Part shown: piece after piece, positions 1 to 64,000 of the stretch
Layout: the number at the start of each line of letters is the position of its first letter
Position numbering within the stretch: position 1 is the stretch's first letter
Assembly: GCF_000787815.1 (NCBI RefSeq)
Contig: NZ_BBPO01000022.1
Span: 3,907-67,906, forward strand
Source: Streptacidiphilus neutrinimicus
Lineage (GTDB): Bacteria > Actinomycetota > Actinomycetes > Streptomycetales > Streptomycetaceae
DNA: 64,000 bases
Reading direction: 5' to 3'
Position numbers and translations under genes: made by a program
Notes under the pieces: model-generated
Databases searched by the model: none
What the model was told of the DNA's origin: nothing
The model's input: only the letters and a program-made list of their open reading frames with translations

Positions 1-261
1 GAGCAGCGCCGCCCGCACCCGCGCGCCGCGCCGGGCCAGCCGCGCGCCGGCGTAGAGCGCGTCGCCGCCGTTGTCGCCGCTGCCCGCCAGGACCAGCACC
101 CGGCTCGCGTAGACGCGGCCAGGCACGCCGTCGCGCAGCAGCTCCGCGCAGGTGGCGGCGAGTCCCGCGGCCGCCCGTTGCATCAGCGTGCCCTCGGGCA
201 GACGGGCCATCAGCTCGCCCTCGGCCGCCCGGACCCACTCCACCGCATGTGCTCGACGCAT
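1..261 (-). CDS. nnrE: NAD(P)H-hydrate epimerase, N-terminal part (cut by window edge)
   Basis: The first 87 codons are visible, starting at ATG 259-261 and running open to base 1. The N-terminal sequence begins MRRAHAVEWVRAAE and contains VLAGSGDNGGDALYAG, the nucleotide-binding signature of the YjeF N-terminal (NAXE) family. That family epimerises damaged R-NAD(P)HX so a partner dehydratase can repair it. In actinobacteria the protein is usually a fusion of epimerase and ADP-dependent dehydratase, but the second half would lie outside the window. It follows acpS by 30 bp on the same strand, a common acpS-nnr arrangement. The family call is firm; completeness and bifunctionality cannot be seen. 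Confidence 0.85.
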   Translation of the reverse strand, partial: MRRAHAVEWVRAAEGELMARLPEGTLMQRAAAGLAATCAELLRDGVPGRVYASRVLVLAGSGDNGGDALYAGARLARRGARVRAALL

Positions 262-291
262 GCCCGTCCGCTCCTTCGAGGCCCTGGAGGC

Positions 292-660
292 TCAACCCTC
301 GGCGATCACCACCGCCGACGCTACGCCCGCGTCGTGACTGAGGGAGAGATGCCACGACTTCACGCCCAGGCGCGCCGCGCACGCGGCGACCGTGCCGCGG
401 ACGGTCAGCACCGGGCGTCCGGTCGTCTCGGTGCGCACCTCGGCGTCGGTCCACTCCAGGTTGCCCGGCGCGCCGAGGGCCTTGGCCAGGGCCTCCTTCG
501 CGGCGAACCGGGCCGCGAGCGAGGCGATGCCGCGCCGCTCCCCGCTGGGCAGCAGCAGCTCGTCGGGGGTGAAGAGGCGGTCGGCCATCGCGGGGGTGCG
601 CTGCAGCGACTCCTCGAAACGTCTGATCTCCGCGACGTCGATGCCGACTCCGATGATCAT
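292..660 (-). CDS. acpS: holo-[acyl-carrier-protein] synthase AcpS
   Basis: This 122-residue protein matches the usual AcpS length (about 120). AcpS moves 4'-phosphopantetheine from CoA to the serine of acyl carrier proteins. The N-terminus [15 protein letters not shown] holds the Mg-binding Asp8, and [13 protein letters not shown] holds the second metal ligand (Glu56). The [15 protein letters not shown] tail is also characteristic. It lies between glmS and the NAD(P)HX epimerase on the same strand, and a hairpin separates it from glmS. It supplies holo-ACP for fatty acid synthesis and possibly for polyketide synthases. Confidence 0.95.
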
Positions 661-685
661 GCGACTGCTCCCAATCGACGAAGAA

Positions 686-716
686 GGGGTCCGGACGCGT
701 GGCGCGTCCGGACCCC
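686..716 (-). terminator. glmS rho-independent terminator
   Basis: A perfect 14-bp stem (GGGGTCCGGACGCG at 686-699 against 703-716) closes a 3-nt loop 18 bp past the glmS stop codon. On the minus strand it is followed by TTCTTCGTCG, a weak T-rich stretch. It separates glmS from acpS. Confidence 0.8.
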
Positions 717-734
717 CACTCTTTCAGGGACGGT

Positions 735-2603
735 CTACTCGACCGTCACCGACTTGGCCAGGTTGCGTGGCTGGTCGACCTCGTGGCCCTTGGCCGTGGC
801 CAGCTCGCAGGCGAAGACCTGCAGCGGGACGGTCGCGACCAGCGGCTGCAGCAGCGTCGGCGTCTGCGGGATGCGGACCAGGTGGTCGGCGTACGGCACG
901 ACCGCCTCGTCGCCCTCCTCCGCGATGACCAGGGTCTTCGCGCCGCGGGCGCGGATCTCCTGGATGTTGGAGACGATCTTGTCGTGCAGCACCGAGCGGC
1001 CGCGCGGCGACGGAACGACCACGACGACCGGCAGGCCCTCCTCGATCAGTGCGATCGGACCGTGCTTCAGCTCGCCTGCCGCGAAGCCCTCGGCGTGCAT
1101 GTAGGCGAGCTCCTTGAGCTTGAGCGCGCCCTCCAGCGCCACCGGGTAGCCCACGTGGCGGCCGAGGAACAGGACGGACTTGGCGTCGGCCAGGGAGCGG
1201 GCCAGCTCGCGGACCGGCTCCATGGTCTCCAGCACCTGCTCGACCTGACGCGGCGCGTCGGCGAGCTGGCGGATGACCTCGAAGATCTCGTCGCCCCACT
1301 TGGTGCCGCGGACCTGGCCCAGGTACAGGGCGACCAGGTAGCAGGCGACCAGCTGGGTCAGGAACGCCTTGGTGGAGGCGACGGCGACCTCGGGGCCGGC
1401 GTGGGTGTAGAGCACGGCGTCCGACTCGCGCGGAATCGTGGAGCCGTTGGTGTTGCAGATGGCCAGCACCTTGGCGCCCTGCTCACGGGCGTGACGCAGC
1501 GCCATCAGGGTGTCCATGGTCTCGCCGGACTGGGAGATGGCGATGACCAGGGTCTGCGCGTCGAGGATCGGGTCGCGGTAGCGGAACTCCGAGGCGACCT
1601 CGACCTCGCAGGGGATGCGGGTCCAGTGCTCGATCGCGTACTTGGCGATCATGCCGGCATGGAAGGCGGTGCCGCAGGCGACGATGACGACCTTGTCGAT
1701 CTCACGCAGGACCTGGTCGTCGATGCGCAGCTCGTCGAGGGTGAGCCGGCCGTCGGTGTCGATGCGGCCGAGGAGGGTGTCGGCGACGGCCTTCGGCTGC
1801 TCGGCGATCTCCTTGAGCATGAAGTAGTCGTAGCCGCCCTTCTCGGCGGCGGAGGCGTCCCAGTCCACGTGGTACTCGCGGAAGTCGCCCGGCTTGCCGT
1901 AGAAGTCGGTGATGGTGACGCCCTCACGGCGCAGCTCGACGACCTGGTCCTGGCCGAGCTCGATGGCCTCGCGGGTGTGCGCGATGAAGGCGGCCACGTC
2001 GGAGGCGAGAAAGTTCTCGCCCTCGCCGACGCCGACGACCAGCGGCGAGTTGCGGCGGGCCGCGACGACGACGCCCGCGGCGTCGGCGTGGGTGGCCACC
2101 AGGGTGAACGCGCCGTCCAGCTGGCGGCAGACGCCGCGCATGGCCTCGGCGAGGTCCAGCTCCGCGCCGCCTGCCCGCTGCGCGTCGACGGCCTCGGCCA
2201 GCAGGTGCGCGACGACCTCGGTGTCGGTCTCGGAGGCGAGCACGTGGCCGCGCTCGGTCAGCTCCAGGCGCAGCCGGGCGAAGTTCTCGATGATCCCGTT
2301 GTGCACGACGGCGACCTTGCCCGCGCCGCCCACGTGGGGGTGGGCGTTGGCGTCGGTCGGGCCGCCGTGGGTCGCCCAACGGGTGTGGCCTATCCCGACC
2401 GTGCCCGCGGCCAGGGGGGACTCGGCCAGCAGCGCCTCAAGATTGGCGAGCTTTCCGGCCTTCTTCGCGACCGCGAGGTCGCCTTCGGGGGTCTGCACGG
2501 CCACACCGGCCGAGTCGTATCCCCGGTACTCCAGGCGCCGCAGCCCGGACAGGACGACGTCCAGGGCGGGCTGCTCGCCCACGTAACCAACGATTCCGCA
2601 CAT
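735..2603 (-). CDS. glmS: glutamine--fructose-6-phosphate aminotransferase (isomerizing) GlmS
   Basis: This 622-residue enzyme makes glucosamine-6-phosphate from fructose-6-phosphate and glutamine, the first committed step to UDP-GlcNAc. Processing of the initiator Met from MCGIVGYVG exposes the catalytic Cys of the N-terminal glutaminase domain. Two SIS sugar-isomerase domains follow (SQSGETMDT marks the first), and the protein ends in the family-typical KSVTVE. ATG 2601-2603 lies 6 nt after the hexamer TAAGCT (2610-2615 on the minus strand) with no Shine-Dalgarno sequence, so the mRNA may be leaderless. glmM, the next step in the pathway, lies 7.6 kb away. No glmS ribozyme-like structure was recognised in the short upstream region. 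Confidence 0.97.
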   Translation of the reverse strand: MCGIVGYVGEQPALDVVLSGLRRLEYRGYDSAGVAVQTPEGDLAVAKKAGKLANLEALLAESPLAAGTVGIGHTRWATHGGPTDANAHPHVGGAGKVAVVHNGIIENFARLRLELTERGHVLASETDTEVVAHLLAEAVDAQRAGGAELDLAEAMRGVCRQLDGAFTLVATHADAAGVVVAARRNSPLVVGVGEGENFLASDVAAFIAHTREAIELGQDQVVELRREGVTITDFYGKPGDFREYHVDWDASAAEKGGYDYFMLKEIAEQPKAVADTLLGRIDTDGRLTLDELRIDDQVLREIDKVVIVACGTAFHAGMIAKYAIEHWTRIPCEVEVASEFRYRDPILDAQTLVIAISQSGETMDTLMALRHAREQGAKVLAICNTNGSTIPRESDAVLYTHAGPEVAVASTKAFLTQLVACYLVALYLGQVRGTKWGDEIFEVIRQLADAPRQVEQVLETMEPVRELARSLADAKSVLFLGRHVGYPVALEGALKLKELAYMHAEGFAAGELKHGPIALIEEGLPVVVVVPSPRGRSVLHDKIVSNIQEIRARGAKTLVIAEEGDEAVVPYADHLVRIPQTPTLLQPLVATVPLQVFACELATAKGHEVDQPRNLAKSVTVE

Positions 2604-2609
2604 CGCCCC

Positions 2610-2615
2610 AGCTTA
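2610..2615 (-). promoter_or_regulatory. glmS -10 element, leaderless arrangement
   Basis: TAAGCT on the minus strand fits the actinobacterial -10 consensus TANNNT and sits 6 nt before the glmS ATG. No -35 was convincing. A second possible promoter (TTGTAA, 17 nt, CAATTT) lies further upstream near 2650-2680, so a leadered transcript is also possible. Confidence 0.45.
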
Positions 2616-2809
2616 AGGCCCACTCGCGGAGCCCTCGCCTCCGCTCGTGGGCCGAAATTGCGACGAGGCTCACAGCTTTACAAGGGACATAAGAGACAAG
2701 CGTTGGCAAAAGGGGGACTGACGGCCGATCGTGACGCCCGGTCAGCCCGCACGCCCGTCGATCGGCTTGTGCGCGGCTGCGCACTCCTGTGCCCGGCACA
2801 ATGGGGCCC

Positions 2810-5800
2810 GTGCGGATTCGACTGCTCGGCCCCCTGTCCCTCACCGGCCCCGACGGCGACGCCGTCGACCTGAAGGGCGAACGCCTCCGCACCCTGCTCG
2901 TCGCCCTGGCGCTGACCGACGGCAGGCCCGTCTCGGTGCGCGCGCTGACCGAGACCCTCTGGCCCGACGAGCCGCCGGCCAACCCCGCCAACGCCGTGCA
3001 GGCGCTCGCCTCGCGGCTGCGCGCCGCGCTCGGCCGCGACGCGGTCGAGCTCACCCCGGCCGGCTACCGCCTGGGCCTCGACACGGACGTGGCCCAGTTC
3101 TCCCTTCTGCTCCGGGCCGGGGAGCACCGGCGCGCGCTCGCGCTGTGGCGCGGCGAGCCCGACCTCCCCGGCCACCCCGACGAGGTGCTCCGGCTGCGGT
3201 CGCTGTGGCGGTCGGCACAGGACGAGGTGGTCGACGCCGACCTCGCCGAAGGGAACGGCGAGCCGCACATCCCCGCGCTGCGCGCGGCCGTCGCCGCCGA
3301 GCCGCTGCGCGAACGCCCGCGCGCCCAGCTGCTGCGCGCGCTGCACCAGGCGGGACGGGACGCGGAGGCGCTGGCCGAGTACGAGCAGGCCCGCACCGTC
3401 CTCGCGGAGCAGTTGGGCGCCGACCCCTCCCCGCTGCTGAGGGACGCCCACCTGGCCGTCCTCGCCGGGCCCTTCGCCGCAGGGTCGCCGGCCGCCCCGT
3501 CCCCGTCAGGCCAGCCCCCGACCGCCCAGCCCCCGTCGGGCCTATCCCCTTCGGCCCAGCGCCTGTCGGCGGAGCCGGGCGCCCGGCACGCCCTGCCCGC
3601 CGCGCTGACCAGCTTCCTCGGCCGCGACGCGGAGGTCGCCGCCGTGCGCGCGGACCTCGCCGTCTCCCGACTGGTCACCCTCATCGGCCCCGGCGGCGCG
3701 GGCAAGACGCGGCTGGCCGTCGAGTCCGCCCGCAGCCACCCCACCCCGCTGCGCCTGGTCGAGCTGGCCCCGGTCAAGGACCCGGCCGACCTCGCGGGCA
3801 CCGTGGCGGCGACGCTGCACTGGCGCGAGACCGTCCCGTCGCGCACTCACCCGGGCGGCAACCCGGCGGACGTCACCGAGCGGCTGATCAACGTCATCGG
3901 CGCGACCGAGCTGCTGCTGATCCTGGACAACTGCGAGCACCTGATCGACGCGGCCGCCGCGCTGGCCGCGCGGCTGCTCGCCGCCTGCCCGCATCTGCGG
4001 ATCCTGGCCACCAGCCGGGAGCCGCTGGCCATCACCGGCGAGCGGCTGCGGCCGGTGCCGCCGCTCGCGCTGCCGGAGAGAACGTCCCTCGACGGCGCCG
4101 CGCGCGACGACGTCAGGCCCGCCAGGGCGTCCCACGACTACCCCGCCGTCCGGCTCTTCCTCGACCGCGCCCTCGCCGTACGGCCCGGCTGGACGCCGAC
4201 CGACGCCGAGCTCGCCACGGTGGTGACCGTCTGCCGCGCGCTGGACGGCCAGCCGCTCGCGATCGAGCTGGCCGCGGCGCGCATGCGCTCGCTGGACCCG
4301 CAGGGCATCGCCGACCGGCTGACCCAGCGGTTCCGGCTGCTGACCGGCGGCAGCCGGGACGCGCTGCCGCGCCACCGCACGCTGCGCGCCGTCGTCGACT
4401 GGAGCTGGGACCTGCTGGAGGCGCCGGAACGCGCCCTGCTCGCCCGCCTCTCCGTCTTCTCCGGCCCGGCGGCCCTCGACGCGGTGGAACGTATCTGCCA
4501 CACGGCGCAGCTGACCGAGGACCAGGTCTTCGACGTGCTCGCCTCCCTGGTCGACAAGTCGCTGGTGGTCCGCAGCGACTCCGGCCGCTACCGGCTGCTG
4601 GAGACCATCCGCGTCTACGCCGCCGAGCGCCTGGAGGAGGAGGGGGCCGCCACCGCCACCCGGGACGCGCACGCCGCCCACCACCTCGCCCTCGCCGAGC
4701 GGAACGAGCCCGAGCTCTACGGCCCCGGCCAGATCGCCGTCCTCGCAGCCTTCAACGCCGCACACGACGACCTGATCGCGGCCCTGCGCTGGTCCGTCGA
4801 GCGCCGCGACGCGGACACCGCGAACCGCCTGGTGGCCGCGCTCGGCTGGTACCTGTGGCGGCGCGGTGACCAGGGCGAGCACCTGCCGCTGGTGCACCAG
4901 GCGCTGGAGCTGCCCGCCGCCGACGTCGCGCCGCTGCCGCGCGCGATCGCCTCCGGCATCACGGCCCTCTACGCCCTCGACACGGACTGGATGCTGGCCT
5001 CGTCCCTGGAGATGCTCCACCAGGCGACGGCCCTGCGCGACGCCCTGCCGGCCCCCGCCGTCCACCCGCTGCTGCCACTGCTCGACATCATGACCGCCCT
5101 CTTCGAGCAGGAGGACTGGACCGTCACCGGTATGGCCCGGGGCCTTCTCGACGCCCCGCACCCGTGGGTCCGGGCCACCGGCCGGCTCTTCTTCGGCTTC
5201 GCGCTGCAGAACGACGGCCGTGCCGAGGAGGCCGAGGCCGCCCTGCGCGCGGCCTCCGAGCAGTTCCGCGAGGTCGGCGACCTGTGGGGGCGCTCCTTCT
5301 GCTGCTCGGGGCTGGCCGACTACGCGCTGTGGCGCGGCGAGGTGGACTCCGCTGTGGCGCTGTGGCAGCAGGCCATCGAGTTCGAGCAGCGGATGGGCGT
5401 CAATGCCGACGCGCCCGACTACCGGGCCCGCATGATCGCCGCACGGTACTCCGACGCCGAGAGCGCCGAGGCCGTCGCCGCGCTGGAGCGGCTGGTCGTG
5501 GCCGTGCGCGCCAACGGCGCCTGGTCACCCCTGCTGGTCACCCACAGCGCGCTGGCGAGCGCCTACCGGCGCACGGGAACGCCGGAACGGGGCCTGCCAC
5601 TGCTGGAGGAGGCGCTGGGCCTGCTGCACCACCGGATCAACGGACTGCCGCAGATGAGGTCGGTGCTGCTGACCGAGCTCGGCCTCACCCTCGGCGCCTG
5701 CGACCGGCTCGACGAGGCGGCCGACGCCCACACCGACGCGCTGCGCGCCGCCGCCGAGTCCTACGACGGGCCGATCGTGGCCGCCGCCCTCCAGGGCTTC

Positions 5801-6061
5801 GGCGACCTGGCGCTGCGTCAGGGCGACCCGGAACGCGCGGCGTACCTGCTCGGCTCCGCGCACGGCCAGCGCGGCGTGCCGGACCGCTCCTCCCCCGAAC
5901 TGGCCGCCAACCGCGAGGCCGCACGGGCCGCGCTCGGCGCGGAGCGCTTCGAGGCGGCCTACGCGCGCGGCCGGGCGAGCTCACGTGCGGAGCTGCTCGA
6001 CCAGCTCGGTCTGGGCGACGTGCGCCCGGCCGGGGTCAGGAGCGCCGCGGACACGCCCTGA
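2810..6061 (+). CDS. AfsR/SARP-family transcriptional regulator (OmpR-type HTH, BTAD, NB-ARC, TPR)
   Basis: This 1083-residue regulator has the AfsR-like layout. A winged-helix DNA-binding domain occupies about residues 1-85 (RIRLLGPLSL to YRLGLD), a BTAD domain about 90-230 and a Pro/Ser-rich linker follows. The NTPase domain has Walker A GPGGAGKT near 292-299 and Walker B LLLILDNCEHL near 370. A TPR-like helical C-terminus completes it. Such proteins sense a signal through NTP binding and activate promoters, often of antibiotic clusters. GTG 2810 is preferred because the family starts at MRIRLLGPL and CACAAT (2797-2802) lies 7 nt upstream. In-frame starts at 2789 (GTG) and 2801 (ATG) are alternatives. 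It is divergent from glmS. No biosynthetic cluster is in view, so its targets are unknown. Confidence 0.9.
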   Translation: MRIRLLGPLSLTGPDGDAVDLKGERLRTLLVALALTDGRPVSVRALTETLWPDEPPANPANAVQALASRLRAALGRDAVELTPAGYRLGLDTDVAQFSLLLRAGEHRRALALWRGEPDLPGHPDEVLRLRSLWRSAQDEVVDADLAEGNGEPHIPALRAAVAAEPLRERPRAQLLRALHQAGRDAEALAEYEQARTVLAEQLGADPSPLLRDAHLAVLAGPFAAGSPAAPSPSGQPPTAQPPSGLSPSAQRLSAEPGARHALPAALTSFLGRDAEVAAVRADLAVSRLVTLIGPGGAGKTRLAVESARSHPTPLRLVELAPVKDPADLAGTVAATLHWRETVPSRTHPGGNPADVTERLINVIGATELLLILDNCEHLIDAAAALAARLLAACPHLRILATSREPLAITGERLRPVPPLALPERTSLDGAARDDVRPARASHDYPAVRLFLDRALAVRPGWTPTDAELATVVTVCRALDGQPLAIELAAARMRSLDPQGIADRLTQRFRLLTGGSRDALPRHRTLRAVVDWSWDLLEAPERALLARLSVFSGPAALDAVERICHTAQLTEDQVFDVLASLVDKSLVVRSDSGRYRLLETIRVYAAERLEEEGAATATRDAHAAHHLALAERNEPELYGPGQIAVLAAFNAAHDDLIAALRWSVERRDADTANRLVAALGWYLWRRGDQGEHLPLVHQALELPAADVAPLPRAIASGITALYALDTDWMLASSLEMLHQATALRDALPAPAVHPLLPLLDIMTALFEQEDWTVTGMARGLLDAPHPWVRATGRLFFGFALQNDGRAEEAEAALRAASEQFREVGDLWGRSFCCSGLADYALWRGEVDSAVALWQQAIEFEQRMGVNADAPDYRARMIAARYSDAESAEAVAALERLVVAVRANGAWSPLLVTHSALASAYRRTGTPERGLPLLEEALGLLHHRINGLPQMRSVLLTELGLTLGACDRLDEAADAHTDALRAAAESYDGPIVAAALQGFGDLALRQGDPERAAYLLGSAHGQRGVPDRSSPELAANREAARAALGAERFEAAYARGRASSRAELLDQLGLGDVRPAGVRSAADTP

Positions 6062-6074
6062 CCGGCCCGCGGCC

Positions 6075-6632
6075 TCACCCGCGCGAGCCCTGGAGGCTCC
6101 GCAGCGCCCCGTCGAGCGCGCCGAGCGCCACCTGCCAGGACTCCTCCGTCGGCCGCCCGAGCCGGAACCGGTTCGCCGCCTCCAGGGTGACCCAGCCGTG
6201 CAGCGTGCTGCACAGCAGACGGACGGCGTCGATCCGCGCCGTGTCGTCCAGCGCGTAGCCGCGCAGCAGTGCCGCGCACGCGGCCACCACACGCTGACCG
6301 CCCTCGGACTCGACCGGGAGCTGGGTCGCCGCGTACCGCCCGGGACGCCCCTGCGCGAAGTCGCGGTAGGCGTTCGCGAAGGCCGCGAGCGCGGCGCGCC
6401 CCGCGCGGCCGGCCACCGCCTCGCCGAGCGCGTCCGCGAGCTCGTCCGCCGCCAGCGCGGCGACCCGCTCCCGCAGCTCGGCGAGGTTGCGCACGTGCGC
6501 GTAGAGGCTGGCGTCCGCGACGCCCACCCGGCGGGCCACCGCGGCGACGGTGAGCTTCTCGAAGCCGGCCTCGTCGGCCAGGTCCGCCGCCTCGCGGGCG
6601 ACCCGGTCCGCGGTCAGGCCCATGCGTGCCAA
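6075..6632 (-). CDS. TetR/AcrR-family transcriptional regulator (WHG-type C-terminus)
   Basis: This is a 185-residue TetR-type repressor. Its N-terminal helix-turn-helix is visible in LTVAAVARRVGVADASLYAHV (about residues 27-47). The C-terminal ligand domain contains LHGWVTLEA, the hallmark of the TetR WHG subfamily. TTG 6630-6632 has GGAGG 7 nt upstream; ATG 6623 is the alternative but lies far from that site. It is divergent from the FBP zinc-finger gene, and the CCTAGG dyad between them (6667-6681) is the likely operator. It probably regulates itself and that neighbour; the ligand is unknown. It ends 14 bp from the AfsR-like gene, convergently. Confidence 0.85.
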   Translation of the reverse strand: MARMGLTADRVAREAADLADEAGFEKLTVAAVARRVGVADASLYAHVRNLAELRERVAALAADELADALGEAVAGRAGRAALAAFANAYRDFAQGRPGRYAATQLPVESEGGQRVVAACAALLRGYALDDTARIDAVRLLCSTLHGWVTLEAANRFRLGRPTEESWQVALGALDGALRSLQGSRG

Positions 6633-6666
6633 CGAGCACCCTCCACCTATAGCTGTTAATCATTTG

Positions 6667-6681
6667 CCTAGGGCTCCTAGG
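6667..6681. promoter_or_regulatory. candidate TetR operator in the TetR/FBP intergenic region
   Basis: Two copies of the self-palindromic CCTAGG (6667-6672 and 6676-6681) are separated by GCT, giving a 15-bp site with near-perfect two-fold symmetry. It lies midway between the divergent TetR start (6632) and FBP start (6701), just upstream of the FBP -10 hexamer TACCGT (6688-6693). Binding here could block both promoters. Confidence 0.6.
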
Positions 6682-6700
6682 AAAGCCTACCGTCGGAACC

Positions 6701-7198
6701 ATGCAGAAGCTCACCGAATCCCGGATCCGCGAGTCGTTCGTCAACTGCACCAAGGGCGAGGCCGCCCGCCTCCACATCCCCCGGGACCTGGACGAGCGTC
6801 CCTTCGCCGACCTCGACTTCCTCGGGTGGCGCGACCCGGGCGCGCCCGACCGCTGCGCGCTGGTCGCGGAGCGGCCGGACGGCTCGCTCGTCGGCATCGC
6901 CCTGCGCTTCCCGCCGCCGCAGCGCGGCTTCCTGCAGCGCAGCCTCTGCTCACTGTGCCTGACCACGCACCCCCGCAGCGGCGTCTCGCTGCTGACCGCC
7001 CGGCGCGCGGGCAAGGCCGGCCGGGAGGGCAACTCCGTCGGCCTCTACATGTGCACCGATCTCGCCTGCTCGCTCTACGTCCGGGGCCTCAAGCAGGCCG
7101 AGCCGGGGGCCCGGTTCGAGGAGTCGCTCAGCCAGGAGGAGCAGATCGAGCGCCTGAACACCAAGCTCGACGACTTCCTCGACAAGGTCCTGAGGTGA
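6701..7198 (+). CDS. FBP domain-containing treble-clef zinc-finger protein (EF-G-binding FusB-like C-terminal domain)
   Basis: This 165-residue protein matches the FBP_C (PF16571-like) family. Cys pairs in RSLCSLCLTTHPRSG and MCTDLACSLYVRG form the treble-clef zinc finger. In FusB-type proteins the same fold docks on EF-G and the ribosome and helps EF-G turnover. Actinobacterial members are stand-alone and uncharacterised, so a ribosome or EF-G role is inference. TACCGT sits 7 nt before the ATG with no Shine-Dalgarno sequence, suggesting a leaderless mRNA. It is divergent from a TetR regulator across a palindromic site. The C-terminal third is acidic and helical (SQEEQIERLNTKLDDFLDKV). Confidence 0.8.
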   Translation: MQKLTESRIRESFVNCTKGEAARLHIPRDLDERPFADLDFLGWRDPGAPDRCALVAERPDGSLVGIALRFPPPQRGFLQRSLCSLCLTTHPRSGVSLLTARRAGKAGREGNSVGLYMCTDLACSLYVRGLKQAEPGARFEESLSQEEQIERLNTKLDDFLDKVLR

Positions 7199-7264
7199 AC
7201 ACGAGCGCGCTTTGAGACATATCTCTCGGCGCGGACCTTCCGGTACTCGGCAGACAATAGGACG

Positions 7265-8245
7265 GTGCCCCCAACGCTGGAAGCCCAACGCCGCGCCGAC
7301 GCGTCCCCCTTCGTCGACCTCGACCGCGCGGAGTGGAGCGCGCTCCACGAGCGCACGCCGCTGCCGCTGACCGCCGCCGAGCTGGAGCGGCTGCGCGGTC
7401 TCGGCGACGTCATCGACCTGCAGGAGGTCCAGGACGTCTACCTGCCGCTGTCACGGCTGCTGAACCTGTACGTGACGGCCACGGGCGCGCTCAGAGGCGC
7501 GCTCAACGACTTCCTCGACAGCAACGAGCACACCCACACCCAGTCCGGCACACCGTTCGTCATCGGCGTGGCCGGCTCCGTGGCCGTCGGCAAGTCCACG
7601 ACGGCCCGCCTGCTGCAGGCCATGCTGGCCCGCTGGCCCGAGCACCCTCGCGTCGAGCTGGTCACCACCGACGGCTTCCTGCTGCCCAACGCCGAGCTGC
7701 GCCGCCGCGGCCTGATGTCCCGCAAGGGCTTCCCCGAGTCCTACGACCGCCGCGCGCTGACCCGCTTCGTCGCCGACGTGAAGTCGGGCAAGGAGGAGGT
7801 CACCGCGCCGGTCTACTCGCACCTCGTCTACGACATCGTCGAGGACGAGCGGCTGACCGTGCACCGCCCCGACATCCTCATCATCGAGGGCCTCAACGTG
7901 CTGCAGCCCGCCCTGCCGGGGCAGGACGGGCGCACGCGGGTCGCGGTGGCGGACTTCTTCGACTTCTCCATCTACGTCGACGCCCGCCCGGACGACATCG
8001 AGACGTGGTACCTGGACCGCTTCCGCAAGCTGCGCCAGACGGCGTTCCAGAACCCGGAGTCCTACTTCCGCCGCTACGCCGAGGTCCCGGAGGCCGAGGC
8101 GCTCGACTACGCCCGCCACCTGTGGCGCACGATCAACCGCCCCAACCTCGTCGAGAACGTGGCCCCGACCCGGGGCCGCGCCGACCTCGTCCTGCGCAAG
8201 GGCCCGGACCACAAGGTCCAGCGGGTCAGCCTGCGCAAGCTCTGA
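7265..8245 (+). CDS. coaA: pantothenate kinase, type I (CoaA)
   Basis: This 326-residue type I (prokaryotic, P-loop) pantothenate kinase catalyses the first and rate-limiting step of CoA synthesis. The P-loop GSVAVGKST is at residues 104-112. [28 protein letters not shown] and IIEGLNVLQ are family signatures, and the length is normal. The start is GTG 7265; GACAAT (7253-7258) lies 6 nt upstream with no Shine-Dalgarno sequence, so a leaderless transcript is likely. CoA made here feeds AcpS, encoded in the same window. It converges with the small membrane-protein gene that ends 8 bp downstream. Confidence 0.96.
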
Positions 8246-8252
8246 CCGCGCC

Positions 8253-8762
8253 TCAGCCCTGCGGGGCCTGCGGCACCGGCGGCTGCACGCCCTGCGGCTG
8301 AGTGGGCTGGTACGGCGTGGTCTGCTGCGGCATCGGCTGCTGCGGCGCTTGCGGCGCATAGGCGTACGGCGCGGCGGCGTCGTACGGCTGCGGCGCACCC
8401 TGCGTCGGAACGTACGGCGCGGCGGCGTCGTACGGCTGCGGCGCACCCTGCGTCGGAACGTACGCCTGCGGCGCGGCGGCGTCGGCATGGCGCGACTTCC
8501 GCGAACGGAAGAAGTTGACGATCAGCGCCACCGGCAGGATGAACACCTTGAACAGGATGAGGTAGGACCCGCCGGTGAAGACGAAGCCCAGATAGATGCC
8601 GTAACCGAAGAAGCCGACACCGACGATCGCGTTGAAGATGCGCCAGCCGGTCGTCTGGCCACTGGAATTGAGCGCGGCGATGACCAGCATCGCGATGCCG
8701 CTGACCAGAAGCAGGACGACATAGGCCGAGAAACCGGGCGAACTGCTGAAATCAATGTTCAA
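8253..8762 (-). CDS. small membrane protein with Pro/Gln/Tyr-rich repeat tail, function unknown
   Basis: This 169-residue protein has three predicted membrane segments (about residues 13-32, 38-60 and 66-86), a basic FRSRKSRH stop-transfer, then a disordered tail. The tail carries two exact copies of the 16-residue unit YVPTQGAPQPYDAAAP and ends in a PQ-rich stretch. Similar Pro-rich tails on short actinobacterial membrane proteins are common and mostly unstudied. The ATG at 8762 has no strong upstream site but nothing better lies nearby. No enzymatic motif is present and I cannot assign a function. Confidence 0.75.
   Translation of the reverse strand: MNIDFSSSPGFSAYVVLLLVSGIAMLVIAALNSSGQTTGWRIFNAIVGVGFFGYGIYLGFVFTGGSYLILFKVFILPVALIVNFFRSRKSRHADAAAPQAYVPTQGAPQPYDAAAPYVPTQGAPQPYDAAAPYAYAPQAPQQPMPQQTTPYQPTQPQGVQPPVPQAPQG
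8364..8459. repeat. two exact tandem copies of a 48-bp unit
   Basis: Copies lie at 8364-8411 and 8412-8459 and are identical at the base level. They encode the 16-residue repeat in the tail of the small membrane protein. A degenerate third partial copy follows from 8460. Exact identity suggests a recent duplication by slippage, so copy number may vary between strains. Confidence 0.85.
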
Positions 8763-8784
8763 GGCGGAGGCCCCCGTAGACGAA

Positions 8785-8814
8785 ATCGGATAACGCCCGC
8801 GGACGCTATCCGAT
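8785..8814 (-). terminator. possible terminator after the aspartate aminotransferase
   Basis: An 8-bp stem (ATCGGATA at 8785-8792 against 8807-8814) closes a 14-nt loop, 22 bp past the aminotransferase stop. The run of T on the minus strand is weak. The element could equally be part of the control region of the downstream membrane-protein gene. Confidence 0.4.
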
Positions 8815-8836
8815 CCCGATCCCGCCTGTCACTCGG

Positions 8837-10069
8837 TTACTGCTGGGTCTTCGACTCCTCGGCGGCGAGCCGCACGCACAGCGCCACGGCCTCCATCGCC
8901 TCGCGCAGCTCGGTCAGCGAGGGGTAGCTCGGAGCCAGGCGGATGTGGTGGTCCCGCGGGTCGTGCCCGTACGGGAACGCCGCACCGGCCGGGGTGAGCG
9001 CCACACCGGCCTCCTTCGCCAGGCGCACGACCTCCGCCGCGCAGCCGTCCGGCACCTCCAGGCTGACGAAGTACCCGCCCTCGGGCCGGCTCCAGCGGGC
9101 GATCCCTCGTCCGCCGAGCTCGCGCTCCAACACGTGCTCGACCGTCTCGAAGCGCGGCGCGAGCAGCGCGCGGTGCTTGGCCATGTGCGCGAGCACGCCC
9201 TCGGTGTCGCCGAAGAAGCGGACGTGGCGCAGCTGGTTGACCTTGTCCGGGCCGATGGTCTGCTTCGACAGCAGCGCCTTCAGCCACTCGACGTTGCCCG
9301 TCGAGGAGCCGAAGAAGGCGACGCCCGAACCGGCCAGGGTGATCTTCGAGGTGGACGCGAAGACGAAGGCCCGGTCCGGGTTACCCGCCAGCGCGCAGGC
9401 CTCCAGGATGTCCGCGAGCTCGGCGCGCCGCTCGGTCAGGTCGTGGATCGCGTAGGCGTTGTCCCAGAGGATCCGGAAGTCCGGCGCGGCGGTCCGCATC
9501 GCCGCGAGGCGGCGCACGGTCTCGGCGCCGTAGACCTCACCGGACGGGTTGCTGTAGGCCGGGACGCACCAGATGCCCTTGATCCGCGGGTCCTCGGCGA
9601 CCAGCCGCTCGACCTCGTCCATGTCCGGGCCCTGACCGGTGAGCGCGACCGGCACCATGGTGATGCCGAAGCGCTCGCACAGCCCGAAGTGCCGGTCGTA
9701 GCCCGGCACCGGGCACAGGAAGACCACCTCGTCCTCCTCCACCCACCGGCGCGGGGCGCCGGGCACGGGCGAGAGCAGGGCATTCGCGATGACGTCGTGC
9801 ATGATCTGCAGGCTGGCGTTGCCCAGCGCCAGCAACTGGCCCTGCGGGATGCCGAGCAGCGGCGAGAAGATCTCCACCAGCTCGGGCAGCCCGGTCAGCC
9901 CGCCGTAGTTGCGGGTGTCCGAACCGTCGGCCGCGAGATAGTCGCCCTCCCCGGGCAGCTCCAGCATCCGGTTCGACAGGTTCAGCTGCTCGGGCGAGGG
10001 CTTGCCCCGCGTCAGATCCAGCTTCAGCCCCTTGGCCTGGAGCCCTGCGTATTCTTCACGAAGCGTCAC
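8837..10069 (-). CDS. aminotransferase class I, type Ic aspartate aminotransferase-like
   Basis: This 410-residue PLP enzyme resembles the Corynebacterium/actinobacterial aspartate aminotransferase (class Ic, Aminotran_MocR-like PF12897). Supporting motifs are LDLTRGKPSPEQLNLS, NYGGLTGLPELVEIF, PVPGYDRHFGL, the AYSNPSGEVY loop and FASTSKITLAGSG, which carries the PLP-binding Lys. It would transfer the amino group between aspartate and 2-oxoglutarate. I chose GTG 10069 because GGAGTAGA lies directly upstream. An in-frame ATG at 10096 would add nine residues without a ribosome site. The window's second aminotransferase (57751) is a different subclass, so the two may divide substrates. Confidence 0.9.
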   Translation of the reverse strand: MTLREEYAGLQAKGLKLDLTRGKPSPEQLNLSNRMLELPGEGDYLAADGSDTRNYGGLTGLPELVEIFSPLLGIPQGQLLALGNASLQIMHDVIANALLSPVPGAPRRWVEEDEVVFLCPVPGYDRHFGLCERFGITMVPVALTGQGPDMDEVERLVAEDPRIKGIWCVPAYSNPSGEVYGAETVRRLAAMRTAAPDFRILWDNAYAIHDLTERRAELADILEACALAGNPDRAFVFASTSKITLAGSGVAFFGSSTGNVEWLKALLSKQTIGPDKVNQLRHVRFFGDTEGVLAHMAKHRALLAPRFETVEHVLERELGGRGIARWSRPEGGYFVSLEVPDGCAAEVVRLAKEAGVALTPAGAAFPYGHDPRDHHIRLAPSYPSLTELREAMEAVALCVRLAAEESKTQQ

Positions 10070-10166
10070 TTCTACTCCCACAGTGGGTTGCCACATCTAG
10101 GGGCGCGGGGCTCTGCTGATGTGCGGCTCCGCCGCGCGGGCGCGAGAACCACCTGCGTACGGATGG

Positions 10167-10182
10167 CCCCGCACGTGCGGGG
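10167..10182 (-). terminator. possible glmM terminator hairpin
   Basis: CCCCGCACGTGCGGGG is a perfect 16-bp palindrome about 70 bp past the glmM stop, between glmM and the aminotransferase. There is no T tract after it on the minus strand. I could not recognise any other element in the 183-bp spacer. Confidence 0.35.
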
Positions 10183-10252
10183 ACCCACCGCCTCGGGTGG
10201 CTTGTCGCGCGCACGCGGTCAGTCAAGCGCCGCCCACGCCCCTGGAGGGTGC

Positions 10253-11611
10253 CTAGCCGAGCCTCTGCCGAACAACTTCCGCGAGCCGCTCGCAGACGCT
10301 CTGCGCCTGCTCGTGGTTCGCGGCCTCCACCATCACACGGACCAGCGGCTCCGTCCCGGAGGGACGCAGCAGGACCCGGCCGGTCTCGCCGAGCTCCGCC
10401 TCCGCCTCCGCCACCGCGTCCAGCAGCGCCTCGTCCTGCGCGGCGCGCGCCTTGTCCACGCCCTTGACGTTGATCATGACCTGCGGCAGCCGCGTCATCA
10501 CGCCGGCCAGCTCGCCCAGCGGCTTGCCCGTCGCGGCGACGCGAGCCGCCAGCATCAGGCCGGTCAGCGTTCCGTCGCCGGTGGTCGCGTGCTCCAGCAG
10601 GATCACGTGGCCGGACTGCTCGCCGCCGAGGGTGTAGCCGTGCTGCTTCATGGACTCCAGCACGTAGCGGTCGCCGACCGCGGTCTGGACGAGGTCGATG
10701 CCCTCGCGCTCCAGCGCCAGCTTGAAGCCCAGGTTGGACATGACCGTCGCCACGACGGTGTCCTTCGCCAGCGCGCCCGAGTCCCGCAGGCCCAGCGCGA
10801 GCACGGCGAGGATCTGGTCGCCGTCGATCTCGTTGCCCTCGCGGTCCACCGCGAGGCAGCGGTCGGCGTCGCCGTCGTGGGCGATGCCGAGGTCCGCGCC
10901 GTGCTCGACGACGGCCGCGCGCAGCGGGCCGAGGTGGGTCGAGCCGATGCCGTCGTTGATGTTGAGGCCGTCCGGCTCGGCGCCGATGACGGCGACGACG
11001 TCGGCGCCCGCGGCGCGGAAGGCCTGCGGGGAGGCGGCCGCTGCGGCGCCGTGGGCGGCGTCGATGACGACCTTCAGGCCGTCCAGGCGGTTCGGCAGCG
11101 CGCCGAGCAGGTGCTGGACGTACTGGTCGAGCCCGGCCTCGTGGTCGCGGACGCGACCCACCGCGGCGCCGGTCGGGCGGGACCACTCCTCCGTGCCGAA
11201 GCGCTCGTAGTGCGCCTCGATGGCGTCCTCGATCGCGTCGTCGAGCTTGTGGCCGCCCTTGGCCAGGAACTTGAGGCCGTTGTCGGGCATCGGGTTGTGA
11301 CTGGCGGACAGCATCACGCCGAAGTCCACGCCCAGCGCGTCGGTCAGGTACGCGACCGCCGGGGTCGGCAGCACGCCGAGACGCAGCACGTCCACGCCCG
11401 AGCTCGCGAGGCCGGCGACGACCGCGGCCTCCAGGAACTCACCGGAGGCCCTCGGGTCCCGACCGACCACGGCCACCGGACGGTGACCCTCGAACGCGCC
11501 CAGATCACCGAGCACGTGCGCGGCGGCGACGGACAGACCCATCGCCATCTCCGCGGTCAGATCCACGTTCGCCAGTCCGCGAACGCCGTCGGTACCAAAG
11601 AGTCGTCCCAT
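10253..11611 (-). CDS. glmM: phosphoglucosamine mutase GlmM
   Basis: This 452-residue enzyme interconverts glucosamine-6-phosphate and glucosamine-1-phosphate, the step after GlmS towards UDP-GlcNAc. The N-terminus is [15 protein letters not shown]. The phosphoserine loop [12 protein letters not shown] contains Ser104, the Mg-binding loop is DGDADRCLA, and a C-terminal [12 protein letters not shown] phosphate-binding loop follows. The ATG at 11611 is chosen because GGAAGG lies 10 nt upstream and the family starts here. The reading frame stays open for 68 more codons upstream through the rpsI terminator, which is not coding. It lies downstream of rplM-rpsI, as in other streptomycetes. Confidence 0.97.
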
Positions 11612-11657
11612 ACTGCTGAAACCTTCCGGGTGACGCGTAACGCCGGATATGAACGAA

Positions 11658-11694
11658 CCACGCCCTGGGAACACACGGTGCTCCCAGGGCGTGG
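11658..11694 (-). terminator. rpsI rho-independent terminator
   Basis: A 13-bp stem (CCACGCCCTGGGA at 11658-11670 against 11682-11694) encloses an 11-nt loop, 44 bp past the rpsI stop. It separates rplM-rpsI from glmM; only 46 bp remain before the glmM start, so some read-through into glmM is likely. Confidence 0.8.
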
Positions 11695-11738
11695 CGAAAA
11701 CCAGCTCCCCCATGCGATGCGGCGGAGCGGGGTGCGAC

Positions 11739-12230
11739 TTAGCGCTTGCTGTACTGCGGCGCCTTACGGGCCTTCTTGAGACCGGCCTTCTTGCGCTCGA
11801 CGGCACGCGGGTCACGCGTCAGGAAGCCGGCCTTCTTCAGCGCCGGGCGGTTGGCGTCGACGTCGGCCTCGTTCAGGGCGCGGGCGACACCGAGACGCAG
11901 GGCGTAGGCCTGGCCGGAGATGCCGCCACCGTTGATACGGGCGACGACGTCGTAACGACCGTCCAGCTCAAGGATCTTGAACGGGTCGTTCACGGTCTGC
12001 TGGTGCACCTTGTTGGGGAAGTACTCCTCCAGGGTGCGACCGTTGATCTTCCACTGGCCGGTGCCGGGGACGATGCGCACGCGGGCGATCGCCTCCTTGC
12101 GGCGACCCAGGCCGGCGCCCGGAAGGGCCTCGCCGAACCGGGAGGGAAGGGACTCGCTGGTGTACTCGGTCTCCTCGACCTCGAAGGTCTCCTCGACCTC
12201 GAGGGGGAGCTCAGCAGTGGTCTCGGCCAC
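11739..12230 (-). CDS. rpsI: 30S ribosomal protein S9 (uS9)
   Basis: This 163-residue protein is longer than E. coli S9 (130) because of an acidic N-terminal extension ([23 protein letters not shown]), a normal actinobacterial trait. The S9 core follows: [37 protein letters not shown], and the basic tail ending KAPQYSKR, whose last Arg reaches the P-site tRNA. It lies 44 bp downstream of rplM and is co-transcribed with it. Confidence 0.98.
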
Positions 12231-12274
12231 GGTTGTCCTCTGTTCTTCTCGTCAGATTTGGGGTGTGGCCGGTC

Positions 12275-12718
12275 TTACTGAGCGACCTGGGTGATCTCGA
12301 ACGCCACCGGCTGCTGGGCAGCGTGGGGGTGCTGGTCGCCCGAGTACACCTTCAGCTTCGAGAGCATCTGACGACCCAGGGAGTTCTTCGGGAGCATGCC
12401 CTTGATGGCCTTCTCGACGGCCTTCTCGGGGTTCTTGTCCATCAGCTCGTCGTAGCGGACGGACCGCAGACCACCCGGGTAGCCAGAGTGGCGGTAGGCC
12501 ATCTTCTGGGTCTTCTTGTTGCCGGACAGGTGCACCTTGTCCGCGTTGATGATGATGACGAAGTCACCCATGTCAACGTGCGGCGCGTACACCGGCTTGT
12601 GCTTGCCCCGCAGAAGGGAGGCGGCCTGAGAGGCCAGACGGCCGAGGACAACGTCCTGGGCGTCAATGACGAGCCACTGACGCTGGACGTCGCCGGGCTT
12701 GGGGCTGTACGTACGCAC
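12275..12718 (-). CDS. rplM: 50S ribosomal protein L13 (uL13)
   Basis: This 147-residue early-assembly protein of the large subunit carries the L13 motifs [37 protein letters not shown] and [13 protein letters not shown]. The GTG at 12718 is the family start ([10 protein letters not shown]). It is first gene of the rplM-rpsI operon, driven by a strong promoter about 185 bp upstream (12902-12931), which leaves a roughly 175-nt leader. I found no L13-specific regulatory RNA structure there beyond a CTCACGTGAG palindrome near 12865. Confidence 0.98.
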
Positions 12719-12901
12719 GGTCGTAGCCTTCGCTTTTCAGTGAGTGTGTGCCTGACAGGACCGCCTGGACGATCGGAGCAGCCTGCGCACCCTCGATCCG
12801 GACGCAATCGGATCTTCGGGGCCGCCGCTCATCGACCTGGCGGACCGGCGTACCGACCTCTCACGTGAGATAGAGCGAGCCAATACGCACAACGAACTCG
12901 C

Positions 12902-12931
12902 AGAATACCGGCCCGGCGGCTGGCGGGTCAA
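12902..12931 (-). promoter_or_regulatory. rplM-rpsI promoter (sigma-HrdB type)
   Basis: TTGACC at 12926-12931 and TATTCT at 12902-12907 on the minus strand are separated by exactly 18 nt, a near-consensus vegetative promoter. Transcription would start near 12895. It is the best -35/-10 pair in this spacer. Confidence 0.75.
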
Positions 12932-12990
12932 AACGCCGCCCACGCACCGTGCCGGTTATCCACAAGCTGTGCACCAGTCTACGTCCCGCT

Positions 12991-14655
<1,665 letters not shown>

Positions 14656-14739
14656 GAGCAGCGATTGTTGGTTCCGGAGGCGGTCACGGGCAAACCGGTT
14701 TTTCCGCCCGCTCGCCCACACCCAGTACGATTCCGGCGC

Positions 14740-15840
14740 ATGACGACAGGGTCTGGTCAGCAGGGCGAATCGCCGGAGGGCCGTCAGGGCACGCCGCTCC
14801 CCCGCCGCGGCGCGCAGCAGCACGGGCGGATACCGACGCAGTACGCCCCGGGCAGCGGAAGACTCCGCGCCGCAGCGAGAAGCGCGGCGCGCAGCGCGCT
14901 CAGCACCGCGGTGCGCGTCCGCCCCGGCGCCCCCGAGCCGCCGATCCCGGAGCCCCAGCAGGGCGCGCCGGGAGCCACCGCGACGCGGACCGCCACGGCG
15001 TTCGCGATCCGGCCGGGCACCCCCGCGGACGACTCCCCCACGCCCGACCTGGACGAGCTCACCCAGCCCTACGCCGCCACCAACGTGCGCCGCCGCCGCT
15101 TCCGCCGGCGCACCCTCGCGCTGGGCGCGGCCGTCGTCCTCTTGGCGGGCGGCACCGCGGCCGCGCTGGCGGTCAGCGGCCACCAGGGCCGCTCGGGCCG
15201 CCACAGCTCAGCGGCGGCGCCGACCAGCCCGTCGGCGCAGCCCACGACGCCCTCCGCGGTGCCCTCGGCCGTCCCCTCGGCGCAGCCGACGCCCAGCCCC
15301 ACCCTGCTCGACCCGCTCACGCTGCTCTCCAGCGCGGCCACCGACAAGGCGCCGCTCAGCGCGGCCACGCTCTTTCCGGGCAAGAGCGTCACCGTCAACG
15401 GCCATTCCTACACCCAGGCACTGACAGCGACCTCGTTGTGCGCGGCGGCGGCCTCACCGGCGCTCGCGACCGTGCTCGCCAAGAACGGCTGCCAGGGCAT
15501 CTTCCGCGCCACCTACGGAAACGGCTCGGCGGAGGTCACCGTCGGTATCGCCGTCTTCGACAGCGCGGCCGAGGCGAACGCGGTCAAGGGCGCCGCCGCT
15601 ACCGGCAACATCTCGTCCCTGTTCGGCGGCCCGGTCAAGCCGTTCTGCCAGAAGCAGGTCTGCCGGATCTCCAGCAACGCCGTGGGCCGCTACGCCTACT
15701 TCACCGTGGCCGGATACCCGGACGGCAGGCCGGTCCCGGCCAACGACACGACCGCCCTCGCGGCCGGCAACGACCTCGCCACCCTGGCCTTCCAGAACCT
15801 CGCCGAGCGCGGCCGCACCGAGGCGGCCGCCGCTCACTGA
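14740..15840 (+). CDS. single-pass membrane-anchored protein with Ser/Pro-rich stalk, function unknown
   Basis: This 366-residue protein has about 124 cytoplasmic, Pro- and Arg-rich residues, one hydrophobic segment (about residues 125-146, after the basic RRRRFRRR), then a Ser/Thr/Pro stalk (about 150-190) and an extracellular domain of about 170 residues with paired Cys ([18 protein letters not shown]). The layout suggests a wall-proximal sensor or anchor, but I recognise no named domain. ATG 14740 follows TACGAT (14726-14731) by 8 nt with no Shine-Dalgarno sequence, a leaderless pattern. It is divergent from the ABC-F gene across 84 bp and overlaps the 3' end of truA by 7 bp, convergently. 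Confidence 0.75.
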
Positions 15841-16727
15841 CCCCCGAGCACCCTCAGTCGCCGGGCGGCACGGTTCCGCTCGGCGAGCAGCTCGTCGGCC
15901 GGGTAGCCGACCTCCTCCAGGGTCAGTCCGTAGGGCCGCACGACGTTGACGGCGGAGTTCCGCACCCCGCCGGCCAGCACCTCGGCCGGGAAGTCCAGCG
16001 GCCGCTGACCGCCGCCGACGAGCAGCATGGAGCCGACCAGGGCGCGCACCATGTTGTGGCAGAACGCGTCGGCCCGGACGGTCCCGACGACCAGGCCGGG
16101 GACTCCGGGGCCGAGGAGCGCGTCGCCCTCGGTGCGCTCCCAGGAGAACTCCAGCAGCTCCCGGATGGTCGTCGCGCCCTCGCGCTTCTTGCAGTACGCC
16201 GCGAAGTCGTGCTCGCCGATCAGACGTCGGGCCGCCTCGTTCATCAACGCCACGTCCAGCGGCCGGTCGTGCCAGAGCACATGGCCGCGCCGCAGCGGGT
16301 CGACGCCGCCCTGGGTGTCGCAGACGCGGTAGGCGTACCGCCGCCAGACCGCGCTGAAGCGGGCGTCGAACCCGGCCGGGGCCTCGGAGAGCCGCCACAC
16401 CCGGATGTCCCCGGGCAGCCGCCCGGCGAGGCGGCGCAGCAGCTTCTCGCCCTCGGTCTGCCAGATCGCCTCCGGGAGGTCGACGTGAGCCACCTGACCG
16501 CGCGCGTGCACCCCGGCGTCCGTACGCCCCGCGACCGTCAGCGGGAAGATCTCCCGCTGCCGCGTCACGACGGAGACGGCCTCCTCCAGCTCCTGCTGGA
16601 CGGTCCGCCGCCCGTTCTTCTGCCGCGCCCAGCCCGAGAAGTCCGCGCCGTCATAGGCCAGGTCCAGCCGGATCCGGACGAAGCCCTCGGCGGGGCCGTC
16701 CTTGCGAGGCTCTTCTTCGCAGCTCAT
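15834..16727 (-). CDS. truA: tRNA pseudouridine(38-40) synthase TruA
   Basis: This 297-residue enzyme isomerises uridines 38, 39 and 40 of tRNA anticodon arms to pseudouridine. The catalytic aspartate is Asp70 in [29 protein letters not shown] and [17 protein letters not shown] are further TruA signatures. It follows rplQ on the same strand, the usual end of the alpha operon, but a strong hairpin separates them. Its last 7 bp overlap the opposing gene's 3' end. Confidence 0.96.
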
Positions 16728-16747
16728 CTGTTCCTCTGAGTCGAAAA

Positions 16748-16781
16748 ACGGACCCGCCCCCTCGGAAGGGAACGGGTCCGT
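16748..16781 (-). terminator. rplQ rho-independent terminator
   Basis: A 9-bp stem (ACGGACCCG at 16748-16756 against 16773-16781) is followed on the minus strand by TTTTTCGA. It lies 20 bp past the rplQ stop, before truA, and is one of the most canonical terminators in the window. Confidence 0.85.
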
Positions 16782-16800
16782 CGTGGATCACGCGGGAGGA

Positions 16801-17238
16801 TTACTCCGCCGCGGTCTCCTCCGTCTTCGCGGCGACCTTGGTCGCGGCCTCGGCCTCGCCGACGGCCTCCTGGGCCACGGTCAGGCCCTCGACCAGCTCG
16901 ATGACGGCCATGGGCGCGTTGTCGCCACGGCGCGTACCGATCTTGGTGATACGGGTGTAGCCACCCGGACGGTTCTCGTAGCGAGGACCGATCTCGGTGA
17001 AGAGGGTGTGCAGAACCGCGATGTCCGTGATGACCTTGCGGACCTCACGGCGGTTGTGCAGATCACCCTTCTTCGCCTTGGTGATCAGCTTCTCCGCGTA
17101 CGGACGCAGACGGCGGGCCTTGGCCTCCGTCGTGGTGATGCGGCCGTGCTGGAACAGCTCACGGGCCAGACCGGCGAGCAGCAGACGCTCGTGGGACGGG
17201 CCGCCGCCGAGGCGGGCACCCTTGGCGGGCTGAGGCAT
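16801..17238 (-). CDS. rplQ: 50S ribosomal protein L17 (bL17)
   Basis: This 145-residue protein lies at the peptide exit tunnel. [21 protein letters not shown] and [17 protein letters not shown] are L17 motifs; the C-terminal Ala/Glu-rich extension is typical of actinobacteria. The ATG at 17238 is set by a perfect GAAGGAG 5 nt upstream; the frame is open for 31 codons before it. It follows rpoA by 179 bp, a spacer that contains a hairpin. Confidence 0.97.
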
Positions 17239-17333
17239 GGTGTCTCCTTCAATATCCGGCGTCGGCCGTATGAGGAACCGGGCCGGGCGTACGGGCAGTG
17301 CGCCCGCACGACTTAGACATACAGCTAACAAGA

Positions 17334-17361
17334 GTACGGGACCGCCGAGGCGGTCCCGTAC
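17334..17361 (-). terminator. hairpin between rpoA and rplQ
   Basis: A stem of up to 13 bp (GTACGGGACCGCC at 17334-17346 against 17349-17361) lies in the 179-bp rpoA-rplQ spacer. A second GC-rich fold follows near 17363-17387. No T tract follows, so it may be an mRNA-stability or partial-termination element rather than a full stop. Confidence 0.55.
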
Positions 17362-17417
17362 CCTCCCCCAGCCTTCGGCAGGGGGGTCACCCCAGGCAAT
17401 GCCAGGAGTCAGAAGAC

Positions 17418-18437
17418 TCAGTACTGCTCGGTCTCCGCGAAGCCCGTGTCGTCGTCGTCGGCGCCGAAGGCGTCGGCGGCGGCGGTCGGGTCGAATCCGG
17501 GCGGGCTGTCCTTGAGGGCCAGGCCCATGCCGGCCAGCTTCGCCTTGACCTCGTCGATCGACTTCGCACCGAAGTTGCGGATGTCGAGCAGGTCGGCCTC
17601 GGAGCGGGCGACGAGCTCACCCACGGTGTGGATGCCCTCGCGCTTGAGGCAGTTGTAGGAGCGGACGGTGAGCTCCAGCTCCTCGATCGGCAGTGCCAGG
17701 TCGGCGGCCAGGGCGGCGTCCGTCGGGGACGGGCCCATGTCGATGCCCTCGGCGTCGAGGTTGAGCTCGCGCGCCAGGCCGAACAGCTCGACCAGGGTCT
17801 TACCGGCCGACGCCATCGCGTCACGCGGACGCATGGCCGGCTTGGTCTCGACGTCGACGATCAGCTTGTCGAAGTCGGTGCGCTGCTCGACACGGGTGGC
17901 CTCGACCTTGTAGGTGACCTTCAGCACGGGGCTGTAGATCGAGTCGACCGGGATACGGCCGATCTCCTGGCCGGACTGCTTGTTCTGCACGGCGGAGACG
18001 TAGCCGCGACCGCGCTCGACGGTCAGCTCCATCTCCAGCTTGCCCTTGCCGTTCAGCGTGGCGAGGACCAGCTCGGGGTTGTGCACCTCGACACCCGCCG
18101 GCGGCGCGATGTCGGCGGCGGTGACCAGGCCCGGACCCTGCTTGCGCAGGTACATCACGACCGGCTCGTCGTGCTCCGAGGAGACGACCAGCTGCTTGAT
18201 GTTGAGGATCAGGTCGGTGACGTCCTCCTTGACGCCCGGCACGGTGGTGAACTCGTGCAGCACGCCGTCGATCCGGATGCTGGTGACAGCGGCGCCCGGG
18301 ATCGAGGAGAGGAGGGTACGACGGAGCGAGTTGCCGAGGGTGTAGCCGAAGCCCGGCTCCAGCGGCTCGATGACGAACCGGGAGCGGAACTCGTCGACAA
18401 CCTCTTCGGTCAGCGTCGGGCGCTGAGCGATCAGCAT
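17418..18437 (-). CDS. rpoA: DNA-directed RNA polymerase subunit alpha
   Basis: This 339-residue subunit nucleates RNA polymerase assembly through its N-terminal domain ([25 protein letters not shown]) and contacts UP elements and activators through its C-terminal domain ([21 protein letters not shown]). ATG 18437 is set by GGAGG upstream and by the family start [13 protein letters not shown]. The C-terminus is acidic ([15 protein letters not shown]). It lies between rpsK and rplQ as in other bacteria, but with a hairpin on each side, so its expression may be uncoupled from the ribosomal genes. Confidence 0.98.
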
Positions 18438-18494
18438 GAGGGAAATCCTCCAGATAGATCTTCGGCACCCACTATTTGATGCCGACGAAAGCAA

Positions 18495-18529
18495 GGATAC
18501 GGCCTCCGGGTGAACCGGAGGCCGTATCC
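18495..18529 (-). terminator. terminator-like hairpin between rpsK and rpoA
   Basis: A perfect 15-bp stem (GGATACGGCCTCCGG at 18495-18509 against 18515-18529) with a 5-nt loop lies 24 bp past rpsK and 57 bp before rpoA. On the minus strand it is followed by TTGCTTTCG. It is strong enough to terminate, yet there is little room for a separate rpoA promoter. Confidence 0.75.
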
Positions 18530-18553
18530 CAAGAGCGTTGGCTCAGAAGCGCA

Positions 18554-18961
18554 TCAGACGCGACGACGCTTCGGCGGGCGGCAGCCGTTGTGCGGGACGG
18601 GGGTGACGTCCTGGATGGAGCCGACCTCCAGGCCGGTGGCCTGGATGGAGCGGATCGCGGTCTCACGACCGGAGCCCGGGCCCTTGACGAAGACGTCGAC
18701 CTTGCGCATGCCGTGCTCCTGCGCGCGGCGAGCAGCGGCCTCGGCGGCCATCTGCGCGGCGAACGGGGTCGACTTGCGGGAGCCCTTGAAGCCGACGTGG
18801 CCCGAGGACGCCCAGGCGATCACGTTGCCGGACGGGTCTGTGATCGAGACGATCGTGTTGTTGAACGTGCTCTTGATGTGGGCGTGCCCGTGAGCGACGT
18901 TCTTCTTCTCCTTGCGGCGGATCTTCTTCGCGCCGGCAGCCTGACGGCCCTTGGGAGGCAT
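18554..18961 (-). CDS. rpsK: 30S ribosomal protein S11 (uS11)
   Basis: This 135-residue protein of the small-subunit platform contains [38 protein letters not shown] and the C-terminal [13 protein letters not shown]. The basic N-terminus ([18 protein letters not shown]) is typical. It follows rpsM by 77 bp on the same strand and is followed by a strong hairpin. Confidence 0.98.
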
Positions 18962-19038
18962 GAGCTGATTTCTCCTACTGAGGTGGTCGGTCCGCTAGCC
19001 CAGCGGGCCGGATTAAGTCCGGTGTGTGGGGCGGACTA

Positions 19039-19419
19039 CTACTTCTTGCCCGGCTTCTTCTTGCCGGCAATCGCGCGACGCGGGCCCTTGCGGGTACGCG
19101 CGTTGGTGTGGGTGCGCTGACCGCGGACCGGCAGGCCACGGCGGTGGCGCAGGCCCTCGTAGCAGCCGATCTCGACCTTGCGGCGGATGTCGGCGGCGAC
19201 GGCGCGGCGGAGGTCACCCTCGACCTCGAAGTTCGCGTCCACGAACTTCTGCAGCTTGACCAGGTCGTCCTCGGTGATGTCGCGGACGCGGATGTCCGGG
19301 TTCACACCGGTCTCGTCCAGCGCCTTCTTCGCGAGGGTGCGGCCGATGCCGTAGACGTAGGTGAGGGCGATCTCGATCCGCTTCTCGCGGGGGAGATCAA
19401 CGCCACTGAGGCGTGCCAT
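19039..19419 (-). CDS. rpsM: 30S ribosomal protein S13 (uS13)
   Basis: This 126-residue head protein contacts the P-site tRNA and forms the inter-subunit bridge B1. [40 protein letters not shown] and the [16 protein letters not shown] tail identify it. ATG 19419 has AGGAG upstream and is the family start. It lies downstream of rpmJ in the infA-rpmJ-rpsM-rpsK order. Confidence 0.98.
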
Positions 19420-19610
19420 GGATCTGGCTCCTGTTGTTTCCTCGGAGGTCTGACGCGACACCTACCCGTTCAGCTCCCGCTGATCGAGCCCCGGCCTCCG
19501 ACCGGGGGTGGCAGTCCGTCCGTCGCCGTGTGCAACGAGCGGATCGGGTGTCCCGTTTCATGTTGTTTTTCGCGTCGCGCGAAGAGTTACGACCCGTACA
19601 GGGGGTGAAA

Positions 19611-19724
19611 TCAGCCCTGGCGCTGCTTGTGGCGCAGGTTCTCGCAGATCACCATGACCCGGCCGTGACGGCGGATCACCTTGCACTTGTCGCAGATCTT
19701 CTTGACGCTCGGCTTGACCTTCAT
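19611..19724 (-). CDS. rpmJ: 50S ribosomal protein L36 (bL36), zinc-binding form
   Basis: A 37-codon gene lies between infA and rpsM. The sequence starts [19 protein letters not shown] and ends [10 protein letters not shown]. Cys11, Cys14, Cys27 and His32 form the zinc ribbon, so this is the C-plus form rather than the zinc-free paralogue used under zinc starvation. L36 helps fold 23S rRNA late in assembly. It ends at TGA 19611-19613. Confidence 0.96.
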
Positions 19725-19757
19725 CTGACTGTCAATCTCCGGGTCTGGATCTGCTGG

Positions 19758-19979
19758 TTACTTGTACCGGTAGACGATGCGACCACGGGTCAGGTCGTAC
19801 GGGCTGAGCTCGACGACGACCCGGTCGTCCGGGAGGATGCGGATGTAGTGCATGCGCATCTTGCCGCTGATGTGCGCGAGAACTTTGTGACCGTTCTGCA
19901 GTTCCACCTTGAACATCGCGTTCGGCAGAGACTCGATCACGGTGCCCTCGATCTCGATGGCGCCTTGCTTCTTGGCCAT
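19758..19979 (-). CDS. infA: translation initiation factor IF-1
   Basis: This 73-residue S1/OB-fold protein binds the 30S A site during initiation. [23 protein letters not shown] and [16 protein letters not shown] are IF-1 signatures and the length matches the family. It is first gene of its group after map; a -10 hexamer TAGACT lies about 130 bp upstream, next to the map stop. Confidence 0.98.
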
Positions 19980-20110
19980 AATCCTGCGGAATTCGCCTTC
20001 CGGAATCGACTACCGTAGTCGGCACTCACGCAGGGACCTGGACAGGTCCACCCTCAGCCCGGTATCGGGCGAGGACATGCGGAAGCAAGCTACGAGTGAG
20101 CCGACACAGC

Positions 20111-20116
20111 AGTCTA
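20111..20116 (-). promoter_or_regulatory. infA-rpmJ-rpsM promoter -10 element
   Basis: TAGACT on the minus strand fits TANNNT and lies about 132 bp before the infA start, just past the map stop codon (20142). The matching -35 would be TTCGCG, 18 nt upstream, which is weak. The placement fits a separate infA transcription unit. Confidence 0.5.
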
Positions 20117-20141
20117 CGTCAGTGGGCAAGTGAACGCGAAA

Positions 20142-20975
20142 TCAACCCAGCGGGTCGGGGGCGACGGTCACGCCCAGCTCGGCCAGCTTCGCCTTCCCGC
20201 CGTCGAAGGCGGTGAGGACGAACGGGCCCTCCTCCGTCAGCGCGACGGAGTGCTCCCAGTGCGAGGACCAGGTGCCGTCGTTGCTGACGACCGTCCACTC
20301 GTCCTTGAGCACGTGCGTCTTCGGGGTGCCGAGCGTGATCATCGGCTCGATGGCGACGCAGAAGCCGGGGACCAGCTTCATGCCGCGGCCACGCCGGCGG
20401 TCGACGTAGTTCAGCAGGTGCGGGTCCATGTGCATGGCGGAGCCGATGCCGTGGCCGCCGTAGTCCTCGACGATGCCGTACTTGCCGCGCGGCGGCAGCG
20501 GCTGGCGGCGGATGAAGGTCTCGATGCCGCGGCTGATGTCCGAGAGCCGGTTGTTCATTTTGACCTGGGCGATGCCGGCCCACATCGAGCCCTCGGTGGT
20601 CGCGCTCAGCGCGTGCAGCTCCGGCGCGTGGCCGCCGCCGACGAAGACGGTGACGGCGGCGTCGCCGTGCCAGCCGTCGACGATCGCGCCACAGTCGATG
20701 GAGATCATGTCGCCGTCGTTGAGCACCCGTTCGCCGGGGATGCCGTGGACCACCTCCTCGTTGACGGAGGCGCAGATCACACCGGTGAAGCCGTGGTAGC
20801 CGAGGAAGTTGGAGGTGGCACCGTGGCCCTCGATGACCTTCTTCGCGATGGCGTCGAGCTCACCGGTGGTCACCCCGGGAACGGCCGCCTCGCTCGCCGC
20901 CTTCAGCGCCTCGGCCACGATCAGCCCGGCCTCCCGCATCTTCGCGATCTGCTCGGGCGTCTTGATCTCAACCAT
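20142..20975 (-). CDS. map: methionine aminopeptidase, type I
   Basis: This 277-residue metalloprotease removes the initiator Met from nascent proteins. Metal ligands are visible in ISIDCGAIVDGWHGDAAVT (Asp and Asp), GGHGIG (His) and AIEPM (Glu), with YHGFTGVICASVNEEVVHGIP as the family signature. It lies downstream of secY-adk, a normal spc-operon tail, and a hairpin lies between adk and map. Many streptomycetes have additional map genes elsewhere. Confidence 0.97.
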   Translation of the reverse strand: MVEIKTPEQIAKMREAGLIVAEALKAASEAAVPGVTTGELDAIAKKVIEGHGATSNFLGYHGFTGVICASVNEEVVHGIPGERVLNDGDMISIDCGAIVDGWHGDAAVTVFVGGGHAPELHALSATTEGSMWAGIAQVKMNNRLSDISRGIETFIRRQPLPPRGKYGIVEDYGGHGIGSAMHMDPHLLNYVDRRRGRGMKLVPGFCVAIEPMITLGTPKTHVLKDEWTVVSNDGTWSSHWEHSVALTEEGPFVLTAFDGGKAKLAELGVTVAPDPLG

Positions 20976-21014
20976 GCACTCTTCCCGCTCTCCTCAACGT
21001 GTGACCACAACGCA

Positions 21015-21053
21015 CTGCGGCCGTGACATCCCTCCAGGGTGTCACGGCCGCAG
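21015..21053 (-). terminator. hairpin between adk and map
   Basis: A 14-bp stem (CTGCGGCCGTGACA at 21015-21028 against 21040-21053) with an 11-nt loop lies 31 bp past the adk stop and 40 bp before the map start. It has no T tract, so it may only partly terminate secY-adk transcription. Confidence 0.65.
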
Positions 21054-21083
21054 CCCAGGCATGAAACCGCCGGGAGAGGAACC

Positions 21084-21743
21084 TCAGTCGTTCGCGTTCT
21101 CCCGCAGCGCGGCGATCGCGCGCTCGGTGACCTCGTCGACCTTGCCGAGGGCGGAGATCGTGGTGACCAGCCCCTGCTTGGCGTAGTACTCGATGATCGG
21201 CTCGGTCTCCGTGTGGTAGACCTCGAGCCGGGTGCGCACGGTCTCCTCGCTGTCGTCCGAGCGCTGGTACAGCTCACCGCCGCAGATGTCGCAGACGCCC
21301 TCGACCGCCGGCGGGTTGTACAGCACGTGGAAGATGTGGCCGCTGTCATTGCGGCACAGGCGGCGGCCGGCGATGCGCCGGACCACCTCGTCCTCGGGAA
21401 CCTCCAGGTCCAGCACGCCGTCGAGGGCGATGCCGAACTCCGCGAGGATCTCGTCCAGCGCGACGGCCTGCGCGGTGTTGCGCGGGAAGCCGTCCAGCAG
21501 GAATCCGTTGCCGGAGTCGTCGTGCCGGAGGCGGTCCTTCACCATCGCGATGGTGACCTCGTCGGGTACCAGCTTGCCCGTGTCCATGATGCTCTTCGCG
21601 AGGCGGCCGAGCTCGGTGCCCTGCGAGATGTTGGCGCGGAACAGGTCGCCGGTGGACACGTGCGGGATGGACAGGGTCTTGGCCAGCAGCGCGGCCTGAG
21701 TACCCTTCCCGGCCCCCGGGGGTCCGACGAGGACGATACGCAT
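21084..21743 (-). CDS. adk: adenylate kinase
   Basis: This 219-residue long-form adenylate kinase interconverts ATP + AMP and 2 ADP. The P-loop is GPPGAGKG near residues 7-14, and DGFPRN is the AMP-site motif. The long lid (residues about 125-165) holds Cys in RRLCRNDSGH and CDICGGELY, the zinc-type lid of Gram-positive relatives, with Asp/His replacing one Cys. ATG 21743 shares one base with the secY TGA, so the genes are translationally coupled. Confidence 0.98.
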   Translation of the reverse strand: MRIVLVGPPGAGKGTQAALLAKTLSIPHVSTGDLFRANISQGTELGRLAKSIMDTGKLVPDEVTIAMVKDRLRHDDSGNGFLLDGFPRNTAQAVALDEILAEFGIALDGVLDLEVPEDEVVRRIAGRRLCRNDSGHIFHVLYNPPAVEGVCDICGGELYQRSDDSEETVRTRLEVYHTETEPIIEYYAKQGLVTTISALGKVDEVTERAIAALRENAND

Positions 21744-23056
21744 CAGCGGAGGAACCCTTCGTAGTTGCGCTGCTGGAGCTGGCTCTCGATCTGCTTCACA
21801 GTTTCAAGGCCGACACCCACAACGATGAGGATGCTCGTGCCGCCGAACGGGAAGTTCTGCGACGCCGAGAACAGCCCGAGTGCGATCAGGGGCACCAGGG
21901 CGATGACGCCCAGGTAGAGCGAGCCCGGCCAGGTGATCCTGGTCAGCACATAGTTCAGGTATTCCGCCGTCGGGCGGCCGGCCCGGATGCCCGGGATGAA
22001 CCCACCATACTTCTTCATGTTGTCGGCGACTTCTTCGGGGTTGAAGGAGATCGCCACGTAGAAGAAGGCAAAGAAGACAATCAGGACGAAGTACAGAATC
22101 ATGTAGAGCGCGCTGTCACTGTTCTTCGCCAGGTTCTGCTCGATCCACTCTCCCCAGCCCTTCTGGGTGGAGCCGCTGAGCTGCACGACCAGCGCGGGGA
22201 TGTAGAGCAGCGAGCTCGCGAAGATGACAGGGATCACACCCGCCTGGTTCACCTTCAGCGGGATGTAGGTCGACGTCCCGCCGTAGGCACGCCGCCCGAT
22301 CATGCGCTTCGCGTACTGGACCGGGATCCGGCGCTGCGCCTGCTCGACGAAGACCACCAGGCCGACCATGCACAGGCCCATCGCGATGACGATGAAGAAG
22401 GTCAGCCAGCCCTTGCTCGCCTTGATGCTCCACAGCTGCGACGGGAACTGCGCCGCGACCGAGGTGAAGATGAGGATCGACATGCCGTTGCCGATGCCGC
22501 GGTCGGTGACGAGCTCACCCAGCCACATGATGACGGTGGTGCCGGCGGTCATCGTGATGACCATGGTGGCGACGGTGAAGACCGACTGGTTCGGGACGAC
22601 GGTGCTGCCGGGGCAGGCGTTGCCGAAGAGCGCGCCGTTCTGGGCGGTCGCGGAGATCGCGGTGGCCTGGAGCACCGCGAGGGCGATGGTCAGGTAGCGC
22701 GTGTACTGCGTGATCTTCGCCTGACCGGCCTGGCCCTCCTTCTTGAGGGCGTCGAGGCGCGGGATCACCACGGTCAGCAGCTGCAGGATGATGCTCGACG
22801 TGATGTACGGCATGATCCCGAGCGCGAAGACGGTGATCTGGAGCAGCGCGCCGCCGGAGAACAGGTTCACCAGGCCGAGCAGCTGGTTGCCGCCGCCCTT
22901 CTGCATACCGGTGATGCACTGCTGCACGCCCGCGTAGTTCACGCCCGGCACAGGGATGTGCGCGCCCATCCGGAACACGACCATGATGCCCAGCGTGAAC
23001 AGCAGCTTCTTGCGCAGGTCGGGCGTCTTGAACGCCCGGGCGAACGCGGTGAGCAC
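21743..23056 (-). CDS. secY: preprotein translocase subunit SecY
   Basis: This 437-residue protein has ten membrane segments and forms the Sec channel together with SecE, encoded at 57010. The N-terminus MLTAFARAFKTPDLRKKLLFTLG, GMGNGMSIL-like GIGNGMSILIF and the cytoplasmic loop VQYAKRMIGRRAYGGTSTYIPL are SecY motifs. GTG 23056 has GGAGG upstream. In most bacteria secY directly follows rplO; here a plus-strand glycosyltransferase gene and about 0.84 kb lie between them, so secY must use its own promoter. Confidence 0.98.
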   Translation of the reverse strand: MLTAFARAFKTPDLRKKLLFTLGIMVVFRMGAHIPVPGVNYAGVQQCITGMQKGGGNQLLGLVNLFSGGALLQITVFALGIMPYITSSIILQLLTVVIPRLDALKKEGQAGQAKITQYTRYLTIALAVLQATAISATAQNGALFGNACPGSTVVPNQSVFTVATMVITMTAGTTVIMWLGELVTDRGIGNGMSILIFTSVAAQFPSQLWSIKASKGWLTFFIVIAMGLCMVGLVVFVEQAQRRIPVQYAKRMIGRRAYGGTSTYIPLKVNQAGVIPVIFASSLLYIPALVVQLSGSTQKGWGEWIEQNLAKNSDSALYMILYFVLIVFFAFFYVAISFNPEEVADNMKKYGGFIPGIRAGRPTAEYLNYVLTRITWPGSLYLGVIALVPLIALGLFSASQNFPFGGTSILIVVGVGLETVKQIESQLQQRNYEGFLR

Positions 23057-23164
23057 GGGGCCTCCTGCTGCTCCCGGCCGACTGAGGCGGGGAGGGACGG
23101 TGGATCAGGGGGGCGCCGTCTGAGTGGCACCGCCGGGTTGCGGCTTGTACCGAGACGGGTGGCC

Positions 23165-23193
23165 AACCTACAAGTGGACTCCACGGACTCTAA
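23165..23193 (-). promoter_or_regulatory. candidate secY-adk-map promoter
   Basis: TTAGAG (23188-23193) and TAGGTT (23165-23170) on the minus strand are separated by 17 nt. The -35 is poor but the -10 is good. Transcription would start near 23158, leaving a leader of about 100 nt before the secY GTG. Confidence 0.4.
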
Positions 23194-23496
23194 CAGTGCT
23201 CGCCCCCCCAACTGAAGTGCGCTGTCCCCGATCAAGCCGAAAGAGTCGCTTCGGCAGCGGTGGCCGTCCGCGGACAACACGATGCGCACACTCATCAGCA
23301 TTCGGGCCGATCCCAGCAAATACGGACAAGATCATCAGGCTGCCCGCCCAATCATCCGGCCATCGGTATCGACCCCCTCCAATCGGAGGTCGCGCTCCCG
23401 CCCCCAGGAGGGTGTACGGAGCGATGAATTCATGGAAAATTTCGGAGTCGGCCATAGCGCCGAGCGGATCACCGAATTCCGATTCCCTGGACTGCG

Positions 23497-23649
23497 CTAT
23501 TTCTCCAGCCAGAGGGCGCGACCGGTGGCTTCCTCGGGCAGGACACCAAGTCCTGCGAAGGGCCGGCCGGGGTTGTCAGCACCGGCTTCGATGCCTCCAT
23601 CGAGCCCCAGCACAAAGCCGCGGCCACGGCGCTCGACAGCAATACTCAT
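23497..23649 (-). CDS. possible small ORF in the secY upstream region, unconfirmed
   Basis: A 50-codon frame reads MSIAVERRGRGFVLGLDGG and ends GRALWLEK-stop. The ATG at 23649 is preceded by GGGGGAGG only 2 nt away, too close for an ideal ribosome site; an upstream in-frame ATG (MGEAMSIAV) is alternative. About two thirds of third codon positions are G or C, below the >90% of neighbouring genes, so this may be a degraded or chance frame. I recognise no family. Confidence 0.2.
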   Translation of the reverse strand: MSIAVERRGRGFVLGLDGGIEAGADNPGRPFAGLGVLPEEATGRALWLEK

Positions 23650-23901
23650 GGCCTCCCCCATGGCCCGGCCCGACCGACCATGTCCGGGGCGGCCCGCAAA
23701 AGTATGTAGGTCATATACACATGCGGGCGATCCGATCGCTCCTGCCGGTTGGTGCATACTCAAAACAGCCATATCGGCCCTGCCCGGCCCCGGGGACTGC
23801 CGAGCTGCCTGCCGACTGCAGCACCGCGCCCCCTGTTGCCGCACCCCGTCGCCCAAGGGGACTTGTCCGATCTGTCCGACTGCCGGTGCCCCAAGGAGTA
23901 A

Positions 23902-25449
23902 TTGACCCGTGAATTGCCCATGAACAGCGGCTCGAGGCCCCCGCTGGCCCATCCCGGACTGGTAGACAGGACTCCATCCGGGGGACGGCCAATCGAACGA
24001 CCGAGGCTTCCTTTGCTGCTCCGCTCGCTCCGACGCACGCCTGTATGGCTGCCCCCGGCCGTGTTGGCGCTCCTGATGGGTTTCTGGCATCTCGGCCGCC
24101 CGCTGCTGTGGCGTGACGAACTGGCCACCTGGAGCGCGACCAGCCGGAGCCTCGGGCACGTCTGGGGTCTGCTCGGCAACGTCGACGCCGTCTCGGGCGC
24201 CTACTACATCTTCCTGCACGGCTGGACGGCCGTGTTCGGCGACTCGGCCGTCGCCCTGCGCACACCGAGCGTCCTCGCCGTCGGACTCGCCGCGGGCCTG
24301 ACGGCCGCGCTCGGCAAGCGCCTGTTCGGCGCCCGCGCGGGTCTCTGGGCGGGCCTGCTCTTCGCCCTCGTCCCGGCGGTGCTGCGGTACGCGCAGGAGG
24401 CGCGCTCCTACGGCATGGTCACCGCGGCCGCCGTGCTGGCCACCTGGCAGCTGGTCCGCGTCCTCGACTGCAAGCCGGAGTGGTCGCGGCGCAGGATGCG
24501 GTTGGAGTGGCTCGGCTACGCGGGCGCTCTGGTCCTCACCGGCCTGCTGCACCTGGTCGCCCTGGCGGTGCTGGCCTCCCACCTGTGGCTGGTCTGGACG
24601 CGCCGCCGTCGCGCGTGGCGGGGCCTGCTGGCCGCGACCGTGCTCGCGCTCGCCGTGCTGTCGCCACTGCTGATCGCGGGCCGCGCGGAGTCCGGGCGGC
24701 AGATCAACTGGATCCAGCGGCCGAACCTGCTGGCCTTCCCCGGCATGGTCCACGACCTCACCTTCGCGTGGCCGGTCAGCATCGCGCTGCTGGTGCTGGC
24801 GCTCGTCGCCTGCACCTCCCGCGACGGGCTGCGCTTCCTGCCGGTGCCGTTCCTGCCGATCGTGGTGGTCTGGATCGCCTCCCAGGGGTCGAACTCCTAC
24901 TGGGTGGAGCGCTACCTGCTCTTCACGGTCCCGCTGTGGACCGTCCTGGCCGGGGCGGGCGCCGAGCGGCTGCCGCGCGGGCGCTGGGCCGCGCCGGTCG
25001 CCGTCGTCGTGGTCGCGGCACTGGGGTTCACCAGCCTGAAGGACCAGAGCGGCCCGTGGTCCCACACCGGCACCGACTGGCGCACGGCGGCCCGGACCAT
25101 CTCCACCGGCTTCCGGCCCGGCGACGCGATGGTCCCGGAACGGGGCGGCGCGTCGGTCTACATGCTCGACCTGGGCCTCGACTACTACCTCCCCGCGAAG
25201 GTCCACCCCAAGGACCTCTTCCTGGCGCGGACCGCGGTCGCCCGGGACGACCTCATGGCCACCGAGTGCGCGGTCCCGACGGCCTGCCTCGACGGGGCGC
25301 CGCGGCTCTGGGTGGTCACCTTCGGCCATGCCCGCGATCCCCTCGCCGGACTCCCCCAGCCCGAGCAGGCCGCCCTGCGGGCGCACTACACCGTCGTCGG
25401 CATCGACCACGTCAAGGGGCTGACCGTCGGGCTGCTGACCCTCTCCTGA
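23902..25449 (+). CDS. polytopic membrane glycosyltransferase (GT-C fold, GT39/ArnT-PMT-like)
   Basis: This 515-residue integral membrane protein has about nine to eleven hydrophobic segments. After the first segment, the extracellular loop contains LLWRDELATWSATSR, the Asp-Glu pair typical of GT-C enzymes that use polyprenyl-phosphate sugars (protein mannosyltransferases, ArnT relatives). Further cues are YAQEARSYGM, WVERYLLFTVPLW and a soluble C-terminal region. Donor and acceptor are unknown. TTG 23902 is chosen because AAGGAG lies 3 nt upstream; ATG 23920 is the alternative. It points against the spc operon, inserted between rplO and secY, and ends at a strong bidirectional terminator. 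Codon use is as GC-rich as the neighbours. Confidence 0.8.
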   Translation: MTRELPMNSGSRPPLAHPGLVDRTPSGGRPIERPRLPLLLRSLRRTPVWLPPAVLALLMGFWHLGRPLLWRDELATWSATSRSLGHVWGLLGNVDAVSGAYYIFLHGWTAVFGDSAVALRTPSVLAVGLAAGLTAALGKRLFGARAGLWAGLLFALVPAVLRYAQEARSYGMVTAAAVLATWQLVRVLDCKPEWSRRRMRLEWLGYAGALVLTGLLHLVALAVLASHLWLVWTRRRRAWRGLLAATVLALAVLSPLLIAGRAESGRQINWIQRPNLLAFPGMVHDLTFAWPVSIALLVLALVACTSRDGLRFLPVPFLPIVVVWIASQGSNSYWVERYLLFTVPLWTVLAGAGAERLPRGRWAAPVAVVVVAALGFTSLKDQSGPWSHTGTDWRTAARTISTGFRPGDAMVPERGGASVYMLDLGLDYYLPAKVHPKDLFLARTAVARDDLMATECAVPTACLDGAPRLWVVTFGHARDPLAGLPQPEQAALRAHYTVVGIDHVKGLTVGLLTLS

Positions 25450-25519
25450 ACGAGCGGCCGAGCAAGCGGGGCGGGCGAGTGGGTCGAGCAGCGGGTCCGG
25501 AGAGACCGCCGGAAACGCA

Positions 25520-25557
25520 TCGGGCCCGGCTCCCCCCGAGAGGGGAGCCGGGCCCGA
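25520..25557. terminator. bidirectional terminator between the glycosyltransferase gene and rplO
   Basis: A perfect 16-bp stem (TCGGGCCCGGCTCCCC at 25520-25535 against 25542-25557) with a 6-nt loop lies 15 bp past rplO and 70 bp past the opposing glycosyltransferase gene. It insulates the two convergent units. Confidence 0.85.
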
Positions 25558-25572
25558 GTGTCAGCGACGAGC

Positions 25573-26028
25573 TCAGATGAGCTCGGTCACCGTGCCGCCG
25601 GCGGCGGTGATCTTCTCAGCGGCGGAGCCGGAGACGGCGTCGACCGACACCTGCAGCGCCACGGAGATCTCGCCGGTGCCGAGCACCTTGACGAGCGCGT
25701 TCTTGCGAACCGCACCCTTCGCGACCAGGTCCTCGACCGTGACCTCGCCACCCTGCGGGTAGAGCGCGGCCAGCTTGTCGAGGTTGACGACCTGGAACTC
25801 GACGCGGAACGGGTTCTTGAAGCCCTTCAGCTTCGGCAGACGCATGTGGAGGGGCATCTGCCCACCCTCGAAGCGCTGCGGAACCTGGTAACGGGCCTTC
25901 GTGCCCTTGGTACCACGACCAGCGGTCTTACCCTTGGACGCCTCACCACGACCGACACGGGTCTTGGCGGTCTTGGCACCCGGGGCGGGACGCAGGTTGT
26001 GGATCTTCAGCGGGTTCTGCTCCGCCAT
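25573..26028 (-). CDS. rplO: 50S ribosomal protein L15 (uL15)
   Basis: This 151-residue protein begins [19 protein letters not shown] and carries [21 protein letters not shown] and a C-terminal L15e/L18e-like domain ([20 protein letters not shown]). It lies 1 bp after rpmD and here is the last gene of the spc run, because secY is displaced beyond the glycosyltransferase gene. A strong terminator follows directly. Confidence 0.98.
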
Positions 26029-26029
26029 C

Positions 26030-26212
26030 TCAGTCCACCTCCTCGACCGTGACGAGGTGACGGACGGTCTGGGCCATCCCGCGGATCTCGGGACGGTCCT
26101 CCTTCACGACCACGTCGTGCATGCGCTTGAGACCAAGCGAACGCAGGGTGTCACGGTGGTTCTGCTTGCTACCGATGTAGGACTTGACCTGGGTGATCTT
26201 CAGGCGAGCCAT
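26030..26212 (-). CDS. rpmD: 50S ribosomal protein L30 (uL30)
   Basis: This 60-residue protein reads [21 protein letters not shown] then a [13 protein letters not shown] core, matching bacterial L30 in length and sequence. ATG 26212 shares one base with the rpsE TAA, so translation is coupled. The open frame continues upstream for 65 codons inside rpsE, but that part is not L30. Confidence 0.97.
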
Positions 26213-26835
26213 TACGCAGCCCCCTGCCCAGCGGCCCGGGCGCGCAGCAGCGCGGCCGGAGCGACGTCCTCCAGCGGCAGACCACGACGGGCGGCGATCT
26301 CCTCGGGGCGCGAAAGGCCCTTCAGCGCGGCCACGGTGGCGTGGACGATGTTGATCGCGTTGTCGGAGCCCAGGGACTTCGACAGGATGTCGTGAACGCC
26401 GGCGCACTCGAGCACGGCGCGCACCGGACCACCGGCGATAACGCCGGTACCCGGAGAAGCCGGCTTCAGCAGCACGACGCCCGCGGCCTTCTCACCCTGA
26501 ACCGGGTGGGGGATGGTGCCCTGGATACGGGGGACCTTGAAGAAGTGCTTCTTGGCCTCCTCCACACCCTTGGCGATGGCGGCCGGCACCTCCTTGGCCT
26601 TGCCGTAACCGACACCCACGGTGCCCTCGCCATCGCCCACCACGACCAGCGCGGTGAAGGAGAAGCGACGACCACCCTTGACAACCTTGGCGACACGGTT
26701 GATCGCTACGACGCGCTCGACGTAGGCGGTCTTCTCGACGACGGCGCCGCCGTCACGACCGTCACGCTTGCGGTCACGCCGCTCGCCACCGGTGCCGCCA
26801 CCGGCGCCGCTGCCGCGGCGCTGGGGTCCAGCCAT
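26212..26835 (-). CDS. rpsE: 30S ribosomal protein S5 (uS5)
   Basis: This 207-residue protein has a Gly/Arg-rich N-terminal extension (about residues 1-33) followed by the S5 double-stranded RNA-binding domain ([21 protein letters not shown]) and the C-terminal [28 protein letters not shown]-type domain. S5 acts in decoding fidelity and is the spectinomycin-contact protein; the loop [10 protein letters not shown] looks wild type. It lies in order rplR-rpsE-rpmD. Confidence 0.98.
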
Positions 26836-26880
26836 TGGATTACCTCTCTCGTTTACGTCCGTCAGCCTGTGGCGGGCGGG

Positions 26881-27264
26881 TCAGAAGTCCAGACCGGCCT
26901 CGCGGGCGGCGTCCGCCAGGGCCGCGATGCGGCCGGCGTACTGGTTGCCCGCGCGGTCGAAGACGACCTGCTCGATACCGGCAGCCTTGGCGCGCTCGGC
27001 GACCAGGGCTCCGACCTTCTTGGCCTGCTCGGTCTTGTCAGCCTCGTTGCCCTTGATGGACACGTCGAGGGTGGACGCCGAAACCAGGGTGTGGCCCGCG
27101 AGGTCGTCGATCACCTGCGCCACCATGTGGCGGTTGGACCGGGAGACCACGAGGCGCGGACGAACCGGAGTACCGGAGACGCGCTTGCGGACGCGGATGG
27201 CGCGGCGCTTGCGGGCGGCGGACTTGTAGCCGTTGCCCTTGCCGATCTTCACACCGACAGTCAT
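26881..27264 (-). CDS. rplR: 50S ribosomal protein L18 (uL18)
   Basis: This 127-residue 5S rRNA-binding protein begins [21 protein letters not shown] and contains [20 protein letters not shown] and a C-terminal [26 protein letters not shown]. It follows rplF by 3 bp. Confidence 0.98.
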
Positions 27265-27267
27265 GGG

Positions 27268-27807
27268 TTACTTACCACTCTTTCCGACCTTGCGGCGGAT
27301 GACCTCGCCCGCGTACTTCACGCCCTTGGCCTTGTACGGGTCGGGCTTGCGCAGCTTGCGGATCTTCGCGGCGACCTCGCCGACCTTCTGCTTGTCGATG
27401 CCGTCCACGTGGAACTTGGTCGGCGACTCGACCACGAAGGAGATGCCCTCCGGGGCCGGGACCAGGATCGGGTGGCTGTAGCCGAGGGAGAACTCCATGT
27501 CGGAGCCCTTCGCCGCGACGCGGTAACCAACACCGCTGATCTCGAGCGACTTGCGGTAGCCCGCGGTCACGCCGGTGATCATGTTCGCCACCAGCGTGCG
27601 GGTCAGGCCGTGCAGGGCCTTCGACATGCGCTCGTCGTTCGGGCGGGAGACGACAACGGTGCCGTCCTCAGCCTTCGCGATCTCGATCGGCGCGGCGACG
27701 GAGTGGGTGAGGGTGCCCTTGGGGCCCTTCACCGAGACCGTCCGGCCATCGATGGTGACGTCCACGCCGGCGGGAACCGGGATGGGCAGCCGTCCAATGC
27801 GAGACAT
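27268..27807 (-). CDS. rplF: 50S ribosomal protein L6 (uL6)
   Basis: This 179-residue protein has the two L6 repeats: [21 protein letters not shown] at the start and the C-terminal [21 protein letters not shown] signature. It sits near the sarcin-ricin loop and the factor-binding site. It lies 23 bp downstream of rpsH in the spc order. Confidence 0.98.
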
Positions 27808-27830
27808 TGCTGTACCTCCGTTTCCCTGAG

Positions 27831-28238
27831 TTACCAGACGTAGGCGAGGACTTCCCCACCCACGCCCTTCTTGGCGGCCTGCTGGCCGGTGAGCAGACCC
27901 GAGGACGTGGAGATGATCGCCACGCCCAGGCCGCCGAGCACCTTCGGCAGGTTGGTGGACTTTGCGTAGACCCGCAGGCCCGGCTTGGAGATGCGCTTGA
28001 TGCCCGCGATCGAGCGCTCACGGTTCGGGCCGAACTTGAGGTCGATGGTCAGCTTCTTGCCGACCTCGCCCTCGCTCGGGTCCTCGACCTTCCAGGAGGT
28101 GATGTAACCCTCCTGCTTGAGGATCTCCGCGATGTGAGTCTTGATCTTCGAGTGGGGCATCACGACGGAGTCGTGGTAGGCCGAGTTCGCGTTTCGCAGA
28201 CGCGTCAGCATGTCTGCGATCGGGTCGGTCATGGTCAT
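27831..28238 (-). CDS. rpsH: 30S ribosomal protein S8 (uS8)
   Basis: This 135-residue primary 16S rRNA-binding protein starts [22 protein letters not shown] and ends with the S8 signature [27 protein letters not shown]. In E. coli S8 is the autorepressor of the spc operon. ATG 28238 or 28232 are both possible. It is separated from rpsN by an unusual 199-bp spacer with hairpins, which could be a regulatory site. Confidence 0.98.
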
Positions 28239-28411
28239 GATGGCCTGTGGCCTCTCTCACCGTGGTTTCCGCGCGCCTCGTTTGCAGAAGGGGCACGGGA
28301 CCTACGGTGTAGTAAGACGAATTCGGGGCAGCACGGGCCCCGACCTCCCTAGGTTACAGGAGGCCGGGAGCCCGTCTGATCCGAGGTTGCTTACCTCTGA
28401 GTTCCTGACAG

Positions 28412-28432
28412 TCCTTCGGATCGTCCGAAGGA
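28412..28432 (-). terminator. hairpin directly after rpsN inside the spc operon
   Basis: A 9-bp stem (TCCTTCGGA at 28412-28420 against 28424-28432) with a TCG loop starts 6 bp past the rpsN stop. A second smaller hairpin (GAGGT, loop TGCTT, ACCTC) follows at 28383-28397. There is no T tract, so attenuation or mRNA processing is as likely as termination. Confidence 0.5.
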
Positions 28433-28437
28433 GCTGG

Positions 28438-28623
28438 TTACCAGGAGCTCTTGGTCACGCCCGGCAGCTCGCCGCGGTGCGCCATCTCACGAAGGCAGAC
28501 ACGGCAGAGGCCGAACTTGCGGTACACGGAGTGCGGACGGCCGCAGCGCTGGCACCGGGTGTAGCCCCGGACGCCGAACTTCGGCTTGCGCTCCGCCTTG
28601 GCGATCAGCGCCTTCTTCGCCAT
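28438..28623 (-). CDS. rpsN: 30S ribosomal protein S14, type Z zinc-binding (uS14)
   Basis: This is the short 61-residue zinc form of S14. The four zinc ligands are in [14 protein letters not shown] and [13 protein letters not shown]. The tail [13 protein letters not shown] is typical. Streptomycetes also carry a longer zinc-free S14 elsewhere. It lies 3 bp after rplE. Confidence 0.97.
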
Positions 28624-28626
28624 GGG

Positions 28627-29196
28627 TCAGCTCTCCTTGAACGGGAAGCCGAGAGCCCGCAGCAGCGCCCGGCCCTCGTCGTCGGTCTGGGCGGTGGTCA
28701 CCACGGTGATGTCCATACCACGGGTGCGGTCGACCTTGTCGGGGTCGATCTCGTGGAACATGACCTGCTCGGTCAGACCGAAGGTGTAGTTGCCCTTGCC
28801 GTCGAACTGCTTCGGCGACAGACCACGGAAGTCGCGGATACGCGGGAGCGCCAGCGAGATCAGGCGGTCCAGGAACTCCCACATGCGGTCACCACGAAGG
28901 GTGACGTGGGCGCCGATCGGCTGACCCTCACGCAGCTTGAACTGCGCGATGCTCTTGCGAGCCTTGGTCACGGTCGGCTTCTGGCCGGTGATCGCGGTGA
29001 GGTCCTTGACCGCACCGTCGATCAGCTTCGAGTCGCGGGCGGCGTCGCCCACACCCATGTTGACCACGACCTTGACCAGGCCGGGGATCAGCATGACGTT
29101 CTCGTAAGCGAACTGCTCGTTCAGCTGACCCTTGATCTCGGAGCGGTAGCGCTCCTTGAGACGGGGGCTGACCTTCGGGGTCGAGGTGTCGGTCAT
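28627..29196 (-). CDS. rplE: 50S ribosomal protein L5 (uL5)
   Basis: This 189-residue protein binds 5S rRNA and contacts the P-site t[47 protein letters not shown] and the C-terminal [20 protein letters not shown] are L5 motifs. Its start shares one base with the rplX stop (29196), indicating coupling. Confidence 0.98.
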
Positions 29197-29528
29197 CAGA
29201 TGTCCTCACCGGTGCGCTTGGCAACGCGGATCTTGTTGCCCTGCTCGTCGAATCGGTAGCCGACGCGGGTGACGACCTTCTTGCCGTCCTTCTCCACAAC
29301 GAGCTGAACGTTGCTCACGTGGATCGGGGCCTCGACGGTCACGATGCCGCCGGCCTTCGAGCCGTTCGCGGTGGGCGTGGCCTTGGTGTGCTTCTTGACC
29401 CGGTTGACACCCTCGACCAGGACCTTGGACGTGGTCGGGAAGGCCTGAATGACCTTGCCCTGCTTGCCCTTGTCCTTGCCGGTGATGACCTGGACCAGGT
29501 CACCCTTCTTGATCTTCATGCCTGCCAT
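29196..29528 (-). CDS. rplX: 50S ribosomal protein L24 (uL24)
   Basis: This 110-residue assembly-initiator protein has the KOW motif in [20 protein letters not shown] and then [15 protein letters not shown] 29528 ([10 protein letters not shown]) has GGAGG 11 nt upstream; ATG 29519 is an alternative. It lies 3 bp after rplN. Confidence 0.98.
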
Positions 29529-29531
29529 CGG

Positions 29532-29903
29532 TTACAGCACCTCCGGCGCAAGCGAGATGATCTTCATGAACTTCTTCTCGCGCAGCTCACGGCCGACGGG
29601 GCCGAAGATGCGGGTGCCACGCGGGTCACCCTCGGTGTTCTTGAGGATGACGGCGGCGTTCTCGTCGAACCGGATGTAGGAACCGTCGGGACGACGGCGC
29701 TCCTTCACGGTCCGGACGATGACGGCCTTGACCACGTCACCCTTCTTCACGTTGCCACCGGGGATCGCGTCCTTGACGGTCGCCACGATGACGTCGCCGA
29801 TACCCGCGTAGCGCCGGCCGGAGCCACCGAGAACGCGGATGCAAAGGATCTCCTTCGCGCCCGTGTTGTCGGCGACACGCAGTCGCGACTCCTGCTGGAT
29901 CAC
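29532..29903 (-). CDS. rplN: 50S ribosomal protein L14 (uL14)
   Basis: This 123-residue protein begins [19 protein letters not shown] and ends with [24 protein letters not shown], both standard L14 sequence. Translation begins at GTG 29903. A 116-bp spacer with a small hairpin (29966-29979) separates it from rpsQ upstream, so a spc-operon promoter may lie there, although I could not identify a convincing one. Confidence 0.98.
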
Positions 29904-30019
29904 GTCTTTCTCCTGATCGTCAACGATCGGGACCGGGTCCGCCGCTGCTCACCCGAGCACCCTGACCCCTTTTCAGGGGCGGGGCCCCGAGCACATACGG
30001 CGGCACCCAATCGCGTTCG

Positions 30020-30292
30020 TTACTTGGCCTTCTCGAGGATCTCGACGACGCGCCAGCGCTTCGTCGCGGACAGCGGACGGGTCTCCATGAGGAGAACCCG
30101 GTCGCCGACACCGCAGGCGTTGGCCTCGTCGTGCGCCTTCAGCTTGTTGGTACGGCGGATGACCTTGCCGTACAGCGCGTGCTTGACGCGGTCCTCGACG
30201 GCGACGACGACGGTCTTGTCCATCTTGTCGCTGACGACCAGACCCTCACGGGTCTTGCGGAAACCGCGCGTCTCGTTGGTGTTCTCAGTCAT
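30020..30292 (-). CDS. rpsQ: 30S ribosomal protein S17 (uS17)
   Basis: This 90-residue protein carries [26 protein letters not shown] and [23 protein letters not shown], which identify S17. Its start shares one base with the rpmC stop (30292). It is the last gene of the S10 run. Confidence 0.98.
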
Positions 30293-30513
30293 CAGGCGTC
30301 CTTCACCGTGTCGATGCCCAGCTCGCGCTCGCGCATCAGGGTGTAGATCCGCGCGATGTCCTTCTTGACGAGCTTGAGCCGCCCGTGGTTGTCGAGCTGC
30401 CCGGTCGCCGCCTGGAAGCGGAGGTTGAACAGCTCCTCCTTGCGCTCACGCAGCTGCGCAACGAGACCCTCGTTGTCCAGCTCACGGAGCTCAGCAGCCT
30501 TGGTGCCGGCCAT
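30292..30513 (-). CDS. rpmC: 50S ribosomal protein L29 (uL29)
   Basis: This 73-residue helical protein at the tunnel exit starts [21 protein letters not shown] and contains [16 protein letters not shown], the L29 signature. Both ends overlap neighbouring genes by one base (rplP at 30513 and rpsQ at 30292). Confidence 0.98.
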
Positions 30514-30932
30514 CAGCTCTCACCTGCCTCGCGCCGGACGATCCGGCACTTCATCGGGAGCTTGTGAGCCGCGCGCGTCAGCGCCTCACGAGCCATCTTC
30601 TCGTTCGGGTAGGACAGCTCGAACATGACCCGACCCGGGTGCACGTTGGCGATCCACCACTCCGGCGAACCCTTACCGGAACCCATGCGGGTCTCGGCAG
30701 GCTTCTTCGTCAGCGGACGGTCCGGGTAGATGTTGATCCACACCTTGCCGCCACGCTTGATGTGACGCGTGATGGAGATACGAGCGGACTCGATCTGCCG
30801 GTTCGTCACATACGCCGGGGTGACGGCCTGCAGGCCCCACTCGCCGAACGTAACCTCGGTACCGCCCTTGGCCGCACCACGACGCTTGGGGTGGTGCTGC
30901 TTGCGGTGCTTGACCCTGCGAGGGATCAGCAT
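30513..30932 (-). CDS. rplP: 50S ribosomal protein L16 (uL16)
   Basis: This 139-residue protein of the A-site tRNA corridor begins [21 protein letters not shown] and contains [21 protein letters not shown] and the ARRMGSGKG-like [14 protein letters not shown]. It lies 2 bp after rpsC. Confidence 0.98.
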
Positions 30933-30934
30933 GG

Positions 30935-31768
30935 TCAGGCCTCCGTAGTGGTCTCAGCCGCAGCGGCAGCCGGAGCCTCGGTCGTCGCGGGAGCGGCGGC
31001 CTCGGCGTTCTGCTGCTGCGGACGGCGGCCACGGCCGCCGGCGGGACGGTCGCCGCCCCGACGGGGGCGCTCGCCCGGGCCACCCGCACGCGGCGGACGG
31101 TTCCCGGCCTTGGCAGCGGCGTTGTCGGCACGGACCTCGGCGATGTTCTTGACATCACCCTTGTAGATCCAGACCTTGACACCGATGCGACCGAAGGTGG
31201 TCTTGGCCTCGAAGAAGCCGTAGTCCACGTTGGCGCGGAGCGTGTGCAGCGGCACACGACCCTCACGGTAGAACTCGCTGCGGGACATCTCAGCGCCGCC
31301 CAGACGGCCGGAGCACTGGATCTTGATGCCCTTGGCGCCGGACTTCATCGTGCCCTGCATGCTCTTACGCATGGCGCGACGGAAGGAGACGCGGGAGGAC
31401 AGCTGCTCCGCGACGCCCTGAGCCACGAGCTGGGCGTCCAGCTCGGGGTTCTTGACCTCGAGGATGTTCAGCTGGACCTGCTTGCCGGTCAGCTTCTCGA
31501 GGTCACCGCGGATGCGGTCGGCCTCGGTGCCGCGGCGGCCGATGACGATGCCCGGGCGGGCGGTGTGGATGTCCACCCGCACGCGGTCACGGGTGCGCTC
31601 GATCTCAACCTTCGAGATACCGGCGCGCTCCATGCCGGACGTCATCATGCGACGGATCGCGACGTCTTCCTTGACGTAGTCCTTGTACAGCTTGTCGGCG
31701 TACCAGCGGGACTTGAAGTCCGTGGTGATGCCGAGGCGGAACCCGTGCGGGTTAACCTTCTGGCCCAT
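30935..31768 (-). CDS. rpsC: 30S ribosomal protein S3 (uS3)
   Basis: This 277-residue protein lines the mRNA entry channel. [22 protein letters not shown], the KH domain with [17 protein letters not shown], and [26 protein letters not shown] are S3 motifs. The C-terminal 60 residues form a low-complexity Gly/Arg/Pro then Ala/Thr/Glu-rich tail common in actinobacteria. It overlaps the rplV stop by one base. Confidence 0.98.
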
Positions 31769-32115
31769 TACCGGGTCCCTTCCTTCGACGCGACGACCAC
31801 AGTGATGTGGCTCGTCCGCTTGCGGATCCGGTACGCGCGGCCCTGGGCCCGCGGACGGAAACGCTTCAGGGTCGGGCCCTCGTCGACATAGGCCTCAGCG
31901 ATGTAGAGGCTGTCGACGTCGTTGTGGTTGTAGTTGTGCGCGGCGTTCGCAACGGCGCTGTTGAGCACCTTGAGAACGGGCACCGAAGCAGCCTGCGGAG
32001 CGAATCGCAGGACCGCCTGGGCCTCCGTGGCATTCATGCCACGGACAAGGTCCACCACGCGGCGGGCCTTCATGGGCGTCACGCGGATGTACCGCGCCTG
32101 TGCCCTGGCTTCCAT
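31768..32115 (-). CDS. rplV: 50S ribosomal protein L22 (uL22)
   Basis: This 115-residue protein lines the exit tunnel; its hairpin tip sits beside macrolide sites. [22 protein letters not shown] is the family start, so ATG 32115 (with AAGGGGAC upstream) is chosen over an in-frame ATG at 32142. The tail [22 protein letters not shown] is standard. No insertion is seen in the hairpin region. Confidence 0.98.
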
Positions 32116-32161
32116 GGTTGTCCCCTTGATGGTGATTGTCATCGTGTCTTCGCTTCGCAGG

Positions 32162-32443
32162 TCAGCGACGCTTGGACTTGCGGTCGTCCTTGACGTGACC
32201 CTTGAACGTGCGGGTCGGCGCGAACTCGCCGAGCTTGTGGCCGACCATCGACTCGGTGACGAACACCGGGATGTGCTTGCGGCCGTCGTGCACCGCGAGG
32301 GTGTGCCCCAGCATCGCCGGAACGATCATGGAGCGACGGGACCAGGTCTTGATGACGTTCTGGGTACCGGCCTCGTTCTGACTGTCCACCTTCTTCATCA
32401 GGTGGTCGTCGACGAAGGGACCCTTCTTGAGACTGCGCGGCAT
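32162..32443 (-). CDS. rpsS: 30S ribosomal protein S19 (uS19)
   Basis: This 93-residue head protein reads [19 protein letters not shown], then [25 protein letters not shown] and [15 protein letters not shown] 32443 is the family start; 34 open codons before it overlap the rplB end and are not S19. It lies 11 bp after rplB. Confidence 0.98.
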
Positions 32444-32454
32444 CGAGACTGCTC

Positions 32455-33291
32455 CTAGCGCTTCTTGTTCGTCTTGCGGCGGCGGACGATCAGCTTGTCG
32501 CTCGCCTTCTTCGGCTTGCGAGTGCGACCCTCCTTCTGGCCCCACGGCGAAACCGGGTGGCGACCACCGGAGGTCTTACCCTCACCACCACCGTGCGGGT
32601 GGTCGATCGGGTTCATGGCGACACCACGCACGGTCGGGCGGACGCCCTTCCAGCGCATACGGCCGGCCTTACCCCAGTTGATGTTGGACTGCTCGGCGTT
32701 GCCGACCTCGCCAACGGTCGCCCGGCAGCGCGCGTCGACGAGGCGGACCTCGCCCGACGGCATGCGCAGGTGGGCGTAGACGCCCTCACGCGCAAGCAGC
32801 TGGATGCTGGAACCGGCGGAACGGGCCAGCTTGGCGCCGCCGCCCGGACGCAGCTCCACCGCGTGGATGACGGTACCCACGGGGATGTTGCGCAGCGGGA
32901 GGTTGTTGCCCGGCTTGATGTCGGCGTTGGGGCCGGCCTCAACCCGGTCGCCCTGGCCGAGCTTGGCCGGAGCGATGATGTAGCGCTTCTCGCCGTCTGC
33001 GTAGTGCAGCAGCGCGATGCGCGCGGTGCGGTTCGGGTCGTACTCGATGTGCGCGACCTTGGCCGGGACGCCGTCCTTGTCGTGACGACGGAAGTCGATC
33101 ACACGGTACGCGCGCTTGTGGCCGCCACCCTGGTGGCGAACGGTCACGCGACCGGTGTTGTTGCGACCGCCCTTGCTGTGCAGCGGGCGGACCAGCGACT
33201 TCTCCGGCTCGGACCGCGTGATCTCGACAAAGTCGGCAACGCTGGAGCCGCGACGGCCCGGCGTTGTCGGCTTGTACTTGCGGATGCCCAT
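32455..33291 (-). CDS. rplB: 50S ribosomal protein L2 (uL2)
   Basis: This 278-residue primary 23S rRNA-binding protein supports the peptidyl-transferase centre. [41 protein letters not shown] and the conserved [24 protein letters not shown] (with the key His of the DHPHGGG loop) identify it. The C-terminus is basic ([20 protein letters not shown]). Confidence 0.98.
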
Positions 33292-33332
33292 GGCTTCTTC
33301 TGTCCTTAACCGTTACGGGATTCCCTGGCGCC

Positions 33333-33650
33333 TCAGGCGGCCGGGGCGTTCCCGAAGATGTCGATGCTGCCCTCTGCCAGCGTCACGATGGCGCGCTTGG
33401 TGTCCTTGCGCTTGCCGAAACCGGTGCGGGAGCGCTTGCGCTTGCCCTTGCGGTTGATCGTGTTCACGTTGGCGACCTTGACCGAGAAGACCGCCTCGAC
33501 GGCCTGCTTGATCTGCGTCTTGTTGGCGTCCGGCGACACGATGAACGTGTACTTCGACTCGTCGAGGAGCGCGTAGCTCTTCTCCGAGATGACCGGCTTG
33601 ATCAGGACGTCACGGGGGTCCGTGTACGTCTTGCTCGTGATCTCGCTCAT
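33333..33650 (-). CDS. rplW: 50S ribosomal protein L23 (uL23)
   Basis: This 105-residue exit-tunnel protein docks SRP and trigger factor. [21 protein letters not shown] and [20 protein letters not shown] are L23 motifs. It overlaps the rplD stop by one base. Confidence 0.97.
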
Positions 33651-34327
33651 CAGGCGGCGCTCCCATCGAGCTCGCCCTCAGCGGCGACAGCCTTGGCGGA
33701 CGCGACCGGACCGGCCACGAAACGCTCGAAGGCGGCCTGGGTGAAGACCACGTCGTCGGAGACGAGCACGTCGTAGGTGTTCAGCTGACCGGCGTCCAGG
33801 ATGTGCACGGTCGGCAGGTTGCGGGCGCTGAGGAGCGACAGCTCGTCGTCACGCTCGACGACCAGCAGGACGTTCTTGCGCTCGCTGATCTTGCCGAGCA
33901 GCGTGCGGGCAGCCTTGGTGGACGGCGCCTCGGTCGCGGTCACGCCGGTGACGACGTGGATGCGAGCGTTGCGGGCCCGGTCGGTCAGGGCGCCACGCAG
34001 GGCGGCGGCCTTCATCTTCTTCGGGGTCCGCTGCGAGTAGTCACGCGGCACGGGACCGTGCACGACGCCACCACCGGCGAACTGCGGCGCACGGGTCGAA
34101 CCCTGACGGGCGCGACCGGTGCCCTTCTGGCGGTACGGCTTCTTGCCGCCACCACGGACCTCGCCGCGGCTCTTCGCCTTGTGCGTGCCCTGACGAGCGG
34201 CGGCGAGCTGAGCGACGACGACCTGGTGCATCAGCGGAACGCTGACCTTGGCGTCGAAAATCTCAGCCGGCAGCTCGACGGTGCCGACGGTCTCACCCGC
34301 GGGGGAGAGAACGTTGATGGAGCTCAT
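33650..34327 (-). CDS. rplD: 50S ribosomal protein L4 (uL4)
   Basis: This 225-residue protein has the extended tunnel loop [26 protein letters not shown], where macrolide-resistance changes occur in other species; no change is evident. In E. coli L4 autoregulates the S10 operon. ATG 34327 is the family start ([12 protein letters not shown]). It follows rplC by 4 bp. Confidence 0.98.
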
Positions 34328-34331
34328 TGCT

Positions 34332-34976
34332 TCAGGCCCCCTTCGCCGCAGTGCGGACCAGGATGAGGCCGCCGTTCGGACCGGGGACGGCGCCCTTGAT
34401 GAGCAGCAGACCCTTCTCCGCGTCAACGGCGTGGACGGTCAGGTTCTGCGTGGTGACACGCTCGTGGCCCATACGGCCGGCCATCTTCAGACCCTTGAAG
34501 ACACGACCGGGGGTGGCGCAGCCACCGATGGAACCGGGCGAACGGTGCTTGCGCTGCACGCCGTGGCCGGCGCCGAGGCCCTTGAAGTTGTGACGCTTCA
34601 TGACACCGGCGAAGCCCTTGCCCTTGCTGGTGCCGGTCACGTCGACCTTGACACCGGCCTCGAACACCTCAGCGGTGATCTCCTGGCCGAGGGTGTACTC
34701 CGAGGCGTCGGACGTGCGCAGCTCGACCAGGTGGCGGCGCGGGGTCACGCCGGCCTTGGCGAAGTGGCCCGCGAGGGGCTTGTTCACCTTGCGCGGGTCG
34801 ATGTCGCCGAAGCCGATCTGCACGGCGTCGTAGCCGGTGCCGTCGGCGGTGTGGACCTGGGTCACGACGTTCGGGCCGGCCTTGACGACGGTCACCGGGA
34901 CGATGCGGTTGTTCTCGTCCCAGACCTGCGTCATGCCGAGCTTCTCGCCCAGGATGCCCTTGATCTGCTTAGCCAT
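34332..34976 (-). CDS. rplC: 50S ribosomal protein L3 (uL3)
   Basis: This 214-residue protein starts [21 protein letters not shown] and has the central loop [30 protein letters not shown] that reaches the peptidyl-transferase centre. ATG 34976 is the family start; a short open extension precedes it. It follows rpsJ by 16 bp. Confidence 0.98.
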
Positions 34977-34992
34977 TCTCAGCTCACGCCCC

Positions 34993-35301
34993 TCAGAGCT
35001 TGATCTCGATGTCGACACCGGCCGGCAGGTCGAGTCGCATCAGAGAGTCAACGGTCTTGGGCGTCGGGTCGAGGATGTCGATCAGGCGCTTGTGCGTGCG
35101 CATCTCGAAGTGCTCGCGCGAGTCCTTGTACTTGTGCGGCGAGCGGATGACGCAGTACACGTTCTTCTCAGTGGGCAGCGGCACCGGGCCCGCGACCTGC
35201 GCACCAGTACGCGTCACCGTCTCGACGATCTTCTTCGCCGAGGAGTCGATGACCTCGTGGTCGTAGGCCTTGAGCCGGATGCGGATCTTCTGTCCCGCCA
35301 T
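34993..35301 (-). CDS. rpsJ: 30S ribosomal protein S10 (uS10)
   Basis: This 102-residue protein reads [21 protein letters not shown] and ends [20 protein letters not shown]10 also serves NusG and NusB-dependent antitermination. It opens the S10 operon; its promoter and about 320-nt leader occupy the 435 bp after tuf. Confidence 0.98.
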
Positions 35302-35376
35302 GGCTACTTCGTAGTCCTTCTGTCTCTGTCGCCTCTGCGCCACAGCGTCCCGGGTGGAACTCTGTGGGGTGTTTCT

Positions 35377-35406
35377 CCGACCCACGCGGTCGGGCGTGTC
35401 GTACTC
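35377..35406 (-). repeat. 30-nt dyad element, copy in front of rpsJ
   Basis: It matches the copy at 40156-40185 at 28 of 30 bases. The core CCGACC-CACGC-GGTCGG (35377-35393) is a perfect 6-bp inverted repeat with a 5-nt loop. It ends 75 bp before the rpsJ start and is in the same orientation and similar distance as the rpsL copy. Confidence 0.8.
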
Positions 35407-35680
35407 GCCTTCGCAGTGAAGCCTTGGCGGAAACACCGGATTGACGCCTTTGCCTACGCTTCCCGAAAGATTCCCGTACTTTCGCGCCGCAGCTGCCGCG
35501 TCTCGTCCAGACGTGCTGGATCACAGACAAACGGCCATCACGGGCACGACGAGTACTGTGGGACTCGCTTTCGGTCCTCCGGACAGGAGGCGCGCAACAT
35601 CGGCGCTCAACCGAGCAACTTGACTAGTGTGCCATACCGGACAGGGTGGACGCCAATCAAGCCCGGCACGAGCAAACAGA

Positions 35681-35710
35681 AACCCCCTGCCAGCAAGCTG
35701 GCAGGGGGTT
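35681..35710 (-). terminator. tuf rho-independent terminator
   Basis: A 14-bp stem (AACCCCCTGCCAGC at 35681-35694 against 35697-35710) lies 26 bp past the tuf stop and is followed on the minus strand by TCTGTTTGCT. It separates the str and S10 operons. Confidence 0.85.
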
Positions 35711-35736
35711 CTGACGCTGGATCAGCGAGATGTCAA

Positions 35737-36930
<1,194 letters not shown>

Positions 36931-37053
36931 TTTGGGGTCCTCCTGAGGACAGTTTCTGTACGCCGTTCGACGTCAGGTGGTCTGTGTGTGGGGGGGGGCC
37001 GGAGGAGCCCGGGGACCACGTGTGACACGCGGCCCCCAGGACCACCTCCGTAC

Positions 37054-37059
37054 AGCCTA
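37054..37059 (-). promoter_or_regulatory. possible tuf promoter -10 in the fusA-tuf spacer
   Basis: TAGGCT on the minus strand lies about 124 bp before tuf. The -35 position falls inside a 16-bp palindrome (37073-37088), and a 10-bp direct repeat TATGCGAGGT (37058-37067, 37088-37097) flanks it. Streptomycete tuf1 genes are known to have an extra promoter near this location; the exact elements here are inferred. Confidence 0.4.
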
Positions 37060-37099
37060 TGCGAGGTTTCGCACCGGGAAGTCCCGGTATGCGAGGTAC

Positions 37100-39205
<2,106 letters not shown>

Positions 39206-39247
39206 GGTGGCTCGTTCTCTCTCTGTCTTTGAGTGACGGGGTTCGGA

Positions 39248-39718
39248 CTACCAGCGGTAGTGCGCGAAGGCCTTGTTGGACTCGGCCATCTTGTGGGTGT
39301 CCTCGCGACGCTTCACGGAGGCACCCAGACCGTTGCTGGCGTCCAGGATCTCGTTGAGGAGACGCTCGGTCATGGTCTTCTCGCGGCGAGCGCGGGAGTA
39401 GCCGACCAGCCAGCGCAGGGCCAGCGTGTTGGCGCGACCCGGCTTGACCTCGACCGGCACCTGGTAGGTGGCGCCACCGACGCGGCGGGACTTGACCTCG
39501 AGGGTCGGCTTGACGTTCTCCAGGGCGCGCTTGAGCGCGACCACCGGGTCGTTGCCGGTCTTCTCGCGGACGCCCTCGAGGGCGCCGTACACGATGCGCT
39601 CGGCGGTGGAGCGCTTGCCGTGCAGGAGGATCTTGTTGACGAGCTGGGTCACCACAGGGGAGCCGTAAACCGGGTCGATGATGACCGGGCGCTTCGGGGC
39701 AGGGCCCTTACGAGGCAT
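39248..39718 (-). CDS. rpsG: 30S ribosomal protein S7 (uS7)
   Basis: This 156-residue head-assembly protein reads [20 protein letters not shown] and contains [18 protein letters not shown] and [20 protein letters not shown]. It autoregulates the str operon in E. coli. It lies 3 bp after rpsL. Confidence 0.98.
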
Positions 39719-39721
39719 TTT

Positions 39722-40093
39722 TTACTTCTCCTTCTTGGCGCCGTAGCGGCTGCGGGCCTGCTTGCGGTTCTTGACACCCTGGGTGTCGAGCGAGCCGCGG
39801 ATGATCTTGTAGCGCACACCCGGCAGGTCCTTCACACGACCGCCACGCACGAGCACGATGGAGTGCTCCTGCAGGTTGTGACCCTCACCCGGAATGTAAG
39901 CGGTGACCTCGATCCCGCTGGTGAGGCGCACACGCGCGACCTTACGAAGAGCCGAGTTCGGCTTCTTCGGGGTGGTCGTGTACACACGCGTGCAGACGCC
40001 GCGACGCTGGGGCGAACCCTTCAGTGCGGGCGTCTTGTTCTTCTCGACCTTGTCCTGCCGGCCCTTTCGGACCAGCTGCTGGATCGTAGGCAC
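39722..40093 (-). CDS. rpsL: 30S ribosomal protein S12 (uS12)
   Basis: This 123-residue decoding-centre protein starts at GTG 40093 ([15 protein letters not shown]), with GGAGATAC directly upstream. [14 protein letters not shown] and [14 protein letters not shown] keep the lysines (Lys43, Lys88 in the usual numbering) whose change gives streptomycin resistance, so the gene looks wild type. It opens the str operon. Confidence 0.98.
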
Positions 40094-40155
40094 CGTATCT
40101 CCAAGTCTCTGTGCCAAGGCTGGGTGAAACTAACCTGGTGCGTCTCACGACTCGC

Positions 40156-40185
40156 CCGACCCACGCGGTCGGGTGTGTCGGACTC
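40156..40185 (-). repeat. 30-nt dyad element, copy in front of rpsL
   Basis: It matches the copy at 35377-35406 at 28 of 30 bases. The stem CCGACC/GGTCGG (40156-40161, 40167-40172) can gain one further pair. It starts 62 bp before the rpsL GTG and lies within the predicted str-operon leader (start site near 40297). Confidence 0.8.
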
Positions 40186-40303
40186 CCTGCACATGCCCCA
40201 GCTGGCTGAGAGCTCGGATGTGTGGTAGCGCGGTATCCCATGCGCGGCGGCCTGAATGCACGCACGCGCGAGAGACCCGGGGACACCCCAGGCACAAGGT
40301 CAG

Positions 40304-40332
40304 AGCGTACCTAGCGCAAGGGCCCCGGTCAA
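40304..40332 (-). promoter_or_regulatory. str-operon promoter (rpsL-rpsG-fusA-tuf)
   Basis: TTGACC (40327-40332) and TACGCT (40304-40309) on the minus strand are 17 nt apart, a near-consensus vegetative promoter. The start site near 40297 gives a leader of about 205 nt. A second -35-like TTGACA lies further upstream near 40362 but lacks a good -10. Confidence 0.75.
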
Positions 40333-40380
40333 AACAAATGGATGTGCGCCCAATGTTCGGCTGTCAAGTCGCCAGGCAGC

Positions 40381-40941
40381 CTAGCCGTGCCGGATCGCGA
40401 GAAGGAAGAAGAAAGCCCACAGGACTGTGCCCAGGCTGCCGAGGATGATGCCGGCCGTGGCCATCCCGTCGCCCTCCTCGTCCCGGGTGCGCAGCTGGTT
40501 CTTGGCGATGACGCCGCAGATCAGCGCGGGCAGGCCGGTCGCCCCGACGCTGACCAGCTGGGCCAGGCCGAGCAGCAGCGACGCGGTGGCGGCGCCGTTG
40601 GTTCGCCGCCGGACCGGCGGCCAGCCCGGCGGGACGTAGCCGTACGGCGGCGCGGGAGGCGGCATCGCCGCGAAGGCCGGCGGGGGCGCCATCATCGGCG
40701 TGGGCATGGGGCCGACCGGCAGGTCCTGCACCAGCAGGCCGAGCTGCCCGTACGTCTGCGCGTACTGCGCGCGCTCGGTGCGGTCGTGGTACTCGTCCGT
40801 GCTGAGGCGGCCCTCCGCGAAGGCGGCCTTCAGCACGTCCACGGTCCGCTCGCGGTCCGCCTGGGACGCGCGCATCGCGGACTGCGGGACGACAGGGCGC
40901 TGCCACGGGTTCCCCGGTGGCATCGGCTGCATCATCGACAC
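40381..40941 (-). CDS. DUF1707/DUF4190 domain membrane protein
   Basis: This 186-residue protein begins with a DUF1707 domain (MRASQADRERTVDVLKAAFAEGRLSTDEYHDRTERA, about residues 23-58), followed by a Pro/Met-rich linker and two hydrophobic segments with DUF4190 character (ASLLLGLAQLVSVGATGLPALICGVIAKNQ and GIILGSLGTVLWAFFFLLAI). GTG 40941 is supported by GGGGAGG 5 nt upstream. The domains are actinobacterial and without known function; DUF1707 resembles the short helical SHOCT module. It lies between rpoC and rpsL. Confidence 0.85.
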   Translation of the reverse strand: MSMMQPMPPGNPWQRPVVPQSAMRASQADRERTVDVLKAAFAEGRLSTDEYHDRTERAQYAQTYGQLGLLVQDLPVGPMPTPMMAPPPAFAAMPPPAPPYGYVPPGWPPVRRRTNGAATASLLLGLAQLVSVGATGLPALICGVIAKNQLRTRDEEGDGMATAGIILGSLGTVLWAFFFLLAIRHG

Positions 40942-41047
40942 TGCGACCTCCCCGCTCGCCTGCTCTCCCCATACTGCAAGACGAGCGGGGATCCCGCACG
41001 GTGCCCGGCATCTCCGACCTGTGCTGTCACGAGCTTGTGACAGAAGC

Positions 41048-42409
41048 TCAGGAGCTGGTCTCGACCCGCTCCGCGTAGCGCCTCCCGAGCTCGGCCCAGT
41101 GACGGTCCAGCAGGGCGGGCGACACCTGGGTGCCGTACTCGGCGGCCAGGTACTCGCTCAGCTGACGCGGGTCCGGCTCCTGGTTGTAGGTGTCCATGAA
41201 CGAGGTGAGGGCCTCGAAGTACAGGTCCAGCGGCTCCTCGCCCTCCCCCTCGCGCTGCGGCGCGAACCAGGCCTCCGGGCCGGGCGGCGGGTACGGGGGC
41301 TGTTGGTTGGGCAGCCAGCCGATGCCGCGGGTCGAGGGGTCGGCCGAGCCGGCCTCCTGGTCCTCGCCGCCGACAGGCTGTCCGGCTTGGTCCGGCACGT
41401 TCAGCAGGCGCCGGTGCCGGTTGCGGACGACGGTCTGCAGCGTGTTGACCACCAGCGGGTCCACCGCGGGCTGTGCCTCGGGCTGGGGCTGCTCCGGCGA
41501 CTGCGGCTGGGCCTGCTGCGGCTGCCGGTGCTGCGGCTGGGCCTGCTGGGAGTGCGGCTGCTGAGACTGGGGCTGCGCGTACGGCCGAACGGGTGAGCCG
41601 AACGCCTCCGCCTGCTCCAGCGGCTGGGTCTGCTCCACCGGCTGGGTCTGGTCCGCCGGCTGCGGATGCGGCGCGGTGTGCGGCAGCGGGGCCTCCAGCG
41701 CGGGGGCCACGATGGGGTCGACCTCCCGGAAGTCCCGGTGGGCGCGGACCACGTCCAGGTCGAGCGGGACGCCGTAGCGGGCCAGCTTGAGCGGCAGCAG
41801 CAGCTCCAGGGGGGCACGGTAGCGCCAGCCGCGGCCGTACTGGGCGCGCAGGTGCGTCCGGTAGACGAGCCGGTTCTGCTCCAGACGGATGACCTCGTCG
41901 TACGAGCGCAGCTCCCACAGCTTCATCCGCCGCCAGAGCACGAAGGTCGGCAGCGGGGAGAGGATCCAGCGGAACAGCCGGACCGACTCCATGTAGCGGT
42001 CAGCGGTGATGTCCGCGATCCGCCCGACGGCGTGCCGCGCCGCCTCGACGACCACGATGAAGAGCAGCGGGATGATCGCGTGCATCCCCATCGCCAGCGG
42101 GTCGCCGACGGAGGAGGCCGCGTTGAAGACGATGGTGCCGACGGTCAGCGTCCAGGCCGCCTGACGCAGCAGCGGGAACGGGATGCGCAGCCAGGTGAGC
42201 ACCAGGTCGAGCGCCAGCAGCACGGCGATGCCGACGTCGACGCCGATCGGGAACACGTAGGCGAAGAGTCCGAAGCCCTTGCGTGTGGCAAGCACGCGGA
42301 CGGCGGAGTAGGAGCCTGCGAAACCGATGCCGGCGATGATGAAAGCGCCGGCGGCCACCACACCGATGAGGGTGCGGTGGGTCTTGGTTATCACGGGGCG
42401 GTCGGCCAT
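41048..42409 (-). CDS. DUF2637 domain membrane protein with Gln/Pro-rich linker
   Basis: This 453-residue protein has four membrane helices (about residues 12-35, 45-68, 78-100 and 106-128) forming the DUF2637 domain, shared with plasmid Spd/transfer-region and chromosomal actinobacterial proteins. A cytoplasmic region with basic helices follows, then a low-complexity Gln/Pro/Ala segment (about 245-310), then a C-terminal winged-helix-like segment (DPRQLSEYLAAEYGTQVSPALLDRHWAEL). A membrane-tethered DNA-binding role is plausible but unproven. It is divergent from the DUF2786 gene. Confidence 0.8.
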   Translation of the reverse strand: MADRPVITKTHRTLIGVVAAGAFIIAGIGFAGSYSAVRVLATRKGFGLFAYVFPIGVDVGIAVLLALDLVLTWLRIPFPLLRQAAWTLTVGTIVFNAASSVGDPLAMGMHAIIPLLFIVVVEAARHAVGRIADITADRYMESVRLFRWILSPLPTFVLWRRMKLWELRSYDEVIRLEQNRLVYRTHLRAQYGRGWRYRAPLELLLPLKLARYGVPLDLDVVRAHRDFREVDPIVAPALEAPLPHTAPHPQPADQTQPVEQTQPLEQAEAFGSPVRPYAQPQSQQPHSQQAQPQHRQPQQAQPQSPEQPQPEAQPAVDPLVVNTLQTVVRNRHRRLLNVPDQAGQPVGGEDQEAGSADPSTRGIGWLPNQQPPYPPPGPEAWFAPQREGEGEEPLDLYFEALTSFMDTYNQEPDPRQLSEYLAAEYGTQVSPALLDRHWAELGRRYAERVETSS

Positions 42410-42541
42410 GGGGCGTGCTCGCTTCGTGTTGGTCGCTGGGGGCCTTTGAGGGGAGACAGCTTGCCATACCGGTGTGCCGGGCTGGTGATCGCGTGGGGTC
42501 TGATCTTCGAGCAGCGGCTGGCGGCTTGAGACACTGGGGGT

Positions 42542-43759
42542 ATGAGCAGGGATTCAGGGACGCGCGAGCTGGTCGCGCAGGCGCTGGCGGACACCCGGTA
42601 CGCACTGCCGCGGCAGGCCGAGCGGACCGTCGAGGACTGGGCCTCGCGGCTCTCCGCACAGGGCGCCGAGCGTGCCGACGTCGACCGTGAACTCCTGCGC
42701 CAGGCAGAGGAGTTGCTCGGTTCCATGTGGTCGCGCGGCTTCTGGCGGCCGGCCGACGTGGTCAGGCTCACGCGTCGGCAGTTGAGGCCGGCCCACGTCT
42801 CCCTGGCCGTCGGCCTGATCGCGGCCGAGGCCCGGCGCTACTCCCCCGCGGCGTTCGACCGCCGTTGGACGGAGCAACTGCGCGAGATCGACGCGGAGCG
42901 GCCCGACTGGGCGGAGGACTCCGCCTGGCTCGGCGAGACGGCCGCGCGGCTGCGGCTGGACCGCTTCTCCGCACTGATCCACCTGCTGGAGCTGCTGCGC
43001 CTGTGGGGCACCGCCCCGGTGCTGACCCAGGTGGGCCCGGTCCCCGGCTCCGACGCCCCGCTCACCGCCCCGGTGCCGGGCGAACCGAAGCAGCTGGCGC
43101 GCATCCGCGCGCTGCTGGCCAAGGCGGAGGCGACGACCTACGCCGAGGAGGCGGAGGCCTTCACCGCCAAGGCACAGGAACTGATGGCCCGTCATAGCAT
43201 CGACGAGGCGCTGCTCGCCGCGCGCAGCGGGGACCGCACCCTGCCCGCGGCGATCCGGGTGGGGATCGACAACCCCTACGAGTCGGCCAAGGCGCTCCTC
43301 CTGGACGCGGTGGCCTCCGCGAACCGCTCCCAGGCGGTCTGGGACAAGCACAACGGCTTCTGCACGGTCGTCGGCTTCGAGGCGGACCTGGACGCGGTGG
43401 AGCTGCTGTTCACCTCCCTGCTGGTCCAGGGGGTGGCCGCGATGAACAGCGGCAGGGTCCAGCAGGGCGGCCGCAGCAAGGCGTTCCGCCAGTCCTTCCT
43501 GGTCGCCTACGCCAGCCGCATCCGCGAGCGGCTGAACGCCGCGACGGCCCAGGCGGAGGCGGAGACCACGGCCGGCAACCTCCTGCCGGTCCTCGCGGCC
43601 CGCCAGGAGGCCGTGGAGGAGCAGACGCTGGCGCTCTTCCCCAGCATCAAGAAGGGCCGCGCCATCCGCGTCTCGGACCTGGACGGCTGGGAGCAGGGGC
43701 GGGCCGCGGCGGACCGGGCTCAGTTGCACGGCCGGCGGCGCGAGGAACTGCGCCCCTGA
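42542..43759 (+). CDS. DUF2786 domain protein, function unknown
   Basis: This 405-residue soluble protein contains the DUF2786 signature IRALLAKAEATTYAEEAEAFTAKAQELMARHSIDEALL near residues 183-220. Downstream, SFLVAYASRIRERLNAAT and a helical tail belong to the companion DUF7168-like region. No enzymatic residues are evident. GACACT (42530-42535) lies 6 nt before the ATG and GGGGG directly precedes it, so either a leaderless or a short-leader mRNA is possible. It converges on rpoC across a strong terminator. Confidence 0.85.
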   Translation: MSRDSGTRELVAQALADTRYALPRQAERTVEDWASRLSAQGAERADVDRELLRQAEELLGSMWSRGFWRPADVVRLTRRQLRPAHVSLAVGLIAAEARRYSPAAFDRRWTEQLREIDAERPDWAEDSAWLGETAARLRLDRFSALIHLLELLRLWGTAPVLTQVGPVPGSDAPLTAPVPGEPKQLARIRALLAKAEATTYAEEAEAFTAKAQELMARHSIDEALLAARSGDRTLPAAIRVGIDNPYESAKALLLDAVASANRSQAVWDKHNGFCTVVGFEADLDAVELLFTSLLVQGVAAMNSGRVQQGGRSKAFRQSFLVAYASRIRERLNAATAQAEAETTAGNLLPVLAARQEAVEEQTLALFPSIKKGRAIRVSDLDGWEQGRAAADRAQLHGRRREELRP

Positions 43760-43780
43760 AGGCGTCGCACCTGAACGCCG

Positions 43781-43812
43781 GAGGCCCGGCTCCCCTCGGG
43801 GAGCCGGGCCTC
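43781..43812. terminator. bidirectional terminator between the DUF2786 gene and rpoC
   Basis: A 15-bp stem (GAGGCCCGGCTCCCC at 43781-43795 against 43798-43812) closes on a CTCG-type tetraloop. It lies 14 bp past the rpoC stop and 21 bp past the convergent gene. Confidence 0.85.
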
Positions 43813-43826
43813 TGTGTCTGCGGCTG

Positions 43827-47726
<3,900 letters not shown>

Positions 47727-47852
47727 TCTCGTCAATCCCTTTCGTCACCCCAGAAAGCGGGGCGGGGGTCGAAAACGTCTGTCTGGTCTGAAAGGGGGGC
47801 CTGGGGGTCGAAGGGCCGGCCTTGCTTGAAGTGGAGGCCGGCCCTACCCCTG

Positions 47853-51326
<3,474 letters not shown>

Positions 51327-51981
51327 GAGGGGGTCCTTCCGAGGGCTCGGACTCACTACGCGCGTACCGGGCCCGCCCGTCTCACGGGTAGCATCCGCGC
51401 TCTCGCACCGAACCCTCAGACAGGGGATCTTCCCTGTTCAGAGGCGGTGCGCGGGCGGGGTGCCACCCCTGGTCGGGGCAGCGCAGACTCCGGGCGACGA
51501 GTCACGGAGCAGCTAAAAGGCAGCGCAAAGGGACAGTGTAGCCACAGGCTGCACTGCTGTCCAGTCCGGATTCGGAGACCGAATCTCAGAACTCCCTACC
51601 TCGCGGGACGCCCCCTCCCGGGGACGTCCTCAGGCGGTCACTTCGTCGCCGGGGGAATGCTTCCCCTCAGACGGCGAATCCATGCCTTCTCTGGTGCCTT
51701 CGCTCAAGACCTCGCGTCCTGAGAATTGCGCGCTGCTGGCCGTTCGTCAAGGGCACCGGGGCTCTCACCTCGGTTACGGACCGACATCACCCCTGCTGAG
51801 CGCCGACGACGATCACCATACTCCCGCCCGCTGACAGCGGAGCACCCACGCTAGACCAGATGGCCTGAATCGGACCGTTCCGGACATAAACAAACCGGGG
51901 CGATCACTCCAAAGAGTGATCGCCCCGGTTCGGCAGAGCGCTCGCGCTCCGATCCCCGGAGGGATCGGGCCGCGAAAGGTC
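51327..51981 (-). promoter_or_regulatory. rplL-rpoB spacer: terminator, two promoters and rpoB leader
   Basis: On the minus strand the spacer holds the rplL terminator, promoter P1 (TTGACG 51745-51750, 17 nt, AATTCT 51722-51727) and promoter P2 (TGGACA 51558-51563, 17 nt, TACACT 51535-51540). P2 would start near 51528 and leave a leader of about 200 nt. GC-rich stems such as the one near 51607-51628 occur between them. No reading frame stands out. Confidence 0.6.
51893..51930 (-). terminator. rplL terminator / rplL-rpoB attenuator
   Basis: A perfect 17-bp stem (AACCGGGGCGATCACTC at 51893-51909 against 51914-51930) with a 4-nt loop is followed on the minus strand by TGTTTATGTCC. It lies 52 bp past the rplL stop and looks like an efficient intrinsic terminator. 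Confidence 0.85.
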
Positions 51982-52365
51982 TTACTTGACCTCGACCGAA
52001 GCGCCGGCGGCCTTGAGCGCGTCGGCGGCCTTGTCAGCGGCCTCCTTGTTGACCTTCTCGAGCAGCGGCTTCGGCGCACCGTCGACGAGGTCCTTGGCCT
52101 CCTTCAGGCCCAGGGAGGTCAGCTCACGCACGACCTTGATGACCTGGATCTTCTTGTCGCCGGCACCGGTGAGGATGACGTCGAACTCGTCCTTCTCCTC
52201 AGCGGCCTCGGCAACCGGGGCACCCGGAACACCGGCGGCAACCGCGACCGGGGCGGCGGCGGTGACGTCGAACTTCTCCTCGAAGGCCTTCACGAACTCG
52301 GAGAGCTCGATGAGGGTCATCTCCTCGAACTGCGCGAGCAGGTCGTCCTGGCTGAGCTTCGCCAT
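51982..52365 (-). CDS. rplL: 50S ribosomal protein L7/L12 (bL12)
   Basis: This 127-residue stalk protein has the dimerising N-terminus ([24 protein letters not shown]-type), an Ala/Val hinge and the C-terminal domain ([28 protein letters not shown]) that binds elongation factors. It follows rplJ by 78 bp. Confidence 0.98.
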
Positions 52366-52443
52366 GATTGGCGTCCTTCCACTAAGTCGGCTGGTGCCGG
52401 ATGTAATGAACGGCGGGCGTGCACGGCCCGCTGCGAGAACGGA

Positions 52444-53016
52444 TTACTCCGCGGCGGGAGCCTCGTCCTCGACGGCGGGGGCCGGCGTACCGGCACCGCC
52501 CTGCTCCTCGACCTTGGCGCGCAGCGCCTCGACCGTGCGAACAAGCTTCGACGGCAGAGCCTGGAAGAGCGCGGCAGCCGAGGACTGCTTGGCCTTCATG
52601 GCGCCGGCGAGCTTGGAGAGCAGCACCTCGCGGGACTCGAGGTCCGCGAGCTTCTTGATGTCGTCACCGGTCAGCGGCTTGCCGTCAAGCACACCGCCCT
52701 TGATGACGAGCGCCGGGTTCTCCTTGGCGAAGTCACGCAGAGCCTTGGCCGACTCCACCGGGTCACCGGTGACGAAGGCGACAGCCGTCGGACCGGTGAA
52801 CAGGTCGTCGAGCTGGGTGATCCCGACCTCGTTGGCCGCGATCTTGGTCAGCGTGTTCTTCACCACGGCGTACTGGGCGTTGTCGCCGAGCGAGCGACGC
52901 AGCGTCTTCAGCTGCGCCACGGTCAGACCGCGGTACTCGGTCAGCACGGCCGCGTTCGAGCCGCGGAACTTGTCCGTGATCTCGGCAACGGCGGCAGCCT
53001 TGTCGGGCCTTGCCAT
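52444..53016 (-). CDS. rplJ: 50S ribosomal protein L10 (uL10)
   Basis: This 190-residue protein anchors L12 dimers. [40 protein letters not shown] and [12 protein letters not shown] are L10 motifs; a C-terminal helix and acidic tail follow. ATG 53016 is chosen because GGAGGCG lies upstream; 39 open codons before it belong to the leader. It usually autoregulates through its mRNA leader. Confidence 0.98.
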
Positions 53017-53331
53017 AGGCTTACGCCTCCTTCCGTGATGTCGATGCGTGGCCGACCAGAGAGTCGACCTGCTAAACCTGACTGCCGGAAGGAAAGCTTC
53101 GGTGGAACTACAAGAGCCCCGGCGCAGGCGCACGGGGCTCGACCTCCGCTCGACGCCGTGCGAACCCGCGCGACGGAGCGATGGGACAGAAGTCCTCGAA
53201 TCAACCTGCGCGGGTCACCCGCAGCTTTCGCTGTGCGGATCCTTCGGCTCTCGTCCACCCAGGGGCATACGGGAGCAACCAGCGGTCAGTGGCTTGCCTC
53301 GAGAGTACGTGACCGCCCGCCCGCGGAGCAA
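53017..53331 (-). promoter_or_regulatory. rplJ promoter and structured leader (putative L10 autoregulatory leader)
   Basis: TTGCTC (53326-53331) and TACTCT (53302-53307) on the minus strand, 18 nt apart, form a good promoter; transcription would start near 53295. The roughly 280-nt leader contains paired segments including an 8-bp stem (53114-53121 against 53133-53140) followed by TTGTAGTT, and a Pyr/Pur-rich segment before the GGAGGCG ribosome site. Position and length fit the L10 leader family, but I could not confirm its consensus. Confidence 0.55.
53114..53140 (-). terminator. possible attenuator in the rplJ leader
   Basis: GAGCCCCG (53114-53121) pairs with CGGGGCTC (53133-53140) around an 11-nt loop, and on the minus strand TTGTAGTT follows. 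It lies about 100 nt before the rplJ start. Confidence 0.45.
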
Positions 53332-53352
53332 ATCGCCCCCGGGCGGGCGGTC
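53311..53352 (-). terminator. lipoprotein-gene terminator
   Basis: A 13-bp stem (GACCGCCCGCCCG at 53311-53323 against 53340-53352) with a 16-nt loop lies 20 bp past the lipoprotein stop. It overlaps the spacer and -35 of the rplJ promoter. Confidence 0.7.
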
Positions 53353-53372
53353 GTCGAGCGGTCGTCGAGCCG

Positions 53373-54221
53373 TCAGCCCGTCGGCAGCAGCGTGGACATG
53401 TCCAGGGTGTCGCTCGCCGCCGGCGGCGTGACGGCGACCGGCGCGGTGCCGTAGTCGGTGTAGTCGATCGTCACGTTCATCGGCACGGACGAGGAGGCGG
53501 GCGTGCTCTCCTGCATACGGACCGGCAGGCTCTGGCTGTTGACCCAGAGGTCCACGTTCATGGTGCTGACGCCCAGCTTGCTGTCCTGCTGGATCAGGGA
53601 CTTCAGCTGCGGGTCCTGCTGGGCCGCGAGCTTGGCGAGGTCCACCGTGCCCGCGTAGTGGGTGGTGGAGACGCCGTCGACCGTCTCGGTGCCGACCCGC
53701 TTGATGTCGCCGGACGAGGTGAACAGCTTGACCTGCGTGGCCGGGTCCTGACCGTTGCTCTGGTTCAGCGACGAGGCCAGCGCCGCGTTCTTGGACAGGT
53801 CCAGCTTCATCCAGTGCTTGCCCTTGAGGTCGGCGGGCGCGCTGCCGGTGAAGCCCATGTACATGGTCGTGCCGGACATCATCATGTGCAGCGAGGTGCT
53901 GCCGCCCAGGCTGGCGGCCATGTCCGGGCTGTCCATGGTCATGTCGAGACCCACCGGGTTCCAGGAGACCTTGCCGTTCCCGGAGATGTTCACCTGCTTG
54001 CCCTGGGCGGTGACCTGCTCCTTCATCGTCATGCTGACCGAGGTGTACTTCTGGGTGGCCTGGGAGGCCGCCGACATCGCGTCGGCCACGCTCACCATCG
54101 GGACGGAGGCCGTGCTCGCCGTGCCGGACGCGGAGGCCTGCTTGCCGCCTCCGCAGGCCGACAGGCCGACGACGGCCAGGGCCACGGTGGCTGCGGCGGC
54201 GAGAGTACGGGTGTGACGCAT
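53373..54221 (-). CDS. secreted lipoprotein, LppX/LolA-like fold, function unknown
   Basis: This 282-residue protein has a signal peptide of 22 residues ending in the lipobox LSAC (Cys23 is the lipid anchor), a Ser/Thr/Ala-rich linker, then a repeated beta-strand domain with motifs such as GTTMYMGFTG, KHWMKLDLSK and VDLWVNSQSLPVRMQ. These resemble LppX/LprG/LolA-type lipid-binding lipoproteins. ATG 54221 follows AGGGGGA. A gene of this kind between rplA and rplJ is usual in streptomycetes. Ligand unknown. Confidence 0.85.
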   Translation of the reverse strand: MRHTRTLAAAATVALAVVGLSACGGGKQASASGTASTASVPMVSVADAMSAASQATQKYTSVSMTMKEQVTAQGKQVNISGNGKVSWNPVGLDMTMDSPDMAASLGGSTSLHMMMSGTTMYMGFTGSAPADLKGKHWMKLDLSKNAALASSLNQSNGQDPATQVKLFTSSGDIKRVGTETVDGVSTTHYAGTVDLAKLAAQQDPQLKSLIQQDSKLGVSTMNVDLWVNSQSLPVRMQESTPASSSVPMNVTIDYTDYGTAPVAVTPPAASDTLDMSTLLPTG

Positions 54222-54282
54222 GGGAATCCCCCTGTTCGCGAAGCGTGCGAACAACGACGCTACACCCGTCCTACGACGGCGA

Positions 54283-54325
54283 ACGGACCGGTACCGAGCC
54301 TCGATGAGGCTTGGTACCGGCCCGT
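54283..54325 (-). terminator. rplA terminator
   Basis: A 15-bp stem (CCGGTACCGAGCCTC at 54288-54302 against 54306-54320, one G-U pair) with a 3-nt loop can extend by four more pairs (54283-54286 with 54322-54325). It lies 34 bp past the rplA stop and separates rplK-rplA from the lipoprotein gene. Confidence 0.75.
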
Positions 54326-54359
54326 TACAGACCTACGGTCCTACGGCGATCCGGGGGGA

Positions 54360-55082
54360 TCAGACCGCCGCAGGGTCCTCCTCGACGAGGAGGTTGCGGG
54401 TGCGGTTCGGGTCCACCTGGATGCCCGGGCCCATCGTCGTGCTGACGGCGACCTTCTTGATGTAGCGGCCCTTGGCGGCGGACGGCTTGGCCCGGAGGAC
54501 CTCCTCGAGCGCCGCGGCGTAGTTCTCGACCAGCTTCTCGGTGTCGAAGGAGGTCTTGCCGATGATCAGGTGCAGGTTCGAGTGCTTGTCGACGCGGAAC
54601 TCGATCTTGCCGCCCTTGATCTCCGTGACAGCCTTCGCCACGTCGACGGTGACGGTGCCGGTCTTCGGGTTCGGCATCAGACCACGGGGACCGAGCACGC
54701 GGCCGAGGCGGCCGACCTTGCCCATGAGGTCCGGGGTGGCGACGACGGCGTCGAAGTCCAGGCGACCCTTGGCGACCTCGTCGATCAGCTCGTCGGCGCC
54801 GACGATGTCGGCGCCCGCAGCCTCCGCGGCCGCGGCACGGTCACCGGTCGCGAAGACCAGGACCCGGGCGGTCTTGCCGGTGCCGTGCGGGAGGTTCACG
54901 GTGCTGCGGACCATCTGGTCGGCCTTGCGCGGGTCGACACCCAGGCGCATGGCCACCTCGACGGTCGCGTCGAACTTGGTGGTGGAGGTCTCCTTGGCGA
55001 GGCGGATGGCCTCGAGGGGGGCGTACAGACGCTCGCGGTCGACCTTGGCGGCCGCGGCAGTCAGAGCCTTGCTGCGCTTCAC
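54360..55082 (-). CDS. rplA: 50S ribosomal protein L1 (uL1)
   Basis: This 240-residue stalk protein carries the L1 signatures [39 protein letters not shown] and [18 protein letters not shown] 55082 is chosen because AGGAG lies upstream and homologues start at MKRSKAL. In E. coli L1 represses rplK-rplA translation. It follows rplK by 97 bp. Confidence 0.98.
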
Positions 55083-55179
55083 TGCTGCTCCTACTGGATT
55101 TCTTGGCGTGGAGTCGTGGTTGCTGCGGACCGCGCCCGGCCCTACCACGGGAAAAGCTCTGTCGAGCCTGAGCCGCAGC

Positions 55180-55614
55180 TCAGCCCTCGACGGTGATGCC
55201 CATCGAACGAGCGGTACCGGCGATGATGCGCTCGGCCATCTCGATGTCGTTCGCGTTCAGGTCGGGCATCTTGGTGGTGGCGATCTCGCGGACCTGGGCG
55301 GCCGTGATCTTGGCGACCTTGGTCTTGTGCGGCTCGCCGGAGCCCTTCTCCACGCCCGCGGCCTTCAGGATGAGGCGAGCGGCCGGCGGAGTCTTGGTGA
55401 TGAAGGTGAAGGAACGGTCCTCGTAGACCGTGATCTCCACCGGCACGACCATGCCACGCTGCGACTCGGTCGCGGCGTTGTAGGCCTTGCAGAACTCCAT
55501 GATGTTGACGCCGTGCTGACCCAGGGCCGGGCCGACGGGCGGCGCGGGGTTGGCCGCACCGGCGTTGATCTGGAGCTTGATAAGCCCCGTGACCTTCTTC
55601 TTCTTGGGAGGCAT
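55180..55614 (-). CDS. rplK: 50S ribosomal protein L11 (uL11)
   Basis: This 144-residue factor-site protein has the N-terminal Pro-rich region [20 protein letters not shown] where thiostrepton-resistance changes map; it looks wild type. [14 protein letters not shown] and [14 protein letters not shown] complete the L11 pattern. A TATTCT -10 lies about 120 bp upstream. Confidence 0.98.
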
Positions 55615-55731
55615 GCTCTCTCCGGGTCCTTACGAGAGGTGTTCCCGACCGGCGTGCGTCAGCGCACCGGCGGGGCCTTGGATGATCGTGTGGCGCCGGG
55701 CACACGGCCGACAGCGCACACACATCGAACC

Positions 55732-55737
55732 AGAATA
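55732..55737 (-). promoter_or_regulatory. rplK-rplA promoter -10 element
   Basis: TATTCT on the minus strand, identical to the rplM -10, lies about 118 nt before rplK. No clear -35 was found in the G-rich sequence upstream. The location fits the start of the rplK-rplA unit after the nusG terminator. Confidence 0.5.
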
Positions 55738-55766
55738 GCCCGAGACCCCCGCCGCCCCGAAATCGC

Positions 55767-56039
55767 TTACCTGCCGAGCAGCCGCTCCACGCCCTCCGCC
55801 AGCCCGCCCAGTGCCCGCGCCGCGCCCTCCGGCCCCGCCCGGACCGGCGGCGGCACCGCGTCCCGAGCCGCCCGCCGTCCGATCGACGCCCGGGACGCCT
55901 CGACCGACGGCGGCGCTCCGTCGGGCGGGGCGGGCTCGGTCCGCACGAACTCCTCCGGCGTCAGATCCCGGCCGTAGCCTCCGCGCAGGAACCGGCGCGG
56001 GCAGCTCCCCGCCGCCCGGGGATCAGCCCCACTCCTCAA
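55767..56039 (-). CDS. hypothetical small protein between nusG and rplK (low confidence)
   Basis: A 90-codon frame on the operon strand has about 90% G/C in third codon positions and a plausible composition (for example RDLTPEEFVRTEPAPPDG and a helical, acidic C-terminus GPEGAARALGGLAEGVERLLGR). Its only available start is TTG 56039, placed right after the nusG terminator with no ribosome site. It could be a real small gene, a truncated remnant, or a chance frame in GC-rich DNA. No known domain was recognised. Confidence 0.3.
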   Translation of the reverse strand: MRSGADPRAAGSCPRRFLRGGYGRDLTPEEFVRTEPAPPDGAPPSVEASRASIGRRAARDAVPPPVRAGPEGAARALGGLAEGVERLLGR

Positions 56040-56046
56040 CGACGGA

Positions 56047-56073
56047 ACCCCGCACCCCTCATGGGTGCGGGGT
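56047..56073 (-). terminator. nusG rho-independent terminator
   Basis: An 11-bp stem (ACCCCGCACCC at 56047-56057 against 56063-56073) with a 5-nt loop lies 33 bp past the nusG stop. It ends the secE-nusG unit. Confidence 0.75.
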
Positions 56074-56106
56074 CCGCGGCTGTCCGCCGAAGCGGCCCGG
56101 CGTGGA

Positions 56107-56904
56107 TCAGTCGTTCTTGGCGATCTGGTCGAAGGAGAGCTCGACCGGGGTCTCCCGGCCGAAGATCTCGACCAGGCCCTTGACCTTCTTCGAGTCCGGG
56201 TTGATCTCGTTGATGGTCGCCTGCAGCGTGGCGAAGGGGCCGTCGGTGACGGTGACCGAGTCGCCGACCTCGAAGTCCAGGACCTGGACCTCCGCGGGAC
56301 GGACCGGGCTCGGCTTGCCGGCCTCCTTGGCGGCGGCGCGCTCGACGTCCGGAGCCAGCATCTTGACGACCTCGTCCAGCGTCAGCGGGTACGGGTCGTA
56401 GGCGTTGCCGACGAAGCCGGTGACACCGGGGGTGTTGCGGACCACGCCCCAGGACTCGTTGGTGAGGTCCATGCGCACCAGGACGTAGCCGGGGAGCTTG
56501 TTCTGGCGGATGGTCTTCCGGTCGCCGTTCTTGATCTGGACGACCTCTTCCTGCGGCACCTCGGCCTGGTAGATGTAGTCCTCGACGTTCAGCGAGACCG
56601 CGCGCTGCTCCAGGTTCGCCTTGACGCGGTTCTCGTAGCCCGCGTAGGTGTGGATGACGTACCACTCGCCGGGGGCGGTGCGCAGCTCCTCGCGGAACGC
56701 GGCCACGGGGTCGATCTCCACACCGTCGTCCTCGGTGACGGTGGAGCCGGACTCCTCGAAGGCCTCCGTCGCCTCGGACTCGTCCTCGCTGACCACGGTC
56801 ACGGCCTCTTCCTCCGCGGAGCGGCCGGCCGTTTCCTCGGCAGCCTCGACCTCGTCGACGTCCGCGCCGCTGTCGACGATCTCCTCGAAGTGGGACTCAG
56901 ACAC
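56107..56904 (-). CDS. nusG: transcription termination/antitermination protein NusG
   Basis: This protein of about 265 residues has a long acidic N-terminal extension (Glu/Asp/Ala-rich, about 85 residues) typical of streptomycetes. The NGN domain follows ([47 protein letters not shown]), and the KOW domain ends it ([36 protein letters not shown]). GTG 56904 ([10 protein letters not shown]) has AGGAAGA upstream; an in-frame GTG at 56946 is alternative. NusG links RNA polymerase to S10 and Rho. It follows secE. Confidence 0.95.
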
Positions 56905-57009
56905 GTTGGCTGCTTCTTCCTGCTTGTTGCGATCGGTGGATTCCACGATACCGAAGCAACGGTAGCGGAGCGCCCGGACAACGGGGCGAACCGCTGAGGA
57001 GGCGGAGGA

Positions 57010-57342
57010 TCAGCCGAAGACCAGCTGCGCGAGCTTCACGAAGCCGGTGTCGAGACCGTAGACGATCGCCATGATCACCACGACGAAGACGATGACGACC
57101 GTCGTGTAGGAGGTCAGGTCCGAGCGCGACGGCCAGACGACCTTGCGCAGCTCGGTGATGATCTGACGGTAGAAGAGCGCGGTGCGCTTGAAGATGTTCG
57201 GGCCCTTGTCGCGCTTGCGACCGCCCTTGCTCTCCGGGTCGCCGGCCTTGCGGGCACGCTTCCGGTCGCGGCGGGAGAGATCCTCACCACCGGCGGAGTT
57301 GCCGCTCTCAGGTGTGGCGGTGGAGCCTACGGTCTCCGTCAC
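57010..57342 (-). CDS. secE: preprotein translocase subunit SecE
   Basis: This 110-residue protein has a basic cytoplasmic N-terminus (RRDRKRARKAGDPESKGGRKRDKG) and one membrane helix near residues 78-103 (YTTVVIVFVVVIMAIVYGLDTG), preceded by the conserved FYRQIITELRKVVWPSRSDL. It clamps the SecY channel encoded at 21743. GTG 57342 has GAGGGA upstream. It lies between tRNA-Trp and nusG, the conserved bacterial order. Confidence 0.96.
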   Translation of the reverse strand: MTETVGSTATPESGNSAGGEDLSRRDRKRARKAGDPESKGGRKRDKGPNIFKRTALFYRQIITELRKVVWPSRSDLTSYTTVVIVFVVVIMAIVYGLDTGFVKLAQLVFG

Positions 57343-57452
57343 TTGTCCCTCACCTGATATCCGGGTACCTGTAGGGGCGCTCGCATGTCACGAGGCCCCT
57401 GATTGCACTGCTGACGGTACCGCCTGTCCAAGGTTTCCGACAGAGCGGACAG

Positions 57453-57525
57453 CAGGGCCAGAGGGACTTGAACCCCCAACCGCCGGTTTTGGAGACCGGT
57501 GCTCTACCAATTGAGCTATAGCCCT
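57453..57525 (-). tRNA. tRNA-Trp (anticodon CCA)
   Basis: A 73-nt cloverleaf: acceptor arm AGGGCTA pairs with TGGCCCT (57454-57460), the anticodon arm CCGGT-CTCCAAA-ACCGG places CCA in the anticodon, the T loop contains GTTCAAGTCC and the discriminator is G. CCA is not encoded and must be added enzymatically. The tRNA-Trp-secE-nusG order is conserved. Confidence 0.95.
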
Positions 57526-57750
57526 TTGAGCCCGTGGTGCGGACTCGCAGTCCCAACCTACAGCATCGCGGCCCCCGCAGGTGTCTGCGGCCTGGCGTGC
57601 CGTCGGAAGGGCTTCCAACGAGGGTTGAGTGTAGGGGGTGGATGGGTCGCGCGTCGAATGCGTTCCGCCCGAGGACCGCAGCTCGGACCCGTTCGGGTCG
57701 CATTCCGGAATGCCGCGACCCCGGCTGAAGCCTTCTGCGAGCATGCCGAT

Positions 57751-58995
57751 ATGAGCGCTGCCTCCCCCACCCCTGACGCAACTATCCGTCCCGCCGACCG
57801 TCGCGTCTCGGCGCGCGTCGGCGCCATCGCGGAGTCCGCGACCCTGGCCGTCGACGCCAAGGCCAAGGCCCTGAAGGCCTCCGGACGTCCGGTCATCGGC
57901 TTCGGCGCGGGCGAGCCGGACTTCCCGACGCCGGACTACATCGTCGAGGAGGCCGTGGCCGCGTGCCGCGACCCGAAGAACCACCGCTACACCCCCGCCG
58001 GAGGCCTGCCCGAGCTCAAGGCCGCCATCGCCGCGAAGACGCTGCGCGACTCCGGCTGGGCCGTGGACGCCTCGCAGGTGCTCGTCACCAACGGCGGCAA
58101 GCAGGCCATCTACGAGGCGTTCGCCGCGATCCTCGACCCGGGCGACGAGGTGATCGTCCCGGCGCCGTACTGGACCACCTACCCCGAGTCGATCGCGCTG
58201 GCGGGCGGCGTCCCGGTCGTGGTCGTGGCCGACGAGACCACCGGGTACAAGGTCTCCGTGGAGCAGCTGGAGGCCGCGCGCACCGAGAACACCAAGGTGC
58301 TGCTCTTCGTCTCCCCCTCCAACCCGACGGGCGCGGTCTACACCCGCGAGGAGGTCGAGGCGGTCGGCCGCTGGGCCGCCGAGCACGGCCTGTGGGTGCT
58401 GACGGACGAGATCTACGAGCACCTCGTCTACGGGGACGCCGAGTTCGTCTCGCTGCCGGTCGCGGTGCCGGAGCTGGCGGACAAGTGCATCGTGGTCAAC
58501 GGCGTCGCGAAGACCTACGCGATGACGGGCTGGCGCGTGGGGTGGGTCATCGGCCCGCAGGACGTCGTCAAGGCGGCGACCAACCTGCAGTCGCACGCCA
58601 CGTCCAATGTCAGCAACGTCGCCCAGCGGGCGGCGCTGGCGGCCGTCGCCGGGGACCTGGCGGCGGTCGACGAGATGAAGGTCGCCTTCGACCGGCGCCG
58701 GCGCACGATCGTCTCGATGCTGAACGAGATCCCCGGCGTGGTCTGCCCCGAGCCCGAGGGCGCGTTCTACGCCTACCCGTCGGTCAAGGCGCTGCTGGGC
58801 AAGGAGATCCGGGGCAGGCGCCCGGCCACCTCGGCGGAGCTGGCCGCGCTGATCCTGGACGAGGCCGAGGTCGCCGTCGTCCCGGGCGAGGCCTTCGGCA
58901 CCCCCGGCTACCTGCGGCTCAGCTACGCGCTGGGCGACGACGACCTGGTCGAGGGCGTGAGCCGGATCCAGAAGCTCTTGAGCGAGGCGCAGTAG
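57751..58995 (+). CDS. pyridoxal-phosphate aminotransferase, aspartate aminotransferase-like (class I)
   Basis: This 414-residue class I enzyme has the PLP Lys254 in [57 protein letters not shown] and [11 protein letters not shown]. It most resembles the AspC/AAT group; aspartate or a related amino acid is the likely substrate. ATG 57751 is 6 nt after GAGCAT, with no Shine-Dalgarno sequence. It is divergent from tRNA-Trp and followed by a strong terminator. The aminotransferase at 8837 is a separate subclass. Confidence 0.93.
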
Positions 58996-59000
58996 CCCCA

Positions 59001-59035
59001 TCGGGGGGCGCGAAGAGGCTCTTCGCGCCCCCCGA
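59001..59035 (+). terminator. aminotransferase terminator
   Basis: A stem of up to 17 bp (TCGGGGGGCGCGAAGAG at 59001-59017 against 59019-59035) lies 5 bp past the aminotransferase stop and just before the adenosine-deaminase-like gene, whose -10 follows it. Confidence 0.8.
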
Positions 59036-59043
59036 CGCCCCGG

Positions 59044-59049
59044 TAGGAT
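59044..59049 (+). promoter_or_regulatory. -10 element of the adenosine-deaminase-like gene, leaderless arrangement
   Basis: TAGGAT is an excellent -10 and sits exactly 6 nt before ATG 59056, so transcription would start at or next to the initiation codon. It is the clearest leaderless candidate in the window. Confidence 0.6.
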
Positions 59050-59055
59050 CTGTGG

Positions 59056-60132
59056 ATGGAACAGGTACTAGCCCCGTCCCGTCCATCGACGCTGCCTTCC
59101 GCGCCCCGTGATGTCCGGCTGCTGCCGAAGGCCCACCTGCACCTGCACTTCACCGGCTCGATGCGCCCCGCGACGCTGCTGGAGCTTGCCGACAAGCACG
59201 GCATCCGCCTGCCGGAGGCGCTCGTCAGCGCGGAGCCGCCCAGACTGCGGGCCACCGACGAGCGCGGCTGGTTCCGGTTCCAGCGCCTGTACGACGCCGC
59301 GCGGAACTGCCTTCAGGACGAGGACGACATCCGGCGGCTGGTCCTGGAGGCCGCCGAGGACGAGCGGGCCGACGGTTCCGGCTGGCTGGAGATCCAGGTC
59401 GACCCCACCTCCTACGCGCCGCGTCTCGGTGGGCTGATCCCCGCGCTGGAGCTGGTGCTGGACGCCGTGGACGACGCCTCGCGGCGCACCGGCGTGGGCA
59501 TCCGGGTGCTGGTCGCCGCGAACCGGATGAAGCACCCCCTCGACGCCCGTACCCTCGCCCGCCTCGCGGTGCGCTACGCGGACCAGGGCGTCGTCGGGTT
59601 CGGCCTGTCGAACGACGAACGCCGGGGCATGGCACGGGACTTCGACCGTGCGTTCCGGATCGCCACCGAGGCCGGGCTGCTGGCCGCGCCGCACGGGGGC
59701 GAGCTCGCCGGTCCGTCGAGCGTCCGGTCCTGCCTGGACGACTTGGGCGCGCGCCGCATCGGGCACGGCGTACGGGCCGCCGAGAGCCCGGAGTTGATGC
59801 GGCGGCTGGCGCAGGAGCAGGTCACCTGCGAGGTGTGCCCGGCGTCCAACGTCGCGCTCGGCGTCTACGAACGCCCCGAGGACGTGCCGCTGCGCAAGCT
59901 CTTCGAGGCGGGCGTGCCGCTCGCGCTGGGCGCGGACGACCCGTTGCTGTTCGGCTCCCGGCTGGCCGCGCAGTACGAGTCGGCGCGGCAGCACCACGGC
60001 TTCACGGACGAGGAGTTGGCCGAGCTGGCCCGCCAGGGCGTGCGCGGCTCGCTCGCCCCTGAGCCGGTCCGAACCCGGCTGCTGTCGGACATCGACGCGT
60101 GGCTGGCCCTGCCCGCCGGGCAGCCGGGGTAG
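59056..60132 (+). CDS. adenosine deaminase-like metal-dependent amidohydrolase
   Basis: This 358-residue TIM-barrel protein belongs to the adenosine/adenine deaminase family. Motif I reads PKAHLHLHFTGSMRP, where the usual HxHLDG has Phe-Thr in place of Leu-Asp. HGGELAGPSSV holds the general-acid Glu (HGGE instead of HAGE). RIGHGVRA holds the third His, and GADDPLLFG the metal Asp. The metal set (His, His, His, Asp) is intact, so it is likely active, but the altered motifs advise caution over substrate. It follows the aminotransferase on the plus strand and converges on murB. Confidence 0.85.
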   Translation: MEQVLAPSRPSTLPSAPRDVRLLPKAHLHLHFTGSMRPATLLELADKHGIRLPEALVSAEPPRLRATDERGWFRFQRLYDAARNCLQDEDDIRRLVLEAAEDERADGSGWLEIQVDPTSYAPRLGGLIPALELVLDAVDDASRRTGVGIRVLVAANRMKHPLDARTLARLAVRYADQGVVGFGLSNDERRGMARDFDRAFRIATEAGLLAAPHGGELAGPSSVRSCLDDLGARRIGHGVRAAESPELMRRLAQEQVTCEVCPASNVALGVYERPEDVPLRKLFEAGVPLALGADDPLLFGSRLAAQYESARQHHGFTDEELAELARQGVRGSLAPEPVRTRLLSDIDAWLALPAGQPG

Positions 60133-60174
60133 GCGCCCCACCCCTGTGCCGCCCGCACGCGGCCGGCGTCGGCG

Positions 60175-61233
60175 TCAGAGCTCGACGCCCACCATGACGG
60201 GCTCGTTCACCAGGGTCACCCCGAACGCGTCGACGACGCCGCCCTGGACCTCGCGGGCGAGGGCCAGCAGATCGGCGGCGGTGGCGGCGCCGCGGTTGGT
60301 GAGGGCGAGGGTGTGCTTGCCGGAGAGGCGGGCCGGGCCGGCGCCGTAGCCCTTGGTGAAGCCGGCCTTGTCGATCAGCCAGGCCGCGGAGGTCTTCACC
60401 CGGCCCTCCCCCGCCGGGTACGCGGGCGGCTGGGCGTCGGGGCCGAGGCGCTCGGCGACGCGGGCCAGGAAGGCGGCGTGCTCGGCCTCGGTGAGGATCG
60501 GGTTGGTGAAGAACGACCCTGCCGACCAGGTGTCGTGGTCCTCCGGATCGAGCACCATGCCCTTGCCGGAACGGAGCTTCAGCACCGCCTCCCGGGCCGC
60601 GCGCAGGTCCGCGCGCTCGCCCTCGGCGACCCCGAGGGCACGGGCCGTCTCGGCGTACCGGACCGGGCTGGACGCGCCCTCCGCGTCGGTCAGCGCGAAG
60701 GTGACCCGCAGCACGACGTAGCGGTCGGGCTCGGCCTTGAAGCGGCTGTGACGGTAGGCGAAGCCGCACTCGGCGGCGGGGACGGTCACCGTCTCCCCCG
60801 TGCGGCGGTCGTACGCGACGACCTCGGTGATCGTGTCGGCGACCTCCTGGCCGTAGGCGCCGACGTTCTGCACCGGGGTGGCCCCCGCCGAGCCGGGGAT
60901 GCCGGCCAGGAACTCGATCCCCGCGAGCCCGTGGTCCAGGACGGCCCGGTCGACGACCTGCGACCAGACCTCGCCCGCGGCGACGGTGAGGCGAGCCCCG
61001 TCGAGGGCGAAGCCCTCGGTGGCGACGCGCAGGACGGTGCCGGGGAAGCCGGCGTCGCCGATGACCAGGTTGCTGCCGCCGCCGAGAACCAGCAGCGGCT
61101 CGCCCGCCTCGTCGGCGGCCCGCACGACGGCGACGACCTCGTCGTCGGTCGTCGCCGTCACCAGCCGGGCGGCGGGCCCGCCGATCCGGAGCGTGGTCAG
61201 GGGGGCCAGGGGCGCGTCATGGAGTTCCTGCAC
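60175..61233 (-). CDS. murB: UDP-N-acetylenolpyruvoylglucosamine reductase MurB
   Basis: This 352-residue flavoenzyme reduces UDP-GlcNAc-enolpyruvate to UDP-MurNAc. FAD-binding GGGSNLVIGDAGFPG, EFLAGIPGSAGATPVQNVGAYG, the catalytic region SAGSFFTNPIL and the C-terminal NEPVMVGVEL identify it as the type I-like actinobacterial form. GTG 61233 is chosen because TACGCT lies 7 nt upstream (61241-61246, minus strand); a start 13 codons earlier is in frame but unsupported. Substrate for this step derives from GlmS and GlmM, both in the window. Confidence 0.96.
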   Translation of the reverse strand: MQELHDAPLAPLTTLRIGGPAARLVTATTDDEVVAVVRAADEAGEPLLVLGGGSNLVIGDAGFPGTVLRVATEGFALDGARLTVAAGEVWSQVVDRAVLDHGLAGIEFLAGIPGSAGATPVQNVGAYGQEVADTITEVVAYDRRTGETVTVPAAECGFAYRHSRFKAEPDRYVVLRVTFALTDAEGASSPVRYAETARALGVAEGERADLRAAREAVLKLRSGKGMVLDPEDHDTWSAGSFFTNPILTEAEHAAFLARVAERLGPDAQPPAYPAGEGRVKTSAAWLIDKAGFTKGYGAGPARLSGKHTLALTNRGAATAADLLALAREVQGGVVDAFGVTLVNEPVMVGVEL

Positions 61234-61416
61234 GGGGTCTAGCGTACGGGCCACGGGCCGCCTCCCCGGCAACCCACCGGCCCGCCCGGCACACGCCGCG
61301 GCCGCGCGGGCAAACGACCCCGCCCAGCAAGCCGGCCTCCGGCCGGGGCCCTGGGGCCAGACGCACGCTCGCCTGGCGGGGGGCTCCCGGACGGAGGTCG
61401 GAGGGGGTTTGGGTCG

Positions 61417-62868
61417 TCAGGCCACCGGGGCCGGGGTGGGGTCGGCGACGGTGTCGGTGGTTCCCGAGGATTCGCCGGAGGCGACCGGGAGGGACGGGGT
61501 GGTGCGGGAGCGACGCGGGGCGAGGAGGATCGCGACGGTCGCGGCGGCGATGGCCGCGGCGCCGACCCACAGCGCCGGGGTGAGGCCGTCGACGTAGCTC
61601 TGGCCGCTGGCGTAGCTGCCGTGCGCGGTGAAGACCGACGTCAGGACCGCGACGCCGAGCGCGCCGCCGACCTCACGCAGCGCGTTGTTCGCGCCGGAGG
61701 CCACACCCTGCTCCTGCGGCCGGACGGAGCCCATCAGCACGGCCGCGACCGGGCTGAAGAACAGCGCCATGCCGACGCCGGAGATGATCAGCGGCGGCAC
61801 CTGCGAGACGTAGCTCACGTGCGGGGAGACGATCAGCGCGAACCAGGCCAGCCCGAGGGTCTGCAGGGCCAGGCCCATGGCGATGACGACCCGGCCGCCG
61901 ATCCGGTCGACCAGCAGGCCGGCCAGTGGGGCGACGAGCATCGGCATGCCGGTCCAGGGCAGCATCCGCACGCCCGCGGTCATCGGGCTGTACCCCTGCA
62001 CGTTCTGCAGGAACTGGCTGAGCAGGAAGATCGCGCCGAACATGCCGAGCGACATCAGCATCGAGGCCGCGTTGACCGCGGAGAAGGTGCGGATCCTAAA
62101 GAGGCGCAGCGGCAGCAGCGGCGTGGCGGTGCGGGACTCCCAGACGAGGAAGGAGACCAGCAGCGCGGCCCCGACCACCAGCCCGGAGAGGACGGGCCCG
62201 CTGGTCCAGCCGTCGGAGTTGCCGCGGATCAGGCCGTAGACGATGCCGAAGAGACCGGCGCTGGCCAGGGCGGTGCCGACCACGTCGAGTCGGCTGTTGG
62301 GGCCGTGGGACTCGGTCAGCCGCAGACGGGCCAGTGGCAGCAGCGCGAGGCCGATCGGGACGTTCAGCGCGAAGATCCACTGCCAGGAGAGGTGCTCGAC
62401 GACCGTCCCGCCGATCAGCGGGCCGAGCGCCACGGCCATGCCGTTGACCGCTCCCCAGGCGCCGAAGGCGAGCCCGCGCCGGGCGGCGGGGACCGCGGCG
62501 GTGAGCAGGGTGAGGCTGACCGGTGTGAGCAGCGCCGCTCCGACGCCCTGCGCGGCGCGCGCCGCGACCAGCGCGCCGATGTTCGGCGCGAGCGCCGCGG
62601 CGAGCGAGGAGAGCGTGAACAGCGCGAGGCCGACGGTGAAGATCCGCCGTCGCCCGAAGCGGTCGCCGAGGGCCGCGCCGAACATCAGCAGCACGGCGAA
62701 GGTCAGGGTGTAGGCGTTGACGGTCCACTCGAGGTCGGTGATCCCGCCGCCGAGGTGGGCCCGGATGGACGGCAGGGCGGTGGTCACCACGAGATTGTCG
62801 AGGGCGGCCATGAAGCCTGCGGTACTGGTGATGAGGAAGGCCCAGACGGCCGGACTGATCTTGCGCAT
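61417..62868 (-). CDS. MFS multidrug exporter, DHA2 (EmrB/QacA-type, 14 TM)
   Basis: This 483-residue transporter has about 14 membrane helices. WAFLITSTAGFMAALDNLVVTTALPSI at the start, motif A (GAALGDRFGRRRIF), motif C-like GPLIGGTVVEHLSWQWIFALN and the DHA2 length identify the proton-driven drug exporter group. ATG 62868 has GGGGGAC upstream. It is the second gene after a TetR regulator, and a copy of that regulator's likely operator lies 24 bp upstream of the ATG. The exported compound is unknown. Confidence 0.92.
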   Translation of the reverse strand: MRKISPAVWAFLITSTAGFMAALDNLVVTTALPSIRAHLGGGITDLEWTVNAYTLTFAVLLMFGAALGDRFGRRRIFTVGLALFTLSSLAAALAPNIGALVAARAAQGVGAALLTPVSLTLLTAAVPAARRGLAFGAWGAVNGMAVALGPLIGGTVVEHLSWQWIFALNVPIGLALLPLARLRLTESHGPNSRLDVVGTALASAGLFGIVYGLIRGNSDGWTSGPVLSGLVVGAALLVSFLVWESRTATPLLPLRLFRIRTFSAVNAASMLMSLGMFGAIFLLSQFLQNVQGYSPMTAGVRMLPWTGMPMLVAPLAGLLVDRIGGRVVIAMGLALQTLGLAWFALIVSPHVSYVSQVPPLIISGVGMALFFSPVAAVLMGSVRPQEQGVASGANNALREVGGALGVAVLTSVFTAHGSYASGQSYVDGLTPALWVGAAAIAAATVAILLAPRRSRTTPSLPVASGESSGTTDTVADPTPAPVA

Positions 62869-62892
62869 GCTGTCCCCCAGGCGCAGCTTGAA

Positions 62893-62910
62893 AGTAATCA
62901 ATCAATAACT
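62893..62910. promoter_or_regulatory. candidate TetR operator upstream of the MFS gene
   Basis: AGTAATCAATCAATAACT on the plus strand matches 16 of 18 bases of the site in front of the TetR gene (63520-63537, opposite strand). It lies between the TetR stop and the MFS start, 24 bp before the MFS ATG. Confidence 0.6.
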
Positions 62911-62940
62911 TCGGCGGGCAAAAAAACACGCTTCAGCGGG

Positions 62941-63513
62941 TCAGACCACCGGGCAGCCCAGGTAGTCCTTGCCGAAGCCCTGCCAGAGGCGGTGATCCAC
63001 CGGAAAGCCCATGGCGACCAGGTTGTTGATCAGCATCCCGTAGGCGAAGAACTCGGTGACCTCCTCCGGCGTGGCGCCGGACGCCGCGGCCACCGTGTCC
63101 CACAGGTCCGTCCAGAGGGCGCGGACGGCCTCGCCCACCTCGTGATCGCCGGCGGCCTCGGCGGCCGCCGTGGAGACGTACATCTGCAGCTGCATGAGCA
63201 GCCGGGACTTGTCCTCGATCAGCTCGAAGTAGACCTCGGCCATCGCCAGGCGCGCCTCCTCGCCCTGCTTGCCCTCGGCGGCCCGGAGGAAGCTCTGCTT
63301 GATCTCCTCCGTGCAGCGGCGGACAGCGGCCTCGAAGAGCGCCCGCTTGTTCTCGAACAGGCGGAACAGGTAGGGCTGCGACACCCCGACCCGGCGGGCG
63401 ATCGCCGCGGTCGAGGTGCCGTTGTAGCCGTGGGCGGCGAACTCGATCACGGCGGCGCGGATGACGCTCTCGCGTCGCTCCTCCGCGCTCATCCGCATGC
63501 TCGTCTTCGCCAT
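62941..63513 (-). CDS. TetR/AcrR-family repressor of the adjacent MFS exporter
   Basis: This 190-residue regulator has the N-terminal HTH in STAAIARRVGVSQPYLFRLFENK (about residues 34-56) and a C-terminal ligand-binding domain of the TetR_C_11-like type. It is followed within 72 bp by the MFS gene on the same strand. The inverted repeat AGTTAGT-N8-ACTAACT lies 7-28 bp before its ATG, and a related site precedes the MFS gene, so it very likely autoregulates and represses the exporter until its ligand binds. A run of seven T follows its stop without a clear hairpin. Confidence 0.9.
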   Translation of the reverse strand: MAKTSMRMSAEERRESVIRAAVIEFAAHGYNGTSTAAIARRVGVSQPYLFRLFENKRALFEAAVRRCTEEIKQSFLRAAEGKQGEEARLAMAEVYFELIEDKSRLLMQLQMYVSTAAAEAAGDHEVGEAVRALWTDLWDTVAAASGATPEEVTEFFAYGMLINNLVAMGFPVDHRLWQGFGKDYLGCPVV

Positions 63514-63519
63514 GGTTCA

Positions 63520-63541
63520 AAGTTAGTGGTTGATTACTAAC
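63520..63541. promoter_or_regulatory. TetR autoregulatory operator (inverted repeat)
   Basis: AGTTAGT (63520-63526) and ACTAACT (63535-63541) form a perfect 7-bp inverted repeat around GGTTGATT. It lies 6 bp upstream of the TetR start codon, over the expected promoter. Confidence 0.7.
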
Positions 63542-63569
63542 TACGTCAAGAGCCCTCGGGAGAGGGGTC

Positions 63570-63998
63570 TCAGGCCAGCTGGACGACGGCTCGGGACATG
63601 CCGAGCACCTTCTGGCCCGCGCTGGTGGCGACCAGGTCCACGCGGACCCGGCGGTCGTCCAGCTTGGCCGCCACCTTGCCGGTGACCTCGATCACGGCGC
63701 CCGCCTCGTCGTTCGGCACGACGACCGGCTTGGTGAAGCGGACCCCGTACTCGACGACCGCGCCCGGGTCGACCACCCAGTCGGTGACCACGCGGACGGC
63801 CTCGGCCATGGTGAACATGCCGTGTGCGATCACGTCCGGCAGGCCCACGGAAGTGGCGAAGGCCTCGTTCCAGTGGATCGGGTTGAAGTCGCCGGAGGCG
63901 CCCGCGTACTGGACCAGCGTGGCCCGGGTCACCGGGAAGGACTGCGCCGGCAGTTCGGTGCCGACCTCGACCTCGTCGTAGTTGACGATCGCGCTCAT
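63570..63998 (-). CDS. MaoC-like hydratase/dehydratase
   Basis: This 142-residue hot-dog-fold protein has the hydratase 2 catalytic motif in GDFNPIHWNEAFATSVGLPDVIAHGMFTMA (Asp and His near residues 37-42). It starts MSAIVNYDEVEVGTELPAQSF. In actinobacteria such proteins pair with a second MaoC-like subunit, as in mycobacterial HadA/HadB beta-hydroxyacyl dehydratases; the partner would lie just right of the window. The acyl substrate is not identified. Confidence 0.88.
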   Translation of the reverse strand: MSAIVNYDEVEVGTELPAQSFPVTRATLVQYAGASGDFNPIHWNEAFATSVGLPDVIAHGMFTMAEAVRVVTDWVVDPGAVVEYGVRFTKPVVVPNDEAGAVIEVTGKVAAKLDDRRVRVDLVATSAGQKVLGMSRAVVQLA

Positions 63999-64000
63999 CG

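What the first reader, a model, noticed from the sequence alone, without database searches (positions are those of the whole stretch)
62868..63541. Matched operator pair ties the TetR regulator to itself and to the MFS exporter
The inverted repeat AGTTAGT-N8-ACTAACT before the TetR gene and the sequence at 62893-62910 before the MFS gene share 16 of 18 bases when read on opposite strands. The second site lies inside the operon, 24 bp before the MFS start, so the exporter could be repressed independently of the upstream gene. This gives a concrete, testable regulon prediction for an uncharacterised efflux system.
Basis: partly seen in the sequence, partly recalled or inferred. Interest (0 to 1): 0.5.

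Follow-up and report, generated by a model that had tools for sequence, protein, structure and literature searches.

The report
Twin repressor sites controlling an exporter
A soil actinobacterium carries a repressor gene beside an efflux-pump gene, each with its own copy of what looks like the same DNA switch; related bacteria keep the arrangement, so it is probably a real but ordinary self-limiting pump control whose trigger molecule is unknown.

Summary
The two sites are real and beyond chance: in the 8.4 Mb genome the shared motif matches exactly only here. In 94 orthologous loci the site before tetR is kept in 93, and the site before the exporter in all 92 with the exporter next door; it is missing from both loci without it. 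In 61 family genomes all 53 matches to a strict consensus lie at this cassette, but 26 genomes, 10 with the regulator, had none, so the search misses sites. Both sites sit between a -35-like and a -10-like element; the best explanation is steric repression of two separate promoters. Correction: 'inside the operon' is not shown. A terminator-like hairpin lies between tetR and site 2 in 63 of 92 loci (15.9 expected), though in the window it is weak or undetected. The window's site 2 is an imperfect palindrome. Binding, expression and ligand were not tested. New member of a well-known kind (TetR autorepressor plus DHA2 pump).

The parts
62941..63513 (-). tetR gene, 190 aa TetR-family regulator
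   Evidence: ORF; Pfam TetR_N PF00440 53.4 bits, cutoff 24; predicted TetR fold
63521..63542 (.). operator 1, AGTTAGT-N8-ACTAACT
   Evidence: sequence; top matrix score in the window, 30.3 (the matrix includes this site); kept in 93 of 94 ortholog loci
63544..63549 (-). predicted -35 of the tetR promoter (TTGACG)
   Evidence: sequence; TTGAC in this register in 48 of 94 loci, most others TTGC or TTGA one base closer
63520..63525 (-). predicted -10 of the tetR promoter (TAACTT), overlapping operator 1, 6 nt before the ATG; 18-bp spacer here
   Evidence: TAACTT in 85 of 94 loci; 6 or 7 nt to the start codon in 85 of 94
62926..62941 (-). weak hairpin followed by a T7 run (62920-62926) between tetR and operator 2; terminator-like element that is stronger in many relatives
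   Evidence: own scan: weak in the window, 63 of 92 loci positive; the standard terminator scan found none in the window
62916..62921 (-). predicted -35 of the exporter promoter (TTGCCC)
   Evidence: sequence; G at hexamer position 3 in 86 of 92 loci, TG at positions 2-3 in 60 of 92
62892..62897 (-). predicted -10 of the exporter promoter (TTACTT), overlapping operator 2; 18-bp spacer here
   Evidence: TNACTN in 87 of 92 loci; part of the operator too, so this conservation is not proof of a promoter
   Evidence: sequence; matrix score 22.0 at 62890-62911; within 4 of 17 fixed positions in 92 of 92 loci with the exporter next to tetR
61417..62868 (-). exporter gene, 483 aa DHA2 (EmrB/QacA-type) MFS permease
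   Evidence: NCBIfam TIGR00711 311.7 bits, cutoff 230.2; Pfam MFS_1

Best explanation
A TetR-family repressor, probably a dimer, binds operator 1 in its own promoter and operator 2 in the promoter of the adjacent DHA2 exporter. Both operators lie in the -35/-10 spacer and overlap the -10, so bound repressor would block RNA polymerase at both genes. A small molecule, probably a substrate of the pump, would release the repressor and raise pump and repressor together, giving a self-limiting response. Shown by sequence: the two sites, their conservation, their position against promoter-like elements, and the restriction of strict matches to this cassette. Inferred: binding, repression, the promoters themselves, ligand release and substrate.
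For: Two exact motif matches in the genome. In 94 ortholog loci site 1 is within 3 of 16 fixed positions in 93, site 2 within 4 of 17 in 92 of 92 with the exporter; the best of 30 shuffles per locus has 4-7 and 5-8 mismatches (the consensus was drawn from the same loci, so this is partly circular). On loci not used for the matrix, 7 of 7 exporter relatives at 58% identity or more have an operator upstream scoring 24.5 or more, while 14 of 14 exporter paralogs at about 55% or less (two of them look like copies of one) score at most 10.7. 16 of 16 MaoC-murB loci without the cassette have nothing above 8.5. In 61 genomes 53 of 53 strict consensus matches (52 places) lie at the cassette; the reversed control pattern gave 1. 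In genome G042 tetR with site 1 and an exporter with operators lie on different contigs. Promoter-like elements flank both sites.
Against: No binding or expression data. Operator 2 of the window is degenerate (4 of 17 mismatches to the family consensus, among the 5 worst of 92). The strict pattern finds nothing in 26 of 61 genomes, at least 10 of which have the regulator, so further sites elsewhere could be missed. In the genus at up to 2 mismatches, 27 of 57 matches lie away from this cassette against 20 for the reversed control. L125 and L132 keep tetR without an exporter beside it. The -10-like bases are part of the operator, the -35 before the exporter is weak, and the sigma-70-type scan found no promoter in 61200-63800.
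Confidence: 0.85

Rival explanations
1. Single operon: in the window tetR and the exporter are transcribed together from the tetR promoter, and site 2 only fine-tunes or blocks passing polymerase.
For: Same strand, 72 bp between the genes, no terminator found in the window by the standard scan, none in the three nearest relatives L041-L043 by my own scan.
Against: Terminator-like hairpins between the genes in 63 of 92 loci (15.9 expected from shuffles); -35-like and -10-like elements around site 2; an exporter in G042 carries operators with no relative of this tetR in the 16 kb read.
Confidence: 0.25
2. The sites bind another regulator of the cell, not the adjacent TetR.
For: No binding data exist; a matching palindrome alone does not name its protein.
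Against: Strict matches occur only at the cassette in 61 genomes; 16 of 16 loci without the cassette lack sites.
Confidence: 0.08
3. The similarity is chance or shared AT-rich promoter sequence.
For: Both sites are AT-rich islands in GC-rich DNA and both contain -10-like sequence.
Against: Only two exact genome matches, conservation through the family, conserved positions outside the promoter-like hexamers such as the left arm.
Confidence: 0.02

Closest known systems
Streptomyces coelicolor SCO4640/SCO4641
   Same: Listed as TetR regulator and transmembrane efflux protein with adjacent numbers; log2 second/first mycelium -4.3 and -2.5 on solid medium, -0.2 and -0.5 in liquid (PMC3897704, passages seen). 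SCO4636 is listed as UPF0336 (PMC7042404, passage seen); that UPF0336 is MaoC/HadA-like is recalled. Likely the orthologous pair.
   Different: Orthology is inferred from annotation and numbering; the named sequence was not compared. Three papers in the library name SCO4640 or SCO4641: passages of two were seen (PMC3897704, PMC4848846, both tables), the third (PMC3610822) only as a listing; none of what I saw studies their regulation.
TetR/tetA and divergent Streptomyces TetR-exporter pairs (ActR/ActA, SCO3367/SCO3366)
   Same: TetR-type regulator with operators beside an MFS exporter; ActR and SCO3367 repress the exporter gene (PMC3511530, passages seen).
   Different: Those pairs are divergent and share one intergenic region; here the genes face the same way and each has its own operator, about 630 bp apart. 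The operator sequences tabulated there differ from ours.
PqrA/PqrB of S. coelicolor and LmrA/LmrB of Bacillus subtilis
   Same: TetR regulator next to an MFS exporter. Co-expression of pqrB with SCO1568 is stated in PMC3897704 (passage seen); all else is recalled.
   Different: Their layout and operators were not compared here; I recall no second operator directly before the pump.
QacR/QacA
   Same: The predicted fold aligns with QacR (3br2, Z 14.9, 3.2 A over 166 residues), as with many TetR-family regulators within 1-2 Z units; the exporter is DHA2 class.
   Different: 13% identity over that alignment; best Z is another regulator (2g3b, 16.3). QacR's operator and layout are recalled and differ.

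Membership tests
TetR-family regulator | TetR_N DNA-binding domain | tested here: met
   PF00440 53.4 bits, cutoff 24
TetR-family regulator | All-helical TetR fold with N-terminal HTH | tested here: met
   Model mean pLDDT 87.2; the listed PDB neighbours are TetR-type regulators, Z up to 16.3 over 166 residues
TetR-family regulator | Binds a palindromic operator near its own promoter | tested here: inconclusive
   A conserved palindrome is present; binding was not tested
TetR-family regulator | Ligand-induced release from DNA | not testable with these tools
   Needs purified protein
DHA2 (EmrB/QacA) efflux MFS | Curated subfamily model | tested here: met
   TIGR00711 311.7 bits, cutoff 230.2
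DHA2 (EmrB/QacA) efflux MFS | 14 transmembrane segments | not tested
   No topology prediction was run
Named single-function TetR regulators (FasR, BetI, AcrR, TetR, MtrR and others) | Curated score cutoff | tested here: not met
   All 16 families listed are below cutoff, e.g. FasR 51.4 of 330 bits
Named drug exporters (TcmA, LfrA, Lmr(A), QacA/B, OtrB) | Curated score cutoff | tested here: not met
   Below cutoff in the 25 of 62 families shown, e.g. TcmA 205.5 of 999 bits
SCO4640/SCO4641 ortholog group | Sequence orthology and synteny with the named S. coelicolor genes | tested here: inconclusive
   Annotation and numbering fit; named sequence not compared

The most novel reading that the evidence does not exclude
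A core pump of the Streptomycetaceae, usually sitting between a MaoC-type dehydratase gene and murB, exports an endogenous metabolite made in early growth; its dedicated repressor controls only these two promoters and acts in trans when the genes separate. The operators carry two overlapping dyads 2 bp apart, which could mean an unusual way of loading the repressor, for example two dimers.
Probability: 0.2. Interest if true: 0.5.

Novelty: new member of a known kind. Interest (0 to 1): 0.3.

Why it matters
It turns a guess about two similar sites into a precise, family-wide prediction: one regulator, two promoters, and no further strict match in 61 genomes. It points to a widespread exporter with no study found in the searches made; the regulator is in 191 of 297 family genomes sampled. 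It gives ready reporters for finding the substrate. The mechanism itself is textbook.

Tried and rejected
Rejected: chance similarity. No support for a wide regulon: the best window score away from the locus (15.2 at 30725-30746) lies between and within ribosomal-protein-region frames next to the ORF I read as rpsC (named by eye). Solirubrobacterales TetR relatives at about 40% identity (L018-L022) have no site above 7.7 in their loci. Little gained: PADLOC, no hits; PDB sequence search, best hit Mce3R 1.7e-13, no close relative; operator strings in papers, 8 papers, all off-topic by title. Searches for precedents or the pair itself: 12 of 12 listed; 20 of 60 listed; 8 of 33; 8 of 8; 8 of 14; 1 of 1; 2 of 2; I saw listings, and opened passages of PMC3897704, PMC4848846, PMC3511530 and PMC7042404 only. 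The library holds open-licence PubMed Central papers only.

The 94 loci are 14 of the genus, 76 of the family (16 returned and 60 chosen from its printed list) and 4 named Streptomyces (L014-L017); near-duplicates among the last were not checked. 7 of the exporter loci plus L157 repeat genomes used for the matrix and are not counted in the 7 of 7. The terminator null used 40 mononucleotide shuffles per locus and a scan of my own. The matrix includes the window's own sites. Against the reading: see the Against line of the best explanation.

Full report
What was claimed.

Operator 1 is at 63521-63542 and operator 2 at 62893-62910; read on opposite strands they share 16 of 18 bases, and 24 bp separate operator 2 from the exporter ATG. 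In the 8.4 Mb genome the shared motif has exactly two perfect matches, these two; the other four listed have three mismatches (a second pattern, agrees). In the 14 genomes of the genus, searched with up to two mismatches, all 14 have a match at the locus. By my count 30 of the 57 matches lie there; 27 lie elsewhere, against 20 matches for the reversed control, so the rest is near background. Two of the 27 lie at paralogous or distant TetR loci (L057, L058).

The genes. The regulator has a TetR_N domain and a predicted TetR fold; the nearest solved sequence is distant. The exporter belongs to the DHA2/EmrB class. Neither reaches the cutoff of a named single-function family among those listed. 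The neighbours are a MaoC-type dehydratase gene upstream and murB downstream, the usual setting of the cassette in relatives, though not the only one.

Conservation. The regulator is in 14 of 14 genus genomes and in 191 of 297 family genomes at E 1e-40 or better. I compared 94 ortholog loci. Site 1 is within 3 of 16 fixed positions in 93 of 94. Site 2 is within 4 of 17 in all 92 with the exporter next door, and absent in the two without it, L125 and L132. The consensus came from these loci, so I also used other data. A matrix built from them found an operator at 24.5 or above in 7 of 7 further exporter relatives (58% identity or more; L155, L156, L158-L162) and nothing above 10.7 in 14 of 14 paralogs (about 55% or less; L163-L176, of which L171 and L175 look identical). 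16 of 16 MaoC-murB loci without the cassette had nothing above 8.5. The best scores in 17 chunks of the rest of the window ran from -4.7 to 15.2.

Specificity. A strict consensus pattern with at most one mismatch gave 53 matches (52 places; one palindromic place counts on both strands) in 35 of 61 family genomes, all at this cassette or its parts; the reversed pattern gave one. Thirty places were checked by sequence as loci (with L230) and one more, L231; the others lie beside coordinates already known or beside those loci. The pattern is strict: 26 genomes gave nothing, and at least 10 of these have the regulator, so this shows specificity, not completeness.

A natural split. In genome G042 tetR stays between MaoC and murB with site 1 and no exporter, while an exporter copy (65% identity) lies on another contig. 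Upstream of that copy are a site-2-type operator (24.5) and a weaker site-1-type operator (15.7, close to the highest background score of 15.2) in a similar promoter setting, as if a tetR had been lost between them. The 16 kb read there holds no relative of this TetR better than E 0.046, though a frame that looks TetR-like by eye lies about 1.5 kb upstream. This is what control in trans would look like, but the copy could also be an older duplicate with another regulator.

Promoter-like elements. Before tetR, TTGAC stands 18 bp from the -10 in 48 of 94 loci; most others have TTGC or TTGA one base closer. TAACTT is in 85 of 94, and 6 or 7 nt separate it from the start codon in 85 of 94, so the transcript should be leaderless or nearly so. 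Before the exporter an nTGnCC-like hexamer and TNACTN (87 of 92) stand 18 bp apart in the alignment. Each operator lies in the spacer and overlaps the -10, so the -10 bases are also operator bases. The simplest mechanism is steric exclusion of RNA polymerase. The sigma-70-type scan found no promoter in 61200-63800 at its thresholds.

Operon or not. My scan for a GC-rich hairpin followed by T found one between tetR and site 2 in 63 of 92 loci, against 15.9 expected from shuffles. In the window it is weak, the three nearest relatives L041-L043 have none, and the standard scan found none. The exporter is probably its own unit in many relatives, while read-through from tetR is possible in the window.

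Operator anatomy. Both sites show two overlapping dyads 2 bp apart, with 7.2 and 6.2 (site 1) and 7.1 and 7.0 (site 2) of 11 pairs matched on average; the next-best centres reach 4.5 and 4.8. This may reflect a half-site with an internal repeat or a second bound dimer; it is unresolved.

Known context. By annotation and numbering the S. coelicolor pair is probably SCO4640/SCO4641. Both transcripts fall from first to second mycelium on solid medium (log2 -4.3 and -2.5) and change little in liquid (PMC3897704, passages). SCO4640 is also in a table of regulators in a carbon catabolite study (PMC4848846, passage). Three papers in the library name these genes. In PMC3511530, whose passages I saw, Streptomyces TetR regulators were studied with divergent neighbours.

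Verdict. Real, conserved, and mechanistically ordinary: most likely a TetR autorepressor with a dedicated second operator for its co-oriented pump. The substrate and ligand are unknown.

Noticed in passing
   Followed up: partly
L055 at 2064-2085 and L057 at 2077-2098: Two paralogous tetR/exporter pairs of the same genus carry the operator only at the end of tetR; in L055 it overlaps the tetR stop codon.
   Followed up: partly
L058 (G012:C1:3118697-3118714): A TetR relative at about 40% identity has TGTGAGTGGTTGATTACT, similar to the operator core, before its start.
   Followed up: no
   Followed up: partly
Site 1 and site 2 in 94 and 92 loci: Two overlapping dyad centres 2 bp apart in both operators.
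   Followed up: partly
G002, G004, G007, G008, G009: A recurrent two-mismatch match of the type TGGTACTGGTTGATGACT, up to five times in one genome, away from this locus; probably an unrelated repeated sequence.
   Followed up: no
window 57452-57525: tRNA-Trp gene (minus strand), the only tRNA found in the window.
   Followed up: no
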